Assembly (NCBI RefSeq): GCF_000337195.1
Contig: NZ_AOID01000026.1
Span: 81,097 to 145,096, forward strand
Direction: 5' to 3'
From: Natrinema versiforme JCM 10478
GTDB taxonomy: Archaea > Halobacteriota > Halobacteria > Halobacteriales > Natrialbaceae
Length of the DNA stretch: 64,000 bases
The translations under genes and the position numbers were made by a program. The notes under the pieces were generated by a model. The model searched no databases. It saw nothing but the letters and a program-made list of their open reading frames with translations, and was not told the DNA's origin. This document shows positions 1-64,000 of the stretch, in pieces (position 1 is the first letter of the stretch; every line of letters starts with the position of its first letter).

Positions 1-1
1 C

Positions 2-79
2 GCCGCCCGCCGCGGCGCACTCGGCGTCGTCAGCGTCGACGGCGAACCCACTCGAGACGTCTACGACGAAGATCCGTGA
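2..79 (+). CDS. C-terminal fragment of an unidentified protein
   Basis: An open frame enters from the left edge and ends at a TGA, giving 25 residues that finish in an acidic tail (VYDEDP). The short Gly/Val-rich stretch before the tail (GALGVVSVDG) looks like a real beta-strand with haloarchaeal codon use. Too little is present to name a family. The frame has no start inside the window. Confidence 0.45.
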   Translation, partial: AARRGALGVVSVDGEPTRDVYDEDP

Positions 80-260
80 GCGGGCACCGCCCGCACACAG
101 CCGCTCCTTTTCAGTCCGTCTTGGTCCTGCCTCGAGCGAGCGAGTGAGAGAGATCAGTCCGTACCGCCAAGTTCGTTCGGGGAGCTAATCGCGTCTCCGC
201 AGCCCGTCCGTTGGGGGTCGATGGCGAAGACCGGCTTCCCGATCGCCGGAAACAGGGATG

Positions 261-270
261 TATACTTATA
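261..270 (+). promoter_or_regulatory. TATA box for the membrane protein gene at 296
   Basis: The sequence tatacttata lies 26-35 bases before the ATG at 296, the usual spacing of a haloarchaeal TATA box to the start of a leaderless transcript. It supports the chosen start. Confidence 0.6.
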
Positions 271-295
271 GCAGTTCGACCGCCATTGTCACCCG

Positions 296-1087
296 ATGGT
301 GTTCGCCCCGATTTCGGCGATTACGTTCGATGCCGGCGATCCGGCCGCGACGGTTGCGATCGGACGGCTGTTCGCGTATCTCGCGATGGGTGTCGCAGCG
401 ACGGTGTTGCTCTACTACGCGACGATCTACGTCCGAGAGGTCCTCGCCGTCGACGCCGGTACCGAGCAGTGGTTCCTCCTGCTCGGCATCGGTGCGGCGA
501 TCGTCTACGCCGTCGCCGGCGTCGGCTCGCTGTTGCTCGAGCCCGCGTGGATCGGCCGCTTTGTCGACGGTGCGATCCTCTTTTTCATCCTCTTTCTCGC
601 GCTGGCGATCCGCGCGATGTACCACGACCAGCCGGGTGCGGACGATCGCTCTCGGCTGTTGCCCGCGTGGGCGGACTACGTCGTCGTCGTCGGATTTATC
701 GCCGCGTGGTGGGGCACGTTCTTGGTTCAGACCTCCTCGAGCCGGCTGGTCGTCGCGGTCGGCTGGGTCGTCACGTCGGCCTGGGCGGTGCTCTATGCCG
801 TCCGCGCCGTTCGCGTCCACGAAGGGACGACGTTCGCCGCGCTGACCCGCCACCTGCTGCCGGCGATCGTCTGCGTTACCGCGGTCGTCTTCGTCGACCT
901 GATCACGAACCATCTGAACGGCTACGGCGCGCTCGCCGACGCCGCGTGGCTTGTCGGGACGACGCTCGTCGCCGCGTTCCTGTTCGACACCGCCGTGGCG
1001 ATCCGCCAGCAGGGCGGCGAACTCGAGCGGCTCTACGACTGGACGACGTGGCGCGAGCAATCGTTCGACGACCAGTCGTTCGACTGA
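296..1087 (+). CDS. Multi-pass membrane protein of unknown function
   Basis: A 263-residue protein with about seven hydrophobic helices (roughly residues 22-45, 58-78, 89-107, 126-144, 149-168, 183-203 and 210-230) and a short charged cytoplasmic tail ending near REQSFDDQSFD. I do not recognise a catalytic or transport motif. The seven-helix layout with short loops recalls sensor or rhodopsin-like proteins, but no retinal-binding lysine motif is evident, so rhodopsin is not claimed. The ATG at 296 is supported by a TATA box with leaderless spacing. It stands alone, convergent with the small gene at 1112-1351. Confidence 0.75.
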   Translation: MVFAPISAITFDAGDPAATVAIGRLFAYLAMGVAATVLLYYATIYVREVLAVDAGTEQWFLLLGIGAAIVYAVAGVGSLLLEPAWIGRFVDGAILFFILFLALAIRAMYHDQPGADDRSRLLPAWADYVVVVGFIAAWWGTFLVQTSSSRLVVAVGWVVTSAWAVLYAVRAVRVHEGTTFAALTRHLLPAIVCVTAVVFVDLITNHLNGYGALADAAWLVGTTLVAAFLFDTAVAIRQQGGELERLYDWTTWREQSFDDQSFD

Positions 1088-1111
1088 GCGATCGACCGGC
1101 TCGAGCCGGGC

Positions 1112-1351
1112 TCAGAGTTCGCCCCGCAGGACGACCTCGTTGTCGACCCGCTGGAGCATGTCTTCGGTGACGACGTAGTCTTCGTCGTCTTCGCCCTCCC
1201 AGCCGACGGAGGCAAGCACCTGTTCTGCGACGCTCGGATCGGGGTCGACGTAGGCCCGCTGACCCTCGACTTTCGCGACGATTCCGAGTTCCTTGCCGTC
1301 GACATCGACGACGGTTTTCCCGACCGCGTCGTCGGTCAATGGGGCTGTCAT
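1112..1351 (-). CDS. PRC-barrel-like small protein
   Basis: A 79-residue acidic protein. Residues 5-45 (DDAVGKTVVDVDGKELGIVAKV) have the 'G-K-x-V-x-D-x-x-G-x-x-x-G' pattern of PRC-barrel domains, small beta-barrels found in RNA maturation factors and haloarchaeal stand-alone proteins. The C-terminal half ends VLRGEL. Its partner and target cannot be inferred from the sequence. The gene is convergent with the membrane protein at 296-1087. The family call is from pattern only; a generic haloarchaeal conserved protein is the alternative. Confidence 0.7.
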   Translation of the reverse strand: MTAPLTDDAVGKTVVDVDGKELGIVAKVEGQRAYVDPDPSVAEQVLASVGWEGEDDEDYVVTEDMLQRVDNEVVLRGEL

Positions 1352-1545
1352 AGACGGTCGCTACGACGACCAGCGGGGTAAACGAACGGCCGTCCCGTGC
1401 CGGTTCAGGACTCCGTGGGACCGCGTTAGCTGGAACGAGGAGCGTGCGTACCCGGTTGTCCCCGTGGCTATTTGACGATGGCACTCGATGCTAGCGGTGG
1501 CGTCCGACCGCGCGGACCCCCATTTGCCGCGACCGTTTCCACACC

Positions 1546-1695
1546 ATGACACAGACACTCGAGATCAGCGACGACCTGATGGATCGACTCGACAGCCACT
1601 GCGAGGAGGGCGAGACGCCCGAGGAGCTCATCGAGGAACTGGTGACGATGTACGAGACGGAAGGGGCGTTCCTGCAGGAAGGCTACTCGGAGTAG
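1546..1695 (+). CDS. DUF7557-like small protein (possible antitoxin/RHH-like)
   Basis: A 49-residue protein beginning MTQTLEISDDLMDRLDSHC. A short beta-strand (TLEIS) followed by two helices, with the segment ETPEELIEELVTMYETEG, matches a widespread family of about 50-residue haloarchaeal proteins; strand-helix-helix resembles ribbon-helix-helix DNA-binding antitoxins. No toxin gene lies next to it, so an antitoxin role is only a possibility. A Usp gene follows 120 bases downstream. Confidence 0.65.
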   Translation: MTQTLEISDDLMDRLDSHCEEGETPEELIEELVTMYETEGAFLQEGYSE

Positions 1696-1815
1696 CGGAT
1701 GGGTCTCGCAGTCTGCCCCCTCGTTCTTTCGAGACTGCCGACGGGATGATCGACGCCGATCAGGCAGGTGTGAGTGATGATGACACTCAAGTAGGTAGTC
1801 CCCGTAGGGTGGCGT

Positions 1816-2232
1816 ATGCACCTGCTGGTCGCGCTCGACGACTCGGAGCCGGGGTGGGCGGCCCTCGAGTTTGCGTGTGATGAACACGCCGATGACGAGG
1901 TCACGGCGGTCCACGCCGTCGACCCGACCGATAGCGGCTACGGCGAGGTCGCACACCTCGGGCCCGATGTCCTGATGGAGCGCCAGCAGGAGGCCGGCCA
2001 GGAACTGCTCGCGACGGCCGAGGACCGCGCGGCCGACGACGGCTGTCCGATCGAGACGGAGTTGGTGATCGGCCAACCAGCCGACGCGATCGTCGACTAC
2101 GCCGCGGCCAACGCCGTCGACCGGATCGTCGTCGGGAGCCACGGCCGGACCGGGTTCTCGAGGGTGTTGCTCGGCAGCGTCGCCGAGCAAATCGCCCGGC
2201 AGGCACCCGTTCCGGTGACGATCGTCCGGTAG
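1816..2232 (+). CDS. Universal stress protein (UspA family)
   Basis: A 138-residue single Usp domain: N-terminal beta-strand MHLLVALDDSEPG, then near the C-terminus the ATP-binding signature G-x2-G-x9-G-[S/T], seen as VVGSHGRTGFSRVLLGSVAE, and the terminal strand VPVTIVR. The intact glycine motif suggests it binds ATP, unlike UspA of E. coli. Usp proteins are cytoplasmic dimers induced by stress; the exact role here is unknown. The gene is monocistronic. Confidence 0.9.
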   Translation: MHLLVALDDSEPGWAALEFACDEHADDEVTAVHAVDPTDSGYGEVAHLGPDVLMERQQEAGQELLATAEDRAADDGCPIETELVIGQPADAIVDYAAANAVDRIVVGSHGRTGFSRVLLGSVAEQIARQAPVPVTIVR

Positions 2233-2377
2233 CAGTTTCGACTGCTGTTGCGAACAGGGGTCGTTCGGCTCCGTACCCGTCTCGAGCGGCCCGGAACTGC
2301 CCGGAATCGCGTGCTCGTCGGTGCCGGACCGACACGCGAGCGAGTCGGCGGCGTCGAAACGATCACAACAGGACAGA

Positions 2378-2386
2378 CTAATTAAG
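2378..2386 (+). promoter_or_regulatory. TATA box for the geranylgeranyl reductase gene
   Basis: The AT-rich ctaattaag is centred about 26 bases before the ATG at 2408. This supports 2408 as the start rather than the in-frame ATG at 2321, which lies upstream of the promoter. Confidence 0.6.
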
Positions 2387-2407
2387 GCCCACCACAGTCT
2401 CGATTAC

Positions 2408-3652
2408 ATGAACGACCGCTACGACGTAGTCATCGCCGGTGCCGGTCCCGCCGGCGCACAGTGTGCCCGCGATCTCGCCGCCAGAGGGTACGACGTCGTC
2501 GTCCTCGAGACCGAGGCCGAGGACGGGTTCCCCCGCCAGAGTAACAAGTCCACCGCGGGGACGTTCCACTCCATGATGGCCGCCTTCGGCATCCCGGACG
2601 ACGTCGTGATGCAGTACACCGACAGCGTCGTCCTCGAGTCGCCGACCGAACACTTCGTCCGCGACCAGACCGGCGCGGTCCTGGAGTTCGCCGACTTCAA
2701 GCGCTACCTCGTCCGCGACAGCCGCGAGAAGGGTGCCGAGTACCGCTTTGACGCCCGCGTCACCGCGCCGATCATGGAGAACGGCGAGATCGCCGGCGTC
2801 ACCTACAACGGCGACGAGGAGGTCTACGGCGACATCGTCATCGACGCGACGGGACCGAACGCGCCCCTCGCGAAGGAACTCGGCGTCGTCGACCTCGAAC
2901 GCGAGAACCAGGCCATCGGCATCGAGTACGAGTTCGAGGGGATCGATATCGATCGGCCCGGCTTCGCGGACCTGCGCGACGCCATGATGTTGCGACTCGA
3001 CCACGAGATCGCGCCCGGCGGCTACTCCTGGATCTTCCACACGGGCGAAGACACCGCCAAGGTCGGCCTCTGTTACATTCAGAACGGCAGCCACAGCCAA
3101 TACAGCCGGGACGATTTCACTATCGACGACTACATGTCCCACTGGCTCGACACCGATCCGCGGTTCCAGGACGCAACGCGGATCGAGGGCAAACAACACC
3201 GCGGCTCGGCCCATATTCAGGAACCGACACAACTCCACACCGATCGGTTCATGGCGATCGGCGACACCGTTCCGAGCCTCGACCCGCTCTGGGGCGAGGG
3301 GATCAACAAGTGCATGCAGTCGGGTCGCGCGGCCGCCGCCACCGCCGATAGCGTCCTCAAACACGACGGCGTCGAGCCGACCGCCGAGAACCTCGAGGTC
3401 TACGACACCCTCTGGCACCGCGACGTCGCGCCCAACGCCAAGAACAGACTGCTGATGACCCAACTCCTCTACCTCGCGCCGAACGACCGCTACGACAGGC
3501 TCATGCGGGACCTCCAGCGACTCGACGACGACACGCTGGCCAAGGCGAACAATGGCGACCCCCTCGCCATCGCACGCCTGCTCGAACTCGAGGACGCGCC
3601 GCTGCTCGTCGACCTCGCGAAACAGCGACTGGACCTCGGCTCTCTGCTGTAA
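2408..3652 (+). CDS. Geranylgeranyl reductase family flavoprotein (archaeal lipid saturation)
   Basis: A 414-residue FAD-dependent oxidoreductase. The N-terminal Rossmann fold carries the dinucleotide motif at residues 7-20 (VIAGAGPAGAQCAR) followed by an acidic ribose-binding residue (VVLETE). A second FAD contact lies near residue 280 (GDTVPSLDPLWGEGI), typical of the geranylgeranyl reductase branch. These enzymes hydrogenate geranylgeranyl chains of archaeal ether lipids, or of menaquinone and isoprenoid precursors. Haloarchaea carry several paralogues, so the exact substrate is not fixed. The start is set by the FAD motif and the TATA box at 2378; the 29 residues encoded upstream are not protein-like. 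Confidence 0.85.
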   Translation: MNDRYDVVIAGAGPAGAQCARDLAARGYDVVVLETEAEDGFPRQSNKSTAGTFHSMMAAFGIPDDVVMQYTDSVVLESPTEHFVRDQTGAVLEFADFKRYLVRDSREKGAEYRFDARVTAPIMENGEIAGVTYNGDEEVYGDIVIDATGPNAPLAKELGVVDLERENQAIGIEYEFEGIDIDRPGFADLRDAMMLRLDHEIAPGGYSWIFHTGEDTAKVGLCYIQNGSHSQYSRDDFTIDDYMSHWLDTDPRFQDATRIEGKQHRGSAHIQEPTQLHTDRFMAIGDTVPSLDPLWGEGINKCMQSGRAAAATADSVLKHDGVEPTAENLEVYDTLWHRDVAPNAKNRLLMTQLLYLAPNDRYDRLMRDLQRLDDDTLAKANNGDPLAIARLLELEDAPLLVDLAKQRLDLGSLL

Positions 3653-3745
3653 GCCGTCGCAGCGAACTCGGTTGCCGGCCGTTTCTCGTCGGGACGATTG
3701 TAACCGAAAACGTAGCGATAGCGTCGGAGAGCCGCCGGCGGCCGG

Positions 3746-5386
3746 TCAGGCGAGAAACTGTGACTCGAAGGACTGCACGCTCTCGTCCGTGCCCGCGAGA
3801 ACGACCGCGTCGTCGTCCTCGAGGACGAACGAGGCGGGATCGAACTCGACGATCGTCTCGCCGTCCCGGACGACGGCGAGGACGGTACAGCCCGTCCGCG
3901 AGCGGACATCAGCGTCGGTGACGGTCCGTCCCGCCAGCCGGCCTGCGGGGAGTTTCACGACGTCGATCTGCCTGTCGACGGCGAGCACGTCCTCGTCCTC
4001 GAAGACGGTCGAGGCGAGCATCCGCCCGCTGACGGTCGCTAGCGACTGCACGTAGTCGGCACCGGCCCGGTACAGTTTCTGCTCGCTTTCCGCGTCGTTC
4101 GCCCGCACGACGATGTCGACCGACGGGTTCAGATCCCGCGCGACGAGCGTCGCGAAGATCGCCGTCGTGTCGTCGTCGAGGGTGACGATCACCGCGGACG
4201 CGTCGTCAATACCGGCCTCGCGGATCGCCGCCGGATCGCGGGCATCGCCGATCACGTCGACATCCTCCTTGTCGGCGCTGTCGAGAACGGTCACGCGAGA
4301 GTTCGTCTCGGCGAGGGCTGCCCCCGCCGCCGCCCCCGCTTCGCCGTAGCCGGCGATCACGACGTGTTGGGCCGAGAAGGGCTGGATCGTCGACGCCGCC
4401 TCGGATCGCAGGGCGTCGATTCGGTCCGCTTCGCCCGCGACGAGGAGCCGTGTGCCCGTATCGAGTTCGCGGTCCGGCGGAATCGGGCTCTCGAACTCGC
4501 CGTCGAGCCACGCGCCGATGCCGTCGACGCCGAACCGCTCGGGGAGCCGGATCTCCTCGGCGGTCCGCTGACAGAGATTGCTTCCCTCCGCGATCGAGAG
4601 TTCGACCAGTTCCAGCCCGTTTCCGATTTCGACGCCCTCGTCGACCGCAGTCGTCACGGCCGTCGGCACCCGGTGGGCGAGGCTCTCGCCGAGCAACTGG
4701 CGCGGCGAGAGCACCTCGTCCGCGCCCGCGATCCGGTGGTACTCGCCCAGCCGCTGGTCCTCGACCAGCGTCACGATCCGCACGTCGGGGTTCGCCTCGC
4801 GCGCCGAGAGGACGATGCTCGCGTTCGTGTCGTCGGCCGAATCGGCCACGACCGCCGTTGCCCGCTCGATGCCGGCGTTCTCGAGGACGTCGGTCGACTC
4901 CGGGTCGCCGTGGACGACCCGCCGATCCGTTTCGTGCAGTTCGGTCGCCGTCCCCTCGTCGGGCTCGATGACGACGTACTCCTGCCCGCGGGACTCGAGT
5001 TCGTCGATGAACGCCTCGACGCGGGAGGTGTACGCGCAGATGATCACGTGGTCCTCGAGATCGGGGACGGCCGCTGGCGGCGTCGTCGCGAGCGCATCCC
5101 GCAGCCACGGGACGGCGAAGATGTCGACCCCGGTCAGGATCAGCCCGATCCCGGTGAGCTGCAGTCCGATCATTAGCAGGTTCATCTGGGGCGTCGCCCA
5201 CCCCGCGTCCTCGCCGTAGCCGGTCGTCGTGTACGTCTGGAAGACGATCTCGAGCGACCGGTAGAGCGGCTGGGGATCGTTCTCCCACGTCGCCATCCCG
5301 TAGTTGTACAGTAGCGTGGAGACGACGGTCGTCGCGGCCACGAGCGCGAGGTAGTAGCCGGCGCGGCGGGACCTCCACAGAGCCAT
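3746..5386 (-). CDS. Potassium channel with tandem RCK (TrkA-N/TrkA-C) domains
   Basis: A 546-residue membrane protein. Two helices (about residues 9-28 and 65-85) flank a pore loop with the selectivity-filter sequence TTTGYGE. Then come two cytoplasmic RCK units, each a Rossmann TrkA-N domain (HVIICAYTSRVEAFI near 110; HVVIAGYGEAGAAAGAAL near 345) followed by a TrkA-C domain. In MthK-type channels RCK rings bind Ca2+ or nucleotides and gate the pore; having both RCK units in one chain is a known variant. The second TrkA-N keeps the GxGxxG motif; the first does not (AYTSRV), so nucleotide binding may be confined to the second. Start at MALWRSRR; a longer frame to 5482 adds an unlikely Ser/Thr-rich leader. 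Divergent from the ZIP gene. Confidence 0.88.
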   Translation of the reverse strand: MALWRSRRAGYYLALVAATTVVSTLLYNYGMATWENDPQPLYRSLEIVFQTYTTTGYGEDAGWATPQMNLLMIGLQLTGIGLILTGVDIFAVPWLRDALATTPPAAVPDLEDHVIICAYTSRVEAFIDELESRGQEYVVIEPDEGTATELHETDRRVVHGDPESTDVLENAGIERATAVVADSADDTNASIVLSAREANPDVRIVTLVEDQRLGEYHRIAGADEVLSPRQLLGESLAHRVPTAVTTAVDEGVEIGNGLELVELSIAEGSNLCQRTAEEIRLPERFGVDGIGAWLDGEFESPIPPDRELDTGTRLLVAGEADRIDALRSEAASTIQPFSAQHVVIAGYGEAGAAAGAALAETNSRVTVLDSADKEDVDVIGDARDPAAIREAGIDDASAVIVTLDDDTTAIFATLVARDLNPSVDIVVRANDAESEQKLYRAGADYVQSLATVSGRMLASTVFEDEDVLAVDRQIDVVKLPAGRLAGRTVTDADVRSRTGCTVLAVVRDGETIVEFDPASFVLEDDDAVVLAGTDESVQSFESQFLA

Positions 5387-5511
5387 ACGCGTCCCATTCG
5401 ACGGACGGCTGTTGACGGTACCGGTTGATGCGGTCGACGTACCGTTCGACCACGACCCCCCATACGAGGGATGAATCGCCATCGAAACGGCCAGAGAGGC
5501 CGCCTCCGCCG

Positions 5512-5520
5512 CCGATTTAT
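5512..5520 (+). promoter_or_regulatory. TATA box for the ZIP transporter gene
   Basis: The sequence ccgatttat lies about 26-33 bases before the ATG at 5545, consistent with a leaderless transcript. It argues against the longer in-frame start at 5425. Confidence 0.55.
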
Positions 5521-5544
5521 GCCTCCGGTCCCACGTTCGGACGA

Positions 5545-6342
5545 ATGGCGCTTCTCGAGAACCTCGTGTTGGTGTTCGTCGCCGGTCTGATCACGGCGCT
5601 TGCGACCGGTCTCGGCGCGCTCCCGTTTTTCTTCTTCGAGGGGCTCAGCGACCGCCGAAACGTCATCCTCTGGGGGCTCTCCTCGGGGATCATGGTCTCG
5701 GCGTCGCTGTTCGGCCTCGTCGAGGAAGGGCTGGCCGAGGGGACTCCCCTCGAGATCGGCATCGGGATGGCGGCCGGGGTCGCGCTCGTCGTCCTCGCAC
5801 ACGAGGTGTTGATGGACACCGACATCGATCCCCGGCAGTACGAGGAAGCGGACTTCAAGAAACTCGTCCTCATCCTCGGCGTTCTGACCGTTCACAGCTT
5901 CCCCGAGGGGGTCGCCGTCGGCGTCTCCTTCGCCGACCTCGGGCTCGAGGGCGGCACCGAACTCCTCGGCTTTACCGTCCCGGTGCTGGCGATCTTCATG
6001 ACGGTCGCGATTTCGATTCACAACGTGCCCGAGGGAACGGCGATTTCGATCCCGCTGCGCTCGATGGACGTTGCCAACTGGAAGCTAGTCTGGTGGGCCG
6101 TCTTCTCGAGTCTCCCGCAACCGGTCGGGGCCGTCCTCGCGTACGGCTTCGTCCGCTACGCCCGCGAGTTCCTTCCCTACGGCTTCGGGTTCGCCGCCGG
6201 CGCGATGATCTACCTCGTGCTCACGGAGTTCCTCCCCGAAGCCCTCGAGATCGGCGAGCGGCTGCCCCGCGGCGGGAAGCCCGAACTCGCGGGCGGCATC
6301 GCCGTCGGGGTGCTCGTGATGGTGCCGCTCGCGTTCGTGTGA
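5545..6342 (+). CDS. ZIP family divalent metal transporter
   Basis: A 265-residue, eight-helix transporter. The metal-binding helices carry the hallmark histidine/proline/glutamate motifs HSFPEGVAVG (about residue 117) and HNVPEGTAIS (about residue 155). An acidic loop (DTDIDPRQYEEADFK) separates the early helices. ZIP proteins import Zn2+, Mn2+ or Fe2+ into the cytoplasm, although some prokaryotic members export; substrate and direction cannot be read here. The start at MALLENLV is supported by the TATA box at 5512. Convergent with the PPAT gene. Confidence 0.9.
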   Translation: MALLENLVLVFVAGLITALATGLGALPFFFFEGLSDRRNVILWGLSSGIMVSASLFGLVEEGLAEGTPLEIGIGMAAGVALVVLAHEVLMDTDIDPRQYEEADFKKLVLILGVLTVHSFPEGVAVGVSFADLGLEGGTELLGFTVPVLAIFMTVAISIHNVPEGTAISIPLRSMDVANWKLVWWAVFSSLPQPVGAVLAYGFVRYAREFLPYGFGFAAGAMIYLVLTEFLPEALEIGERLPRGGKPELAGGIAVGVLVMVPLAFV

Positions 6343-6372
6343 GCTTCTCGCAGGAAAATTCGATACTGCGTT

Positions 6373-6840
6373 TCACTCGAGCACCCGCCCGTGCTCGTCG
6401 ATTTCCCCCGTGACGATCCGCGTCGAGGAGATCCGCTCGCCGTCGGCAGCGTAGACGTACGGTGCGACGATCCCCGACAGCGGCTCGAACCCGCGCTCGC
6501 GTCGGCGGTCGTTGATCGCCTCGAGTTCGGGGGCCGTCTCGGGGGAGACCACCAGCGCGTCGATCGACGGCTCGTCGGTCGCGATTCCGTACTCGGATTC
6601 GAGCGTGCGCAGGTCGATGTCCCGATCCCACTCGTCGAGGGCGGCGAGTTCCGCAGTCACGGCTCGGGTGCGCTCCTCGAGCGACGGAATCGGTCGGGAT
6701 TCGTGGCGGGTCTCGACCGCTAGTTCGTCGCCCGTGATCGCGACGACGACGCCGTCGTCGCCGAAGCGGAGCGCGTGCTCGAAGAGGGTTCGATGGCCGT
6801 CGTGGAGCGGCCCGAACGTGCCGGCGACTGCGACTCGCAT
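6373..6840 (-). CDS. coaD: Archaeal phosphopantetheine adenylyltransferase (PPAT)
   Basis: A 155-residue nucleotidyltransferase of coenzyme A synthesis, which transfers AMP from ATP to 4'-phosphopantetheine. The N-terminus carries GTFGPLHDGH, with the HxGH catalytic motif at residues 13-16, and the second signature ISSTRI lies near residue 138 (usually ISST/SR). The start MRVAVAGTFG places the first beta-strand correctly; longer frames extend into non-protein-like sequence. Archaeal PPAT is distantly related to bacterial CoaD and sometimes only annotated as a cytidylyltransferase-like protein. The upstream MOSC gene has the same orientation, 117 bases away. Confidence 0.88.
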   Translation of the reverse strand: MRVAVAGTFGPLHDGHRTLFEHALRFGDDGVVVAITGDELAVETRHESRPIPSLEERTRAVTAELAALDEWDRDIDLRTLESEYGIATDEPSIDALVVSPETAPELEAINDRRRERGFEPLSGIVAPYVYAADGERISSTRIVTGEIDEHGRVLE

Positions 6841-6957
6841 GGGCGAACCGAGTACGAGAGCCCCCATAACTGTGGTGCGACTCGGCCGGCGGCGAGCCGA
6901 CTGCCGACACAGTCGTTGGTCGCGGCAGACTGGCACTCCCGGACCGAACGCGCCGCC

Positions 6958-7416
6958 TTAGAGCCGTTCGACAGGCGTTCCGTCCGTCACCGCGCCGCCT
7001 TCGAGAATCCGCGCCCGAAGTCCGCCGCGGTGAACCAGCGCCTCGCGGACGCCCTGCTTCTTGAGGTGGGACTCGAGGTACGAGCAGGGCTCGCAGAGTT
7101 CCGTGCCCTCGCAGACGACCGCCCCGATCCGAAACTGTTCGCCGACCAGTCGGTTCAGCGCGACGCCCTCGGTCGTGAGATTTCGCCGATGAACCCCCGG
7201 CTCGAGCGAGATATCGTAGTCGCGCTCGACGGCCTCGAGCGCTTCCGATTCGATCAGGGTCAGATCGCATCCCTCGCGGTCGGCGAACGTGCCCTCGCTG
7301 GCGAAGTAGCGGTCCCCCTCGAGACCCCGCCCAGCGACCGCCTCGACGCGGTCGACTCGTTCCATCGGTGCGCCCTGTGTCGGCGCGACGTGAATCGCTC
7401 GAACCGTTCCCGGCAT
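6958..7416 (-). CDS. MOSC domain protein
   Basis: A 152-residue MOSC domain, the C-terminal fold of molybdenum cofactor sulfurase. Key features are the acidic/Arg segment HRRNLTTEGVALNRLVG (about residues 79-96) and the Cys-rich loop CEGTELCEPCSYL (about residues 104-116), which contains the conserved cysteine for sulfur transfer or molybdopterin contact. Stand-alone MOSC proteins such as YiiM act in molybdenum enzyme maturation or detoxification of N-hydroxylated compounds. No molybdoenzyme is adjacent. The upstream SDR shares its orientation, 48 bases away, so co-transcription is possible. Confidence 0.88.
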   Translation of the reverse strand: MPGTVRAIHVAPTQGAPMERVDRVEAVAGRGLEGDRYFASEGTFADREGCDLTLIESEALEAVERDYDISLEPGVHRRNLTTEGVALNRLVGEQFRIGAVVCEGTELCEPCSYLESHLKKQGVREALVHRGGLRARILEGGAVTDGTPVERL

Positions 7417-7464
7417 GGCTCGAGCGACGACGGGGACCGAGGTATATCGGTCGGTCCGAGACGA

Positions 7465-8205
7465 TCAAACGTCCTCGGGCAACCAGCCGCCGTCGACCTC
7501 GATGTTTTCGCCGCTGACGTACTCGCTGTCCGGATCGAGGAAGAAGTACAGCGGCGCGATCAGGTCGTCGAAACTCGCGGGCCGGTCCCGCGGGAGGTCG
7601 TCGGGGAACTCGTCGGAGTTCTCGACGACGTACGGCGAGATGGCGTTGACCGTCACCTCGTCGTCTTGCGTGTCGGCCGCGAGCATGCGCGTAAACATCA
7701 GGACCCCCTTCTTGGCGACGAAATAGGGGAAGTTCTTCGGGCTGACGAGGCCCTGCTCGCTCGAGGCGTAGCCGACGTTGACGATTCGGCCGTAGCCGTT
7801 TTCGCGCATCGCCGGCAGTGCCCGCTTCGAACAGAGGTAGGTCCCGTTGAGGTTCGTCTCGAGGACCCGGTTCCACGTCCCGAACTCGAGGTCGGCCCAG
7901 TGGGCGGGCGCGAAGTCACCGACGTTGTTCACCAGCACGTCGACGCTCCCGAGCTCGGCCTCGACGCCCGCGAAGAGGCCGTCGACGCTCTCGGGATCGG
8001 TCACGTCCCCTTGGATCGTCATCGCGTCGGCCGCGCCGCGGTCGCGGGCCTCCGCGGCTACCTCGCGGGCGGCGTCGGCGCTCGTGTGGTAGTGAACCGC
8101 CGTTTGCGCGCCGCAGTCGGCCGTCGAAAGCAGGAGTTCGCGGCCGACGCCGGTCGCTGCGCCCGTGACGAGTACCGTCTGCCCGTCGAGATCCGGTCCG
8201 TCCAT
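7465..8205 (-). CDS. SDR family oxidoreductase
   Basis: A 246-residue short-chain dehydrogenase. Cofactor motif TGAATGVGRE near residue 14, structural NNVG near residue 93, and catalytic YFVAKK (YxxxK) near residue 157, preceded by the serine stretch VGYASSEQG. It ends in the conserved VDGGWLPEDV. The polar segment HYHTSADAA after the second strand suggests NADP(H) preference, which is an inference. No substrate can be assigned. Start at MDGPDLDGQ, where homology begins; the longer frame to 8286 lacks protein character. Confidence 0.88.
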   Translation of the reverse strand: MDGPDLDGQTVLVTGAATGVGRELLLSTADCGAQTAVHYHTSADAAREVAAEARDRGAADAMTIQGDVTDPESVDGLFAGVEAELGSVDVLVNNVGDFAPAHWADLEFGTWNRVLETNLNGTYLCSKRALPAMRENGYGRIVNVGYASSEQGLVSPKNFPYFVAKKGVLMFTRMLAADTQDDEVTVNAISPYVVENSDEFPDDLPRDRPASFDDLIAPLYFFLDPDSEYVSGENIEVDGGWLPEDV

Positions 8206-8325
8206 GTCTCGGTCCTCGGCGACGGCGTGGAAAAATCGCCCGGAACCCACGCGTGCGTGTCCAGTTTCGAGGCGTCCGGATCGCACCCCCCGGATTTACG
8301 GCGGTGCGCGGGGAAATCGTCTGCT

Positions 8326-8778
8326 ATGCTAGATACAGTATTGCTTGCAGTCGGTCCCGGCGACGCCGACCGCAGCGACCAACTTGCCGAAGCGGTCCTC
8401 GAAGTAGCGAAGCCCGCCGACGCAACCGTCGTCCTCGCACACGTGTTCACGAGCAACGAGTACGACGAGGTACTCGATCGCCTCGACTTCGATACCGACC
8501 TCGACACGGTCGATCCCAACGCCGTCGCGGCCCGGCACTCGACGATCCACGACATGGAGTCGATCCTCGAGGAACACGGCGTCGACTACGAGGTCCGGGG
8601 AGCCGTCGGGGAACACGGGCCGACGATCGTCGATCTGGCGGACAGTACCGCAGCCAATCGCGTCATCGTCGGCGGCCGCCGGCGCTCGCCGACCGGGAAG
8701 GCCGTCTTCGGCTCGACGGCACAGGAGGTTATGCTGTCGGCTCCCTGCCCGGTCACGTTCGTTCGCCACGACGAGTAG
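8326..8778 (+). CDS. Usp-family protein, first of a tandem pair
   Basis: A 150-residue Usp-fold protein starting MLDTVLLAVGPGDADR. The C-terminal nucleotide loop is altered to VVGGRRRSPTGKAVFGSTAQE-like sequence (IVGGRRRSPTGKAVFGSTAQ), a form common in haloarchaeal Usp paralogues. It is closely similar along its length to the next gene (8922-9386), with the shared stretches DTVLLAVGP, VDYE, GGRRRSP and APCPVTF, so the two arose by tandem duplication. The ATG lies in a much longer open frame whose upstream part antisense-overlaps the MOSC and SDR genes and is not coding. Confidence 0.85.
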   Translation: MLDTVLLAVGPGDADRSDQLAEAVLEVAKPADATVVLAHVFTSNEYDEVLDRLDFDTDLDTVDPNAVAARHSTIHDMESILEEHGVDYEVRGAVGEHGPTIVDLADSTAANRVIVGGRRRSPTGKAVFGSTAQEVMLSAPCPVTFVRHDE

Positions 8779-8888
8779 CCGACCGGTCGTCGAACCGCGG
8801 CGACGACGGCCCGATAGTGGGCCGCCGTTTCGGGTAGTGGTCACGCCGTCGACATGACGACCATGCTGTAATACCGCCCCGAAGAGAA

Positions 8889-8896
8889 TACTTAAG
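8889..8896 (+). promoter_or_regulatory. TATA box for the second Usp paralogue
   Basis: The sequence tacttaag lies about 26-33 bases upstream of the ATG at 8922. It gives the second Usp gene its own promoter, so the pair need not be co-transcribed. Confidence 0.6.
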
Positions 8897-8921
8897 CGGG
8901 TGGCCAGACCATTGTCAGCGT

Positions 8922-9386
8922 ATGGCAATCGATACGGTGCTTCTCGCGGTCGGTCCCATGGACACAGTGCGCGCGCCGGAACTCGCCGAAACGGTCCTCG
9001 AGATCGCGGCCCCCCTCGATGCGACCGTCGTGATCGGGCACGCGTTCACGGCAGACGAGTACGAAGACGTCCACGACGATCTCGGCTTCGACGCCCGCGT
9101 CGACGATGTCGACCCCGACGCGGTCGCCGCTGAGCGCGCGCCGGTGCCGGAACTCGCCGAACGGTTCGAGGAGGCCGGCGTCGACTACGAGATCAAGGGC
9201 GCGCTCGGGGAGGTCAGTACGAAAGTCGTCGATATGGCGATCGATGTCGGCGCGGACCGAATGGTCGTCGGCGGACGGCGGCGCTCGCCGGCCGAAAAGG
9301 CGGTTCTCGGCTCCGTCTCACAGGAAATCATCCTGCAGGCCCCCTGTCCGGTTACCTACTTCCGAGATCTCGACGTAATGGAATAG
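8922..9386 (+). CDS. Usp-family protein, second of a tandem pair
   Basis: A 154-residue Usp paralogue of the gene at 8326. It opens MAIDTVLLAVGPMDT, keeps the altered nucleotide loop VVGGRRRSPAEKAVLGSVSQE and ends PCPVTYFRDLDVME. The central acidic segment DARVDDVDPDAVAAERAP diverges most from the sister gene. It has its own TATA box, which suggests separate regulation. Function beyond stress-protein family membership is unknown. Confidence 0.86.
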   Translation: MAIDTVLLAVGPMDTVRAPELAETVLEIAAPLDATVVIGHAFTADEYEDVHDDLGFDARVDDVDPDAVAAERAPVPELAERFEEAGVDYEIKGALGEVSTKVVDMAIDVGADRMVVGGRRRSPAEKAVLGSVSQEIILQAPCPVTYFRDLDVME

Positions 9387-9483
9387 CCCCTCTCGCGAAC
9401 TGTCGTCGATCCCGCTCGCTACCGCCTCGCTATCGACTCCGTAACGTATCGAGATTGCTACTCGTCGCCGAGTATAATCTGGG

Positions 9484-9493
9484 TAGTTAAGTA
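9484..9493 (+). promoter_or_regulatory. TATA box for the glucokinase gene
   Basis: The motif tagttaagta is located about 26-35 bases before the ATG at 9519, matching a leaderless haloarchaeal promoter. Confidence 0.55.
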
Positions 9494-9518
9494 CGGCGAC
9501 GGTCGTCGTTAGGACAAC

Positions 9519-10496
9519 ATGGTCTACTATGCGGGCGTCGATCTCGGCGCGACCAACGTCCGGGCCATCGTCGCCGAGGCCGACGGGACGACGATCGGCG
9601 TGAGTCGCCGATCGACACCACGCGGGCCGACGGGTATCGACGTGACCGAAGGTGTGCTTCGAACGCTTCGCGAGGCGTGTGGCGACGCCGGGGTCGATCC
9701 CGAGCGGATCGCCGCCGCCGGGATCGGCTCTATCGGGCCGTTCGATCTCGCGGAGGGCGCGGTGATCGACCCCGCGAACCTCCCGAGCTCGATCGACCGG
9801 ATCCCGCTGACGGGACCGATCGCGAAACTGATCGACAGCGAGGACGTCTACCTCCACAACGACACCGCTGCGGGCGTCATCGGCGAGCGCTTTCACGCCG
9901 CCAGTAACCCGGACGACATGGCCTACATCACTATTTCCTCGGGGATCGGTGCCGGCGTCTGCTGTGACGGGTCTGTGATGAGCGGCTGGGACGGCAACGT
10001 CGGCGAGGTCGGCCACTACGTCGTCGACCCCCGCGGCCGCCTGACGTGTGGCTGCGGCCGCGACGGTCACTGGGAGGCCTACTGTTCTGGCAACGCCATC
10101 CCGGACTACGCCCGGCTGCTCGCCGAGGACGACCCGACGATCTCGACGTCCCTCCCGCTCGAGGGGGCGGAGTTTACGGCGAAGGACGTCTTCGATCTGG
10201 CGGGCGACGACGAGTTGGCCGACTACGTCATCGAACAGCTCGCCCACTGGAACGCGATCGGCGTGACCAACGTGGTCCACGCGTTCGCGCCGATCGTCGT
10301 CTCCTTCGGCGGCGCGGTCGCCTTGCACAACGAGGAACTCGTCGTCGATCCCATCCGCGAGCGCGTCTCCGAGATGGTCATGACGAACGTCCCCGAGATC
10401 CGGGTCACCGATCTCGGCGACGACGTCGTCGTTGAGGGCGCGCTGGCGAGTGCGCTGACCCAGGGAACCGGCGATCGGCGACGGCTGCGGAGCTGA
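9519..10496 (+). CDS. glk: ROK family glucokinase
   Basis: A 325-residue sugar kinase of the ROK family that would phosphorylate glucose with ATP. The N-terminal phosphate loop is DLGATNVRA (residues 8-16). The sugar-binding His lies in EVGHYVVDP (about residue 166), followed by the ROK zinc site CGCGRDGHWEAYCSG, in which the cysteines plus His hold a structural Zn2+. The second phosphate motif is GIGAGV (about 148). In haloarchaea glucose is mainly oxidised by the semi-phosphorylative Entner-Doudoroff route, so glucokinase likely serves intracellular glucose or disaccharide breakdown. It stands alone, followed by a Tat-exported protein gene. Confidence 0.88.
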   Translation: MVYYAGVDLGATNVRAIVAEADGTTIGVSRRSTPRGPTGIDVTEGVLRTLREACGDAGVDPERIAAAGIGSIGPFDLAEGAVIDPANLPSSIDRIPLTGPIAKLIDSEDVYLHNDTAAGVIGERFHAASNPDDMAYITISSGIGAGVCCDGSVMSGWDGNVGEVGHYVVDPRGRLTCGCGRDGHWEAYCSGNAIPDYARLLAEDDPTISTSLPLEGAEFTAKDVFDLAGDDELADYVIEQLAHWNAIGVTNVVHAFAPIVVSFGGAVALHNEELVVDPIRERVSEMVMTNVPEIRVTDLGDDVVVEGALASALTQGTGDRRRLRS

Positions 10497-10610
10497 CCCG
10501 CTCGAGCAGGCCGACTCAGTTCGAATCGCAGTCGCGGATCGGGGCCCAGTCCCGGGACGGACGGCCGCGAGCAGCCACCTTCTATGTACCTGCGGCCCTC
10601 TGCTGTGGGT

Positions 10611-12059
10611 ATGGAGCGGAGAGCGTTTCTCGCGAGGAGTGGTGCCGCCGGGCTCGCCCTGCCTCTCTCGAGCGCGGGAGCAGGTGCGTCGTCTCGATCG
10701 AGTCCCGCCGTCCGGCAGGAAGGTGGGTACGACCCGCTCGGTCGAATCCCCGTCTCCGGCGCTGCGGAAGGCGTCGTCGCCGACGACGGCGAAACGGTTG
10801 CCATCGCCGTCGCCACCGGGTTCGTGACTGTCGACGTGAGCGACCCCGCCGAGCCGACGATCCTCGCGGAGGAACGCGACATCGAACTCCAGGGCGAGAC
10901 CTTGTCCGAGATCCTCGACGTGACCGTCGACGGCGACCGGCTGGTCGTCGCGGGTCCGGCCAACCCGGGCCTCGGGGTCATGGGATTTCGCTGCTACGAC
11001 GTGAGCGAGCCCGCCGACCCCGTCTCGATCGGCGCGTACGAGACCGGATACCACATCCACAACTGCTACCTCGAGGACGAACTGCTGTTCGTGGCCGCGA
11101 ACACCCAACAGGAGAACCCGCTCGCCATCTACGATCTGGGCGGTGACGAGATCACCCACGTCGGCACATGGTCGCTGCTGGATCGCGAGCCCGGCTGGCG
11201 TGATATCGGCATGCTCGCCCGCTATCTTCACGACGTCTACGTTCAAGACGGGATCGCCTACCTCGCTCACTGGAACGCGGGGACCTATCTGGTCGACGTG
11301 AGCGATCCGACCGAGCCCGAGTACATCTCCCACGTCGCGGACACCACGCTCGCGGAGCAACGCGAGATCGACAACCGGAAGGAGGCCGTCTACGGGCTAC
11401 CGGGTAACGATCACTACGCCGCGGTCGACGACACCGGCGATCTCATGGCAGTCGGGCGGGAGGCGTGGGCGACCGGCGGTGAGGCTCCCGACCGGCCGGG
11501 CGGGATCGACCTCTACGACGTGAGCGATCCCGCGGAGCCGGTCCACCGTGGGTCGATCGATCCCCCGCGGACGACCGACGAGTCACACGGTGGGGGCGCG
11601 TGGACGACATCGCATAACTTCGAACTGCGGGACGGGCAACTCTACTCGTCGTGGTATCGCGCCGGCGTGAAGATCCACGACGTGAGCGATCCCGCGGACC
11701 CAGAGCAACTCGCGTGGTGGCGCGACCCCGCCGAGACCGGCTTCTGGACGGCCCGCGTCCTCGAGCCCGGCGAAACGTTCGTCGCGACGAGCACGGAGGC
11801 GATTCCGAACACGTCGATCGACGGGGCGCTCTATACCTTCCCGATCGAAGCGGGCGAGCAGGCCGATCCGCCGTCGCTGCAGGAGCCCGACGGCTGGGGG
11901 GCCGACAGTAACGGGTCGAACGAGACGACCGGGGCTGCCAACGAAACCGAAGCCGACGGGGGCGACGACTCGATTCCCGGGTTTACCGGCCTTACCGGCC
12001 TCGCCGTCGGTGGGATGGGACTCGAGTGGCTGCGCCGGCACGGAAACGTTCAGGATTAA
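10611..12059 (+). CDS. Tat-exported LVIVD-repeat beta-propeller with PGF-like C-terminal anchor
   Basis: A 482-residue secreted protein. The N-terminus MERRAFLARSGAAGLALPLS is a Tat signal (RRxFL). The body holds at least five LVIVD-type blades marked by xDVSDPAxP motifs (VDVSDPAEPTIL, YDVSEPADPVSI, VDVSDPTEPEYI, YDVSDPAEPVHR, HDVSDPADPEQL), which should fold as a beta-propeller. The C-terminus has a Thr/Asn/acidic linker, then a PGF motif (IPGFTGL), a hydrophobic stretch and Arg residues (LRRH), as in archaeosortase substrates that become lipid-anchored. So it is probably a surface protein. The start is placed at the Tat motif rather than the ATG 27 bases upstream. Confidence 0.82.
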   Translation: MERRAFLARSGAAGLALPLSSAGAGASSRSSPAVRQEGGYDPLGRIPVSGAAEGVVADDGETVAIAVATGFVTVDVSDPAEPTILAEERDIELQGETLSEILDVTVDGDRLVVAGPANPGLGVMGFRCYDVSEPADPVSIGAYETGYHIHNCYLEDELLFVAANTQQENPLAIYDLGGDEITHVGTWSLLDREPGWRDIGMLARYLHDVYVQDGIAYLAHWNAGTYLVDVSDPTEPEYISHVADTTLAEQREIDNRKEAVYGLPGNDHYAAVDDTGDLMAVGREAWATGGEAPDRPGGIDLYDVSDPAEPVHRGSIDPPRTTDESHGGGAWTTSHNFELRDGQLYSSWYRAGVKIHDVSDPADPEQLAWWRDPAETGFWTARVLEPGETFVATSTEAIPNTSIDGALYTFPIEAGEQADPPSLQEPDGWGADSNGSNETTGAANETEADGGDDSIPGFTGLTGLAVGGMGLEWLRRHGNVQD

Positions 12060-12086
12060 TTCGCGGAATTTCGGCGGCATGACCGA

Positions 12087-12094
12087 ACTTATAC
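12087..12094 (+). promoter_or_regulatory. TATA box for the NifU-like gene
   Basis: The sequence acttatac is centred about 30 bases before the ATG at 12120, a normal leaderless spacing. Confidence 0.6.
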
Positions 12095-12119
12095 ACCGTT
12101 CGAGTGCCTAGCACGGGGC

Positions 12120-12485
12120 ATGACTGACTCCGAGGACGAGGCGTCGCTGCAAGAACGCGTCGAGCAGTGGATGGCTCGGGAGATGCCGATCATCCAGATG
12201 CACGGCGGGACCAGCGCGGTGCGGGCGGCCGACCCCGAGACCGGCGAGGTCATCATCGAACTCGGCGGCGGCTGCAAGGGCTGTTCGGTCAGCGATGTGA
12301 CCACGGGCAACATCGAGGCCGAACTCATCACGTGGCCGGAGATCGACGAAGTCACCGTCCGCGTGCCCGACGCGCGCGACAGCCTCGGCGGCCCCGACCA
12401 GCCCGAGTCCATCATGGGCGTCGACCGGACCGAGGGCGGCCGCGGCGACTGGGGCTCGTCGAACCCCGGAAAGGACCACCTCTGA
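12120..12485 (+). CDS. NifU C-terminal domain protein (Fe-S carrier)
   Basis: A 121-residue protein with a NifU/Nfu scaffold domain. The cluster-binding motif CKGC (Cys52 and Cys55) sits in GGGCKGCSVSDVTTGNIEAEL. Nfu proteins carry a [4Fe-4S] cluster at a dimer interface and pass it to apo-enzymes. The C-terminal 35 residues are a Gly/Asp-rich extension not part of the fold. No suf genes are nearby. The start is supported by the TATA box at 12087. Confidence 0.85.
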   Translation: MTDSEDEASLQERVEQWMAREMPIIQMHGGTSAVRAADPETGEVIIELGGGCKGCSVSDVTTGNIEAELITWPEIDEVTVRVPDARDSLGGPDQPESIMGVDRTEGGRGDWGSSNPGKDHL

Positions 12486-12639
12486 GACTCCGCTGTGAAT
12501 CCGCCGTTCGCAGTTGGACGCCGCGTGGCCCTCGTTGACAGGGTCGGAGAGTTTTGGCAAGTCCTATATCCTTTTACGCGCCCGTTACGGACATCAGATA
12601 TCATGATGACGAGTAGATGCCCGCAGCACGGAGGTGTCG

Positions 12640-13212
12640 ATGATGGCTAACCCGCCCGAGGGCGGCGACGAGGACGACCCCGACGCCGAAACCGACGGCG
12701 GCCTCCGCGCCTATACCGTTCGGCTCGAGCTCGTCGACGAACCCGGCGAGTTGCTCCGCGCGCTCGCCCCGATCGCCGACAACGGCGGCAATCTGTTGAG
12801 TATCCACCACGAACGCGGCAACATCACGCCGCGCGGTCACATCCCCGTCGAGGTCGATCTGGAGTGTCCCCCCGACCGGTTCGACGACGTCGTCGAAGGG
12901 CTCCGCGGAGCCGGCGTCAACGTCATTCAGGCCGGCGCGGAACACTACGGCGAGGAGGTAAACGTCGTACTGGTCGGCCACCTCGTCGAAACCGATCTCT
13001 CGAATACGCTCTCGCGCATCGAGGACGAGGCCGACGCCGTCGTGCTTGATCTCTCCCTTGCCGCGCCCGAAGGAACCGACGGGATCTCGAGCGCCCGCGC
13101 CCGGCTCGCGATCGACTCCGGCCGATCGTCCGAGGCGCTCGCAGCGATCCGCTCGATCGGGACCGACAAGGACCTGACCGTCGTCGAACCCCTGCTCGGA
13201 GGTGACGCCTGA
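12640..13212 (+). CDS. ACT domain regulatory protein coupled to homoserine dehydrogenase
   Basis: A 190-residue protein with an ACT domain at about residues 20-95 (YTVRLELVDEPGELLRALAPIADNGGNLLSIHHERG), the classic ligand-binding start. The second half, about residues 95-165, may be a degenerate second ACT unit. ACT domains bind amino acids and control biosynthetic enzymes. The gene overlaps the next one by a single base (TGATG), so it very likely supplies the allosteric part of homoserine dehydrogenase, sensing threonine or a related end product. A Shine-Dalgarno GGAGG at 12630-12634 favours ATG 12640 or 12643 over the GTG at 12634. Confidence 0.82.
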   Translation: MMANPPEGGDEDDPDAETDGGLRAYTVRLELVDEPGELLRALAPIADNGGNLLSIHHERGNITPRGHIPVEVDLECPPDRFDDVVEGLRGAGVNVIQAGAEHYGEEVNVVLVGHLVETDLSNTLSRIEDEADAVVLDLSLAAPEGTDGISSARARLAIDSGRSSEALAAIRSIGTDKDLTVVEPLLGGDA

Positions 13213-14159
13213 TGAAACTCGCAATCCTCGGTGCCGGCGACGTCGGCCGCTCGGTGGCCGATCTCGCCGCCGAATACGATCACGATGTCGTCGCGCTCGC
13301 CGACTCGATGTCGGCCACAGTCGATCCGAGCGGAATCGCCGTCGCCGACGCCCTCGAGCGGAAGGTCGGCGACGAAGCGCTCGGTACCAGCGATCCCGAG
13401 GACGTCTTCGAGACGGAGTACGACGTGCTGGTCGAGGCCACGCCGACGACGCTCGGCGACGCCGAACCCGGCTTCTCGCACGTGAAACGCGCGCTCGAGG
13501 CCGACCGCCACGTCGTCCTCGCGAACAAGGGCCCGGTGGCCGAACGCTACGAGGAACTCCGCGCGCTCGAGGCCGACAGCGCGGGCTCGATCCGGTTCGA
13601 GGCGACCGTCGGCGGCGCGATTCCGGTGCTCTCGACGATCGAAGACTGCACGCCACAGGCCGTCACCGCGGTCCGGGGCGTGCTCAACGGCACGGCGAAC
13701 TTCATCCTCACCCGGATGGCCGCCGAGGGACTAGACTACGAACACGTCCTCGCGGAGGCCCAGGATCTGGGCGTCGCCGAGGCCGACCCCACCTTCGATG
13801 TCGACGGCACCGACGCCGCGCTCAAGTTCGTCATCCTCGCGAACGTGCTGGGAGACGGCGGGTTCTCTCTCGAGGACGCCACCGTCGAGGGCATTCAGTC
13901 GATTCCCGGCAGCGCGCTCGACCTCGCCGCCGAGGACGGCCGGACGATCCGGCTCATCGGCGAGGCGACCCGCGAGGGAATCCGCGTCGGCCCGCGACTC
14001 GTCCCCGAGAACGGGGCCCTCGCAGTCACGGGCACGCGCAACATCGTCCAGATCGAAACGCGTAACGCCGGCTCCTTGCACTCGAGCGGCCGCGGTGCCG
14101 GCGGACCGGAAACGGCCACGGCAGTGCTCTCCGACGTCGGCCGACTCCCGCCACTGTAA
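13212..14159 (+). CDS. hom: Homoserine dehydrogenase
   Basis: A 315-residue NAD(P)-dependent enzyme that reduces aspartate semialdehyde to homoserine in threonine and methionine synthesis. N-terminal Rossmann motif MKLAILGAGDVGRSV. The catalytic domain shows ANKGPVA (about residue 104), GGAIPVLSTI (about 131), the family signature GVLNGTANFILTRM (about 156), and catalytic-region DLGVAEADPTFDVDGTDAALK with the conserved acidic and lysine residues. It lacks a C-terminal ACT domain, which the overlapping upstream gene appears to provide. It precedes the EF-1alpha operon. Confidence 0.93.
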   Translation: MKLAILGAGDVGRSVADLAAEYDHDVVALADSMSATVDPSGIAVADALERKVGDEALGTSDPEDVFETEYDVLVEATPTTLGDAEPGFSHVKRALEADRHVVLANKGPVAERYEELRALEADSAGSIRFEATVGGAIPVLSTIEDCTPQAVTAVRGVLNGTANFILTRMAAEGLDYEHVLAEAQDLGVAEADPTFDVDGTDAALKFVILANVLGDGGFSLEDATVEGIQSIPGSALDLAAEDGRTIRLIGEATREGIRVGPRLVPENGALAVTGTRNIVQIETRNAGSLHSSGRGAGGPETATAVLSDVGRLPPL

Positions 14160-14312
14160 TCCGCGACTGTCGTTTCTCCCCGATCGATTCGCGACTCGAG
14201 TCGGCTGCTGGGACCGTCCCAGGCATGTGAATGCTAGCCAAACCGCAAGAAGGCGTCGGGGTAGTCCGAATACGCTTTCGAAATGGTTTTAACCGCAACG
14301 AGCCAAAGAGAC

Positions 14313-14321
14313 CAATATAAG
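14313..14321 (+). promoter_or_regulatory. TATA box for the EF-1alpha/S10 operon
   Basis: The sequence caatataag lies about 26-33 bases before the ATG at 14346. A second AT-rich motif, gttttaacc at about 14286, could be an additional promoter. A strong promoter is expected for this operon. Confidence 0.55.
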
Positions 14322-14345
14322 CGCCTCTGCGCGTGAGCTACAACA

Positions 14346-15611
14346 ATGAGCGACCAACACCAGAACCTGGCCATCATCGGTCACGTTGACCACGGGAAGA
14401 GTACGCTCGTGGGACGACTCCTCTACGAGACGGGGAGCGTACCCGAGCACGTCATCGAACAGCACCGCGAAGAAGCAGAAGAGAAGGGCAAGGGCGGCTT
14501 CGAGTTCGCCTACGTCATGGACAACCTCGCAGAAGAGCGAGAGCGTGGTGTCACCATCGACATCGCCCACCAGGAGTTCTCCACCGACGAGTACGACTTC
14601 ACCATCGTCGACTGTCCTGGTCACCGCGACTTCGTGAAGAACATGATCACGGGCGCATCCCAGGCGGACAACGCCGTCCTCGTCGTCGCCGCTGACGACG
14701 GTGTCGCGCCCCAGACCCAGGAGCACGTCTTCCTGGCTCGAACCCTCGGTATCGACGAGCTCATCATCGGCATCAACAAGATGGACATCGTCGACTACGA
14801 AGAGTCGACGTACGACGAGGTCGTCGAGGAAGTGAACCAGCTGCTCAAGCAGGTTCAGTTCAACACCGAGGACGCCTCGTTCATCCCGATTTCGGCCTTC
14901 GAGGGCGACAACATCGCCGAGGAGTCCGACAACACGCCGTGGTACGACGGCGAAATCCTGCTCGAGGCCCTGAACAGCCTGCCGGAGCCGGAGCCACCGA
15001 CGGACGCGCCACTCCGACTCCCGATTCAGGACGTCTACACCATCTCCGGTATCGGTACCGTCCCCGTCGGACGTATCGAGACCGGTCTCCTCAACACCGG
15101 CGACAACGTCTCCTTCCAGCCCAGCGACGTGGGCGGCGAAGTGAAGACGATCGAGATGCACCACGAAGAGGTGCCCAAAGCAGAGCCCGGTGACAACGTC
15201 GGATTCAACGTCCGCGGTATCGGCAAGGACGACATCCGACGCGGTGACGTCTGTGGCCCCGCCGACGACCCGCCGAGCGTCGCCGAGACGTTCCAGGCCC
15301 AGATCGTCGTCATGCAACACCCCAGCGTGATCACGGCCGGCTACACGCCGGTCTTCCACGCTCACACCGCACAGGTTGCCTGTACGATCGAGTCCATCGA
15401 CAAGAAGATGGACCCCTCGAGCGGCGAGGTCGCCGAGGAGAACCCCGACTTCATCCAGTCGGGCGACGCTGCTGTGGTCACCATCCGACCGCAAAAGCCC
15501 CTCAGCATCGAGCCGTCCAGCGAGATCCCGGAACTCGGGAGCTTCGCCATCCGCGACATGGGTCAGACCATCGCCGCCGGCAAGGTCCTCGAAGTTCACG
15601 AGAAAGAATAA
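14346..15611 (+). CDS. tuf: Translation elongation factor EF-1alpha
   Basis: A 421-residue GTPase that delivers aminoacyl-tRNA to the ribosome. G1 motif GHVDHGKST at residues 12-20, G2 region [15 protein letters not shown]3 DCPGH, G4 NKMD, then the two beta-barrel domains. The length and motifs are those of archaeal EF-1alpha rather than bacterial EF-Tu. Codon use is highly biased, as expected of an abundant protein. The stop codon is directly followed by the S10 start, a conserved archaeal arrangement. Confidence 0.97.
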
Positions 15612-15920
15612 ATGCAGCAAGCACGCGTTCGACTCGCGGGCACGAGTCCAGACGACCTCGACGACATCTGTGACGACGTCCGCGAGATCGCGAACAACAC
15701 CGGCGTCAACCTGAGCGGTCCGATCCCGCTGCCGACGAAAACGCTCGAGGTGCCGACCCGGAAGTCGCCCGACGGCGAGGGCACTGCGACGTGGGAGCAC
15801 TGGGAGATGCGCGTCCACAAGCGCCTGATTGACCTGGACGCCGACGAACGCGCACTCCGACAGCTCATGCGCATTCAGGTGCCAAACGACGTTTCGATCG
15901 AGATCGTCCTCGAAGACTGA
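15612..15920 (+). CDS. rpsJ: 30S ribosomal protein S10
   Basis: A 102-residue ribosomal protein of the small subunit. It starts [20 protein letters not shown] and contains the family segment [23 protein letters not shown] and [25 protein letters not shown], with the conserved SPHxxxxxxEhxE-like region replaced by the archaeal form. The ATG abuts the EF-1alpha stop with no gap, so the two are translated from one message. A T-rich stretch about 30 bases after the stop is a likely terminator. Confidence 0.97.
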
Positions 15921-15945
15921 CGGTCCGATCGCGACTCGAAGTGGC

Positions 15946-15962
15946 GTTATTTACCGTTTTTA
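15946..15962 (+). terminator. T-rich transcription terminator after S10
   Basis: Downstream of the S10 stop the + strand reads ttatttaccgtttttac, a T-rich patch in otherwise GC-rich DNA. Archaeal RNA polymerase commonly terminates at such oligo-T tracts without a stable hairpin. Confidence 0.4.
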
Positions 15963-16109
15963 CGCGCCTCGAGCACTGGTTCCAGCCGTGGCTATACGAT
16001 TCGAATCGTTCGTGAGTGAGACACGAGGAGCATCGACGCGCTAGCTTGCTCCCGTCTCGGCTCACCCTAAGCGATGGGACTTTTGTCGCTCGCCGTCGCA
16101 TCCCCCCGT

Positions 16110-16814
16110 ATGGCGAGTCGCTCGCGGTCACGGTCGCAGTCAACCACCTACCTGCGGTCCGACTCCGGCGGGACCGACGGGTCGGCGTCGGGCTCGAGCA
16201 GCCCGATCCTCGAGGTGCTCGTCGTGTTCGCCGTCGTCTTCGTCGCGCAGGGAATCACGACGGTCGCGGGCCTCATGGGGACGTTTTTCATCCTCGCGCC
16301 GCCGCTGACGACGGATCCGTGGACGATCGTGACGAGCGTCTACGCCCACAGCGGGCTCGGCCACCTCGTCTCGAACACCATCGCGCTGCTGGTCTTCGGC
16401 TGGCCGGTCGCGCGGGCCACGACGCGACTCCGCTTTCATACCTTCTTCGCGATTACGGGTGCGATCGCGGGCGTCTCCCAAATCGTCCTCACGGGCGTGC
16501 TCGCGGCGCTGCCCTTCGTCCCCGTCGCGCCCACCCCGGGCGTGCTCGGTGCCAGCGGTGCCGTCTTCGCCCTGCTTGGCTATCTCGTCGCCTCGAACCG
16601 GCTCGCGACGGGGCTGGCCTCGTTCGTCGCGGTCCCGCAGTGGCTGTCGCTCCTCGTCTTCGTCGGGCTCGCGATCGCGGTCACGTTCGCCACCGCCTCG
16701 CCCGGCGTCGCCCTAATCGCCCACTTCACCGGCTTCCTCGTCGGAGCGGTCGCCGGCCGCGCTCGCGTGTTACAGGTCGACTCGAGCACTCAATCGGACG
16801 CCGCGAGGCGCTGA
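16110..16814 (+). CDS. Rhomboid family intramembrane serine protease
   Basis: A 234-residue membrane protease with six helices. The catalytic serine is in GASGAVFALLGY (about residue 150) and the catalytic histidine in AHFTGFLVG (about 210); the HSGLGHLVSNTIAL segment near residue 80 is the conserved second-helix His-x-x-x-N-like region. Rhomboids cleave transmembrane helices of partner proteins; in haloarchaea they have been linked to surface glycoprotein processing. The first 30 residues are Arg/Ser rich and cytoplasmic. The ATG at 16110 is preferred; an in-frame ATG at 16074 would add 12 residues. Confidence 0.88.
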   Translation: MASRSRSRSQSTTYLRSDSGGTDGSASGSSSPILEVLVVFAVVFVAQGITTVAGLMGTFFILAPPLTTDPWTIVTSVYAHSGLGHLVSNTIALLVFGWPVARATTRLRFHTFFAITGAIAGVSQIVLTGVLAALPFVPVAPTPGVLGASGAVFALLGYLVASNRLATGLASFVAVPQWLSLLVFVGLAIAVTFATASPGVALIAHFTGFLVGAVAGRARVLQVDSSTQSDAARR

Positions 16815-16934
16815 GGGTCTGTTTGGCTCTTCGCTCGAGGGGGCGTACTCGAGTGGAGCGTTCCCGTGGTGGTCGGTCACGACCCGTCCTCGAAACACAA
16901 GCTACAAATAGAAACCCGGGTTAGAAACGGGCGA

Positions 16935-17006
16935 GGGCTCGTAGATCAGTGGTAGATCGCTTCCTTCGCAAGGAAGAGGCCCTGGGTTCAAATCCCAGCG
17001 AGTCCA
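16935..17006 (+). tRNA. tRNA-Ala (anticodon CGC)
   Basis: A complete 72-base cloverleaf. The acceptor stem GGGCTCG (16935-16941) pairs with CGAGTCC (16999-17005), including the G3:U70 wobble pair that specifies alanine. The anticodon stem CTTCC/GGAAG holds the loop TTCGCAA with anticodon CGC, which reads GCG. The T arm is CTGGG-TTCAAAT-CCCAG and the discriminator base is A17006. The CCA end is not encoded and there is no intron. Confidence 0.96.
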
Positions 17007-17070
17007 CTTCTTCACGTCGTTCGCTCGTTCAGTCGTAGACTCGTCGAATATCGAAACCCTACTGGAAACG

Positions 17071-17391
17071 TCACTTATCACTCGAGCCTTCGTCCCCACC
17101 AACCGCCACTTCGAGCGTGCCGTCTCCAAATACAGTAACGAGGAACCCTTGATAGGGAAAGGAGACCGACGACTGGTCCGGGTGAGGCGTGCGCTGTGTG
17201 CTCTCGATGACCGCATCGAGGCCCTCGGGATCGATGGCCTCGTAGAGCGGGGGCAGCGCCGTCGACTCGCGGTCGGTGATCGCCTCGAGCGCGTCGATCA
17301 CCGCGACGCTGGGTTCGATCGAGGTGAAGTCGAACTGCGCGCGATAGCTGTTCGTCTCGATGTCGTATTCGATCGGGCCGGGGTCAGTCAT
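17071..17391 (-). CDS. HalOD1 output-domain protein
   Basis: A 106-residue protein matching the halobacterial output domain 1 pattern: VAVIDALEAITDRESTALPPLYEAIDPEGLDAVIE (residues 29-63) and FPYQGFLVTVFGDGTLEVAV near the C-terminus. HalOD1 is found alone or as the output part of haloarchaeal signalling proteins; its biochemical activity is unknown. The gene overlaps the 3' end of the Lrp regulator by 8 bases, so it is translated from the same message and may modulate or report on that regulator. Confidence 0.85.
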   Translation of the reverse strand: MTDPGPIEYDIETNSYRAQFDFTSIEPSVAVIDALEAITDRESTALPPLYEAIDPEGLDAVIESTQRTPHPDQSSVSFPYQGFLVTVFGDGTLEVAVGGDEGSSDK

Positions 17392-17860
17392 CCGTGTCGT
17401 CGACGAGCTGTTGACCGAAGTGGTCGAACGGCTGCTTGTGGAAACTCTTGAGGATCTTCGAGTTGATCACCTCGAGCCCGAGATCGGTGAGTTCGTCGCT
17501 GATCCGAGCGATATCGTCGGTCTCGGTGCCGACGGCCTCGATCTGGATGTTCTGCTGGCCGTTGAGGACCTCCTGAATCGTGACGACGCCGCTTACCTCG
17601 CGGGCCGCCTTTGCCAACTGCTCGCGTTCAGGGTTCGGTGCGGTACAGATGAAGAGAACGTGCAACTGCAGGCCCGCTTTGTCGTAGTCGACGATCGGAT
17701 GATAGCCGCGGATGATGCCCTCCGCCTCGAGTTGGTCGATTCGGTTCTGTACCGTACTCGCCGAGACGCCGATCTCGTCGGCCATTTCTTTGGTCGTGAG
17801 TCGCCGCGCGTCGCGTTGGAGCAGATAGAGGACGGCCTTGTTCGTCTCATCGAGATCCAT
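17384..17860 (-). CDS. Lrp/AsnC family transcriptional regulator
   Basis: A 158-residue regulator: N-terminal winged helix (MDLDETNKAVLYLLQRDARRLTTKEMADEIGVSASTVQNRIDQLEAEGIIRGY) and a C-terminal RAM ligand-binding domain (about residues 65-140). The canonical order of helix-turn-helix and the IIRGYxxxVD linker is intact. Haloarchaeal Lrp proteins control amino acid and central metabolism. The promoter, a TATA-like aaaatatag at 17912-17920 on this strand, is followed by the palindrome CGCAGA-TG-TCTGCG at 17872-17885, a candidate autoregulatory operator. Translation is coupled to the HalOD1 gene. Confidence 0.93.
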   Translation of the reverse strand: MDLDETNKAVLYLLQRDARRLTTKEMADEIGVSASTVQNRIDQLEAEGIIRGYHPIVDYDKAGLQLHVLFICTAPNPEREQLAKAAREVSGVVTIQEVLNGQQNIQIEAVGTETDDIARISDELTDLGLEVINSKILKSFHKQPFDHFGQQLVDDTDD

Positions 17861-17871
17861 TTGCGTGGTTT

Positions 17872-17885
17872 CGCAGATGTCTGCG
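17872..17885. promoter_or_regulatory. Candidate operator palindrome in the Lrp gene leader
   Basis: The arms CGCAGA and TCTGCG flank a two-base centre. The site lies between the TATA-like element at 17912-17920 and the start at 17860, near the expected transcription start. Lrp dimers bind such short palindromes, so autoregulation is plausible but inferred. Confidence 0.4.
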
Positions 17886-17911
17886 TCTCCCTTGTCCTTT
17901 TCGTACCATAA

Positions 17912-17920
17912 CTATATTTT
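17912..17920 (-). promoter_or_regulatory. TATA box for the Lrp/HalOD1 operon
   Basis: Read on the minus strand, aaaatatag sits in an AT-rich island about 52-60 bases before the Lrp start. This predicts a leader of about 25-30 bases, which would contain the palindrome. Confidence 0.5.
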
Positions 17921-17987
17921 TCTACAAATATCGCACATTGTACTACGAAACAAGTAACGTTTCGACATCAGCGTTGTGGAATAAGCA

Positions 17988-18089
17988 ATGGCGAGCGATC
18001 TGTTCCGGCCGGGAACCGAAGTGGTCCCCGAATTGTCGGCCACAACTCCATTGGCCGTCGCGTTCGCGATCGGGGTACTCGAGTCGTAG
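17988..18089 (+). CDS. Possible 33-residue small protein
   Basis: A short frame, ATG to TAG, within the 387-base gap between the Lrp and FemAB-like genes. The peptide is mostly uncharged, with a hydrophobic end (TTPLAVAFAIGVLES). There is no clear TATA box at leaderless distance and no Shine-Dalgarno, so it may be chance. The rest of the gap, 18090-18247, shows no convincing gene or structure. Confidence 0.25.
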   Translation: MASDLFRPGTEVVPELSATTPLAVAFAIGVLES

Positions 18090-18247
18090 TGGCCAACTGG
18101 CCGACCACAGCCGTGATTCGAGGGCGGGTAGCCGCCCCCTACCCCTGCAACAGCCGCGCGTCGAGACCGGTTGGCGGCCGTTACCGTCACGGGTCCGGGA
18201 CGGAATGGACGGACTACCAAATAGGGAACCCCTCTTGACATCGGGCA

Positions 18248-19360
18248 ATGGCACAAAAGACCGGCGGCAACGCCCGATCGAGGGTCAGTCAACTCGGGTC
18301 GCTGTTCTCGAACCGGTACGGGCGATCCGCCACTGAGGAGTCGGATCTCGAGGTGAGCGTCGTCGATTCCATCCAGGACGTGGGGAAAGCCCAGTGGAAC
18401 GACATCGTCGAGCGCTCGAGTCGCGGCAGCGTCTTTCACCGCTACGAGTGGCTCGACGCGATCGAGCAGGGGTTGGGATACACACCCAAACACCTTGAGA
18501 TCACCAAGGACGGAAACACGATCGGCGGAATGCCGAACTTCGTGGTGGGAATCGAGAAGACGCCGTTCAATCGGCTCTCGTCGCTCTATCCGGGCTTTGG
18601 CGGGCCGTTGCTGCCGACGGATACGCAAGCGTCGCTCGAGCAGGTCCTCGCGGCCGTTCCGCGTCTCTGCCGGGGGAAGACGATCGTCCACCAGATCCGC
18701 GGGCTCGATATGAGCTACCTGCGGTACAACGACGCGTTGCAGTCACAGGGCTACCAGCCCTACCGACGGGAGTGTCGGTTCCTGCTCGATCTCACCAAGG
18801 GTCACGACGGGATCCTCGCGGACATGAGCCGGACCCGGCGGCGGGGGATCGAACGCGGTCGAGACGTCGACTACGAGATCGTCGAGGAAGAGATTTCGCG
18901 GGAGACGCTGCGGCGTTTCTACCGGAGCTACGAGCGCGTCATGGACCGCGTCGACGGGGAGGTGTATCCGTTCTCTTTCTTCGAGCAGCTGCAGTCGATG
19001 GACGACCGTCTGCTCTTGCTGACGATTCGGATCGACGGCGAGTACGCCGGCGGGATGCTCGAGTTGCTCGACGATGAGCGCGATTCGATTCACGGCTTTT
19101 TCGCCGCCGTTCCTCGGGAGTACTTCGACGATCACGCGTCGGAACTCCTCTACGATCACGTCTTCCAGTGGGGGATCGACCACGGGTACGAGACCTACGA
19201 TTTCGGCAGTACGAACACGGACTTCGAGGACGGCGTCTTCCGGTTCAAGGAAGGCTTCGGCGGGCGCGCCGTCCCGGTCCTCGTCTGGGAGCGGGGGTGT
19301 AGCCCGCTCTGGCCGCTGGTGAAAGCCGGCCGCGATCTGTACTGGCCCTATTACACGTAA
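18248..19360 (+). CDS. FemAB-like/GNAT-fold acyltransferase
   Basis: A 370-residue protein with the double GNAT fold of FemAB and BioF2-like acyltransferases. Signs are the early SSRGSVFHRYEWLDAIEQGLGYTPKHL, the middle MSRTRRRGIERGRDVDYEIVEEE, and the C-terminal GFFAAVPREYFDDHASELLYDHVFQWGIDHGYETYDFGSTNTDFEDGVFRFKEGFGG, which is characteristic of lipid II or polysaccharide-linked Fem/PEP-CTERM-associated acyltransferases. Archaea lack murein, so the acceptor is unknown; in haloarchaea these genes often lie in surface-glycan loci. No glycosyltransferases are adjacent here. Convergent with the histidine kinase. Confidence 0.78.
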   Translation: MAQKTGGNARSRVSQLGSLFSNRYGRSATEESDLEVSVVDSIQDVGKAQWNDIVERSSRGSVFHRYEWLDAIEQGLGYTPKHLEITKDGNTIGGMPNFVVGIEKTPFNRLSSLYPGFGGPLLPTDTQASLEQVLAAVPRLCRGKTIVHQIRGLDMSYLRYNDALQSQGYQPYRRECRFLLDLTKGHDGILADMSRTRRRGIERGRDVDYEIVEEEISRETLRRFYRSYERVMDRVDGEVYPFSFFEQLQSMDDRLLLLTIRIDGEYAGGMLELLDDERDSIHGFFAAVPREYFDDHASELLYDHVFQWGIDHGYETYDFGSTNTDFEDGVFRFKEGFGGRAVPVLVWERGCSPLWPLVKAGRDLYWPYYT

Positions 19361-19444
19361 TTCGGCTTGCCGGGCCATTGCAGCCGCGACAGCCTGTCGA
19401 CTCGCGACGAGCCACAGCGCGTGACCGGCCGGCCGATTGGACCG

Positions 19445-20971
19445 TTAGTGCCCGCTCACCGCATCGGTATCGTGCCCCGCCACGTCGGACGTGTCCGGAA
19501 ACGACAGCCGCACGGTCGTTCCGCCCTCGTGGCGGTCGATAAAGGAGAGTTCGCCGCCGGTCGTTTGGACGATCCAGTTGACGAACCACAGCCCGAGCCC
19601 GGAGCCGTGGTCCAGCGCCGTCTCGTGGCCCGAGAGCACCGCCCGGCGTTCGGTCGCCGGAATCCCCGGCCCGTCGTCGGTGATCGTAAACTCAAGTCGG
19701 GTGTGAAACTCGGATTCGACGGTGGTTGCGCCGATTTCGACGCTCGGTCGCTCGCCGGACCGGGCGGACGCGTCGGGTCGCCCGTTCCCGTCGGTAGCCA
19801 CGGCTTCGCCCGAGCGAGTCGCGGTGTTGTGTTCGATCGCGTTATCGACGAGTTCGTTCAAGGCGTCGACCACCGTGTCGTCGACGGTGGGCGTCGACGA
19901 TTCCGCGCCGCCGTCTTCCACTCGCGAGACGATGTCGGCGTCCGGATAAGTCGACAGTGCCCGGTCCGTGACCCGCCGGACCGCCTCGGTCGCGGTGATC
20001 CGCTCGGCGTTGCTGTGTCGGTCGAGCGTCCGCTCGACGCCGCGGGCCTTGTCGGCCGTCGCGAGCAGGTCGTCGATCTCCGCACGGATCGGCTGGATGT
20101 GTCGGGCCTTGAGTTCGGGATTCCGTTCGCCGATCATGTTGGCGTGGCCCCGGATAACGGTAAAGGCGTTCCGGAGGTTGTGCCGGAGCACTCGGTTAAG
20201 GACCTGAATCCGCTGTTCGCGGTCCCGCTGGTCGCTGATGTCGCGGGCGACGACGACGTAGCCGTCCTCGAGAGTGCTCACTGTCACGTCCTGTGGAAAC
20301 GTCGTCCCGTCCGTCCGCGTGCCGGTCAGCGTGCCACGCCAGTAGTTCCGATCGGACAGTGCCGGGATGACCTCCCGCTCGATTCGGCGCTGTGACTCGG
20401 TCGTGTACAGCGTACACCACTGTTGACCGTCGAGGGCGTCCCCGTCCGACAGCCCGTAGAGCCCGGCGTAGGCCTCGTTGGCGTAGACGTGGCGGTCGTC
20501 GACGATGACGGCGATACCGTCCATCGAGGCGTCGACGGCCCGCGAAAGGCGCTCGTTCTCGCGATACTGCTGCGAGAACTCGGCGTAGACGTGTCCGATG
20601 GCTGCCCCGAAAGCGAGCCCGGTACTCGAGGCGTTGATCACCGGCTGGGCGAACCCGCCGGAAAACGCCGTCCGGACCGAGAGGAGAACGAGGCTACAGA
20701 GACAGAAGAGCGCGACCAACGCGCCGCAGGTACACGAGGTGATGGTGACGATCGCCGCCTGCTCGGCTCCGGTCGCGGCGTCGGTTCGCAGGCCGTACCC
20801 GACGAGGCCGACGCCGATTGCCGTCGGGACCAGCATCTCGAGTCCGAGCAATAGTGCGGGGCCGCCGAAGGTCAGTGTGTAGGCCGCGACGATGGCGAGC
20901 AAGCCGAGGCCGACCAGTGACACTGCACGCACTCGAACGCCGTCGATCGTGCAGCGGGTGAGGGCCCCCAT
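19445..20971 (-). CDS. Membrane-anchored PAS histidine kinase
   Basis: A 508-residue sensor kinase. About four N-terminal helices (within residues 17-150), then a PAS domain (about 150-255; SRAVDASMDGIAVIVDDRHVYANEAYAGLYGL), a HisKA-like helix with the phospho-acceptor His in VLRHNLRNAFTVIRGH, and an HATPase domain with N box NELVDNAIEHN, G1 DDGPGIP and G2 GSGLGLWFVN. Haloarchaeal kinases of this type pass phosphate to stand-alone receivers; no receiver gene is adjacent. An insertion (ATRSGEAVATDGNGRPDASARSGE region) lies after the N box. Start ATG 20971 is preferred, since the TATA-like cattaatg near 21005 overlaps the alternative start at 21004. Confidence 0.88.
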   Translation of the reverse strand: MGALTRCTIDGVRVRAVSLVGLGLLAIVAAYTLTFGGPALLLGLEMLVPTAIGVGLVGYGLRTDAATGAEQAAIVTITSCTCGALVALFCLCSLVLLSVRTAFSGGFAQPVINASSTGLAFGAAIGHVYAEFSQQYRENERLSRAVDASMDGIAVIVDDRHVYANEAYAGLYGLSDGDALDGQQWCTLYTTESQRRIEREVIPALSDRNYWRGTLTGTRTDGTTFPQDVTVSTLEDGYVVVARDISDQRDREQRIQVLNRVLRHNLRNAFTVIRGHANMIGERNPELKARHIQPIRAEIDDLLATADKARGVERTLDRHSNAERITATEAVRRVTDRALSTYPDADIVSRVEDGGAESSTPTVDDTVVDALNELVDNAIEHNTATRSGEAVATDGNGRPDASARSGERPSVEIGATTVESEFHTRLEFTITDDGPGIPATERRAVLSGHETALDHGSGLGLWFVNWIVQTTGGELSFIDRHEGGTTVRLSFPDTSDVAGHDTDAVSGH

Positions 20972-21167
20972 CGAACTAGTAAGGGATCTATTCACGGGTC
21001 TCATTAATGAATTGGCACAGGCCCTGACATGACCGGCCGATCGACTCGGTCCTCGAGGGCCGCGAGAATACCGAGCGATCAGGTCGACGGTTGGTCCGGC
21101 TTTCCGGCCGATCCGTCGGCAGTCGACGGTCGTCGGACGATATATCCGCTCGGCTCATCTCTCACGT

Positions 21168-22190
21168 ATGGTAACGGTACTCGTCGCGCTCCGCGACCGA
21201 TTGCTCGTCTGTACGGGCGACGGCCCCGCGGCCGACGGCTGGACGACGACGGCGCGACTCGAGGGGGCCGCCCTCGAGTGCGTCGCGGCGGCTCCCGACG
21301 CGCCCGAGCGGTATTTCGTCGGCACGTTCGATAACGGCCTGTTCCGAAGCACCGACGGCGGCGAGACGTTCGCTCCCATCGAGACCGAGTTCGACGCCCT
21401 CGAGAGCGGTGCCGTGATGGCGGCGACGATCAGCCCGCACGATCCGCAGGTCGTCTACGCCGGCACCGAACCCAGCCGGATCTACCAGTCGCGGGACGGC
21501 GGCGATTCCTGGACCCACCTCGAGGGGCTCGCGGGCCTCCCCTCCGCGGACGAGTGGTACTTCCCCCCGCGCCCGCATACCCACCACGTCCGCTGGCTCG
21601 CGGTGGACCCGTTCGATCCCGAGCGACTGTCCGTCGGGATCGAAGCGGGCGCGTTCGTCTACACCTCCGACGGCGGCGAGACCTGGCACGAACGGCCGCC
21701 GGGATCGCGCCGGGACAACCACAGTCTGGCGACCCACCCGGATCGGAAGGGGCGACTCTACGCCGCGGCCAGCGACGGTTACGCCGAGAGCGACGACGGC
21801 GGACAGTCGTGGCGGCGGCCACAGGAGGGCCTCGATCACACCTATTGCTGGAGCGTCGTCCCCGATCCCGGCGATCCGGAGCGGGTACTCGTCTCGAGTG
21901 CGAGCGGTGCGTCGACGGCCCATACGGGCAGTCGCGCGGAGTCGTACGTCTACCGGCGCGAGGGCGACGGGGCGTGGGAGCGACTCGAGGCACCGGGGCT
22001 CCCGATGGGAGACGGCGTCGTTCGCGCCGTCTTCGATACGACCGACGAGGCCGGCGTCGTCTACGCGGTGACCAATCGGGGACTGTTCGTCTCCGAGGAC
22101 TTCGGGAGCCGCTGGGAGCGACTCGATATCGACTGGGACGAGAGCCTCGAGACGCAGGCACCTCGAGGACTGGCCGTCCTCGACACCTAA
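21168..22190 (+). CDS. Asp-box (BNR) beta-propeller protein, sialidase-like fold
   Basis: A 340-residue protein with repeated Asp-box motifs S-x-D-G-G-x-[TS]-[WF], as in RSTDGGETF, QSRDGGDSW, YTSDGGETW and ESDDGGQSW, spaced about 50-60 residues apart, plus a final VSEDFGSRW. This predicts a six- or seven-bladed propeller like sialidases or HCF136/Ycf48-type factors. Catalytic sialidase residues are not evident and there is no signal peptide, so it is probably cytoplasmic. It is widely kept in haloarchaea as a glycosyl-hydrolase-like protein of unknown role. The stop overlaps that of the convergent membrane protein gene by 4 bases. Confidence 0.8.
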   Translation: MVTVLVALRDRLLVCTGDGPAADGWTTTARLEGAALECVAAAPDAPERYFVGTFDNGLFRSTDGGETFAPIETEFDALESGAVMAATISPHDPQVVYAGTEPSRIYQSRDGGDSWTHLEGLAGLPSADEWYFPPRPHTHHVRWLAVDPFDPERLSVGIEAGAFVYTSDGGETWHERPPGSRRDNHSLATHPDRKGRLYAAASDGYAESDDGGQSWRRPQEGLDHTYCWSVVPDPGDPERVLVSSASGASTAHTGSRAESYVYRREGDGAWERLEAPGLPMGDGVVRAVFDTTDEAGVVYAVTNRGLFVSEDFGSRWERLDIDWDESLETQAPRGLAVLDT

Positions 22191-22978
22191 TGGTCGATCG
22201 GCGACTGGAACGGGCCGTCGCGACGCCGGTGTTCGAACAACGAGACGATCGCGACGGCGTGAACCGGGGCGACGAACGCGCCGGTCAGGAGCGCACCTGC
22301 AATGGGAACGCTGGCGAGGAGCCACGCACTGGCCCCGAGGACGACGAGCAGGCCGAACGCCGACCAGCTGTCGCCGCGAATCCAGGCACCGCCGTCCCGA
22401 ATCGCCGTCCAAGGCGACACGCCGGCGGCGATGAGTCCGGGTGCGGGAAAGAGCCACACCATCGCGGCGAGCAGTACTGCCAGCGGACCGAGCCCGAACA
22501 GCCCCATGTCGTGGGGTGCGATCCAGTCGAGAAACCGGGTGACGAGATCGATCGCGACCACGAACCCGAGGTACGACGGGAACGGATCGAAGTGCGCCTC
22601 GCCGTCCAGCAGCCAGGTCAGCGTGAGGACGCCCGCGAGCGCGACCGCGAGCAACGAGAGGACGTGTAGTCCGAGCGCCCAGGCGAGGGACGGCACCTCG
22701 AGTCCGACGAGCGACTCGAGTGGCAACACCGTCCGATTCACGGCGGTCGGGTAGCCGGCGTACTCGAGGGAGAGCGTCGCTTTGTCGATCCCGGCGTACT
22801 CGAGGGCGGGGATCGGATCGCGCAGTCGGAGCGCGTCGACGACGGCGAGGACGAGCCCCGCGACGGCGAAGGGGGCGAACAGGCTGGGGTTGCGACGGAG
22901 TCGGCCGATGGCCGCCGAGAGGACAGGCACGACTGACCACGCTCGACGGTCGTACGCGTCGCTTCGGTCGCGTGCCAC
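22187..22978 (-). CDS. Multi-pass membrane protein of unknown function
   Basis: A 263-residue protein with an N-terminal amphipathic region (VVPVLSAAIGRLRRNPSLFAPFAVAGLVLAVVDALRLRDP) and about five further hydrophobic helices. The opening 'AIGRLRRNPSLF' resembles DUF4013-like or glycerophosphodiester-phosphodiesterase-type membrane modules, but I cannot assign a function. The GTG start at 22978 comes 2 bases after the stop of the upstream PQQ-propeller gene, so the two form an operon. Confidence 0.75.
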   Translation of the reverse strand: MARDRSDAYDRRAWSVVPVLSAAIGRLRRNPSLFAPFAVAGLVLAVVDALRLRDPIPALEYAGIDKATLSLEYAGYPTAVNRTVLPLESLVGLEVPSLAWALGLHVLSLLAVALAGVLTLTWLLDGEAHFDPFPSYLGFVVAIDLVTRFLDWIAPHDMGLFGLGPLAVLLAAMVWLFPAPGLIAAGVSPWTAIRDGGAWIRGDSWSAFGLLVVLGASAWLLASVPIAGALLTGAFVAPVHAVAIVSLFEHRRRDGPFQSPIDH

Positions 22979-22980
22979 GG

Positions 22981-24207
22981 TCAGCTCGCCTCCTCGAGGG
23001 CTAGCAGTCCCTCGTCGGCGAGGACGTACATCACGCCATCGCCGACGATCGGCTGTGTGAAGTAAGTCGACCCCTCGTAGGTCCACCGACGATCACCCGT
23101 CTCGGCGTCGATCGCGACCAGTTCCGAGATCTGGTACCCGAGGTAAACGACGCCGTCGGCGACGACCGGGTCTGTATCGGGGCTGTACTCGGCGGTCCAC
23201 TCCCGCGTGCCGTTCTCGAGGTCTATCGCGTGCAGTGACTCCTCACCGTCGGTGACGAACACCGTCCCGTCGGCGACGGCGGCGCTGCCGTCGGGAGCGT
23301 TCCCGTCGTGGACGTACTCCCAGCGAACGCTGCCGTCGGTCCGATCGAGCAGGACGACGCCTTCCCGATCGGGAACGACGAGCCCCGCGTCCGTCACCGT
23401 CGGCGGACTGAAATTGCGGTACTCCAAGGCGCTGTCCGCGTGGGGCTCGGGCCTGACGCTCCATCGACGGTCGCCTGTCTCGGCGTCGAACGCGACGACG
23501 TCTCCGGGCCGACTCGAGACGTAGACGGTCCCGTCGCGGACCGCCGGTCGATTCGACCCGATCGACCGCGGTTCGCCGACCGTCTGCTCCCACCGGATCC
23601 GGCCGCTGCTCGCGTCCAGCGCGACGACGCGGTCGCTGTCGGGGACGACCGCGTACACCGACCCGTTGGCCGCGACGGGCGACGGCTCCCGCGGTGACGA
23701 ACTGGTCCACCGCTGACTCTCCCGACCGTGGCTGTGCCAGCGCTCGGTGCCGATCGACCGGCCGAACACCTCGTAGCCGCCGCCGGCGCTCAGCCCGTAG
23801 ATGCCTTCCCGCCCGTTGACGGCGAGCGTGTCGCGCCGGTAGGCTTTCGCCGCCGCTCGAGCCGGCGACGACCAGTACTGACCGTCTCGGACGAATCGGA
23901 TCTCACCGGTCTCGCGATCGAACGCGACCAGTGACTGTTGGCCGACGGCATACAGCGTCTCCCCGACGAGGATCGGTGCCGTCTGCCCGTACATGCTCGA
24001 GTCCGTATCTCGCTGCCACGCAACCTCGACACCGTCTTTCGGTCCCGCCGCGTCGGGGTTGGAGCCGGTTCCTGCCGGATCGTACCGCACCATCGGCCAC
24101 TCGAGGCGCTCGGCGTTCGTCGCGCCGAGCGTCGCGTAAGTCCCAGTCAGGGCGACGGCCGTCCCACTGAGGCCGACGAGGAGGCGTCTTCTGGAGGGCA
24201 TTACCAT
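22981..24207 (-). CDS. Tat-exported PQQ-type (YVTN/BamB-like) beta-propeller
   Basis: A 408-residue exported protein. The N-terminus MVMPSRRRLLVGLSGTAVALTG is a Tat signal with a twin-arginine core. The rest holds about seven repeats of the pattern xVVALDAxxGxxRWxxx (VVALDASSGRIRWEQ, VVAFDAETGDRRWSV, VVLLDRTDGSVRWEY, LHAIDLENGTREWTA, LVAIDAETGDRRWTY), as in PQQ-dehydrogenase-like or BamB propellers. No PQQ-binding vicinal cysteines are seen, so it is likely a scaffold rather than an enzyme. The TATA-like acatatg near 24228-24234 supports the start. The downstream membrane protein is 2 bases away. Confidence 0.82.
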   Translation of the reverse strand: MVMPSRRRLLVGLSGTAVALTGTYATLGATNAERLEWPMVRYDPAGTGSNPDAAGPKDGVEVAWQRDTDSSMYGQTAPILVGETLYAVGQQSLVAFDRETGEIRFVRDGQYWSSPARAAAKAYRRDTLAVNGREGIYGLSAGGGYEVFGRSIGTERWHSHGRESQRWTSSSPREPSPVAANGSVYAVVPDSDRVVALDASSGRIRWEQTVGEPRSIGSNRPAVRDGTVYVSSRPGDVVAFDAETGDRRWSVRPEPHADSALEYRNFSPPTVTDAGLVVPDREGVVLLDRTDGSVRWEYVHDGNAPDGSAAVADGTVFVTDGEESLHAIDLENGTREWTAEYSPDTDPVVADGVVYLGYQISELVAIDAETGDRRWTYEGSTYFTQPIVGDGVMYVLADEGLLALEEAS

Positions 24208-24389
24208 CGTTCGGTTTCGGCAGTCGACCCATATGTTTTTCCACCGCTCAGTAGGGTAGGAACCGAACGCCGGTGCATCCAGCCACTCGTAAACAGCCCT
24301 CGAGAGCGCCAAACCGAAGACGAGACCGCCGTTCGGATCCGAGGCCCAGGTCGCGTTTCGCCGAGGTGTGTCCATCGGTCGCTTCGAAA

Positions 24390-24396
24390 TCCTTTT
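24390..24396 (+). promoter_or_regulatory. Probable TATA box for the S24e/S27ae operon
   Basis: The sequence cctttta precedes the ATG at 24436 by about 40 bases, giving an expected leader of 10-15 bases. Confidence 0.4.
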
Positions 24397-24435
24397 AGGC
24401 GCTACACGGGGATAGTAAGGTAACTGAGTGATATC

Positions 24436-24750
24436 ATGGACGTCGACATCATCTCCGAAACGGAGAACCCCATGTTGCATCGAACGGACGTGACCTTCGA
24501 ACTCGTCCACGAGGACGCCACGCCTTCCCGTCTGCAGGTTCGTGACAGCCTCGCGGCGAAGCTGAACAAGGACGCCGACGAGGTCGTCATCCGCACGCTC
24601 GACACCAAGTTCGGGATGCGCAAGACCGTCGGCCAGGCCAAGGTCTACGACACCGCCGACTACGCCCGCGACGTCGAGCAAGACCACATGCTCGAGCGAA
24701 ACAAGATCGGCGCAGAGGAAGACGCCGAAGCGGAACCGGAGGAAGCCTAA
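24436..24750 (+). CDS. rps24e: 30S ribosomal protein S24e
   Basis: A 104-residue archaeal/eukaryotic ribosomal protein. It opens MDVDIISETENPMLHRTDVTF and contains the conserved DADEVVIRTLDTKFGMRKTVGQAKVYDTADYA. The tail is highly acidic (EEDAEAEPEEA), as usual in halophiles. It is immediately followed by S27ae with no gap, an archaeal gene pair that also adjoins the Kae1-Bud32 gene in many genomes. Confidence 0.96.
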   Translation: MDVDIISETENPMLHRTDVTFELVHEDATPSRLQVRDSLAAKLNKDADEVVIRTLDTKFGMRKTVGQAKVYDTADYARDVEQDHMLERNKIGAEEDAEAEPEEA

Positions 24751-24885
24751 ATGGCGCGACACGAACTCTACGGCGACGACGGCAGCACCGAGGGCGAACT
24801 GTGCCCCCGTTGTGGCGACGCCTTCCTCGCCGACCACGGCGACCGCAAACACTGCGGGAAGTGCAGCTACACCGAGTGGGAGTAG
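24751..24885 (+). CDS. rps27ae: 30S ribosomal protein S27ae (zinc ribbon)
   Basis: A 44-residue zinc-ribbon ribosomal protein: CPRC and CGKC pairs separated by about 14 residues, ending CSYTEWE. The ATG directly follows the stop of S24e, so the two are translated from the same message. The gene is short and easily missed. It matches archaeal S27ae, the counterpart of the ribosomal part of eukaryotic ubiquitin-S27a. Confidence 0.95.
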
Positions 24886-25006
24886 GCGCGATGTGGCGAC
24901 CAGCGACGAGTCGCACCGAACCGCGACCGGGTCCTGAACCGACCCGAGACCGGGCGATACATCCGGCCTAACGCGATGTATCGAACACCGCAGATTCGTT
25001 CTACCC

Positions 25007-26749
25007 GTGAGTAACACCGTACGTATCCTCGGGATCGAAGGCACCGCGTGGGCCGCCAGCGCAGCCGTCTTCGACGCCGAGACCGACGGCGTCTTCATCG
25101 AGAGCGACGCCTACCAGCCCGAAAGCGGCGGTATCCACCCCCGCGAGGCGGCCGAACACATGCACGACGCGATCCCGCGCGTCGTCGAACGCGCACTCGA
25201 GCACGCCCGGGAGACCCACGACGGGCCGGCGACGGAGCCGCCCGTTGACGCCGTCGCCTTCTCGCGCGGGCCCGGGCTCGGTCCCTGCCTCCGAACCGTC
25301 GGCACGGCCGCTCGAGCGCTGAGTCAGGCGCTTTCGGTGCCGCTGGTCGGCGTCAACCACATGGTGGCTCATCTCGAGATCGGCCGCCACTCCTCCGGGT
25401 TCGACTCGCCGGTCTGTCTGAACGCCAGCGGCGCGAACGCGCACTTACTGGCCTACCGCAACGGGCGCTACCGCGTGCTCGGGGAGACGATGGACACCGG
25501 GGTCGGCAACGCGATCGACAAGTTCACCCGCCACGTCGGCTGGTCGCATCCCGGCGGGCCGAAAGTCGAGGCGGCTGCCGAGGACGGCGAGTACGTCGAT
25601 CTCCCCTACGTCGTCAAGGGGATGGACTTCTCGTTTTCGGGGATCATGAGCGCCGCGAAGCAAGCGTACGACGATGGGACGCCAGTCGAGGACATCTGCT
25701 ACTCCCTGCAGGAGAATATCTTCGGAATGCTCACCGAGGTCTCGGAGCGCGCCCTATCGCTGACCGGCAGCGACGAACTCGTCCTCGGCGGCGGCGTCGG
25801 CCAGAACGACCGCCTGCGCGAGATGCTCACCGAAATGTGCGAACAGCGCGGGGCCGAGTTCCACGCGCCCGAGCCGCGATTCCTGCGGGACAACGCCGGC
25901 ATGATCGCCGTCTTGGGCGCGAAGATGTACGCGGCGGGCGATACCCTCGCGCTCGAGGACTCGCGGGTCGATCCGGACTTCCGTCCGGATCAGGTGTCGG
26001 TATCCTGGAGGACGGACGAACCGGACCTCGCGGCCGGTCACGGCGCGGCTGACACGGGTGACCGGCAGGTCCGCGGAGCCGAGGCGCTGGTCTCCCTCGA
26101 GCCCGAGGCGGGCCGCGTCACCAAGCGCCGCGAGGAAAAGACCTACCGCCACCCCGCTCTCGACGACCGGCTCCGCAAGGAGCGGACGACCCTCGAGGCG
26201 CGACTGACCAGTCTGGCCCGCCGCGAGGGGGTGCCGACGCCCGTACTCTCAGACGTCGATCCCCACGAGTCGCGACTCGAACTCGAGTACGTCGGCGAGC
26301 GGGACCTCCGGAACGGGCTGACGCCCGCGGGTGTCCGCGATGTCGGGCGACACCTCGCGCGGCTCCACCGGGCCGGGTTCGTCCACGGCGATCCGACGAC
26401 CAGAAACGTCAGGGTCGGGCGTGTGGGACGCGACGCGTCCCAGCCCGAGCGAGCGGTCGACGACCGCGAGCGGCGCGCAGCGTCGCCGAACGAGCGAACG
26501 GACGATGTCCGTGAGCAAGGCTCTGATCGAACCTACCTCATCGACTTCGGCCTCGGCTATCACACCGACCACGTCGAGGACTACGCGATGGATCTGCACG
26601 TCTTCGATCAGAGTCTCGTCGGGACCGCCGACGATCCCGCCCCGCTCCGCGAGGCGGTCCGCGAGGGGTACCGCGAGGTCGGCGAAGAACGGGTGCTCGA
26701 GCGGTTGCAGGACGTCGAGGGCCGGGGCCGGTACCAGTCGGATTCGTAG
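25007..26749 (+). CDS. Kae1-Bud32 fusion (KEOPS t6A synthase and kinase)
   Basis: A 580-residue fusion. Residues 1-325 are Kae1, which transfers threonylcarbamoyl to A37 of ANN-decoding tRNAs: metal ligands His118 and His122 in NHMVAHLE, GGPKVE, and LVLGGGVGQNDRLREM. After a linker of about 30 residues comes Bud32, the atypical kinase/ATPase of the KEOPS complex: an N-lobe with RREEKTYRHPALDDRLR, the catalytic loop HGDPTTRN (about 460) and DFGLG (about 513). Between these two motifs lies an insert of about 38 residues, Arg/Asp/Glu-rich and not kinase-like, encoded by DNA with two inverted repeats. The start is GTG 25007, as no ATG fits the first strand. Confidence 0.93.
   Translation: MSNTVRILGIEGTAWAASAAVFDAETDGVFIESDAYQPESGGIHPREAAEHMHDAIPRVVERALEHARETHDGPATEPPVDAVAFSRGPGLGPCLRTVGTAARALSQALSVPLVGVNHMVAHLEIGRHSSGFDSPVCLNASGANAHLLAYRNGRYRVLGETMDTGVGNAIDKFTRHVGWSHPGGPKVEAAAEDGEYVDLPYVVKGMDFSFSGIMSAAKQAYDDGTPVEDICYSLQENIFGMLTEVSERALSLTGSDELVLGGGVGQNDRLREMLTEMCEQRGAEFHAPEPRFLRDNAGMIAVLGAKMYAAGDTLALEDSRVDPDFRPDQVSVSWRTDEPDLAAGHGAADTGDRQVRGAEALVSLEPEAGRVTKRREEKTYRHPALDDRLRKERTTLEARLTSLARREGVPTPVLSDVDPHESRLELEYVGERDLRNGLTPAGVRDVGRHLARLHRAGFVHGDPTTRNVRVGRVGRDASQPERAVDDRERRAASPNERTDDVREQGSDRTYLIDFGLGYHTDHVEDYAMDLHVFDQSLVGTADDPAPLREAVREGYREVGEERVLERLQDVEGRGRYQSDS
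26424..26442. repeat. 19-bp palindrome inside the Bud32 kinase insert
   Basis: TGGGACGCG and CGCGTCCCA are perfect inverted arms around a single A. The palindrome marks the left part of the segment encoding the extra residues between the catalytic loop and the DFG motif. A second inverted repeat lies at 26498-26512. Confidence 0.7.
26498..26512. repeat. 15-bp inverted repeat inside the Bud32 kinase insert
   Basis: ACGGAC and GTCCGT flank a three-base centre (gat). With the palindrome at 26424-26442 it brackets the inserted coding segment, suggesting a small repetitive element taken up in frame. Confidence 0.6.
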
Positions 26750-26839
26750 CGGTCGATCGGCGAGTCCGACGCCGTCGGTCGGTCTCGGTGACAGCGCCGG
26801 CACACAATCCCTTTATCGGGGGACGACGTATCACCGAGC

Positions 26840-27124
26840 ATGGCAGACAAGTCGACGTCCGGTGAGATCCTCGGGGTACCGTACAACTTCGAACGACCGA
26901 GCATCAGTCGCATGCTCTCGTCGTACTGGCAGCCCGGTGAAGGGATGCTCGTCGAGAAGCCCTTCGGGGTCGGCTACACCCTGAATCTCGCCAACTGGCG
27001 CTCGTGGATCGTCGTCGCCGTCGCCGGCGCGTTGCTCTGGCAGCAAGAACAGGGCGCGTCCGACGGCGACGAGGAAGCAGTCGACGAACCGGTCGAGGTC
27101 ATCGTCGACGACGGCGACGACTGA
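26840..27124 (+). CDS. DUF5808-like small membrane-associated protein
   Basis: A 94-residue protein. It has the pattern GVPYNFERPSISRMLSSYWQPGEGMLVEKPFGVGYTLNLANWRSW (residues 12-57) of DUF5808-type proteins, with 'W-P-x-x-x-x-x-V-x-K-x-F-G-x-G-Y-T-x-N'. A hydrophobic stretch (WIVVAVAGALLW) and a strongly acidic tail follow. Function is unknown. Its TGA overlaps the left end of the large inverted repeat at 27124-27205, so that element may act in its 3' end formation. Confidence 0.75.
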   Translation: MADKSTSGEILGVPYNFERPSISRMLSSYWQPGEGMLVEKPFGVGYTLNLANWRSWIVVAVAGALLWQQEQGASDGDEEAVDEPVEVIVDDGDD

Positions 27125-27205
27125 TACGGTTTGCTGTACCGATTTACCGGTGCGACCGCGACACGGTCTGCGGTCGCACCGGAAATGACGTATAGCAGAC
27201 CGTAT
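27124..27205. repeat. 82-bp nested double inverted repeat (MITE-like or bidirectional hairpin)
   Basis: The outer arms ATACGGTTTGCTGTA (27124-27138) and TATAGCAGACCGTAT (27191-27205) pair with 13 of 15 matches. The inner arms CCGGTGCGACCGC (27147-27159) and GCGGTCGCACCGG (27170-27182) match perfectly around a 10-base loop. It sits exactly between two convergent genes. Its length and terminal inverted repeats fit a miniature transposable element remnant; a bidirectional terminator hairpin is the alternative. Confidence 0.75.
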
Positions 27206-27262
27206 GACCGGTGCAAACCACCTTTTCGCGGCCGCCGTGAGCGACGAGCCGCTGCGCCGCCT

Positions 27263-28933
27263 TTAGCGATCGACTTCGCCCATGATGCAGTCGAGGCTCC
27301 CGATCGCCGCGATGAGGTCGGCGACGTACTCGCCGCGGGCGATCTCGGGCAGCGCCGAGAGGTTCGAGAAACACGGGCTGCGGATCTTGAACCGCGCCGG
27401 CGTCTCGGTGCCGTCCGAACGGATGTAGATCCCCAGTTCGCCCTTCGCACCTTCGACGGCGCGGTAGCTCTCGGCGTCCGCCTCGGGTTTGAGCGTTCTC
27501 GGGACGTTCGCCTGGACCGTCCGGTCGTCCTCAGGCCACTCCTCGAGCAGGTCGAGACACTGATCGACGATCTTGGCCGACTCCTCGATCTCGCCTAGCC
27601 GGACGAGCAGCCGAGCGAAGTTGTCGCCGTCGGGTTCGGTGACCACGTTCCACTCGAGGTTGTCGTAGTAGCCGTAGGGGTCGTCACGACGGAGGTCGTA
27701 CTCGATGCCGGAGCCGCGGGCGACGGGCCCCGTACAGCCGTACTCTTTGGCTACCTCGGGTTCCAGAACGCCGGTGTCGACACAGCGGCGCTGGAAGATC
27801 TCGTTGGTCACGAGCAGGTCGTAGTACTCCTCGAGTTTCGCCGGGAGGCCGTCGAGGACGTCCCGAACGTCCGCGACGAACTCCTCGCGGGGTTCGGGCA
27901 GGTCCCAGGCGACCCCGCCCACCCGGAAGTAGTTGAACATCATCCGCTGGCCGGTCAGCGCCTCGAGACAGTCCAGTATGAGTTCGCGGTCGCGGATGCC
28001 GTACTGGAAGGCGGCACAGAACTCGCCGACGATGTCCAGCGCGTAGGTCGCGACGGCGATGAAGTGGGAGGCCAGCCGCGAGAGTTCGGCCCCCATCGTC
28101 CGGATCACTTGTGCGTACTCCGGCACGTCGATATCCGCGAGGGCCTCGATCGCGCGGGCGTAGGCCCACTCGTTGCACAGGCCCGCGGACACCCAGTCCC
28201 AGCGGTCCGGGTACGGCATGATCTGATGGCGGTACGTACTCCCCTGGCACATCTGCTCCTCGCACCGGTGGATGTAACCGATGTCCGGATCGACGTCGAC
28301 GACCGTCTCGCCGTCCAGCACGGCCTTCACGTGGAGGACGCCGTGGGTCGAGGGGTGGTGAGGGCCGATGTTGAGGAACATCGTCTCCGAGGCAGCGTCG
28401 CGTTCGCTTCCCGCGATCGGGTTCGCGTGTTCCGAGAGGGTGACGATCTGTGATTGCTCCTGATCGTAGCCCAGCGAGAGGGGATGGCCCTGCCACGTCT
28501 CGGGAAGCAGTATCCGTCGCAGGTCCGGGTGGTCATCGTACTCGATCCCGACGAGGTCGTAGGCCTCCCGCTCGTGCCAGTCGGCCGTCTCGAAGACCGG
28601 CGCGGCCGACTCGCTTTTCGGGTCGTCGACCGGCGTCGGGACCACCACGCTCACCTCCCGGGTCGGGTCCGCGTAGGACTTCAGGTGATAGATCGTCTCG
28701 AACCGATCCGGATACTGTTGGGCGGTGACGCAGGAACAGTGATCGAACCCCGCGTCGTCCCGCAGCGTCGACAGCACCGCCCGGACCTCGTCGGGCCGGA
28801 TCACGACCGCCACCGCGTTCTCGTGGTCGTCCCGTCCGAGGACCGCATCGCCGAGCAGGTCCTCGAGCCCCTCGTCCCCATCCGAACCGCCGCTCTCGCT
28901 CCCTCGCGACTCGAGCGTCGACTCCGCTGTCAT
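27263..28933 (-). CDS. nuoCD: NuoCD fusion (NADH dehydrogenase-like complex subunit), lone copy
   Basis: A 556-residue fusion of the 30-kDa (NuoC) and 49-kDa (NuoD) subunits of complex I-type enzymes. NuoC covers about residues 35-185 (HLKSYADPTREVSVVVP, FETADWHEREAYDLVGIEYDDHPDLRRILLPETW). NuoD covers 205-556 (NIGPHHPSTHGVLHV, GYIHRCEEQMCQ, CLEALTGQRMMFNYFRVGGV, SGIEYDLRRDDPYGYYD, SLDCIMGEVDR). NuoD forms the quinone-binding site next to NuoB. Haloarchaea normally encode NuoCD within a nuo cluster; here no other nuo gene is within the window, so this is a displaced or additional copy. Confidence 0.92.
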   Translation of the reverse strand: MTAESTLESRGSESGGSDGDEGLEDLLGDAVLGRDDHENAVAVVIRPDEVRAVLSTLRDDAGFDHCSCVTAQQYPDRFETIYHLKSYADPTREVSVVVPTPVDDPKSESAAPVFETADWHEREAYDLVGIEYDDHPDLRRILLPETWQGHPLSLGYDQEQSQIVTLSEHANPIAGSERDAASETMFLNIGPHHPSTHGVLHVKAVLDGETVVDVDPDIGYIHRCEEQMCQGSTYRHQIMPYPDRWDWVSAGLCNEWAYARAIEALADIDVPEYAQVIRTMGAELSRLASHFIAVATYALDIVGEFCAAFQYGIRDRELILDCLEALTGQRMMFNYFRVGGVAWDLPEPREEFVADVRDVLDGLPAKLEEYYDLLVTNEIFQRRCVDTGVLEPEVAKEYGCTGPVARGSGIEYDLRRDDPYGYYDNLEWNVVTEPDGDNFARLLVRLGEIEESAKIVDQCLDLLEEWPEDDRTVQANVPRTLKPEADAESYRAVEGAKGELGIYIRSDGTETPARFKIRSPCFSNLSALPEIARGEYVADLIAAIGSLDCIMGEVDR

Positions 28934-28984
28934 GGCCGATCGTTCGGCGACGCGAGCCGAGTCGGTTCTGCGTCACTGACTAGG

Positions 28985-28994
28985 CTATTTATAT
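28985..28994 (+). promoter_or_regulatory. TATA box for the Bat-like regulator gene at 29016
   Basis: The sequence tatttatata lies 22-31 bases upstream of the GTG start at 29016. It supports that GTG as a leaderless start. Confidence 0.65.
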
Positions 28995-29015
28995 ACGCGG
29001 CGCGGACTGTCGGCC

Positions 29016-29666
29016 GTGAAGACCGTTCGACTCACGCTCCGGCACGACGCCGAGACGATCCATCCGATGCACCGGTTCGTCGCGGAGAGCGACGCGTTCG
29101 AGTCCTATCGGCTGGTCCACGGCAACTTCGCCGGCGGCGACGACAACGCCTTCGTCTTCCACGTCGTGGGCGATCCCGATATCTACGAGGCCGCGCTCGC
29201 GGACACCGACCGGGTCGACGACTACGACCTCGTGCGGACCGGCGACCGGACGTTCACCGTCTACGTTCGCGATCTGCCGGCCGATGTCGATACGAGGCTC
29301 CTCGAGACCTTCACCGGGGGCAGCCTCGTCGTGTTGCCGCCGCTCGAGTACCGGTCGGACTGGACGGTCCGGTTCTCCGTCGTCGGTGAGTCGGCGGACC
29401 TCCAGCGGGCGCTCGAGGGGGTGCCCGACGGGGTCGAGGCGACCGTCGACCGCGTCGGCGAGTACGACGGGGCCGACGCGGCGGTCGGCGCGCTGACCGC
29501 CCGCCAGCGGGAGGCGTTGCGGGTCGCTCGCGAGGCGGGCTACTTCGCGGTCCCGCGCTCGGCGAGCGTCGAGGACGTCGCCGCCGAACTCGACTGCGCG
29601 CCCGGGACGGCCGCCGAACACCTCCGGAAGGCCGAGGCGACCGTGATGGACGCCCTCGATCTGTAG
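29016..29666 (+). CDS. Bat-like HTH-10 transcriptional regulator
   Basis: A 216-residue regulator of the haloarchaeal Bat/HTH-10 family. Residues 1-150 form a Bat-type sensory/regulatory domain with alternating beta-strands (MKTVRLTLRHDAETIHPMHRFV). The C-terminal 50 residues are the HTH (LTARQREALRVAREAGYFAVPRSASVEDVAAELDCAPGTAAEHLRKAEATVM). The family controls bacteriorhodopsin and many haloarchaeal pathways; its target here is unknown. A GTG start with a strong TATA box in place. Paralogue of the gene at 57199. Confidence 0.87.
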   Translation: MKTVRLTLRHDAETIHPMHRFVAESDAFESYRLVHGNFAGGDDNAFVFHVVGDPDIYEAALADTDRVDDYDLVRTGDRTFTVYVRDLPADVDTRLLETFTGGSLVVLPPLEYRSDWTVRFSVVGESADLQRALEGVPDGVEATVDRVGEYDGADAAVGALTARQREALRVAREAGYFAVPRSASVEDVAAELDCAPGTAAEHLRKAEATVMDALDL

Positions 29667-29690
29667 CCGGACCCGTCGCGGCCCCGATCC

Positions 29691-29870
29691 TTACTCCGTG
29701 TACGCCTCGAGCGGCGGTGTGAACGCGTCGATGACGCGACACGGCTCGAGGGCGTAGTGAACCAGCATGAGGTCGTCGGTCGCCGCCAGTACGCGCCGCT
29801 GTCCGCCCTCGAAGCCGTCGATCCGTTCGGAGTCGTCCCACTCGGTGATGCCCATCGTTCTTGTCATCAT
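29691..29870 (-). CDS. Small conserved-type protein of unknown function
   Basis: A 59-residue protein starting MMTRTMGITEWDD with a central RRVLAATDDLMLVHYALEPCRVIDAFTPPLEAYTE. It has no membrane segment or metal motif. Protein-like composition and a TATA-like ccctaaag on this strand (about 29885-29893) support expression from ATG 29867 or 29870. It is convergent with the Bat-like gene and divergent from the ITPase gene. I do not recognise the family. Confidence 0.6.
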   Translation of the reverse strand: MMTRTMGITEWDDSERIDGFEGGQRRVLAATDDLMLVHYALEPCRVIDAFTPPLEAYTE

Positions 29871-29966
29871 GAGAATATGATGGCTCTTTAGGGGCCGAAA
29901 GACCGGTCCCGAACCGTCGAGGGGGCAACCGACGCCTATTTTCCGCCCGCGGCCCCCCGCTCGAGT

Positions 29967-30518
29967 ATGACCGTTCGATTCGTCACCGGCAACGAGGGGA
30001 AGGTCCGCGAGGCGCGGGACTACCTCGAGGGCATCGAACCCGTCGAGCAGATCGAGTACGACTACACCGAGATTCAGAGCGACTCGCTCGAGGAAATCGC
30101 GGCCCACGGGGCGCGCGAGGCCTACGCGGAACTGGGGAGCGACGAACCGGTGCTGGTCGACGACGCCGGGCTGTTCGTCGACGCGCTGGGCGGCTTTCCG
30201 GGCCCGTACTCGGCGTACGTCGAGGACACCGTCGGCGTCGAGCGACTCTGGCGGCTCGCGAGCGAGGAGGAAAACCGCCGGGCACGGTTCCGGACCGTCC
30301 TCGCCTACGCGGACGAAACCGGCACGGAGACGTTCGCGGGTGCGGTCGCCGGCACGCTCGTCGCGCCCCGCGGCGAGGGCGGCTTCGGCTACGACCCGAT
30401 TTTCGAGTACAACGGCCAGACGATGGCCGAAATGAGTACGGAAGCAAAGAACGCGATTTCCCACCGCGGGCGCGCGCTGGCCGACTTCGCGGAGTGGTAC
30501 GCCGGCTGCGACGAGTAG
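29967..30518 (+). CDS. Non-canonical purine NTP pyrophosphatase (RdgB/HAM1 family)
   Basis: A 183-residue house-cleaning enzyme that hydrolyses ITP, dITP and XTP to monophosphates. Motifs: TGNEGK at residues 7-12, VDDAGLFVDALGGFPGPYSAYV (about 63-84) with the metal-binding acidic residues, GGFGYDPIFEYNG (about 135), and KNAISHRGRAL (about 158). Length is typical for archaea. Haloarchaeal genomes often place it near the Kae1-Bud32 and nucleotide genes, as here. Confidence 0.93.
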   Translation: MTVRFVTGNEGKVREARDYLEGIEPVEQIEYDYTEIQSDSLEEIAAHGAREAYAELGSDEPVLVDDAGLFVDALGGFPGPYSAYVEDTVGVERLWRLASEEENRRARFRTVLAYADETGTETFAGAVAGTLVAPRGEGGFGYDPIFEYNGQTMAEMSTEAKNAISHRGRALADFAEWYAGCDE

Positions 30519-30553
30519 AGAGTAGAGAGGAGGGCGGCCGACTCGAGCGGAAC

Positions 30554-31681
30554 TCAGTCGTCGCTCTCGACGGCGGTCGTCGTGGTCTCGTCCTCGGCTA
30601 CCTGTGAGTCGGTACCCGTTTTCGCCTCGCTATCGACGCTGACGCCCTCCCAGTCCTGGTCCGTGTGATAGCCCTCGCGCTCTTTCGCGCTCGGAGCGAC
30701 GCGGATGAACTCGGCTTTTCGGCGCGCGTCGGGGATGGTGTGTCCGCCGCAGTAGGAGAGGCCGGACTGGATGCCGGCACAGAACTCGCCGACGACGTCG
30801 GCGACCGGCCCCTTGTACGGCGTCAGCGCCTCGACGCCCTCGTCGGCGCGGACATCGGCGTCTTTGTCGTCGCGGTTCTCGGCGGCAGTCGTGGTCGCCA
30901 TGCCCCGCGAGCGCTTGTATCGATTGCCGTCGACTTCGACGACTGCACCGGGCGCTTCCTCGGTACCGGCGAGGAGACTGCCGAGCATCACCGTGTCAGC
31001 ACCCGCCATCAGCGCCTTCGCCGCGTCGCCCGACGTGCGGATCCCGCCGTCGGCACAGATCGTCACGTCCAGCTCCTCGGCCGCCGTCGCGCAGTCGTCG
31101 ACGGCGGTCAACTGCGGAACGCCGGCACCGGCGACCTTCCGCGTGGTACAGTGGGAACCGGGACCGATACCGACTTTCACGCAGTCCGCGCCGGCGGCCG
31201 CCAGATCCCTGACCCCCTCCGGCGTCGCGACGTTGCCGGCGACGAGGTCCGTCGACGGGAACTCTTCCCGGAGCCGTTCGACGGCCTCGAGCGTTCGCTC
31301 GAGGTGGCCGTGGGCCACGTCGACCACGAGCGCGTCGACGCCGGCCTCGACGAGCGCGGCGCTGCGGTCGACGTAGTCCTCGTTGATCCCCACCGCGGCG
31401 GCGACCTGCTCGTCGGCGGCTTTGACTTCCGCGACCTGAGTCGACTGTTCGTCGGCCGTGAGGAACCGGTGCAAGACGCCGAGGCCGCCGGCCCGAGAGA
31501 GTTCGATCGCCAGTTCGGCCTCCGTGACGGTGTCCATCGCGGCGGAGACGACCGGCGTGTCCAACTCGAGGTCCGGCGTGAACGGCGTCGAGAGGTCAAC
31601 GTCGCTGCGGCTGTCGACGGGCGAGCGGTTCGGGACGAGGAGCACGTCACCGTAGCTCAATCCCGTGCGAAGATCGTTCAT
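30554..31681 (-). CDS. IMP dehydrogenase/GMP reductase family enzyme without CBS domains
   Basis: A 375-residue TIM-barrel protein. [20 protein letters not shown], catalytic loop [20 protein letters not shown] (Cys about 180) and [30 protein letters not shown]. The CBS pair of normal IMPDH (about 490 residues) is missing, and the Arg-Tyr flap of IMPDH is not apparent before [26 protein letters not shown]. The lysine after CTTR (TTRK) is as in GMP reductases. I therefore favour GMP reductase (GMP to IMP, NADPH) over IMPDH. The C-terminal 40 residues are a low-complexity acidic tail. Confidence 0.82.
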
Positions 31682-31824
31682 AACCCCTCACCACTCGGGG
31701 ATCGCGTCTCATAAGAGTGTCGCCAGCCGACTGGGTCTGCAGATCGGCGCTGCAACCGGTCCTCAACCGGCTCGCTCGCGGGTGGCGGTGTCAGCCGTTT
31801 GCCCGCGGACAGGCGTCTCGACCG

Positions 31825-32304
31825 CTACGCTCGCGGGTCCCGGTCCGGACCCGGGTACTCGTCGTCCTCGACGACCGCGTACAGGCTCTCGGGGTCGAAC
31901 AGGGTCGCGAACGCGTCCGGCGGGCGGACGCTGACTGACACGTGCGGTTGCAGGGTCAGCCCGGCTTTCGCCGACCGCAGTCGCTCGTCGTAGGAAAGCA
32001 GGTGCGCCGCCTCGCCCCGATAGGCCGAGGCCAGCGCGGGATGGTCGCCCTCGGGTTGGTCGACCGCGACGCGCTCGGCCTCGAGTCGCTCCCGGTGGTC
32101 GGCGGCGAGATCGGCGTCGGCGAGGCTCGTCACGAGTCGCTCCGTGTCCTCGAGCAGCGGGTCGCTCGCGATCAGTTCGACCCACGAGTGGCGGCGAACG
32201 TGGTCCAACGCCTCGCGCGCGTCGCCACCCACGAGGAGATCCGCCGCGAGCACGTCGGCGTCCGCGACGACGCGGGCGGGGTTCGGTTCATCTCGCTCAG
32301 GCAT
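31825..32304 (-). CDS. PIN-like domain protein
   Basis: A 159-residue protein with PIN-like features: an N-terminal acidic strand RVVADADVLAADLLVGGDA, a helical middle, and AYRGEAAHLLSYDERLRSAKAG with the later acidic residues. PIN domains are metal-dependent RNases and often toxins in toxin-antitoxin systems, but many haloarchaeal members are conserved chromosomal proteins. The gene overlaps a 35-residue upstream micro-ORF by 8 bases, so the two are translationally coupled. Classic PIN metal ligands are partly recognisable only, so nuclease activity is not certain. Confidence 0.68.
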   Translation of the reverse strand: MPERDEPNPARVVADADVLAADLLVGGDAREALDHVRRHSWVELIASDPLLEDTERLVTSLADADLAADHRERLEAERVAVDQPEGDHPALASAYRGEAAHLLSYDERLRSAKAGLTLQPHVSVSVRPPDAFATLFDPESLYAVVEDDEYPGPDRDPRA

Positions 32305-32404
32305 CCTCGTCCTCCCGGATCGACTCGAGTTCGGTTCGGATTCGCTCGCGGTCGCCGTCGTACGCTGCCCCGCGGTCGAAGAGATCGCCCCAACTCGCGC
32401 TCAT
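32297..32404 (-). CDS. 35-residue micro-protein coupled to the PIN-like gene
   Basis: A short frame starting MSASWGDLFDRGAAYDGDRERIRTE-like sequence and ending REDEDA: aromatic start, then one charged helix. It overlaps the start of the PIN-like gene by 8 bases. The acidic helical composition and the coupling argue that it is real, possibly the partner or antitoxin-like protein of the PIN protein. It is too short for a firm family call. Confidence 0.55.
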   Translation of the reverse strand: MSASWGDLFDRGAAYDGDRERIRTELESIREDEDA

Positions 32405-32466
32405 TGGCGGCCGTTGGAACGCCGGGGTAAAAGGCCGTCCGGCTCGCGCGGGCGACGGGGACTCGA

Positions 32467-33579
32467 TCACACTCCGCGAGAGGACCGCGACAGGAGCCAG
32501 AACGCGACGGTTCCGAGGCCGAAGGCGACGCCGACGTTGCCTGCGAGGCCGACGACCCCGACCGCCGCGACGACCGCGAGCGAGCGACGGTCGTCGACGG
32601 GCGCGAACGCGGCGCGGCCGAGTTCGAGCGCCACGACGACGAGCAACACGCCCAGAATCGCCGTCGGGAAGGCCGCGAGCACGGCACCAGCGGCGACCAG
32701 CGCGAGCGCGAGGTAGCCGATCCCCAGCAGGACGTTCGCGCCGCCGGTTCGCGCGCCGAAGGCGTACTTCCCGGCGAGGCCGCCGCTGCCGTGACACATC
32801 GGTACCCCGCCGAGCGGGATCGCCGCGAGGCAGGTGACGCCCATGCTCTGCGAGAGGTCGTCCGGCGACACGTCCCGATCGTAGAGGTCGCCACAGAGCA
32901 GGGCGGTCGCGATCGCCGCGTTCCCGACCGTCATCCCCAACTGGGCGACGGTCCCCTCGAGCGCGGCGGCGCTGAGCGACGGCGAGCCGGCGGGAAAGAC
33001 CGCGAGGTCGGGGACGACCGGTGTCGGGACGCCGGCCGTCGCGACGGCCGCGACCCCGCCGAGTCCGAGCACGACGAGCACGCTCGCCTGCCGGTAGCCG
33101 ACGAGCGCCAGCAGGCCGACGACGGCCAGCCCGCCCGCCGCCATCGGGAGGTTGCCGAGCGAGAGGTCGACCGCCGCCTCGAGCAAGAGCAGGGCCACGG
33201 CGAGTTGCACCCCGCGGATGACCGGCTCGCCGACGACCCGCTCGAGTCGGCCGACGAGTCCGAGGCGACCGACGACGAGCAAGACGCCGCCGGCGAGCAG
33301 CCCCGCGGCGGCGAGTTCGGCGTAGGAGAGTGTGCCGACGATCGCCAGCCCGACAAGCGCCTTCATCGGCTCGACGGAGAGGGGCATCCCGTAGTACAGC
33401 CCCCAGACGATCTGGAAGACGCCGAAGCCGACCAGTACATGGGGCAGCGAGACGCTCGTCGTCGCGGCCAGCGCGACCAGAAGCGGCAACACCGTAACCG
33501 AATCACCTAGCGCACCCGTGAGTTCGCTCGGGGAGAACTCGAGGTCGGAATCCGTCGGTGACCGGAACGAGTACGCCAT
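32467..33579 (-). CDS. MOT1-type molybdate/sulfate transporter
   Basis: A 370-residue protein with about 10-11 membrane helices and the MOT1 signatures: SELTGALGDSVTVLPL (residues 18-33), GLYYGMPLSVEPMKAL near 60-75, and PLGGVPMCHGSGGLAGKYAFGARTGGANVL near 250-280. MOT1 proteins are SulP relatives without a STAS domain; plant and algal members carry molybdate with high affinity. Here it would import MoO4(2-) or sulfate. It is monocistronic, upstream of the PIN-like pair in the same direction. Confidence 0.85.
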   Translation of the reverse strand: MAYSFRSPTDSDLEFSPSELTGALGDSVTVLPLLVALAATTSVSLPHVLVGFGVFQIVWGLYYGMPLSVEPMKALVGLAIVGTLSYAELAAAGLLAGGVLLVVGRLGLVGRLERVVGEPVIRGVQLAVALLLLEAAVDLSLGNLPMAAGGLAVVGLLALVGYRQASVLVVLGLGGVAAVATAGVPTPVVPDLAVFPAGSPSLSAAALEGTVAQLGMTVGNAAIATALLCGDLYDRDVSPDDLSQSMGVTCLAAIPLGGVPMCHGSGGLAGKYAFGARTGGANVLLGIGYLALALVAAGAVLAAFPTAILGVLLVVVALELGRAAFAPVDDRRSLAVVAAVGVVGLAGNVGVAFGLGTVAFWLLSRSSRGV

Positions 33580-33733
33580 CTATCCCCGATAATTCCGCGA
33601 TGGTCTTCACTCTTGTCTGTAATCTATTGGCGTTTCGATCTCGGTTAGAAGCTAGTGAAATCGGTTTCGGGCTGTCGGACACCAGGTTGCGTGACAGGCC
33701 CAGAGTGACGATGAAACCGGCCCGCAGCGACAG

Positions 33734-35359
33734 TTATCGCGTTACGGAGCCGCCGTCGCCGATCGTCTCCGCCCCCGAACCGCCGGTCGACACCGCTTCC
33801 GGATCGACGTCGTCGGCGGTTCGGGCCTCGGGGAGATCGTAGCCGCTCTCGGTGACGTAGCGCTCGAGTTGGGCGTTCAACTCGCCGGCCTGCTCGGTGA
33901 GGACGGTCGCGCTGCGAGCGACGTGTGAGAGAGCCTCGGCTTGGGCCGATGCCCGCCGAGCCGCCCTCGCGGAGGTGTCTGCCGTCTTCTCGCTCGTTTG
34001 GGCGGCGGACTCGACAAGGACGACGACCTCCTCGGTCGCCGAGGCCTGCTCTTCGGTCGCCGCCGAAATCTCTTGGACCCCGTCGTTCGTCTGCTCGGCG
34101 AGTTCGGCGATCCGTTCGAGGGAGGTAGCCGCCGCCTCGACGTCGGCGACGCTGTCCTCGATGCGGTCGCGGCTGGTCCGGACCTCGTCGGCCGCCGATA
34201 TCGCGCGCTCTTTGAGCCCCTCGAGTCGCTCCTCGACGGCCTGGACGGAGTCGTAGACCTCTTCGGAGAGGTTCTGGATCTCGTCGGCGACCGCGCCGAA
34301 CCCGTCGCCGCCACCGTCGCCGGTCCGCGTCGCCTCGATGTTGGCGTTGAGTGCCAGCATGTTCGTCTGTTCGGCGATGTCGCTGATCGACTCGACGAGT
34401 TCGTCGATCCGTTCGGCCTCGGCCTCGAGGGCCTCGATCTCCTCGAGGGTCCGTTCGGTTTCGGTATCGATCACGTCCATTCCCTCGATCGCGTCGTCGG
34501 CTGCCCGGCTCCCCTCGTGGCCGGCTCGGGCGGTCCGATCGGCGGTGTCGGCGACCTCGGAGGCCGTCGCGGCGATCTCCTCGATCGTCGTCGAGAACGA
34601 CTGCATCTCGGCCGCGACGGTCCGCAGTTGGTCGTTTTGGGTCTCGTTGTCGGAGACGACCTCGGTGAGTGCCTCGCTCGTGCGCTCGCCCTCCCGTTGG
34701 ACCGTTTCCATGCTGGTCTTGAGTTCGCGGCTGTAGGTGACGACCTCGCCGGAGAACGACTTCAGCGTCCCGAAGGTGTCCTCGAACTCCGCGAGCATGG
34801 TATTGGAGTTGTCCGCCAGTTCGTCGAGCGCGTCGTGGGTGCCGGGCCGGTCGAACCGCCGCGTGAGATCGCCCGCCGCGACCGTCCGCGTCGTCTCGGC
34901 GTGGGCCGCGACCGTGCTCTCGAGTTCGTCCAGCGAGCGATCCGTGTGTTCGCCCGCCGCCAACTGATCCCGGACTCCGGCGAGTGCCCTCTCGAGTCCC
35001 GCGAGTTCGTCGTCCCGGTCGGTCTCGAAGGCAGTGTCGTATGCGCCGTCCTCGAGGCGGACCGCTCGCTCGGTCACGTCGGCGATGGCCTCGCGGAGAT
35101 CGTCGCGCTGGCGCGGTGCAGTGCGGGCGTCCGAGGCGGCGGCGATCGCGGCCGCGGTTCCGACCGTGACGACGACACCGGCGACGCCGACGCCGATGAG
35201 CGCCGTCGTCGGACCGCCGAGCGCGACTGCGGTGACCGCGACGGCGACCAGTCCCACGAGCCCGATCGCGATCCCGAAGCCGAGCGGTCGCTCGGACTGG
35301 ATCGCCGACGGCAGCGGCGACGCGCCGTCCGCGTCCGCGGCGGCCCCGGCGTCAGTCAT
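33734..35359 (-). CDS. Methyl-accepting signal transducer with two membrane helices and no external sensor
   Basis: A 541-residue transducer. Two adjacent N-terminal helices (about residues 27-49 and 52-75) leave almost no extracellular domain. A HAMP-like region follows, then a long coiled coil with the conserved signalling hairpin SISDIAEQTNMLALNANIEATR and FGAVADEIQNLSEEV, and the C-terminal methylation-helix region. Without its own sensory domain it must receive a signal from a partner. The upstream H-NOX gene overlaps it by 8 bases and is the obvious candidate. Methyl-accepting proteins control CheA and the archaellum motor. Confidence 0.88.
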   Translation of the reverse strand: MTDAGAAADADGASPLPSAIQSERPLGFGIAIGLVGLVAVAVTAVALGGPTTALIGVGVAGVVVTVGTAAAIAAASDARTAPRQRDDLREAIADVTERAVRLEDGAYDTAFETDRDDELAGLERALAGVRDQLAAGEHTDRSLDELESTVAAHAETTRTVAAGDLTRRFDRPGTHDALDELADNSNTMLAEFEDTFGTLKSFSGEVVTYSRELKTSMETVQREGERTSEALTEVVSDNETQNDQLRTVAAEMQSFSTTIEEIAATASEVADTADRTARAGHEGSRAADDAIEGMDVIDTETERTLEEIEALEAEAERIDELVESISDIAEQTNMLALNANIEATRTGDGGGDGFGAVADEIQNLSEEVYDSVQAVEERLEGLKERAISAADEVRTSRDRIEDSVADVEAAATSLERIAELAEQTNDGVQEISAATEEQASATEEVVVLVESAAQTSEKTADTSARAARRASAQAEALSHVARSATVLTEQAGELNAQLERYVTESGYDLPEARTADDVDPEAVSTGGSGAETIGDGGSVTR

Positions 35360-36029
35360 CGGTTCCCCCGCGAGGCGCGTCGGCCGTTGATTCGGATTCG
35401 GCGTCGGTCTCGAATTCGAATCCGGACTGCTGCTCGGCGTCGGCTTCCGCCTCCGACCTCGAGTCCGCCGCGGCTCCCGATCGGGGAGCCGTCCGTCGGC
35501 GAATCTCGAACTGGCAGGCGTCGTCTCCCTCGTGCATACAGGTCTGTTCCTCGGCGACCAGTTCCTCGTCGAAGCGCTCGGCGACGCCCTGGATCGCCCC
35601 GCGGGCGACGTCACACAGCTTCCGGTCCGAGTCGTAGGTGATCCGCACCCGGTTCTCGTCGAGTCGTTCGGAGCGGATCCGCGGCGTCGTCAGCGTCGTC
35701 ATGTCCCGCGTCCGCAGCGACGTGTGGAACTGCTGAATGTTCGCGATGAGCTCTAATCCCTCCCACTCGTCGTCGATGTGGAGATCGTAGGTCTCGAGCA
35801 GCGCTGGGACGACCCACTTGCCGTACTGGGTCAGAATCGTCCGCGGGCTCTGGTCGGTGAGTTCGCCGGCGGTGCGGGCGATCTCGTAGACGTCGCCATC
35901 CGGATAGACGGTGACGGGGACGTAGACCTTCTCCTCGATGTCGGCTTCGTCTTGGACCGCGAGCCACGCGTCCTCGCCGTAGGTGTCGATGACGAACGCC
36001 TGTAGCGTCTTCAGAATTATTCCGTGCAT
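35352..36029 (-). CDS. H-NOX (haem-NO-binding) domain sensor
   Basis: A 225-residue protein beginning MHGIILKTLQAFVIDTYGEDAW, the typical H-NOX N-terminus. The proximal haem ligand is present as His102 (IQQFHTSLR) and the haem propionate motif YxSxR as Tyr132-Asp-Ser-Asp-Arg136, at the positions found in characterised H-NOX proteins. A CMHEGDDACQF segment follows near 164. The last 45 residues are an acidic, disordered tail. H-NOX proteins bind NO or O2 through haem and signal to a partner kinase, cyclase or chemotaxis protein. The stop overlaps the start of the methyl-accepting gene by 8 bases. Confidence 0.86.
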   Translation of the reverse strand: MHGIILKTLQAFVIDTYGEDAWLAVQDEADIEEKVYVPVTVYPDGDVYEIARTAGELTDQSPRTILTQYGKWVVPALLETYDLHIDDEWEGLELIANIQQFHTSLRTRDMTTLTTPRIRSERLDENRVRITYDSDRKLCDVARGAIQGVAERFDEELVAEEQTCMHEGDDACQFEIRRRTAPRSGAAADSRSEAEADAEQQSGFEFETDAESESTADAPRGGTDD

Positions 36030-36110
36030 GCCATCCCCCGTTCGCCCGTCCCCCGACGGCCGCTCTCCGTCGCCTCGCCTGTGCCCGGTTCCATAAGTAC
36101 TCTAGACCGA

Positions 36111-36122
36111 CACGGGATCGTG
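36111..36122. promoter_or_regulatory. Candidate operator upstream of the H-NOX gene
   Basis: CACG-GGAT-CGTG is an inverted repeat just upstream of the minus-strand TATA-like gtacttatgg (36091-36100), in the position where a regulator could act on the H-NOX/MCP operon. The assignment is inferred. Confidence 0.35.
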
Positions 36123-36146
36123 ATAATCACACTTGCTTCACTATTT

Positions 36147-36164
36147 GGTAACACTACCGTTACC
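36147..36164. promoter_or_regulatory. Inverted repeat in the H-NOX/AIR-synthase divergent region
   Basis: GGTAAC and GTTACC flank a 6-base spacer (actacc), followed by CACGTG at 36166-36171. It lies in an AT-rich part of the divergent intergenic region and may be an operator for either gene. Confidence 0.4.
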
Positions 36165-36286
36165 GCACGTGTTCGCCCGATTAGGGCCGCAAAGCGGCCG
36201 TCTCGAGTCCCCGTTTGCCACCCGCGTTTGGGAGCTCGCGGCGACGAATCACTACCGATAAGACGGCTGACCGGAATCGGTCACCC

Positions 36287-37327
36287 GTGAGCGACCTCGG
36301 AAAAATCGATCGCGCGTTCTTCGATCGCCACGTCGCACCGAACCTCGGTGCCGACCGCGACGACGTCGCCGTCGGCCCGACCCATGGCGTCGATTTCGGC
36401 GTCCTCGATATCGGCGGGCAGGCGCTGGTCACCGCCACCGATCCGCTCTCGATCCTCCCCGCGATCGGCCTCGAGCGGGCGGCGCGGTTCGCCCTCGATC
36501 TCGTCCTCGCGGACGTGGCCGTCAGCGGCGTCGCCCCGTCGCACCTCTCGATCTGTTTTACCCTTCCCGAGGGGCTGACCGATGACGAGTTCGCGACGGT
36601 CTGGAAGACGATTCACGCGGAGTGTGCCGACCTCGGCGTCGCCGTCGTGACGGGACATACGGCCCGCTACTCCGATGTCTCGCACCCGTGGGTCGGCGCT
36701 GCGACCGCGATGGGCGTCGGCGACCACGACGACATCGTCCGGCCCGACGGTGCCCGCCCCGGCGATCGACTCCTCCTGACGAACGGCCCGGCCGTCGAGT
36801 CGGTCGGCCTCCTGACTACCCTCTTCGGCGACCGGCTCGACCTCCCAGACGACGTGATCGCGGCCGGACAGGACCGCCTCGAGGAGGTGTTCTCCGTCCG
36901 CGACGCCCTCACGGCGGCCGCGGCGGGCCCGGTGACGGCGATGCACGACGTGACCGAAGGCGGCCTCGCCGGCGCGTGCAACGAGATGGCCGACGGCGCG
37001 GGCGCTCGGTTCGTGATCGACCGCGCGGCCGTCCCGATGCGCCCCGGCGTCCGCGAGGTCTGTGCCCACCTCGACATCGATCCGTGGGCAGCGACCAGTT
37101 GCGGCTCGCTGGTGCTCGCCGTCGACCCCACCGGCGTCGACGACGTGCGCGCGGCGCTCGCGGACCGAGACACGCCGGTCGCCGACATCGGCCGCGTCGA
37201 GGCCGCCGGAGACGGCGGGAGCGAGGTAGTCGTCGACGGGGAGCGACTCGAGCACCCGTCCGTCGATCCGTCGTGGGACGCCTACGCCGCGTTGGCCGCC
37301 GACGCGGCCGCCGATTCCGATTCGTAA
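36287..37327 (+). CDS. AIR synthase family protein (PurM/HypE-like)
   Basis: A 346-residue protein of the PurM/HypE/ThiL/SelD fold. It shows DVAVGPTHGVDFGVLDIGGQALVTATDPLSI (about residues 25-55), VADVAVSGVAPSHLSICFTLP, and the ATP-binding/catalytic AMHDVTEGGLAGACNEMADG (about 220). Stand-alone members in archaea are commonly labelled HypE-like, but no hydrogenase genes exist here, so the substrate is unknown. Start is GTG 36287; the upstream frame is unlike protein, and accgataag about 30 bases before is a plausible TATA box. Confidence 0.82.
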   Translation: MSDLGKIDRAFFDRHVAPNLGADRDDVAVGPTHGVDFGVLDIGGQALVTATDPLSILPAIGLERAARFALDLVLADVAVSGVAPSHLSICFTLPEGLTDDEFATVWKTIHAECADLGVAVVTGHTARYSDVSHPWVGAATAMGVGDHDDIVRPDGARPGDRLLLTNGPAVESVGLLTTLFGDRLDLPDDVIAAGQDRLEEVFSVRDALTAAAAGPVTAMHDVTEGGLAGACNEMADGAGARFVIDRAAVPMRPGVREVCAHLDIDPWAATSCGSLVLAVDPTGVDDVRAALADRDTPVADIGRVEAAGDGGSEVVVDGERLEHPSVDPSWDAYAALAADAAADSDS

Positions 37328-37493
37328 CCGGTCGTCGCTCGTTTTGATTCGTTTCGGCTCGAGTCGAGGCTCGAGCCCGCGCACACCTCTCGCACGCGCT
37401 CTTGCGGTTCCGTCCGCCGGTCACCGGAACGGACGACGACTCTCACCAGCGCTGACCATCATCGCTTAGTATAACCGGGGAATACGGTTCACC

Positions 37494-38855
37494 ATGAGAA
37501 CACCAGCACCCGAGCGCCGGCCGGTCGCGCTGACGATCGCCGGCAGCGATTCCGGCGGCGGCGCGGGAATTCAGGCCGACCTCGCGACGATGGCCGCCCA
37601 CGGCGTCTTCGGCACGTCGGCGATCACCGCCGTCACCGCCCAGAACACCCGCGGCGTCGAATCCTCTTTTGTCCTCCCGATCGAGGAGGTCGAGGCCCAG
37701 TTCGCGGCCGTCACCGACGACTTCGCGGTCGGCGCAGCGAAGACAGGGATGCTCGCGACGACCGAAGTCATCGAAACCGTCGCGAACCGAGCCCGCGAAT
37801 TCGACTTCCCGCTGGTAGTCGACCCCGTGATGGTCGCGACCTCCGGCGACCGCCTGTTAGAGCCAGAGGCCGAGCGCGCCTACGAGGACTTACTCGGCGC
37901 GGCGACGCTGGTGACGCCGAACGCCGACGAGGCCGAGGTGCTGACCGATATCGCGGTGACAGACGAGGAAAGCGCCCGCAAGGCCGGCGAGGCGATCCTC
38001 GAGACCGGCGTCGACGCGGTCCTCGTCAAGGGCGGTCACGTCCCCGGCGAGCGGGTCCAAGACGTGCTCGTCACCGACGGCACCACCCGGGCGTTCGAAC
38101 ACCCCCGTATCGATACCGATGCGACTCACGGCTCCGGTTGCGCCCTCGCCGCCGCGATCGCAGCCCGACTGGCGACGGGCGAACCGCTCGAGACCGCCGT
38201 CGAAGGGGCGACCGACTTCCTCGCCCGCGCGGTGCGGTACTACTACGACGTGGGCGAGGGCCACGGCGCGGTCAACCACATGGCCCCGCTGCGAAACGAG
38301 GCCGCTCGAGAGCTGACCGCCGAGGAAGTGCAAGCCGTCGTCGACCGGTTCGTCGACGCCGACGCCGCGGCGCTCGTTCCCGAGGTCGGCATGAACGTCG
38401 TCGGCGCGACGCCCTACGCTGAATCCGTCGCCGAGACCGCCGCCGTCGAGGGCCGGATCACGCGGACGCTCTCCGGAATACAGCCCAACCGCGGGGTCCG
38501 GTTCGGTGCCTCGAGTCACGTCGCCCGCTTTCTCCTCTCGGCGCGGGAGTTCGTCCCCGACCTCCGATTCGCGGTCAACTGCCGGTTCGACGCGGATGTC
38601 GAGGCGGCGCTCGAGGCCCTCGAGTGGCCGGTCGCGGAGTACGACCGCGGGGAACAGCCCGACGCCGTCGCGGACACGGAGGGGAGTACGATGGGCTGGG
38701 GGGCCCGGCAGGCATTTGCGGACCGCGACGAGCCACCCGCGGCCGTCGTCGACCGCGGCGAAGTCGGGAAGGAGGCGCTCGTCAAACTCGTCGCCGAGGG
38801 CCCCGAAACGCTCGCGGAGCGGGCGCTGGCACTCGATCGGGAGGTGACCGAATGA
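37494..38855 (+). CDS. thiD: ThiD-ThiN fusion (HMP/HMP-P kinase and thiamine phosphate synthase)
   Basis: A 453-residue bifunctional thiamine enzyme. Residues 1-265 are ThiD, which phosphorylates hydroxymethylpyrimidine twice: GSDSGGGAGIQADLATM, VDPVMVATSGDRLL, VTPNADEAEVLT, DTDATHGSGCALAAAIAA. Residues 275-453 are ThiN, the archaeal thiamine-phosphate synthase: VPEVGMNVVGATPYAES, RITRTLSGIQPNRGVRFGASSHVARFLL. The stop overlaps the next start as ATGA. The TATA-like tagtataacc (about 37467-37476) precedes the gene at leaderless distance. I see no TPP riboswitch upstream. Confidence 0.94.
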   Translation: MRTPAPERRPVALTIAGSDSGGGAGIQADLATMAAHGVFGTSAITAVTAQNTRGVESSFVLPIEEVEAQFAAVTDDFAVGAAKTGMLATTEVIETVANRAREFDFPLVVDPVMVATSGDRLLEPEAERAYEDLLGAATLVTPNADEAEVLTDIAVTDEESARKAGEAILETGVDAVLVKGGHVPGERVQDVLVTDGTTRAFEHPRIDTDATHGSGCALAAAIAARLATGEPLETAVEGATDFLARAVRYYYDVGEGHGAVNHMAPLRNEAARELTAEEVQAVVDRFVDADAAALVPEVGMNVVGATPYAESVAETAAVEGRITRTLSGIQPNRGVRFGASSHVARFLLSAREFVPDLRFAVNCRFDADVEAALEALEWPVAEYDRGEQPDAVADTEGSTMGWGARQAFADRDEPPAAVVDRGEVGKEALVKLVAEGPETLAERALALDREVTE

Positions 38856-39841
38856 GCGTCCCCAAACGCGACGCGGGCGACCTCGATGTCGGCGTCATCC
38901 TCCCGCAGTACGGCACCGAGATCGACACGGTGCGGGACACCGCCCTCGAGGCCGAATCGCTCGGTTACGACGCAGTCTGGCTCGAGGACCACTTCCAGTC
39001 GTGGATCGGCGACCCGCGGCGAGCCACCCACGAGTGCTGGACGACCCTGAGCGCGATCGCCGAGGCCACCGACCGGATTCGGCTCGGCACGCTCGTCACG
39101 AGCCAGTCCTACCGCCAGCCGGCGCTGCTCGCGAAGATGGCCGCGACGGTCGACCGGGTAAGTGAGGGACGGCTCGAGTTGGGACTGGGCGGCGGCTGGT
39201 ACGCGGACGAGTACGACCGCTTCGGCTACGAGTTTCGGGAACCGCCGGCCGAACGGCTCCGCCGACTCGCCGAGACCGTCGAAATCCTGCAGGGGCTCTG
39301 GACCAACGAAACGTACAGCCACGAGGGCGAGAACCTCGAGGTCGACCTCGAAAACGCTTTCTGCGAACCCCAGCCAGTTCAGGAGCCCCACCCGCCGATC
39401 TGGATCGGCGGCGGGGGCGAGGCGTTCACGCTGCGGTACACCGCGGAACTGGCGGACGGCTGGAACTACGGCACGCTCGAGCCCGAGGGCTTCACCGACA
39501 AGCTCGACGTATTACGCGACCATTGCGAGAGCGAGGCCCGGTACGACGAGATCCGCAAATCCGCCGAACTGTTCGTCTTCGTCGGCGAGACGACCGAGGC
39601 AGCCGCGGACAAGCGCGAGGCCTTTCGCTCCGAGTTCCTGCCCGATGGCCCGAGCGAGCCCCGCGAGTTCTTCCTCTCGGGCTACCTCGAGACGGCCCCC
39701 ACCGGGACCCCGGCCGAGGTCCGCGACCGGCTCGCGGACTACGCCGCGGTCGGGATCGAGGAGGTCATGCTCGCGGTGCCGAACGCGGCCGACGATGGCG
39801 ACGAGAGCCTGTCGCTGGTGGCCGACGCGCTCGCCGGCTGA
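38852..39841 (+). CDS. LLM class flavin-dependent oxidoreductase
   Basis: A 329-residue luciferase-like protein (F420 or FMN dependent). Signs: VGVILPQYGTEIDTVRDTALEAESLGYDAVWLEDHF (residues 13-48), RIRLGTLVTSQSYRQPALLAKMAATVDRVSEGRLELGLGGGWYADEY, PIWIGGGGE near 180. Archaeal members generally use coenzyme F420. Its ATG overlaps the ThiD-ThiN stop by 4 bases (ATGA), implying a linked role, perhaps in pyrimidine or thiamine turnover; the substrate is not known. Confidence 0.87.
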   Translation: MSVPKRDAGDLDVGVILPQYGTEIDTVRDTALEAESLGYDAVWLEDHFQSWIGDPRRATHECWTTLSAIAEATDRIRLGTLVTSQSYRQPALLAKMAATVDRVSEGRLELGLGGGWYADEYDRFGYEFREPPAERLRRLAETVEILQGLWTNETYSHEGENLEVDLENAFCEPQPVQEPHPPIWIGGGGEAFTLRYTAELADGWNYGTLEPEGFTDKLDVLRDHCESEARYDEIRKSAELFVFVGETTEAAADKREAFRSEFLPDGPSEPREFFLSGYLETAPTGTPAEVRDRLADYAAVGIEEVMLAVPNAADDGDESLSLVADALAG

Positions 39842-39906
39842 CTCGAGGCCGGTTCGCCGCCGGAGCGACCGCGCGTTTTTGTAGCTCGGCCACTTAAAAT
39901 AGTACT

Positions 39907-41049
39907 GTGACTGCGCGAGAAAACGCCGGGGCGGCGAGCGTGACTGACGCCGTGACCGCGTTCAGCGAAGAGGGCACTGCGGACTCGAGCGACGCCGCGG
40001 TCGGGTTCGATCGGGACCGCAGTATGGAGCGTACGGCCGCCGTCACGCGCCCAGCTAGCAGCGAGACAGCAGCGACGGACGACCGCGATATCGCCATCTC
40101 CGTCACCGGACTGTCAAAGCGGTTCGGCGAGGGCGACGCGGCGGTCACCGCCGTCGACGACGTGAGCGTCGACATCGAGACCGGTTCGATCGTGGGCCTG
40201 CTGGGGCCGAACGGGGCCGGCAAGACGACGCTCATCAAGTCGATCCTCGGCATGGTCGTGCCGGACGCGGGCACCGTTCGGATCCGCGGTATCGACCTCG
40301 AGGAGCGGCCTCGAGCGGCCTATAGCGCCGTCGACGCGATGCTGGAAGGGGCGCGAAACGACTACTGGCGGCTGACCGTCCGGGAGAACCTCCGCTATTT
40401 CGCCACGATCAGCGGCGTCGATCCGAACTCGGTCCGCGACCGCCACGACCGGCTCCTGGCACAACTCGACCTCGAGGCGAAGGCGGACGTGCCGGTCCGG
40501 GACCTCTCCCGCGGGATGAAACAGAAGGTATCGCTGGCGAGCGTCCTCGCCGGCGGCGCGGAAGTCGTCTTCCTCGACGAGCCCACGCTGGGACTGGATG
40601 TCGAGAGCTCCCGGACGCTCCAGCGGGAACTGCGACGCCTCGCCGCGGAGGAGGACCTCACCGTCGTCCTCAGTAGCCACGATATGGACGTCGTCGAGAC
40701 GGTCTGTGACCGCGTCCTGATCATGTCCGACGGGGCAATCGTCGCGGACGACACCGTCGACGCCTTGCTTTCCGACACGGACCGCCACTGCGTTCGGATC
40801 ACGAGCGCCGACATCGACGCCGCGCTCGTCTCGCGGCTCCGGCGGCGCTTCGACGCGATCGAGGCCGATCGACGCGACCCCGGCCATCGGATCGAGGTCG
40901 TGACCGACAGCGACGGCCTCTACGACCTGTTGGCGATGCTCCGCGACGCCGACGTGACCCTCGAGCGCGTTCGGACCGTCGAGCCCGACCTCGAGGATGT
41001 CTTCGTCGATCTGACGGCCGGCGATCAGGGCGACAGGGGTGACCGATGA
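39907..41049 (+). CDS. ABC transporter ATP-binding protein
   Basis: A 380-residue ATPase of the drug/polyketide exporter class. Walker A GPNGAGKTT (about residue 100), Q-loop region, signature DLSRGMKQKVSLASVLAGG, Walker B VVFLDEPTLGLD, and switch His in LSSHDMDVVE. The C-terminal 90 residues resemble the regulatory domain of exporter ATPases. The N-terminal 60 residues are a low-complexity extension from the GTG at 39907; an ATG at 40024 would shorten it to begin near the ABC fold, and the AT-rich acttaaaa at 39892 could serve as its TATA box. The permease overlaps by 4 bases. Confidence 0.9.
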   Translation: MTARENAGAASVTDAVTAFSEEGTADSSDAAVGFDRDRSMERTAAVTRPASSETAATDDRDIAISVTGLSKRFGEGDAAVTAVDDVSVDIETGSIVGLLGPNGAGKTTLIKSILGMVVPDAGTVRIRGIDLEERPRAAYSAVDAMLEGARNDYWRLTVRENLRYFATISGVDPNSVRDRHDRLLAQLDLEAKADVPVRDLSRGMKQKVSLASVLAGGAEVVFLDEPTLGLDVESSRTLQRELRRLAAEEDLTVVLSSHDMDVVETVCDRVLIMSDGAIVADDTVDALLSDTDRHCVRITSADIDAALVSRLRRRFDAIEADRRDPGHRIEVVTDSDGLYDLLAMLRDADVTLERVRTVEPDLEDVFVDLTAGDQGDRGDR

Positions 41050-41858
41050 GCGCCGGTCGACCCGACGCGACCGGGACGCCGCGGCCGGCCGGCTACTATC
41101 ACCTCGCGCGGGCCGTTCTCTACCGGGAGTACCTGCTGTTCGTCCGGTATCCCGCAAACGCCATCGGCGGGCTCGTCATCTCGGTGTTCTTCTTCGGGCT
41201 GTTGTTCTACGGCGGCCGAGCGATCGCCGGGCAGGCGCTGACCGACTCCATCGAAGGGATCATCGTCGGCTACTTCCTGTGGTCGCTCTCGGTGGGCGCG
41301 TACTCCTCGATATCGAACGACATCGGGAGCGAGGTCCAGTGGGGAACCCTCGAGCGCCACGTCATGTCGCCGTTCGGGTTCGCCCCCGTTGTCCTGTTGA
41401 AAGGGGTCGCCAAGATCGTCCGGTCGTTTCTCACCTCCGCGGTGTTGCTCGCGGTGATGCTCGTCATCACCGGAACGGGCCTCGAGCTGAACTTCGTGAC
41501 GACCGTCGTCGTCGCGACGCTCAGCATCGTCTCGGTGTTGGGCCTCGGGCTGGCCGCGGGCGGGGTGACCGTCCTCTACAAGCAGATCGGCAACTGGCTC
41601 AACCTGCTCCAGTTCGGCTTCATCGTGTTGATCTCCGCGCCAGCCTTCGACCTCGGCTGGCTCCGGTGGCTCCCGCTCGCGCAGGGCAGCGCGCTCCTCC
41701 AGCGGACGATGATCGACGGCGTCCGGCTCTGGGAGTTCCCGCCGGCGGAGCTCGCCGTCCTGCTCGCGGTCGCCGTGGGCTACTTCGCGGCCGGCTACGC
41801 CGTCTTCCAGTACGCGACCCGCCGGGCGAGACGCCTCGGCGTCCTCGGGGATTACTGA
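41046..41858 (+). CDS. ABC-2 type permease
   Basis: A 270-residue six-helix permease of the ABC-2 family. Segments include YREYLLFVRYPANAIGGLVISVFFFGLLFYGG (first helix), WGTLERHVMSPFGF (coupling helix region, ERHVxSP) and four further helices ending in an Arg-rich tail. With the overlapping ATPase it forms a two-gene exporter; substrate unknown (drug, lipid or polysaccharide efflux are typical of the class). Confidence 0.9.
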   Translation: MSAGRPDATGTPRPAGYYHLARAVLYREYLLFVRYPANAIGGLVISVFFFGLLFYGGRAIAGQALTDSIEGIIVGYFLWSLSVGAYSSISNDIGSEVQWGTLERHVMSPFGFAPVVLLKGVAKIVRSFLTSAVLLAVMLVITGTGLELNFVTTVVVATLSIVSVLGLGLAAGGVTVLYKQIGNWLNLLQFGFIVLISAPAFDLGWLRWLPLAQGSALLQRTMIDGVRLWEFPPAELAVLLAVAVGYFAAGYAVFQYATRRARRLGVLGDY

Positions 41859-41942
41859 CCCGCCTCCGCCTCGCACCCGACCGGCGTCGTCCGGACCCGC
41901 ATCCCCGCCAGATTCACCCCCTCGGCACCCGTTCGGTCCGGT

Positions 41943-42188
41943 ATGGCCCACGACAGGATTCACGCGCGCAAGCCGACCCACGACCTCGAGCGGTGGTCCG
42001 TCGGGACGATCGACGCCGTCGCTCGGCGGGACGGCCACGCGGTCTTCGAGGTAACGACCGAGGACGGCGACGCGATCGAACTCGTCGTGACGGTCGCGAT
42101 CCGCGATCTCGTCCTCCGCAGACTCGACCTCGAGGCCGACGAGTCGCCGGTCGGTGCCCGGGTCTGGTACCGGACACGCGGCGGCTGA
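41943..42188 (+). CDS. Small conserved-type haloarchaeal protein
   Basis: An 81-residue protein: basic N-terminus MAHDRIHARKPTHDLERWSVG, then alternating strands (GTIDAVARRDGHAVFEVTTEDGDAIELVVTVAIRDLVLRRL) ending VWYRTRGG. It resembles a small beta-barrel or OB-like fold. No motif identifies a function. It precedes the CsaA-like gene by 48 bases, and co-transcription is possible. Confidence 0.65.
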   Translation: MAHDRIHARKPTHDLERWSVGTIDAVARRDGHAVFEVTTEDGDAIELVVTVAIRDLVLRRLDLEADESPVGARVWYRTRGG

Positions 42189-42236
42189 CACGCGAGAACC
42201 GATACCTAATTTTCGGTGGGGACGCTATTCCGGCGC

Positions 42237-42560
42237 ATGGTCGAGAGTCCGTTCGACGTGACTATCGAAGTCGGCGAAGTGATCGACGCCGAACCGTTCC
42301 CCGAAGCGGAGAAGCCGGAGATGACCAAGCTCTGGATCGACCTCGGCGACGAGGAGATTCAGTCGGCCGCGCAACTCGACTACCACTACGACGCCGCCGA
42401 CCTCGAGGGGCGGCAGGTGCTGTGTGCGACCGATCTCGGCTCGGTACGGATCGCCGGCTTCAAATCCGAGGCGCTGACCGTCGGCGTCCCCGGCGAGGAG
42501 GGGTATCCCGTGTTGGTCTCGCCCGACGAGGACGTGCCGCTGGGCGGACCGTTGTACTGA
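42237..42560 (+). CDS. CsaA-like tRNA-binding domain protein
   Basis: A 107-residue protein with the EMAP/CsaA OB-fold pattern: VTIEVGEVIDAEPFPEAEKPEMTKLWIDLGDEE (residues 8-40), SAAQLDYHYDAADLEGRQVLCATDLGSVRIAGFKSEALTVGVPGEEGYPVLVSPDEDVPLG. Stand-alone members bind tRNA or act as export-related chaperones. The ATG at 42237 starts at the fold; the upstream ATG at 42216 adds seven unlikely residues. Confidence 0.82.
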   Translation: MVESPFDVTIEVGEVIDAEPFPEAEKPEMTKLWIDLGDEEIQSAAQLDYHYDAADLEGRQVLCATDLGSVRIAGFKSEALTVGVPGEEGYPVLVSPDEDVPLGGPLY

Positions 42561-42961
42561 CTCGGACTCGGAGTGCCCCGTTCGCTCGCTCTGCCCGCTA
42601 GACCGAATCGATCCGATTTCCGCCGCTGAAACCGGTTCAACGAGACAATAAGTATAGGCACGGGGAGCCACGGAACACACGTGGCGAGGCGGGGCGGATT
42701 CGGTCGTTGCCAATCCGACCCGTCTGACATCCGAGACATCATCGCCCCGCTCGCCACGGATCGGACATCGTTCAACCGTCGACCCCTCCCCCTCGATTCC
42801 GATCCTCCACCACCTACCACAGCGCCGAACTGATTCGACGTCGGCTCCCGGCCGACGTTCTCCGACCGACCGCTCCCGCTGAGCGACGGCTCTCGTCGCC
42901 GAGCGACCACGTCCACCGCGGATCCCGCAGGGTTTTTGCGGTGGAGGGACAGTCACCGGAT
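42561..42961 (+). other. 401-base intergenic region before mutS with a promoter and a short leaderless frame
   Basis: No convincing gene. A TATA-like aagtatag at 42650-42657 would start transcription near 42681, where a GTG opens a 50-codon frame ending at 42833. Its product would be Pro- and Arg-rich with few acidic residues, unlike haloarchaeal proteins, so a non-coding RNA or long leader of mutS is as likely. The DNA before the mutS ATG (gcagggtttttgcggtgg) has a T-run flanked by GC. Confidence 0.35.
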
Positions 42962-45694
42962 ATGACCGAGGCGACGGGTATCGTCGGGGAGTTCTTCTCG
43001 CTGAAGGAGGGAACCGACGCCGAACTACTGGCGATGCAGTGTGGCGACTTCTACGAATTCTTCGGCGAGGACGCCGAGACCGTCAGCGAGGAACTCGATC
43101 TCAAAGTCTCCCAGAAGTCCTCCCACGGCTCGTCGTACCCCATGGCCGGCGTGCCGGTCGACGACCTGACACCCTACCTCAAGGCCTTAGTCGAGCGCGG
43201 CTACCGCGTCGCCGTCGCCGACCAGTACGAGACCGATTCCGGCCACGCCCGCGAGATCGTCCGCGTCGTGACACCCGGCACCCTGCTCGAGACCAGCGAC
43301 GCCGACGCCCAGTACCTCGCGGCGGTCGTCGACGGCGGTGACGACGCCTACGGGCTCGCCTTCGCGGACGTGACGACCGGCCGCTTCCTCGTGGCGGCGG
43401 CCGACGACGCCGACAACGCGCTGACGGAGTTGTACCGGTTCGACCCGGTCGAAGTGCTGCCTGGCCCCGACGTTCGGGCGGACGACGACCTACTGAATCA
43501 GGTCCGCGATCGTATCGGCGCGACGCTCACGCTCCACGAGACCGAGGCCTTCGCGCCCAAGCGGGCGAAACACGGGGTCAGCGAGCAGTTCGGCGCGGAG
43601 ACCGTCGATCGGCTGTCGGTCGGCGAGCCGACGATCGCCGCGGCCGGTGCGATCCTCTCCTACGTCGAGGAAACCGGTGCGGGCGTCCTCGCCTCGATGA
43701 CCCGCATTCAGGCCCACCACGGTGACGACCACGTCACGCTCGACGCGACCACCCAGCGCAACCTCGAGCTCACCGAGACCATGCAGGGCGAGCGCGATGG
43801 CTCGCTATTCGCGACGATCGATCACACCGAGACCAGCGCCGGCGGCCGCCTGTTGAAGGAGTGGCTCCAGCGCCCGCGGCGCTCGCTCGAGACCCTCGAG
43901 CGGCGACAGGAGTCCGTCGCCGCGCTCTCGACGGCGGCACTCGCTCGCGACGAGTTACAGGATGCCCTCGGCGAGGCCTACGATCTGGCCCGGCTGGCCT
44001 CGAAGGCGACCCACGGCAGCGCGGACGCGCGGGATCTGCTCGCGGTCCAGGATACGCTGGCGGTCCTGCCCGAACTGGCCGATAGCATCGCATCGAACGC
44101 GGATCTGGCCGACTCGCCGCTCTCGGAGATCGTCGACCGGCCGGATCGGGACGCCGCGAGCGACCTTCGGGAGACCCTCGCGGCGGCCATCGCCGAGGAA
44201 CCGCCCTCGACGGTGACCCAGGGGGAACTCCTCCAGCGGGGGTACGACGACGACCTCGACGAGGTGATCGAGCGCCACGAGGAACTCAAGCAGTGGCTCG
44301 ACACCCTCGCCGAGCGCGAGAAGGGACAGTACGGCCTCTCTCACGTCACCGTCGACCGGAACAAGACCGACGGCTACTACATCCAGGTCGGCAAGTCCGC
44401 CGCCGACGGCGTTCCCGACCACTACGAGGAGATCAAGACCCTTAAAAACTCCAAGCGGTTCACCACCGACGAACTCGAGGAGAAAGAACGCGAGATCCTG
44501 CGGCTCGAGGAACGGCGCGGCGAACTCGAGTACGAACTCTTCGAAGAACTCCGCGACGAGGTTGCCGCACGGGCCGAACTGCTGCAAGATGTCGGGCGAG
44601 CGCTGGCAACGGTCGACGCGCTTGCGAGTCTGGCGACCCACGCGGCCGAGAACCGGTGGGTCAAACCGGACCTGGACCGCGGCGATCGGCTCACCCTCGA
44701 GCAGGGCCGTCACCCGGTCGTCGAGCAGACGACCGAATTCGTCCCGAACGACGTGCGGATGGGGTCGGCGGCCGGAGCCGCCGACCAAGAACGCGCCAGC
44801 GGGCGCGCAGACGAGGACCGTGGCTTCCTCGTCGTCACCGGCCCAAACATGTCTGGCAAATCGACGTACATGCGGCAGGTCGCTTGTATCGTCTTGCTCG
44901 CACAGGTCGGGAGTTTCGTCCCGGCGAAGGAGGCCGAGATCGGCCTCGTCGACGGCATCTTCACCCGCGTCGGCGCGCTGGACGAACTCGCGCAGGGCCG
45001 CTCGACGTTCATGGTCGAGATGAGCGAACTCTCGAACATCCTCCACACCGCGACCGAGGAGTCGCTGGTCATCTTAGACGAGGTCGGCCGCGGGACCGCG
45101 ACCTACGACGGGATCTCGATCGCCTGGGCGGCGACGGAGTATCTACACAACGAGGTGCAGGCGAAGACCCTCTTCGCGACTCACTACCACGAACTGACCG
45201 GGCTGGCGGAGAATCTCCCCCGCGTCGCCAACGTCCACGTCGCCGCGGACGAGCGCGACGGCGAGGTAACCTTCCTCCGGACGGTCCGAGACGGGCCAAC
45301 CGACCGGTCCTACGGGATCCACGTCGCCGACCTCGCGGGGGTTCCGGACCCGGTCGTCGACCGCTCGAGAGACGTTTTGGAGCGCCTGCGCGAGGAGAAG
45401 GCCATCGAGGCCAAGGGCGGGACCGCGAGCGAGCCGGTACAGGCGGTCTTCGATCTGGGAAGCGGGACGATGCAGACACAGGGCGAGCGCGAATCGCAGG
45501 CGCGAACGCAGACGGCGACGACCGATGGCGGTCCGGCGGAGGCCGACGCCGCGGACGCGTCGATCGATCCCGAGACCGAAGCCGTCCTCGAGGACCTCGA
45601 ATCGCTCGACGTGAACACGACGCCGCCGATCGAACTCGTCTCGAAAGTTCAGCAGCTCCAGGAGCGACTCGAGGACACTCCCCCATCTGAGTGA
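42962..45694 (+). CDS. mutS: DNA mismatch repair protein MutS
   Basis: A 910-residue mismatch-recognition ATPase. The N-terminal domain has the mismatch-reading Phe-Tyr-Glu in GDFYEFFGEDAE (F-x-E motif). Core and clamp domains follow. The ABC-type ATPase has Walker A GPNMSGKST (about 625), Walker B VILDEVGRGTATYDG (about 705) and THYHELTGL. The tail is acidic and ends with a MutS dimer/tetramer-like helix (ELVSKVQQLQERL). In the ATPase domain an insertion of about 20 residues (SAAGAADQERASGRADEDRG) precedes Walker A. Start ATG 42962 chosen by homology. Confidence 0.96.
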   Translation: MTEATGIVGEFFSLKEGTDAELLAMQCGDFYEFFGEDAETVSEELDLKVSQKSSHGSSYPMAGVPVDDLTPYLKALVERGYRVAVADQYETDSGHAREIVRVVTPGTLLETSDADAQYLAAVVDGGDDAYGLAFADVTTGRFLVAAADDADNALTELYRFDPVEVLPGPDVRADDDLLNQVRDRIGATLTLHETEAFAPKRAKHGVSEQFGAETVDRLSVGEPTIAAAGAILSYVEETGAGVLASMTRIQAHHGDDHVTLDATTQRNLELTETMQGERDGSLFATIDHTETSAGGRLLKEWLQRPRRSLETLERRQESVAALSTAALARDELQDALGEAYDLARLASKATHGSADARDLLAVQDTLAVLPELADSIASNADLADSPLSEIVDRPDRDAASDLRETLAAAIAEEPPSTVTQGELLQRGYDDDLDEVIERHEELKQWLDTLAEREKGQYGLSHVTVDRNKTDGYYIQVGKSAADGVPDHYEEIKTLKNSKRFTTDELEEKEREILRLEERRGELEYELFEELRDEVAARAELLQDVGRALATVDALASLATHAAENRWVKPDLDRGDRLTLEQGRHPVVEQTTEFVPNDVRMGSAAGAADQERASGRADEDRGFLVVTGPNMSGKSTYMRQVACIVLLAQVGSFVPAKEAEIGLVDGIFTRVGALDELAQGRSTFMVEMSELSNILHTATEESLVILDEVGRGTATYDGISIAWAATEYLHNEVQAKTLFATHYHELTGLAENLPRVANVHVAADERDGEVTFLRTVRDGPTDRSYGIHVADLAGVPDPVVDRSRDVLERLREEKAIEAKGGTASEPVQAVFDLGSGTMQTQGERESQARTQTATTDGGPAEADAADASIDPETEAVLEDLESLDVNTTPPIELVSKVQQLQERLEDTPPSE

Positions 45695-45753
45695 CGGGTT
45701 ACCACACCGTCTTTCCGGTGAAGAATCGGCAGTCGACGGCGGGGTGAGCGACC

Positions 45754-46584
45754 CTACGCGCGGACCGAACCCGCCGATTCCCGTCCGTCGCTCTCGTCGG
45801 CACTGCTTTCGGTTCTCTTGTCTCCGATCACCACGTTGACCGCGGCACCGACCAGCAGGACGAACGCGGTGCCGTAGAGCCAGACGACGAGCAAGATGAC
45901 CGCACCGAACGTGTCGTATGTCCCGACGGTGTTGACCAGGTCCGCGTAGATCCCGAACAGCGCCTCGAGGACGACCCAGCCCGCGGCGGCGATGACGGTC
46001 CCCGGAAGGGCCTCGCGCACTGACACGTCCACATCGGGGAAGACGTAGTAGACGGGGAAGAACGCGACGACGAGCCCGCAGAACAGGGCGATCGGGGTCA
46101 GCGCCACGATGACGGGGTGATCGATCGTCGCCAGCGTCGCCGTCGCGAGGCTCGTCCCCACGGTGGCGACCGCGATGACGACGAAGACGACGAGGCCGTC
46201 GACGACCGCCTCGCGGAGCGATTCGTCGCTCTCGCCGTACAGTTCGTCGAACGCGGTGTTCAACCCCCGAACGATCCGGACCATGCCCCAGAGCAGCGAG
46301 GCGATCCCGATGAGCGACGCACCGGCGCGCTGGGACGCATGGGTCAGCGCCTCGTAGACCAGCCCCTGACCGGCGGGGCTCAGGTGATCGCGGGCCAGCG
46401 CGACGAGGCGCTCGGTCATGTACTCGTTTCCCACCGCGCCGACGACGATCAACAGTAAGAGCAACAGCGGCAGCAAGGAGAGAAACGCGGCATGGGCGAT
46501 GCTGCCCGCCATGAACGCGACATCGCACTCGCGAACCACCGCGACGACGTCTCGAGCGACGGACTGGAGCCGCCGCAGATCCAT
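45754..46584 (-). CDS. YihY/BrkB-family membrane protein
   Basis: A 276-residue membrane protein with six helices. N-terminal RDVVAVVRECDVAFMAGSIAHAAFLSLLPLLLLLLIV is the BrkB-type start (normally ...AASLAYYALLSLFPLLL), followed by GIASLLWGMVRIVRGLNTAFDELYGESDESLREAVVDGLVV. The family was once called ribonuclease BN by mistake; its function is unknown, perhaps transport. It lies between mutS and the SDR gene, convergent with mutS. Confidence 0.85.
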   Translation of the reverse strand: MDLRRLQSVARDVVAVVRECDVAFMAGSIAHAAFLSLLPLLLLLLIVVGAVGNEYMTERLVALARDHLSPAGQGLVYEALTHASQRAGASLIGIASLLWGMVRIVRGLNTAFDELYGESDESLREAVVDGLVVFVVIAVATVGTSLATATLATIDHPVIVALTPIALFCGLVVAFFPVYYVFPDVDVSVREALPGTVIAAAGWVVLEALFGIYADLVNTVGTYDTFGAVILLVVWLYGTAFVLLVGAAVNVVIGDKRTESSADESDGRESAGSVRA

Positions 46585-46747
46585 ACCGTCGGGACGGCTC
46601 CGGTCAGCAAAAGCGCGGCGCTGGCACTCGCCATCGGAACCGCCGACGCCGAAGACGACGGCTCGACTGGCGCTGATCGACGGCGACAGCGACGCTATCC
46701 GAGAGCCATCGGAAGCGTTTTGAAACGCTGGGTTGCTCGTTAGCACG

Positions 46748-47548
46748 ATGCACGAAGCAGACTTCGACGTCGCGGGGCAGACCGCGGTCGTCACCGGTGC
46801 GAGCCAGGGAATCGGGCAGGCGATCGCGGAGACGCTCGCGGCGAGCGGTGCGGACGTGGCGATCTGTTCGCGTTCGATGGATCGGGTCGGCCCGGTCGCC
46901 GAGGGGATCGCCGACGACCCGGACGCGGGCGATGCGATCGCCGTCGAATGCAACGTCCGCGAGCGCGAGCAGGTCCAGAACCTGGTCGACGAGACGGTCG
47001 ACGAGTTCGGCGACATCGATATCCTCGTGAACAACGCCGGTGGGGAGTTCGTCGCGCCGTTCGAGGACATCTCCGCGAACGGCTGGAAGACCATCGTCGA
47101 CCTCAACCTGAACAGCACGGTCCACTGCACGCAACTCGCCGGCGAGGTCATGCGCGAGGGGTCGGGCGGCGTTATCATCAACCTCTCGAGCGTGAACGGT
47201 CAGCACGCGGCTCCAGGCGAGAGCCACTACGGCGCGTCGAAGGCGGCGATCATCCGGCTGACCGAGACGCTTGCCGTCGAGTGGGCCGAGGACGGCATCC
47301 GCGTCAACTGCGTCGCACCCGGGCTGATCCAGACCCCCGGCGTCGCCGAGACGCTCGGCATCGACAGCGAGGACATGCCGCCCCGCGAGGAGACCGACCG
47401 CCGCATCGGCCACGCGGAGGAGATCGCCGACGTGGTTCAGTTCCTCTCGAGCCCCGCCGCCTCCTTCATGAACGGCGAGACGGTGACGGCGAAGGGCGTT
47501 CCGCGGGCCGGCAACTCGATGTCGCAGGATCTGGGTCTCGAGGACTGA
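46748..47548 (+). CDS. SDR family oxidoreductase
   Basis: A 266-residue short-chain dehydrogenase: TGASQGIGQAIAE (residues 15-27), NNAGGEF (about 93), catalytic Ser in LSSVNGQH and YGASK (about 159-163), and the tail MNGETVTAKGVPRAGNS. The Arg at ICSRSMDRVG hints at NADP(H). The substrate is unknown. Starts at MHEADFDVAGQ. Not clearly linked with mutL, 139 bases downstream. Confidence 0.88.
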   Translation: MHEADFDVAGQTAVVTGASQGIGQAIAETLAASGADVAICSRSMDRVGPVAEGIADDPDAGDAIAVECNVREREQVQNLVDETVDEFGDIDILVNNAGGEFVAPFEDISANGWKTIVDLNLNSTVHCTQLAGEVMREGSGGVIINLSSVNGQHAAPGESHYGASKAAIIRLTETLAVEWAEDGIRVNCVAPGLIQTPGVAETLGIDSEDMPPREETDRRIGHAEEIADVVQFLSSPAASFMNGETVTAKGVPRAGNSMSQDLGLED

Positions 47549-47686
47549 CGACGGGATCGTGCAAGCCCGCCTCCGGACGTGAGTGAGAGTCAAGCGGGAC
47601 GTAAGACCTAACCAGTCGCCTTCTGTACGGCTATTCAGCACATCGGGTGTCGGAGCCGAGCCCCGACGCCGACCCATCGACTCATC

Positions 47687-49915
47687 ATGAGCGACGAGAG
47701 CACACACCCACAGGACGACACCGGTATCCGACGGCTAGACGAGGACACCGTCGCCCGCATCGCCGCCGGCGAGGTCGTCGAGCGACCCGCCAGCGCGGTC
47801 AAGGAACTCGTCGAGAACAGCCTCGACGCCGACGCGGACAGCGTCGACGTCACCGTCGAAGAGGGCGGTACCGAACTGATCCGCGTCGCCGACGACGGCC
47901 GCGGGATGAACGAGGCCGACCTCCGGGCGGCCGTTCGCGAGCACACGACGAGCAAGATCGATGGCCTCGAGGACCTCGAGTCCGGCGTCGCGACGCTCGG
48001 ATTCCGGGGCGAGGCCTTACACACCATCGGCTCGGTCTCGCGAATGACGATCCGCTCGCGACCCCGCGAGACCGAGGGCGCGGGCACCGAACTCGTCTAC
48101 GAGGGCGGCGAGGTGACCAGCGTCGAGCCGACGGGCTGTCCGGCGGGGACCACCGTCGAGATCGAGGATCTCTTCTACAACACGCCCGCTCGCCGGAAGT
48201 TCCTCAAGACGACCGCGACGGAGTTCGCCCACGTCAACCGCGTCGTCACCCGCTACGCGCTCGCGAACCCGGACGTGGCCGTCACGCTGACCCACGACGG
48301 CCGCGAGGTGTTCTCGACGACGGGACAGGGCGACCTGCAGGCCGCCGTGCTGTCGGTCTACGGCCGCGACGTCGCCTCGGCGATGATCCCCGTCGAGGCC
48401 AGCGGCGACGAACTCCCGCCCGGCCCCCTCGAGTCCGTCTCGGGGCTCGTCTCCCACCCCGAAACGAACCGCTCGAGCCGGGACTACCTCGCGACCTACG
48501 TCAACGGCCGCGCCGTCACGGCCGACGCCGTCCGCGAGGGGATTATGGGTGCCTACGGCACGCAACTGGGCGGCGACCGCTACCCGTTCGTCACGCTCTT
48601 CCTCGAAGTCCCCGGCGACGCGGTCGACGTGAACGTCCACCCCAGAAAGCGGGAGGTGCGGTTCGACGACGACGACGCGGTCCGCCGGCAGGTCGACGCC
48701 GCGGTCGAGAGCGCGCTGCTCGAGCACGGACTGCTCCGATCTCGGGCACCGCGAGGCCGCTCGGCACCCGGCGAGGCACGAGTCGATCCCGGTGATCGAC
48801 GCGCAGCCGAGAGCGGGACGGATTCGCCCGCCGGCGAGGCCACGACGCTCGAGTCCGGAGCCGAAACCGAAGCCCACTCACCGACCGGGGAATCGACCGC
48901 CGAAGCGAACGACGAACCGGCGACGAGCGAATCCGCAAATCTGGGGACGGATACAGCGACCGACTCGAGCGGGACGGATTCGACCGCCGGTCACGCGAGC
49001 GACTCGGACACTGCTGCCACCGCGGGCGGTTCGGAGACCGCCGACAGCACCCGATCCTCGAGCCCGCAATCCGCCTCGAGCGACGCGGATCGGGGATCGA
49101 CGACTGCGACGGAGATGAACGCTGACGGGGCCGGGAGCGCGACACCCAATTCGACCGAGACGGAGGCAGACTCGAGTCGGACCGACTCGAACCCCGAATC
49201 CGGCTCCGCGGCAGATCGGGACCGCGACCCCGAGCGCAAGTTCGCGGCCGCCACCGAACAGCGGACGCTGACCGGCGAGCCCGCGACGGGCGAGGAAACC
49301 GAGTTCGACTCGCTGCCGTCGCTTCGGGTCCTCGGACAGCTCCGCGATACCTATCTGGTCTGTGAGACGCCCGACGGCCTCGTCCTGATCGACCAGCACG
49401 CCGCCGACGAGCGGGTCAACTACGAACGCCTGCAAGAGGCCGTCGCGGACGACCCGACCGCACAGGCCCTCGCCGAACCCGTCGAACTCGAGTTGACCGC
49501 GGCCGAAGCGGAAGCCTTCGAACACTACAGCGAGGCGCTCTCCCGGCTCGGCTTCTACGCCGATCGGGTCGACGACCGAACGGTCGCCGTGACGACCGTG
49601 CCCGCGGTGTTCGCGGAGACCCTCGAGCCAGAGCGCCTGCGGGACGTGCTCACTTCGTTCGTCGAGGGCGACCGCGAGGCGGGCGCGGAGACGGTCGACG
49701 CGCTGGCCGACGAGTTCCTCGGCGACCTGGCCTGTTATCCGTCGATCACGGGGAACACGTCGCTGACGGAGGGGTCAGTGATCGACCTGCTGTCGGCGTT
49801 AGACGACTGCGAGAACCCTTATTCCTGTCCGCACGGCCGACCGGTGGTCGTCCGGTTCGACGAGCGCGAGATCGAGGATCGGTTCGAGCGGGACTATCCC
49901 GGACACGGCGGATAG
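47687..49915 (+). CDS. mutL: DNA mismatch repair protein MutL with endonuclease motif
   Basis: A 742-residue GHKL ATPase. N-terminal motifs: AAGEVVERPASAVKELVENSLDADA (ATPase motif I), DDGRGM (II), TLGFRGEAL (III). A long, low-complexity linker (about residues 360-530, Thr/Ser/Glu/Asp-rich) joins the C-terminal dimerisation domain. That domain has the metal-binding endonuclease motif DQHAADERVNYE, fitting DQHA(x)2E(x)4E, and the CPHGRP motif near the end. So this MutL should nick DNA itself, as in bacteria lacking MutH. It lies 2 kb from mutS. Confidence 0.95.
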   Translation: MSDESTHPQDDTGIRRLDEDTVARIAAGEVVERPASAVKELVENSLDADADSVDVTVEEGGTELIRVADDGRGMNEADLRAAVREHTTSKIDGLEDLESGVATLGFRGEALHTIGSVSRMTIRSRPRETEGAGTELVYEGGEVTSVEPTGCPAGTTVEIEDLFYNTPARRKFLKTTATEFAHVNRVVTRYALANPDVAVTLTHDGREVFSTTGQGDLQAAVLSVYGRDVASAMIPVEASGDELPPGPLESVSGLVSHPETNRSSRDYLATYVNGRAVTADAVREGIMGAYGTQLGGDRYPFVTLFLEVPGDAVDVNVHPRKREVRFDDDDAVRRQVDAAVESALLEHGLLRSRAPRGRSAPGEARVDPGDRRAAESGTDSPAGEATTLESGAETEAHSPTGESTAEANDEPATSESANLGTDTATDSSGTDSTAGHASDSDTAATAGGSETADSTRSSSPQSASSDADRGSTTATEMNADGAGSATPNSTETEADSSRTDSNPESGSAADRDRDPERKFAAATEQRTLTGEPATGEETEFDSLPSLRVLGQLRDTYLVCETPDGLVLIDQHAADERVNYERLQEAVADDPTAQALAEPVELELTAAEAEAFEHYSEALSRLGFYADRVDDRTVAVTTVPAVFAETLEPERLRDVLTSFVEGDREAGAETVDALADEFLGDLACYPSITGNTSLTEGSVIDLLSALDDCENPYSCPHGRPVVVRFDEREIEDRFERDYPGHGG

Positions 49916-50004
49916 GGTCGCCTCGAGGGTGTGTGATCAGAGACACAGCACCGACGCGACCCGGCGTCGGCAGTGGTAGGTGACTCGAGGCAGAACCCCC
50001 GCAC

Positions 50005-51096
50005 ATGACGACCCCGCGCGAACTCGACGGCTCGAGCGCCGGCGGCCAGTTCGTCCGGACCGCGCTCGCGCTGTCGGTCCTCGAGAACGAGCCGGTTCGG
50101 CTCGAGCACGTCCGCGGCGACCGATCGACGCCCGGGCTCCGCCACCAGCATCTGGCGGTCCTCGAGACGATGGCCGCACTCTGCGACGCCGATGTCTCGG
50201 GCGACGAACTCGGATCGGAGACGATCGAGTTCGATCCGGGCCTCGAGCCCGACGACGCGGGCGGCCGACCAGCGGACGGACCCGGCGGCCGACTCGAGGG
50301 CGGCAGCTACACCGTCGATATCGGGACCGCTGGCAGCACGACGTTGCTGTGCAACGCCCTTCTGCCGCTGGCGACGATCCTCGAGTCCCCGCTCTCGGTG
50401 ACGGTCACCGGCGGGACGGACGTGGCGTGGTCGCCGCCGCTGGACTACCTCCGCTACGTCACACTCCCGCTGGTCCGCCGGTTCGGCGTCGAGGCCGCCT
50501 GCGAGGTCGACCGCCGCGGGTTCTATCCCGACGGCGGCGGGACCGTGACGCTTCGGATCGCGCCCTCAAGTCTCGAGCCGATCGAACTCACCGAACGCGG
50601 GCCGCTCGAGGGGCTCCGACTCTACACCACCGAATCGGAATCGCTGGCCGACCGCGACGTCGCCTCTCGGCAGGCCGCAGGCGCGCTCGAGCGGTTGGAC
50701 TCGGCGTCCGATCTCGAACTGACGGAACGGTGCGAGACGACGGCAGCGAGTCCTTCGCCCGGCTCCGCGCTGGTGCTCCGCGTCGATCACGGGACCGGCG
50801 TCGCCGGATTCGCTGCCCTCGGCGAGCGCGGCAAGCCCGCCGAGCGGGTCGGCGAAGACGCCGCGGACGCCGCGAATCGCTTTCTCGAGGGGGCAGCCCC
50901 GGTCGATCGGCACATGGCCGACCAGTTGCTCGGCTTTCTCGCGCTCGCCGGCGGCCAGGTACGAATTCCCGCCGTGACCGACCACGTCGAGACGCGGTGT
51001 GCGCTGCTCGAGGAGTTTGGAGCGAAAATCGACCTCGAGCGGGAGGTTGAGACGGCGGTGGTATCGGTCGCGTCGCCGCTGGACGGGGGTCAGTAG
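50005..51096 (+). CDS. rtcA: RNA 3'-terminal phosphate cyclase
   Basis: A 363-residue enzyme that converts RNA 3'-phosphates to 2',3'-cyclic ends with ATP, via a covalent histidine-AMP. N-terminal LDGSSAGGQFVRTALALSVL, RSTPGLRHQHLAVL, CFYPDGGG-like segment RRGFYPDGGGTVTLRI (about 170), and the catalytic histidine in PVDRHMADQLLGFLALAGG (about 305). No RtcB ligase is adjacent. Preceded by mutL at 89 bases. Confidence 0.92.
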   Translation: MTTPRELDGSSAGGQFVRTALALSVLENEPVRLEHVRGDRSTPGLRHQHLAVLETMAALCDADVSGDELGSETIEFDPGLEPDDAGGRPADGPGGRLEGGSYTVDIGTAGSTTLLCNALLPLATILESPLSVTVTGGTDVAWSPPLDYLRYVTLPLVRRFGVEAACEVDRRGFYPDGGGTVTLRIAPSSLEPIELTERGPLEGLRLYTTESESLADRDVASRQAAGALERLDSASDLELTERCETTAASPSPGSALVLRVDHGTGVAGFAALGERGKPAERVGEDAADAANRFLEGAAPVDRHMADQLLGFLALAGGQVRIPAVTDHVETRCALLEEFGAKIDLEREVETAVVSVASPLDGGQ

Positions 51097-51112
51097 TCCG
51101 TCGCTTCTGGGA

Positions 51113-51361
51113 TTACTGCCGGTTTCGGTTCAGCAGTCCTGTTAGCACGATCAGGAGGACAATCACGAAGAGACCGCCTCCCGCGACCGTGAGCGCGAAC
51201 GTCGGGTCTGTGGGCTCGATGTTCGAGTCCGTGAGTGGAAGCGTCCCCAGATACGCCACGAGTTGGCTGCTCGCGGTGATGACGCAGACAAACGCGATAG
51301 CGAGCCCCAGGAAGAGGAGTTGGTAGTCAAACCATGTCTTGAGCCCGTCTGCCGACACCAT
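51113..51361 (-). CDS. Small two-helix membrane protein
   Basis: An 82-residue protein with two hydrophobic segments (about residues 13-40 and 57-77) and a short Arg/Asn-rich C-terminus. A TATA-like gctatagc (51386-51393) about 26-32 bases before the ATG supports a leaderless start. No family recognised. It is convergent with rtcA, ends 17 bases from that gene, and has a slightly lower GC content than neighbours. Confidence 0.65.
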   Translation of the reverse strand: MVSADGLKTWFDYQLLFLGLAIAFVCVITASSQLVAYLGTLPLTDSNIEPTDPTFALTVAGGGLFVIVLLIVLTGLLNRNRQ

Positions 51362-51385
51362 CTATGAACGTGTTAGAACAGCGAT

Positions 51386-51393
51386 GCTATAGC
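51386..51393 (-). promoter_or_regulatory. TATA box for the small membrane protein gene
   Basis: The sequence gctatagc is 25-32 bases before the ATG at 51361 on the minus strand. Confidence 0.55.
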
Positions 51394-51489
51394 CTTTCGG
51401 TCGGTTCGGCACCCGTCTGTGCGAGTCCCCGAGAGGGCGCGGCAGTGAGACGTCCCCGCTCGAGCGGGCTGTCATCGATAACCGCCACA

Positions 51490-51498
51490 ACTTATAGC
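51490..51498 (+). promoter_or_regulatory. TATA box of the kdgK transcript
   Basis: The sequence acttatagc places the transcription start at about 51520, where an ATG begins an 18-codon upstream frame. The kdgK GTG is 53 bases further on, so the frame is at the very 5' end of the message. Confidence 0.55.
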
Positions 51499-51520
51499 AT
51501 CGCCGACCGTCGCCTCGAGT

Positions 51521-51577
51521 ATGGCTGACGGAGATACTGCCGTTCGCTGTCGATCTGTTCGGGGGGAAGCACCGTGA
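51521..51577 (+). CDS. 18-residue leader peptide overlapping the kdgK start
   Basis: A frame starting MADGDTAVRC and ending at TGA 51575-51577. Its ATG lies where a leaderless transcript from the TATA box should begin, and its stop overlaps the GTG of the sugar kinase (GTGA). Translation of the kinase may thus depend on this leader. It may also be chance; the peptide is basic for a halophile. Confidence 0.4.
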   Translation: MADGDTAVRCRSVRGEAP

Positions 51578-52533
51578 GCGAGACCGATATCGTCACGTTC
51601 GGCGAGACGATGCTCCGGCTGTCGCCGCCGGGGAACGAACGCATCGAGAACGCGGACACGTTCGAGGTCCGGGCCGCCGGGGCCGAGAGCAACGTCGCCA
51701 TCGCGGCGAACCGGCTGGGTGCGTCCGCGACGTGGACCTCGAAGGTCCCCGAGACGGCGCTGGGACGGCGCGTCGTCGGCGAAGTCCGCAGACACGGCAT
51801 CGAAGCCGACCCCGTCTGGAGCCACCGCGGCCGACAGGGAACCTACTACCTCGAGCACGCGGGCAAACCCCGCGGGACGAACGTGATCTACGACCGGGAC
51901 GACACCGCCATTTCGACGGCGGAGGCCCGCGAGTTCGATATCGACCGGATTCAGGACGCGAAGGTCTTCTTTACGACCGGCATCACGCCCGCGCTCTCCT
52001 CGACGCTCCGTGATACGACGCTCAACCTGCTCAAAGCGGCCCGGAAAGGCGGGACGTCGACCGCGTTCGACTTCAACTACCGGCGCAAGCTCTGGTCGCC
52101 CGACGAGGCAAAAGAGACGCTGACGAAGCTGTTCCCGGGCATCGACATCCTCGTGATCGCCGCCCGCGACGCCCGGACCGTCCTCGGGTTCGAGGGCGAC
52201 CCGCGCCAGCTCGCGCACAAACTCGGCTCGCAGTACGATTTCACGACCGTCGTCGTCACCCGCGGCGCGGAGGGCGCGGTCGGCTGGCACGACAACGTCG
52301 TCCACGACCACGACGCCTACGAGACCGACACCGTCGACCCGATCGGGACCGGCGACGCCTTCACCGGCGCGTTCATCGCCCGCCGGCTCGACGGCGACGA
52401 CGTTCCCACTGCCCTCGAGTACGCCGCGGCGACAGCGGCGCTCAAGCGGACGATCCCCGGCGACGCGGCGCTCGTCACCGCGGACGAAGTCGAGACGATC
52501 GTCAAGGAACAGGGCGAAGACATCTCGCGATAG
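51574..52533 (+). CDS. kdgK: 2-keto-3-deoxygluconate kinase (PfkB family)
   Basis: A 319-residue ribokinase-family enzyme with the KDG-kinase N-terminus SETDIVTFGETMLRLSPPGNERIENADTFEVRAAGAESNVAI. The FNYRRKLW motif (about 168) and the anion-hole/catalytic base motif DPIGTGDAFTGAF (about 251-263) are intact. In haloarchaea it phosphorylates KDG to KDPG in the semi-phosphorylative Entner-Doudoroff pathway. Start is GTG 51574 after a G-rich stretch; an 18-codon frame overlaps it as GTGA. The ROK glucokinase is elsewhere in the window. Confidence 0.9.
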   Translation: MSETDIVTFGETMLRLSPPGNERIENADTFEVRAAGAESNVAIAANRLGASATWTSKVPETALGRRVVGEVRRHGIEADPVWSHRGRQGTYYLEHAGKPRGTNVIYDRDDTAISTAEAREFDIDRIQDAKVFFTTGITPALSSTLRDTTLNLLKAARKGGTSTAFDFNYRRKLWSPDEAKETLTKLFPGIDILVIAARDARTVLGFEGDPRQLAHKLGSQYDFTTVVVTRGAEGAVGWHDNVVHDHDAYETDTVDPIGTGDAFTGAFIARRLDGDDVPTALEYAAATAALKRTIPGDAALVTADEVETIVKEQGEDISR

Positions 52534-52679
52534 CTCGCCGAATACGGGCGAGCGGCTGCAGACGCCTCGTTTTGCAACGGGTGCGGACGACCGCCGACGT
52601 GGATGGCGCGGACCGCGTCTCGCAATCCCGACTCGAGTTACCGGCTACCCGCGGACGATTGGACGGATTTGCCAGAAGT

Positions 52680-52688
52680 CGTTTTATG
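52680..52688 (+). promoter_or_regulatory. TATA box for the secreted protein gene at 52714
   Basis: The sequence cgttttatg lies about 26-34 bases before the ATG at 52714 and supports it over the upstream in-frame ATG at 52603. Confidence 0.55.
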
Positions 52689-52713
52689 TGGGCGTCGAAA
52701 GCCACGGCTCGTA

Positions 52714-53958
52714 ATGAATCGCGGAGCCACACTGGTGGTTGCACTGCTCGTGGCCACGAGCGCCGTGACGATGGCCGCGGCCGCCGGTGCAACGACAACG
52801 ACGACTGCGACAGGATCGAGTACGACTACCCAGAGCGACGCCTACGCGGGGGCTCACGTCGCGTTCGACGTCCAGGGCGATGCGATCGCGAACTACAGCG
52901 TCGACGGCGAACAAGCCTTTTCGTCGGTTGCTGTCCAGTCCCAGAGCGAGGCCGACGCCGATGCTGGACTCGACGCGAGCACCGGCCTCGAGGCCGCGAC
53001 GGACCTGAGCGGCGCGGGGCTGTCGCTCGCGACGCAGACGCAGGCCAGCGCCGAGATACAGGCCGACAGCGGCGCGACGCTGTCGGCTCACGACAATCAG
53101 CACGGCACGCTCGTCGTCGAGAGCGGCGACGAGGCCCAGTACGTCGAAGCCGACCTCGGGGCGAGCGCCGAGGCCCGCGAGGACGGCGACCGCGTCGTGG
53201 TCGAAACGGGCGACCGCGAGGGCGCGTTCCTCGTCGTCGGTGACGGCGAGGTGACCGTCGCCGACGGGAACGTGACGGCCGACCTCGGCGAGAACGCGAC
53301 GCTCGCGTTCCGCTCCTACGACGAGGGCGAACGCGACGAACAAGCGAGCTACGAGGAATCGCTGATCACCGAGGGCAACGCCGCGGTCGAGGTCACGGCC
53401 GACCACCGCGACGGCGAGACGGTATCCGACGCCGTCACCTACGGACAGGAGACGTCCGCCGAGGCAGCGACGACCGCCAACGGGACCGTCGAGATGACGA
53501 TCGATCGGACGACCCACGAGGGGACCGTCGTGCTGACCACCGTCTCCGAGGAGGCCGTCGGGAGCCTCGAGAACCTCTCGGTGACCGTCGACGGCGAGGC
53601 CGCGGTTGAAGCGTCCTCGAAGAGCGACCTCGAGGGCGCGATCGGGAGCGACGAGTCCCGGTATATGGTCGCACAGGATACACAGGCCGAGGGACAGGCG
53701 ACCGTCTACGTCGCGGTCAACCACTTCTCCGAGCGAACGGCGACGATCGACGGCGCGTCCGCACAGGACGAGAGCACGGACGAGAGCGACGGGTCCGAAA
53801 TCGAATCCGATGACGAGGGGAGTACTGACGAAGAGAGCGCCGACGGATCCGCCGAGAACGAGACGACCGACGGCAGCGACGACAGCGTGTCCGGCTTCGG
53901 TGCCGGCGCTGCGGCACTCGCCCTGTTGACCGGCGTCGGCGCTCGAGTCCGACGGTAA
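52714..53958 (+). CDS. Secreted/surface protein with C-terminal anchor
   Basis: A 414-residue exported protein. A Sec-type signal (MNRGATLVVALLVATSAVTMAAAAGA) is followed by a beta-rich body with many Asp, Glu, Ala and Thr, and N-glycosylation sequons (NYS, NVT, NAT, NGT, NLS). An acidic Ser/Thr linker (about 355-392) leads to a final hydrophobic helix and arginines (GFGAGAAALALLTGVGARVRR), an archaeosortase-like or simple membrane anchor lacking the strict PGF. The internal repeats suggest a surface adhesin or coat protein; no enzymatic motif seen. Confidence 0.75.
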   Translation: MNRGATLVVALLVATSAVTMAAAAGATTTTTATGSSTTTQSDAYAGAHVAFDVQGDAIANYSVDGEQAFSSVAVQSQSEADADAGLDASTGLEAATDLSGAGLSLATQTQASAEIQADSGATLSAHDNQHGTLVVESGDEAQYVEADLGASAEAREDGDRVVVETGDREGAFLVVGDGEVTVADGNVTADLGENATLAFRSYDEGERDEQASYEESLITEGNAAVEVTADHRDGETVSDAVTYGQETSAEAATTANGTVEMTIDRTTHEGTVVLTTVSEEAVGSLENLSVTVDGEAAVEASSKSDLEGAIGSDESRYMVAQDTQAEGQATVYVAVNHFSERTATIDGASAQDESTDESDGSEIESDDEGSTDEESADGSAENETTDGSDDSVSGFGAGAAALALLTGVGARVRR

Positions 53959-54170
53959 CGTACTGCAGGCTTCTGCCGTTCTTCTCGACGGACTGTTCAG
54001 AGACGCCTGTTCCGAACTCGAGGTCCGACAGGACTGTGTCGGCGATACCGATTCACCGGATCTGGCGCTGTAGCAGCGGACGACGGCGGCGCGCATCCAT
54101 CGCGGCGCGACCGTCCCGGATCGATGGCGGTCGGCCGCTGCTTTTTGACGGGCGCTGTGCTACGTTCCGT

Positions 54171-54707
54171 GTGACTCGAGACGTTCGCCGGGCGACGGTC
54201 GACGATGTCTGGGCCGTCCACGAGGTCGCCCGCCAGAGCTGGCACGCCGCCTACGACGACGTGCTCGGCCCCGAGACGGTCGACGAGGTCGTCGACGAGT
54301 GGTACGCGATCGGTGACCTCGAGTCGTCGATCACGGAGGCGAGCGGCCGCGACGACGCCGCTTTCCTCGTCGCCGAGAACTCGCCGACGGCCGGTGTGGG
54401 GGCCGACAGCGACTCCTGTGGCTTCGTCCACGCCGTCCCGTGGCCGGAGGACTCCTCGGTCGCCTTTCTCGCGCGCCTCTACGTGCGACCCGAGAGGTGG
54501 AACGAGGGGACCGGAACCGCGCTGCTCGAGGGCCTCGAGACCGAACTCTCGGCGGGGTTCGATCGACTGCGACTGGGCGTCCTCGCCGCCAACGAGGTCG
54601 GCGTCTCGTTCTACGAATCGCGGGGCTTCGACCGCATCAGGACCCGCTCGTCCGATCTGGCGGCGGGCCTCGAGGAGCACGTCTACGAGAAGCGGCTTTT
54701 CGACTAG
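54171..54707 (+). CDS. GNAT family N-acetyltransferase
   Basis: A 178-residue acetyltransferase. The acetyl-CoA-binding region is VAFLARLYVRPERWNEGTGTALLEGLE (about residues 100-127; R-x-x-G-x-G/A loop as RWNEGTGTAL) and the C-terminal strand GVLAANEVGVSFYESRGFDRI is typical. The substrate is unknown. Start GTG 54171 fits the first strand (VTRDVRRATVDD); a longer frame from 54036 has no homology-like content. Confidence 0.83.
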   Translation: MTRDVRRATVDDVWAVHEVARQSWHAAYDDVLGPETVDEVVDEWYAIGDLESSITEASGRDDAAFLVAENSPTAGVGADSDSCGFVHAVPWPEDSSVAFLARLYVRPERWNEGTGTALLEGLETELSAGFDRLRLGVLAANEVGVSFYESRGFDRIRTRSSDLAAGLEEHVYEKRLFD

Positions 54708-54750
54708 TCCGTGAGTAGGCTGCCTGCTGTAATACGGAGAAGAGACCGCT

Positions 54751-54776
54751 ACAGCGTTTTGTCGGCCTCGCTGTCG
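54751..54776 (-). repeat. Imperfect duplicate of the 3' end of the RNase R gene
   Basis: Positions 54751-54776 match 54822-54847 at 23 of 26 bases. The latter encode the last residues of RNase R (DDSEAERTL and stop); the former would encode DSEADKTL and a stop. It lies just downstream of the gene's stop, suggesting a local duplication or a former longer C-terminal tail. Confidence 0.55.
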
Positions 54777-54819
54777 CTCCCGGCTCGCTTCGTCGCCGTT
54801 CGATCGCTCGAGGCCTCAC

Positions 54820-56118
54820 TCACAGCGTTCGCTCGGCCTCGCTGTCGTCGACGACTTCGATCCCGCGGTTGTTGACCGCCGCCGGATCGAGGCCGACCTC
54901 CTGGAGGAAGGTCTTGTACTCGCGCTCGCACTGCTCGGCGTCTTTCTGCTTATCGCTGGCGCGATCGCAGAGTTCGACGAGGTTCTCCGGCACGTCGTTC
55001 TGGTAGACGATCCAGTGGTTGATCAGGTCCGAGAGCCGGCGGATGGGGCTCGTGAAGTGGCCGTAGATCTCGAAGTTCAGCGCGTGGTGGCCGCCGAAGG
55101 GATCGTTCATGTACCGCGCTCGCGGCATGACCTTCATCACCGCCCACTGGATCTTGTCCAGTTGGCGCTCGGGCGCGTCCTCGAGCGTCGCGTTGACGGC
55201 CTTTCGCGGGTCGTCCCACGTGCTGCCGGGGATCGAGACGCCGTCGAGGTCCTGGATCTCTCGCAGCGCTTCGGACCACTCGTCGGGGCTGGGCTGGGGG
55301 TGGACCCGGTACATGGCCGAGACGCCGCGATTCCACATGAGTTCGTGCGTGACGGCCTTGTTGGCCTTCAGCATGCACTCCTCGATGATGGTGTGAGCGC
55401 GGTCGCGGGCCGGGTTCAGGACGAGCGAGCCGTCTTCCTTGCGCTGTTCGTGCATCTGCTCTGCGAGATCGTAGACCAGCGCGTTCTCCTCGTGGAGGTC
55501 GGCGTCGGGCTCCTCGAGCCGGCTTTCGGCCTCGGCGTAGGTGAGCCGCTCGTCGGACTCGATGACCGACTTGTAGATCTCGATGGTCTCGTAGGTCAGG
55601 TTCTCCTTGTCGAGGTGCATCTCGACAGTGTGGGCCAGCCGGTCCTCGTTGGGGACCAGCGAGCAGACCGTTTCGGCCAGTACCGGCGGCAGCATGTGGA
55701 CCGTGTAGCCGGGGAGATAGACCGTGTTCCCGCGCTCGACGGCCTCGTCCCACATCGCCGTCTCCGGGTTGACGTAGTGGGTCACGTCGGCGATGTGGAC
55801 CCAGAGGACGTACTCGTCGTCGCGCTCTTCGATCGAGAGCGCGTCGTCGAAGTCCTGAGCGTCGATCGGGTCCGTCGTCCACGTCGTCAGCTCCCGCAGA
55901 TCCTGTCGCTCGTCGATCTCGTCTTCGATTTCGGCCGTCACGCCCTCCGTTCGGGCTTCGGCTTCCTCCAAGACCTCCGGCGGGAACTCGTCGCGGAGCT
56001 CGAACTTCTCGAACAGCTCCTCGCGCTTGTTCTCGAGATGGCGCGCGAGATCCTCCGAGACTTCGACTGGACCCTGGCCTTCCACCGTTCCGGCCTCGGC
56101 CTGTGCGTCGTCACTCAT
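54820..56118 (-). CDS. rnr: RNase R-family (RNB) 3'-5' exoribonuclease
   Basis: A 432-residue RNB-domain exonuclease, as in haloarchaea, where a compact RNase R replaces the archaeal exosome. Signature DPIDAQDFDDALSIEERDDEYVLWVHIADVTHYV (about residues 85-118) holds the catalytic Asp residues; the later MNDPFGGHHALNFEIYGHFTSPIRRLSDLINHWI is the RNB core. Cold-shock and S1 domains of bacterial RNase R are absent. The C-terminal tail ends DDSEAERTL; downstream DNA repeats the tail-coding sequence. Start ATG 56118. Confidence 0.92.
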   Translation of the reverse strand: MSDDAQAEAGTVEGQGPVEVSEDLARHLENKREELFEKFELRDEFPPEVLEEAEARTEGVTAEIEDEIDERQDLRELTTWTTDPIDAQDFDDALSIEERDDEYVLWVHIADVTHYVNPETAMWDEAVERGNTVYLPGYTVHMLPPVLAETVCSLVPNEDRLAHTVEMHLDKENLTYETIEIYKSVIESDERLTYAEAESRLEEPDADLHEENALVYDLAEQMHEQRKEDGSLVLNPARDRAHTIIEECMLKANKAVTHELMWNRGVSAMYRVHPQPSPDEWSEALREIQDLDGVSIPGSTWDDPRKAVNATLEDAPERQLDKIQWAVMKVMPRARYMNDPFGGHHALNFEIYGHFTSPIRRLSDLINHWIVYQNDVPENLVELCDRASDKQKDAEQCEREYKTFLQEVGLDPAAVNNRGIEVVDDSEAERTL

Positions 56119-56222
56119 GGCGAGGGCTACGCACGTAAGAGTGAAAGTCGTGTCGGGATCGGCCCCAGTCCGAAGCTGCCGTCGGTGGGACGCCTGACCC
56201 GGTCTCGGTCCGGTGTGCTCGC

Positions 56223-57116
56223 TTACCGCTGGGACCGAACGATCCGCGACCGACTGCGAGACAGCGCGGTCAGATGGCCGGCGTCCTCGAGAACGGTCAG
56301 TTCGGCGTCGGGGACCCGATCCCGAAGATGCCGGGCACCTCGAAGGGGCGCGTTCGCGTCGGCGTCGCCGTGCCAGAGCCGGACCGTGTGATCGACGTCC
56401 GACGGCGAGAACCCCCACTCCGTCGTTACCAGCCGCGTCTCGGTGACGAACCCGTCCCGCTGTGTCCCGACCCCCTCGAGGAAGTCGCGCCGAACGCGCT
56501 CCGCCATCGCCGGCGTGATCTCGGTGCGCTCGGCCGCCGTCGCGTACTGCGAGAGGACGACCGCGGGCGGCGTTCGCGCGACGAGTCGCGTCTGGACGCC
56601 GAGTAACCCACTCAGCAGACGGGGGATCCGCCGCGCGAGCGAGCCGAGCAGGCGCTGGACGGCGGGGAGATCGGCCGCGAGCGACGGCGGCGGCGCGCCG
56701 GAGACGATATCGATTTCGTCGACGAGGTCGCCCCGCGTCGCCGCGAGCGCGAGCGCGTGGGGTCCGCCGCCGGAAAACGCGACGATCCCGGCCCGAGCGA
56801 TGTCCTCCGCCTCGAGGACCGCGGCGACGGTCGCGCCGGTGTCGGCGATGTCCCGGTCGGAAACGGGCGACGACTGGCCGTATCCCGGCCGGTCCGGGGC
56901 GAGCAGGCGAACGCCCGCTTCCCGCGCCGGATCGTCGAGCAGGGCACCGAAGCGCCGCGAGCCGGGCGTGCCGTGGAGGACGACGACCGGCGTCCCGTCG
57001 GGGTCGCCGTAGTCGGCGTACGCGACTCGCCTCCCGTCGGCTCCCGTAACGATCGTCGGTGGATCCGCCTCGCGGTCGTCGTCCTCGGCCGGCGCATCCG
57101 ATCGCGACAGTGTCAT
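56223..57116 (-). CDS. Alpha/beta hydrolase
   Basis: A 297-residue alpha/beta hydrolase. The oxyanion region is VVVLHGTPGSRRFGALL (about 40), the nucleophile serine lies in VAFSGGGPHALALA (about 113), the acid in LWHGDADANAPL (about 260), and the catalytic His in LEDAGHLTAL (about 285). Substrate unknown. Two starts are possible: ATG 57116 (MTLSRSDAP) and ATG 57164. The shared TATA box at 57171-57179 predicts transcription from about 57148, which favours 57116. Confidence 0.82.
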   Translation of the reverse strand: MTLSRSDAPAEDDDREADPPTIVTGADGRRVAYADYGDPDGTPVVVLHGTPGSRRFGALLDDPAREAGVRLLAPDRPGYGQSSPVSDRDIADTGATVAAVLEAEDIARAGIVAFSGGGPHALALAATRGDLVDEIDIVSGAPPPSLAADLPAVQRLLGSLARRIPRLLSGLLGVQTRLVARTPPAVVLSQYATAAERTEITPAMAERVRRDFLEGVGTQRDGFVTETRLVTTEWGFSPSDVDHTVRLWHGDADANAPLRGARHLRDRVPDAELTVLEDAGHLTALSRSRSRIVRSQR

Positions 57117-57170
57117 CGACCGAGTATTCTCGGTCGGTTCCCGAGTGACTTCTCCCGGATCCATGCGGCC

Positions 57171-57179
57171 TTTTAATAC
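57171..57179. promoter_or_regulatory. Shared, bidirectional TATA element between the hydrolase and Bat-like genes
   Basis: The sequence ttttaatac reads as a TATA box on both strands. To the right it lies 20-28 bases before the ATG at 57199. To the left its spacing fits a start site at about 57148 for the hydrolase gene. Confidence 0.5.
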
Positions 57180-57198
57180 CCCTCGGCGACACCGGTCG

Positions 57199-57846
57199 AT
57201 GGTGAGGCGCGTTTCGTTCAGCGTGACGTTTCCGGACGGGGTCGCACACCCCCTCCACCGGCGACTCGTTACGACGGACGGCGTGTCGCGAGTGGAACTC
57301 CTGATGTGGGGGCCGATGGGGACCGTGACGACGCTGTTGTGGTGTGACGGCGGGCCCGCCGCGACCGCCGATCTGTTGGCTGCCGTCGAGAGCGTCACCG
57401 CGACCGAGTTCGTCGAGCGCGACGACGGGACGTATGCGTTCGTCCACCAGACGGCCTACGAGTTCGAGGAGACGATCCTCACGCTCGTCGAGGATGCACG
57501 GATCGTGTTCCTGCCGCCGGTCACGTTTCGCGACACCGGCGCGGTGGCCTTCGAGGCCGTCGGCCGACCCGATGCACTGACCGGCTTCTACGACGAGTTG
57601 ACCGACCTGGCAGACGGAACGATCGAACGCGTCCGCGAGTTCGACCGCCGGGCGTCGGCGACTGCACTCACCGACCGCCAGCGAGGCGCGCTCGAGGCCG
57701 CCGTCGCCGTCGGCTACTACGACGTTCCGCGGTCCGGCTCGGTCGCCGACGTCGCCGCCGAACTGGGCTGTGCCGGCAGTACGGCCGGCGAACTACTGCG
57801 GAAAGCGGAAGCGGCGCTCGTGGCGGACGCCGTCGACACGCAGTAG
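57199..57846 (+). CDS. Bat-like HTH-10 transcriptional regulator
   Basis: A 215-residue paralogue of the regulator at 29016. N-terminal Bat-type strands (MVRRVSFSVTFPDGVAHPLHRRLV) and the C-terminal HTH (LTDRQRGALEAAVAVGYYDVPRSGSVADVAAELGCAGSTAGELLRKAEAALV). The HTH is strongly conserved between the two paralogues and the sensor part is not. Start ATG 57199 is supported by the bidirectional TATA box. Target unknown. Confidence 0.87.
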   Translation: MVRRVSFSVTFPDGVAHPLHRRLVTTDGVSRVELLMWGPMGTVTTLLWCDGGPAATADLLAAVESVTATEFVERDDGTYAFVHQTAYEFEETILTLVEDARIVFLPPVTFRDTGAVAFEAVGRPDALTGFYDELTDLADGTIERVREFDRRASATALTDRQRGALEAAVAVGYYDVPRSGSVADVAAELGCAGSTAGELLRKAEAALVADAVDTQ

Positions 57847-57863
57847 CGCCGTCCCGGCAGTGC

Positions 57864-58157
57864 TTACGATTCCTCCTCGAGCGGGCCGTACCGCTCCTCG
57901 ACCGCCGAGAGATAGCTCGCGAGAAACGCGTCCCGATCCAGCCGGCCGGCCTCGAGGTCGACCAGCAGGTCCTCGAGTTCGCCGCGCGGGTGGTGACAGA
58001 GGTCGCTGTGACAGGCCTTACAGAGGTATTCGAAGGTCTTGTCTTCGCGATCCCAGCGGTCGCCGTGCTTGTCGTACTCCCGGGCCTCGTCGCGCGCTCG
58101 CTCGATGCCACAGGCGAGACAGGTGACCGTCTCCGTCCGGTTCCGAGAGGGCCACAT
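57864..58157 (-). CDS. Small zinc-finger protein
   Basis: A 97-residue protein with two Cys pairs, C13-x2-C16 and C46-x2-C49, plus C54/His residues (LCKACHSDLCHH), predicting a zinc ribbon, and a C-terminal helical part (ELEDLLVDLEAGRLDRDAFLASYLSAVEERYG). Similar small zinc-ribbon proteins are common in haloarchaea; function unknown, possibly nucleic-acid or protein binding. It is convergent with the Bat-like gene, 17 bases away, and divergent from the PUA gene. Confidence 0.7.
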   Translation of the reverse strand: MWPSRNRTETVTCLACGIERARDEAREYDKHGDRWDREDKTFEYLCKACHSDLCHHPRGELEDLLVDLEAGRLDRDAFLASYLSAVEERYGPLEEES

Positions 58158-58288
58158 AGGCGGCCCGACGGCGCGGTCCTACTTAGCGATTGGCACACGT
58201 TGCTCGCAGTCTGACGGTCAGGCAAACCGGGACCCGACGCGCTCTCCGGAACGGGCCTTTTATCTCCGGACCGCTCGTTTGCCCGATC

Positions 58289-58768
58289 ATGCAGGTCAAG
58301 TCTCGACATCACCTCCGCAGCGACGCGGTGTCGGATCTCGAGGAGACGCTCGCGGAGCAACTGGGCGTCTCGCCCGACGGTGACGCCTACGAGCGCGTCG
58401 AGTTCGAGGACACCGATTGGGAAGTGGTTCTCATCGACGGCGAACCGCAGGTCGCGGAATTCGGCGACGACCTCTTTCTGACCGTCCGCGGAGCGAACGC
58501 CTACGAGCCCGAAAAACGGCTGGTCACTGTCGACGCAGGGGCGATCTCGTTTGTCAGCGACGGTGCCGACGTGATGCGTCCGGGGATCACCGACGCGACC
58601 GAGGACATCTCGCCGGACGATCTGGTCGTCATCGCCGAGGAATCCCACGGCAAGGTGCTCGCGGTCGGCCGCGCCCGCGTCGACGGCGCGGAGATGGCCG
58701 GCAACGAGGGGAAAGTCGTCGACTCCCTGCACCACGTCGGCGACGACCTCTACGAATTCACCGGGTAA
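58289..58768 (+). CDS. PUA domain RNA-binding protein
   Basis: A 159-residue protein. Residues 1-70 form an alpha/beta N-domain (MQVKSRHHLRSDAVSDLEETLAEQLG), and residues 78-159 the PUA domain (RLVTVDAGAISFVSDGADVMRPGITDATEDISPDDLVVIAEESHGKVLAVGRARVDGAEM) with the conserved G-A-x-x-x-x-x-G-A-x-x-M-x-P-G-I. It matches archaeal stand-alone PUA proteins related to MCT-1. Likely acts in translation or tRNA metabolism. The TATA-like ttttatct near 58257 supports the start. Confidence 0.85.
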   Translation: MQVKSRHHLRSDAVSDLEETLAEQLGVSPDGDAYERVEFEDTDWEVVLIDGEPQVAEFGDDLFLTVRGANAYEPEKRLVTVDAGAISFVSDGADVMRPGITDATEDISPDDLVVIAEESHGKVLAVGRARVDGAEMAGNEGKVVDSLHHVGDDLYEFTG

Positions 58769-58802
58769 GTCACCCGGCGGCAACGGTCTGATTTTGAGTA
58801 TT

Positions 58803-58824
58803 GGTGAAAATACCTCCTTTCACC
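58803..58824. promoter_or_regulatory. Stem-loop in an AT-rich intergenic island
   Basis: GGTGAAA and TTTCACC pair around an 8-base loop, 34 bases after the PUA gene stop. It may be a terminator or RNA element. The surrounding 58795-58937 island also has two TATA-like boxes (tatatatag at 58839-58847 and ttatatatt at 58905-58913). Confidence 0.45.
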
Positions 58825-58904
58825 TTTGAATGTCGCGGTATATATAGTTCCATGCCACTATCTACTAGCAATTCTAGCACCTAATAGACGGTTGTCCACT
58901 AGTG

Positions 58905-58913
58905 TTATATATT
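58905..58913 (+). promoter_or_regulatory. TATA box for the CBS protein gene
   Basis: The sequence ttatatatt is 25-33 bases before the ATG at 58938, and follows the perfect palindrome CACTAGTG (58897-58904), a possible operator. Confidence 0.6.
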
Positions 58914-58937
58914 GGTTCATGTTATCACTGCCCAACC

Positions 58938-59387
58938 ATGATCGAGACGACAGTCGAAGCCGTCGACCTCCGCTCGCCGCCGACGATCACTCCCGAAACG
59001 CCCGCGAAGGTGGCGGCTCAGTCCCTCCGCCGGCCGACGGTCTCCGCGCTCCCCGTCCTCGAGGACGAGTCGGTCGTCGGCATCGTCACCGAGTCGGATC
59101 TCGTCGCACTGGTCGCGGAAACGGACGATCGTCCGGCGACGCGAGCGATCATGTCCGCGCCGGTGACGACGGTGTCGCCGACCGCGACGATCGCCGACGC
59201 CGCCGAAACGATGCGAACGAACGGCGTCAAACACCTCCCCGTCGTCGACGACGGCGTCTACCGCGGCCTGCTTTCGGCCCACACGTTAGCTCCGTACCTC
59301 CCGCGTCACCGCCTCGAGATCGAGTGGCGCGACGAACCGCTGCGTCTGGAGGCGACCGAGGGACAGGAACTCACTGCGGGCGACTGA
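58938..59387 (+). CDS. CBS domain pair protein
   Basis: A 149-residue stand-alone Bateman module. CBS1 about residues 8-65 (VDLRSPPTITPETPAKVAAQSLRRPTVSALPVLEDESVVGIVTESDL) and CBS2 about 72-125 (MSAPVTTVSPTATIADAAETMRTNGVKHLPVVDDGVYRGLLSAHTL). Such pairs bind adenosyl ligands (AMP, ATP, SAM) and regulate partners. The tail is acidic. Start ATG 58938 is supported by the TATA box at 58905. Convergent with the DUF1028 gene. Confidence 0.9.
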   Translation: MIETTVEAVDLRSPPTITPETPAKVAAQSLRRPTVSALPVLEDESVVGIVTESDLVALVAETDDRPATRAIMSAPVTTVSPTATIADAAETMRTNGVKHLPVVDDGVYRGLLSAHTLAPYLPRHRLEIEWRDEPLRLEATEGQELTAGD

Positions 59388-59396
59388 GTCACGGGG

Positions 59397-60160
59397 TCAC
59401 TCCGCGGTGTCCAGCGAATCCGCCTCGAACGCGCCTTCGTACTGCGCGAGCATGTCCCTGTAGCCCTGCTCGGCGAGGTCGTAGGTCTCCCGTACGTCCG
59501 CGATCGGCGTCTCGGTCGCATCGAGGCGCAGGTCGTTGTACGGCGGCTCGACGGTGTGTGATTCCGTCGTCTCGACGACCACCGCCACGCTCTGGACCGA
59601 CAACTCCTCGCGTTTGTCTCCGCCCTCGAGGTCGCCGGCCGCCAGCGCGTCGATCAACCGCTTTGCGAGCGGGTCGGTATCGACGTTTTCCGTGACGGCG
59701 GCCGGCCCGGTCGCGGGGTCCGTCGTGTCGTGGACGGCGTTTGCCTCGTAGGCCTCGGCGACCGTCTCGAGGACGGCTTCGCCGGTCAGCATGTTGCCCG
59801 CGACGGTGTAGTGGTCGCCCTCGCGATGGCCGTACTCGGCGACGCACTCCTCGCCCGAGAAGGCGAACGTCGACTCGCCGTCGACGCCGTGTAACTGCCG
59901 CTGGGGCGCGCCCTCGTCGGCGTTGAGCAGCGCCTCGAGCACGTCGTCGACTGCGAGCCCGTCGTCGATGTACTCGATCCCGCGCGCGCGCCGAGGTCGA
60001 CGTTGACCAGACTCTGCGTGGCGACCGCCCCGTGTTCGCTGACGAACGGACAGAGCGTCCCGACGCCCGGCAGCCGCGTCGTGACCGCGACACCGAACCG
60101 GCGGTGGCGGTCGCCGTCCTCGGTTTCGTACTCCTCGCGAACGCAGATACTGAACGTCAT
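59397..60160 (-). pseudogene. DUF1028 family gene with a frameshift in a CG repeat
   Basis: The first 57 codons (MTFSICVREEYE... to VNVDLG) read from ATG 60160 and have a TATA box (ttttaatt, 60184-60191) at leaderless distance. Past the run of alternating C and G at about 59980-59992 this frame becomes non-protein-like. The homologous reading (RGIEYIDDGLAVDDVLEALLNADEGAPQRQLHGVDG) continues in another frame to the stop at 59397. The gene would encode about 250 residues of the DUF1028 family (Ntn-hydrolase-like, function unclear). The shift could be real, reversible slippage or a sequencing error. Confidence 0.72.
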
Positions 60161-60183
60161 CGTTTGCGCGCCAACGGTATGGA

Positions 60184-60191
60184 ATTAAAAA
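60184..60191 (-). promoter_or_regulatory. TATA box for the DUF1028 gene
   Basis: On the minus strand ttttaatt lies 24-31 bases before the ATG at 60160, showing that the N-terminal part of the frameshifted gene still has a normal promoter. Confidence 0.55.
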
Positions 60192-60359
60192 CCACCGGCC
60201 GATCGGCGGGCCCACGGACCGGCGACTCTCGAGACGGGTCGAATCGACACTCGACCGCGGAATCCGGCGTCGCTCGAGCCGTCGGTCGGCCGAACGGTCT
60301 CGTAGACGGGACCGTGTCTGACGTAAGAACTATACTGGCGGCGGCGGTGGATACCGCCA

Positions 60360-60722
60360 ATGGGACTCATGAGCAAAATTCTCGGCGGCAACCAGTCCAG
60401 AACCGTCGAGGACTACGCCGAACTGAACCTCGAGGACGTCTCCGACGGGTCCGCAGAGGCGACGATGCAGGTACACATCGCGGAGGTCAGCGGACAGGCC
60501 GACGCGATCGACATCAAAGACGCCGTCTACGACGGCGACATCGTCATCGCGGATATCACGCGCCTCCGGACCGAGGACAGCACCGTCGAACACATCGTCG
60601 ACGAACTGCGGCAGGTCGCCCAGGAAGTCAACGGCGACATCGTCCGGAAAGGCGAGGATCAGATGATCATCACGCCGACCGGCATCCACATCAGCCGAGA
60701 AAAGCTGGGCCAGAAGGCATAG
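60360..60722 (+). CDS. sepF: Cell division protein SepF
   Basis: A 120-residue SepF homologue: an N-terminal amphipathic membrane-targeting helix (MGLMSKILGG), then the SepF fold (AEATMQVHIAEVSGQADAIDIKDAVYDGDIVIADITRLRTEDSTVEHIVDELRQVAQEVNGDIVRKGEDQMIITPTGIHISRE). In haloarchaea SepF is the essential membrane anchor for FtsZ at the division site. The TATA-like actatactgg (about 60329-60338) gives leaderless spacing to ATG 60360; ATG 60369 is the alternative and would shorten the helix. Confidence 0.9.
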   Translation: MGLMSKILGGNQSRTVEDYAELNLEDVSDGSAEATMQVHIAEVSGQADAIDIKDAVYDGDIVIADITRLRTEDSTVEHIVDELRQVAQEVNGDIVRKGEDQMIITPTGIHISREKLGQKA

Positions 60723-60891
60723 CGGGAGTCATCGGACGGGCAGATACCGAATCGCCGTTCGCATTCAGCAATCACTATTCTTGACTCGTCTGTGGCGACC
60801 CGAACTGGTACGTCGCTACCGCTTCCCGTTCGATCGCAATAAAATAACTCAGTCGTCTCGCGCCGCCGAAAGCGACGCGTTGAATTCGAGA

Positions 60892-61086
60892 TTACGTTCG
60901 CGTGACGTTCGTCGCGCGCGGGCCCTTGGGGGCCTGTTCGATATCGAATTCGATGTCTGTGCCTTCTTCGAGATCCGGACCGCCAACATCTTCCATGTGG
61001 AAGAAAACGTCGTCGTCCGCGTCGTCCGTCTCAATGAAACCGTAGCCGCCTGTGTCGTTGAAGAAATCAACGCTTCCTTTCGCCAT
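60892..61086 (-). CDS. cspA: Cold-shock protein (CspA family)
   Basis: A 64-residue OB-fold protein: MAKGSVDFFNDTGGYGFIETDDADDDVFFHMEDV, with RNP1 (GYGFIE) and RNP2 (VFFHM), and DIEFDIEQAPKGPRATNVTRT. It binds single-stranded RNA or DNA. A TATA-like ccttatccc (61112-61120) suggests a leaderless message, and an 18-bp perfect palindrome just upstream (61129-61146) is a candidate regulatory site. Start ATG 61086. Confidence 0.94.
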   Translation of the reverse strand: MAKGSVDFFNDTGGYGFIETDDADDDVFFHMEDVGGPDLEEGTDIEFDIEQAPKGPRATNVTRT

Positions 61087-61128
61087 TACAAACATACGTA
61101 GGGTCGATCGGGGGATAAGGCTTCCGAG

Positions 61129-61146
61129 GGTCGTGGTACCACGACC
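61129..61146. promoter_or_regulatory. 18-bp perfect palindrome upstream of the cold-shock gene
   Basis: GGTCGTGGTACCACGACC reads identically on both strands. It lies 9 bases upstream of the TATA-like box of the cold-shock gene. The position suggests a regulator-binding site. Confidence 0.5.
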
Positions 61147-61505
61147 GTCGACCCGTCCGCGGTGAGGGCCTGAATCGGATATAATTGCCGCGGTTCGTGA
61201 CGATCCCGGCCAAGGGCACCTCTCGAGGGAGAACCGCCGAGCGCCGCGTTCGGTTTCGTGGGGCGAATAAAGGCGGTGCGTACGAAGGGTAATGAAGCTG
61301 TCAGTAACGACGGTGGCCTACTGCCGTCGTTCGGGAGCCGCGGTACCGCTTACCCGTACGCGTATTTGAAAGGGGGCTCGAGCGCTATCGCCGGGTACAG
61401 CATGAGCGCAACTGTGTCGAATGACCGATATGTCCGGTCGGGTCCGGTCTCGCTCGAGTGTGTGGCGGACGGGAAGCGGGGCCGCCGGCACACGGGTGAT
61501 CATCC
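61147..61505 (+). other. Intergenic region before the reductase fusion, with a promoter and a short upstream ORF
   Basis: No long gene. A TATA-like gtatttgaa at 61362-61370 predicts a start near 61395. An ATG at 61402 opens a 35-codon frame ending in TGA 61507-61509, overlapping the GTG of the fusion gene (GTGA). A second AT-rich box, gatataattg at about 61178, is unassigned. Confidence 0.4.
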
Positions 61506-63911
61506 GTGAGTGCAGCTTTCAGTATCATCTCGCCGTCGCGACTCGAGGCCCGTCTCGAGTCGGACTTGGTCACCGTCGTCGACGTCCGCGAGGAACGGGA
61601 GTACGAGGAACTGGGGCATATTCCGGGTGCGGTTTCCGTCCCGGCCGATCGATTTCGGGACCCGAGCAGCGTCGCTGACGGGGAACTCCCGGCTCCCGGG
61701 GAGTTCGCAACGCTGCTGTCCGAGGCCGGCATCGACCGCACGGACGACCTCGTCGCGTATGGGGACGACGGCGGCCCGCTCGCGGCTCGGTTCCTGCTCA
61801 CCGCCGCCGTCTACGGCCACGAGGGCTCGCTGTTCCTGGTAGACGGCGGGCTGGACGCGTGGCTCGCGGACGCCGACCGCTCGCATGCGACCGCCAGTCC
61901 CAGTCCCGCGCCGACCGACTACGAGGCCACGCTGCGGGACGACGCGCCGCTCATCGACCGCGAGGGCGTCGAAGCCGCGGTCGAGGGCGACGCGGTCGTC
62001 GTCGACACCCGCACCGCCGCCGAGTACGAGCAGTCCCGGATTCCGGGGGCCGTCCACCTCGAGTGGACGGACCTCCTCGCGGACGGCCGACTCCGGGGCG
62101 AGGACGCGCTCGAGGACCTGCTCGCCGAGCGGGGAATCACGCGAGACGAGCGGATCGTCCTCTACTGTAACACGGCCAGACGGCTCAGTCATACCTTCGT
62201 CACACTCCGCCATCTGGGCTACGAGGCAGTCGAATTCTACGAGGGGAGCCTGACCGACTGGGTGCGTGCCGAGGCCCCCGAGTGGGATCCGGTCGAACTG
62301 CAGGCACAGGTCCGCCACTACGCCGCCAACGGCGGCTTCGAGGCCATGGTCGACGACCTCGGGGAGGACGTGCTCGGTCGCCTGAAGCTGATCGGGCTCT
62401 ACCACCAGAAGCAGCGGGGCTATTTCATGCTCCGGACGCGGGCTCCGGGCGGGAGACTCACGGCCGAACAGGCCCGCACGATCGGCGAGGTCGCCAACGA
62501 GTTCGCCCGCGCACCCGCAGAATACGGCGGTCCCGAGCAGAACCCGGTTTTCGGCGACGGCTACCTCGACGCCACGACCCGGCAGGATATCCAGATGCAC
62601 TGGATCGAAATCGCGGACATCGCCGAGATCTGGGACCGCTACGACGCGGTCGGGCTCTCGACGATGCAGGCCTGCGGGAACTCCGTTCGCAACGTAGTCG
62701 GCTGTCCCGCGGCCGGACTCGATCCCGACGAAACCGTCGACATCGAACCGGTCGTCGAGCGGGTCAGCCAGCGGTTCCTCGGTGACCGCCACTACGCCAA
62801 TCTGCCCCGGAAGTTTAAGGTCAGCGTCACCGGCTGTTGCGAGGACTGCGCCCGGTCGGGGATTCAGGACCTCGGGTTGACGCCGGCCCGCAAGGACGGC
62901 CGCGAGGGGTTCGTCGCGCGGGTCGGCGGCGGCCTCTCGGACGGTCCCCGCGTCGCCAGCGACATCGATCTCTTCGTCGAACCCGAGCAGGTCGACGACC
63001 TCGTCGCCGCTCTGGCCGACCTCTTTATCGACCACGGGAGCTACCTCGACACCGCGGTCAACCGGCTGCGCTTCCTCGTCGCCGAGTTCGGCCCCGAGAA
63101 GTTCCGCGAGGAACTCGAGTCCTACGCCGATTTCGCGTTCGAGGAACCCGACGAGACCCTGACGATGGACTACCGGGGCGACCACGTCGGCGTCCACGAG
63201 CAGGCCGACGGCCGCTCCTACGTCGGGCTGAACGTCCCGACGGGTCGGATGGGCGGTGACGAATTCGCCGAGCTGTCCGAACTGGCCAACGACCTCGGCG
63301 ACGGCGAGGTCCGCCTGACCCCCAACCAGAACATCCTCGTGCCCCACCTGGCCAACGACGACCTTGCGGCGCTGCTCGAGGAACCGCTGCTCGAGCGGTA
63401 CAGCCCCGATCCGGGGCCGTTCACGCGCGGGATCGTCACCTGCACCGGTCGGGAGTTCTGTAACTACGGGATCATCGAGACGAAAAATCGCGCGATCAGG
63501 TGGGCCCGCGAGCTAGACGACTGGGCCGAGGAAGCCGGGATCGCTGACGACCACGAGGCGATCCGCGTCCACATGTCGGGCTGTTCGGCCTCCTGCGCCC
63601 AGCCACAGTTGGGCGACTTCGGACTGCGCGGCGAGGTCTACCGCGACGACTACGACTCCGGACGAGCGGCCGACCTCGGACTCGGCGGCGATTTGGGCAA
63701 CGACGAGTTCATCGACTGGCTCGTCGGGAAGATCCCGATCGACGACGTGCCCGCGGTCGTCAAGGCCACAATGTGCGCCTACGACGCCGACAGCGAGGCC
63801 GGCGAGTCCTTCACCGAGTGGACCCGCCACACGTCGAATGCGGACCTGCGCGAGATCATCACGGAACGGCCGGCGCGCGACGCGCCCGCGATCGGCACAG
63901 AGGTGAGCTAG
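61506..63911 (+). CDS. Double-rhodanese/sulfite or nitrite reductase fusion
   Basis: An 801-residue fusion. Residues 8-125 are a rhodanese-like domain lacking the catalytic Cys (loop YGDDGG at 85-90). Residues 140-255 are a second rhodanese with Cys221 in LYCNTARR. Residues 265-801 are a ferredoxin-dependent siroheme reductase: MQACGNSVRNVVGCP, TCTGREFCNYGI (C-x5-C) and HMSGCSASCAQPQ (C-x3-C), which together bind [4Fe-4S]/siroheme. This enzyme reduces sulfite to sulfide or nitrite to ammonia with six electrons. Rhodaneses carry sulfane sulfur, so sulfite is the more natural substrate, but this is inferred. GTG start, 35-codon frame upstream. The next gene starts right after the stop. Confidence 0.88.
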   Translation: MSAAFSIISPSRLEARLESDLVTVVDVREEREYEELGHIPGAVSVPADRFRDPSSVADGELPAPGEFATLLSEAGIDRTDDLVAYGDDGGPLAARFLLTAAVYGHEGSLFLVDGGLDAWLADADRSHATASPSPAPTDYEATLRDDAPLIDREGVEAAVEGDAVVVDTRTAAEYEQSRIPGAVHLEWTDLLADGRLRGEDALEDLLAERGITRDERIVLYCNTARRLSHTFVTLRHLGYEAVEFYEGSLTDWVRAEAPEWDPVELQAQVRHYAANGGFEAMVDDLGEDVLGRLKLIGLYHQKQRGYFMLRTRAPGGRLTAEQARTIGEVANEFARAPAEYGGPEQNPVFGDGYLDATTRQDIQMHWIEIADIAEIWDRYDAVGLSTMQACGNSVRNVVGCPAAGLDPDETVDIEPVVERVSQRFLGDRHYANLPRKFKVSVTGCCEDCARSGIQDLGLTPARKDGREGFVARVGGGLSDGPRVASDIDLFVEPEQVDDLVAALADLFIDHGSYLDTAVNRLRFLVAEFGPEKFREELESYADFAFEEPDETLTMDYRGDHVGVHEQADGRSYVGLNVPTGRMGGDEFAELSELANDLGDGEVRLTPNQNILVPHLANDDLAALLEEPLLERYSPDPGPFTRGIVTCTGREFCNYGIIETKNRAIRWARELDDWAEEAGIADDHEAIRVHMSGCSASCAQPQLGDFGLRGEVYRDDYDSGRAADLGLGGDLGNDEFIDWLVGKIPIDDVPAVVKATMCAYDADSEAGESFTEWTRHTSNADLREIITERPARDAPAIGTEVS

Positions 63912-64000
63912 ATGTCTGGAACGGACCCCTCGAAGGCGACGAACGTACCGAAGCCGGGCGTCCCGCGGGAGGGCGTCAAGGGCGTCGGCGAGGACCCGCG
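63912..64000 (+). CDS. N-terminal fragment of the next gene in the reductase operon
   Basis: ATG 63912 directly follows the stop of the reductase fusion and runs to the window edge. The 29 visible residues are polar (MSGTDPSKATNVPKPGVPRE). They do not identify a family. A nitrate or sulfur assimilation partner would be expected from position, but is not shown. Confidence 0.55.
   Translation, partial: MSGTDPSKATNVPKPGVPREGVKGVGEDP

Follow-up and report, generated by a model that had tools for sequence, protein, structure and literature searches.

A haloarchaeal H-NOX gene overlapping that of its own methyl-accepting chemotaxis protein: a probable chemoreceptor in two polypeptides

In bacteria, H-NOX proteins are described as partners of a histidine kinase or diguanylate cyclase from their own operon, or as fused to methyl-accepting chemotaxis proteins (MCPs) (PMC9814294, PMC8738867), and an H-NOX domain driving an MCP is already known from the fused proteins. 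Stable O2 binding within the family has been attributed to a distal tyrosine (PMC8738867, PMC9814294). A second site of interest is the zinc site of Shewanella H-NOX, the ligands of which we took from PMC7108781. Our literature search on archaeal or haloarchaeal H-NOX found no description, and none was found of the form reported here, a split, overlapping, archaeal version of the H-NOX/MCP receptor that is associated with Che operons.

The window, by which we mean the whole 64,000-nucleotide stretch of Natrinema versiforme JCM 10478 DNA that was analysed, encodes a stand-alone H-NOX (haem-NO-binding) protein of 225 aa at positions 35352..36029; all window features given here lie on the minus strand. 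The assignment draws on Pfam (PF07700, HNOB; E 1.7e-33, 116 bits against a cut-off of 25.5), on a PDB sequence match and on the predicted fold. Residues 1-178 make up the haem domain and residues 179-225 an acidic, low-complexity tail, and Pfam also returned a V4R match in the protein (1e-9). The solved structures nearest in sequence are H-NOX proteins of Shewanella oneidensis, with 4u9b as the PDB match (3.7e-15). An AlphaFold2 model computed with 22 archaeal homologues (overall pLDDT 82, exceeding 90 in a large part of the core) had the same S. oneidensis entry, the Fe(II)-NO form, as its best Foldseek match (E 4e-15, TMt 0.88). The proximal haem ligand His102 (codon 35724..35726) and the haem-propionate motif YxSxR, formed by Tyr132, Ser134 and Arg136 (35622..35636), are both in place, as the earlier note had reported, and both recur in all 44 haem-competent haloarchaeal homologues.

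Downstream lies the gene of a dedicated, membrane-anchored MCP of 541 aa (33734..35359; Pfam MCPsignal, E 8.8e-29, 101 bits against a cut-off of 34.6). The two genes overlap by exactly 8 nt (35352..35359), as the earlier note had it, in the sequence ATGACTGA, which combines the MCP start ATG with the H-NOX stop TGA. The mechanical MCP reading frame, of 626 aa, begins further upstream at 35614; we nevertheless place the start at the ATG at 35359, because the junction is conserved among pairs. RTGACTGA is found in 21 pairs from several genera, the window pair included, and two more pairs overlap by 4 nt. At none of the MCP-linked haloarchaeal H-NOX loci examined are the two proteins encoded in a single frame.

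Two back-to-back transmembrane helices occupy MCP residues 25-77 (35129..35287) and enclose an external turn of about 5 residues, so that, as previously claimed, the protein lacks an external domain; hydropathy, an alignment of 19 partner MCPs and the AlphaFold2 model agree on this arrangement. In the model, helices 25-46 and 52-77 are followed by a long helical hairpin or coiled coil with its tip near residue 348, at modest confidence (overall pLDDT 64, about 50-66 in the membrane hairpin). The signalling tip (residues 330-345, EQTNMLALNANIEATR; 34325..34372) has a core, EQTN.LALNA.IEA, that is invariant or nearly so in the 19 partners. A Pfam scan of the window MCP at E 1e-3 gave no match to HAMP, and a HAMP-like A.GDL..R stretch is near-invariant in the same alignment. 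A two-helix transducer is also the architecture of haloarchaeal rhodopsin/Htr pairs. The partner MCPs of one genus, g19, have no transmembrane helices (L082:5537-6925, L084:5723-7111) and form a fully soluble H-NOX/MCP pair; the hairpin is therefore better read as an anchor than as a sensor, and as a dispensable one, because it has been lost in that genus.

To place the pair in a wider context we surveyed 391 genomes of the class Halobacteria, 85 of which have an HNOB match (codes beginning with G, g, f and L are our labels for genomes, genera, families and loci, and C-codes denote contigs of the window genome). Haloarchaeal H-NOX proteins form two deep clades, with 44 rows in clade 1, the window protein included, and 71 in clade 2. 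In clade 1 the proximal His, YxSxR, both hinge glycines (Gly70 and Gly144) and three cysteines of a Shewanella-type zinc site (Cys139, Cys164 and Cys172, 35514..35615 in the window, where the fourth position is Glu161) are each present in 44 of 44. The proximal His is gone from all 71 clade 2 paralogues, with no His within 4 columns. In that second clade, also of stand-alone proteins, which comprises a member in the window genome (C45:2396-2935, also labelled L045:2396-2935) and 70 further loci, the His is mostly replaced by Tyr, YxSxR is kept (or has T for S), and the three zinc-site cysteines are usually present. Several of the loci examined, judged by eye, have the gene after a phosphoribosyl-pyrophosphate-synthase-like gene. 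Clade 2 proteins are possibly haem-free or Tyr-ligated sensors.

The earlier note had proposed comparing haloarchaeal genomes for co-occurrence of the two genes, and the linkage proved to be conserved. An MCP gene lies just downstream of 33 of the 44 clade 1 H-NOX genes, in 30 genomes from 5 families; 2 more H-NOX genes run off the contig, and for 9 no MCP gene was found nearby. Among clade 2 genes only 1 of 71 has an MCP gene in its vicinity, and that MCP gene (L083), 1.5 kb off with another gene between, was left out of the partner count. When 30 partner MCPs were placed in a tree with 36 other haloarchaeal MCPs, among them the best non-partner matches to the window MCP, a branch supported at 99 separated the partners from all the others. 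The 391 genomes hold 18 close homologues of the window MCP (>600 bits, the next match scoring 286), and every one of them has an H-NOX gene next to it. CheA is present in 30 of 30 pair genomes (Fisher p 0.0015 against the rest, uncorrected for kinship). With the linkage, the single MCP clade, the haem residues and the Che operons described below, the idea of a two-piece haem receptor, distinct from the one-piece fusions, is well supported.

Several other arrangements of clade 1 genes were seen. Three genomes carry tandem H-NOX genes before a single MCP (L046:5200-6316, L048:4943-6119, L073:5316-6570), the copies falling in different sub-branches; they are perhaps a heterodimeric or two-range sensor. 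On a plasmid of Natrinema salinisoli (NZ_CP084470.1; L068:4826-6483, equal to L235), a clade 1 H-NOX gene overlaps a pyridoxamine-phosphate-oxidase-like gene by 4 nt and is also near genes for PAS-domain proteins, a possible further pairing of H-NOX with an effector. A truncated haemoglobin gene (PF01152) adjoins H-NOX in divergent orientation at all four loci of genus g43, and one seemingly lies beside the Che operon of G383 as well (L223:1856-2221; L064, L070, L072, L075; and, by sequence, L225:5788-6147). This neighbourhood hints at NO chemistry.

In three other families the pair sits within a complete Che operon. The order is H-NOX, MCP, CheW, CheY, CheA, a CheX/CheC-type gene, CheC and CheD in f4 (G078, G304, G244); CheY, CheA, CheC, H-NOX, H-NOX, MCP, CheW, CheC and CheD in f6 (G373, G383); and H-NOX (two in G276), MCP, CheW, CheY, CheA, CheC and CheD in f3 (G276, G182). 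Most of these genes were assigned by Pfam on one representative per family, the rest by position and sequence. The pair's MCP is the sole MCP of G276 and of G182; neither has CheR, which is absent from the three genomes of genus g73. Beyond the haloarchaea, a further family within the phylum (f16) has stand-alone H-NOX that forms a lineage of its own and shares about 24% identity with the window protein. Of 9 non-haloarchaeal loci with good coverage, 7 have H-NOX surrounded by Che genes (L280, L281, L282, L284-L287), and the fullest f16 locus (L280:668-7152) reads MCP, CheW, CheY, CheX, CheB, H-NOX, CheA. Its MCP likewise starts with a membrane block, and no external sensor was recognised in it. 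Che operons have thus probably taken up stand-alone H-NOX on at least two occasions, once in haloarchaea and once in f16. In four bacterial plasmid loci inspected, no MCP gene follows H-NOX, the next gene being ATP-binding, GGDEF, response regulator or hypothetical.

The window genome encodes 4 MCPs and one CheA. Its only Che cluster is on a contig (C13) other than that of the H-NOX/MCP pair and reads CheW, CheW, CheY, CheB, CheA (1161 aa), CheC, CheC, CheD, CheR. A type IV pilus-like operon (secretion ATPase (PilB), T2SSF and DUF7288), not to be confused with ArlIJ, converges on this cluster. G143, G292, G160, G308 and G005 are organised in the same way, and the other genomes examined are not. 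Seen from the pair-bearing genomes of genera g1, g13 and g14, a cheYBACCDR cluster convergent with the pilus-like operon was present in 6 of 6 examined (L221/L240, on C13 of the window genome; L245-L248; L253). In Natrialba magadii a cheYBACCDR cluster is separate from the che/fla/cheF locus (PMC3403918).

How the pair should be read depends on whether its linkage, its ligand and its output could be explained otherwise. Within Natrialbaceae the linkage taken alone could be plain synteny, since the whole metabolic neighbourhood of the pair (MOT1, DUF7384, AIRS, ThiDN) is equally conserved. An MFS_MOT1 gene (molybdate-transporter family; 32467..33579, Pfam 6.7e-47), which we do not claim as part of the receptor, directly follows the window MCP; in 18 pair loci of Natrialbaceae it has this position and strand, and in none outside the family. 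We therefore placed weight on families with differing flanks, in which the pair is kept nonetheless; together with the dedicated MCP clade, the preserved stop/start overlap and the position of the genes in Che operons, this makes it very improbable that the two are neighbours without a joint function. An O2 (aerotaxis) receptor resembling the clostridial H-NOX/MCP fusions would have in its favour the sensor family and effector class that it shares with the fused O2-binding receptors (PMC8738867), but the distal Tyr to which the literature links stable O2 binding (PMC8738867, PMC9814294) is missing from the haloarchaeal proteins. In Thermoanaerobacter/Caldanaerobacter (Tt) H-NOX, O2 is stabilised by Tyr140; the corresponding residue is Val141 in the window protein (codon 35607..35609) and Val, Leu, Ile, Phe or Trp across clade 1, with Tyr in 0 of 44, and the positions of Tt Trp9 and Asn74 are occupied by Leu and Val (the Tt reference sequence was verified against PDB 1u4h). 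We regard an O2 receptor as quite improbable. Because the Tyr is absent from all 44 homologues, NO is the likelier ligand, and of the "NO or O2" receptor of the earlier note the NO part is favoured and the O2 part is weakened. Copper nitrite reductase (TIGR02376), a likely source of NO, showed no clear enrichment in pair-bearing genomes (about 20 of 32, counted by eye, versus 208 of 391). H-NOX might also act mainly as a redox sensor, with oxidation of the three zinc-site cysteines switching the MCP and haem playing a secondary part. Such a mechanism is known for haem-free Vibrio cholerae H-NOX (PMC7108781), and the cysteines are retained not only throughout clade 1 but also in 62-63 of the 71 paralogues that have no haem ligand. 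Against it, the haem ligands are just as invariant in the MCP-linked clade, and the fourth zinc position is Glu161, not His or Gln, in 33 of 33 MCP-linked proteins; we consider it improbable.

The output is a separate matter. A receptor for NO or O2 could serve archaellar taxis, with the signal running from CheA through CheY and CheF to the archaellum motor, and the earlier note had the pair feeding the archaellar pathway. The window genome does encode archaellins (on C25) and ArlHIJ (on C24), any swimming response would have to pass through its one CheA cluster, and archaellins are present in 7 of 10 tested pair-bearing genomes. Yet no PF04283 match, the mark of CheF, was found in the window genome (G000), and its single CheA cluster adjoins the PilB/T2SSF operon. 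Where two CheAs exist, in the f4 and f6 genomes G078, G304, G244, G373 and G383, the second lies beside CheF and archaellins and is not the one linked to H-NOX. Moreover, 3 of the 10 tested pair-bearing genomes (G276, G182, G031) have neither archaellin nor CheF. In these lineages the H-NOX module is thus a chemosensory system in its own right. The archaellar claim is thus not supported as it was made, and we hold this route to be possible but on the doubtful side. The position of the Che cluster beside the pilus-like operon instead renders a pilus-linked output plausible in the window organism.

We consider it likely, from the sequence evidence, that the products of the two genes are the halves of a single chemoreceptor, in which a probably NO-sensing H-NOX acts on its own MCP and, through it, on CheA/CheW and CheY. 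The soluble H-NOX would bind haem by way of His102 and YxSxR, with NO as the probable signal, and would be co-translated with its MCP and make physical contact with it. The sensor-less two-helix hairpin would keep the MCP at the membrane, on its inner side. NO binding would then alter the surface of H-NOX, and H-NOX would shift the signalling state of the MCP and, with it, how active the CheA/CheW complex and CheY are, the presumed direction of the signal. The CheA in this pathway would be the one encoded in the H-NOX/MCP operon in several families, and the output is probably a process, for example the working of type IV pili, that replaces or accompanies swimming by archaella. More tentatively, and with somewhat less than even confidence, we suggest that archaea have a haem-gated (NO-sensing) chemosensory system with a non-swimming output, in which H-NOX and a sensor-less MCP drive their own CheA, CheY, CheC and CheD towards, for example, type IV pili. 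Che operons would have gained H-NOX at least twice, and in g73 the pair would be the only chemoreceptor, in cells that have no archaella, CheF or CheR.

A two-gene H-NOX/MCP system has practical value, as ligand binding, docking and kinase control can be tested with separate proteins, unlike in the fused membrane receptors, and the soluble g19 pair should be useful for reconstitution. Dedicated Che operons in archaea without archaellin and CheF raise the question of what a chemotaxis kinase targets when nothing swims. If our reading is true, the pair is a candidate NO-responsive signalling route for haloarchaea, many of which have copper nitrite reductase.

Among described systems, the H-NOX/MCP of Caldanaerobacter (Thermoanaerobacter) tengcongensis (Tt/Ct; PDB 1u4h/1u55) shares with the window pair the combination of H-NOX and MCP and the membrane-bound chemoreceptor class. 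It is, however, a single bacterial polypeptide with the O2-binding Tyr140, whereas the window system consists of two overlapping archaeal genes, has Val141 in place of that Tyr, and has a Cys zinc site that is absent from the Tt sequence. Shewanella oneidensis SO2144 H-NOX and Vibrio cholerae H-NOX/HnoK are, like the window protein, stand-alone H-NOX of the NO type encoded beside an effector gene; they have the same three zinc-site cysteines and provide the closest solved fold. They act on a histidine kinase or diguanylate cyclase rather than on an MCP, and their zinc ligand His161 corresponds to Glu161 in the window H-NOX. Haloarchaeal rhodopsin/Htr pairs (for example the rhodopsin homologues beside MCP genes at Nmag_2879-2882) likewise have a separate sensor gene beside a dedicated MCP transducer (PMC3403918), but their sensor is a membrane rhodopsin, unrelated to the soluble haem gas sensor found here. 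The HemAT globin-coupled aerotaxis transducers of haloarchaea also feed a haem sensor into an MCP domain (PMC3403918); unlike in the window pair, that sensor has a globin fold and shares a single chain with the MCP. Finally, the Natrialbaceae cheYBACCDR operon with its long CheA (Nmag_3145-3151) has the same gene order as the Che cluster of the window genome. In Natrialbaceae the H-NOX/MCP pair lies outside this operon, whereas in other families it lies inside a smaller Che operon.
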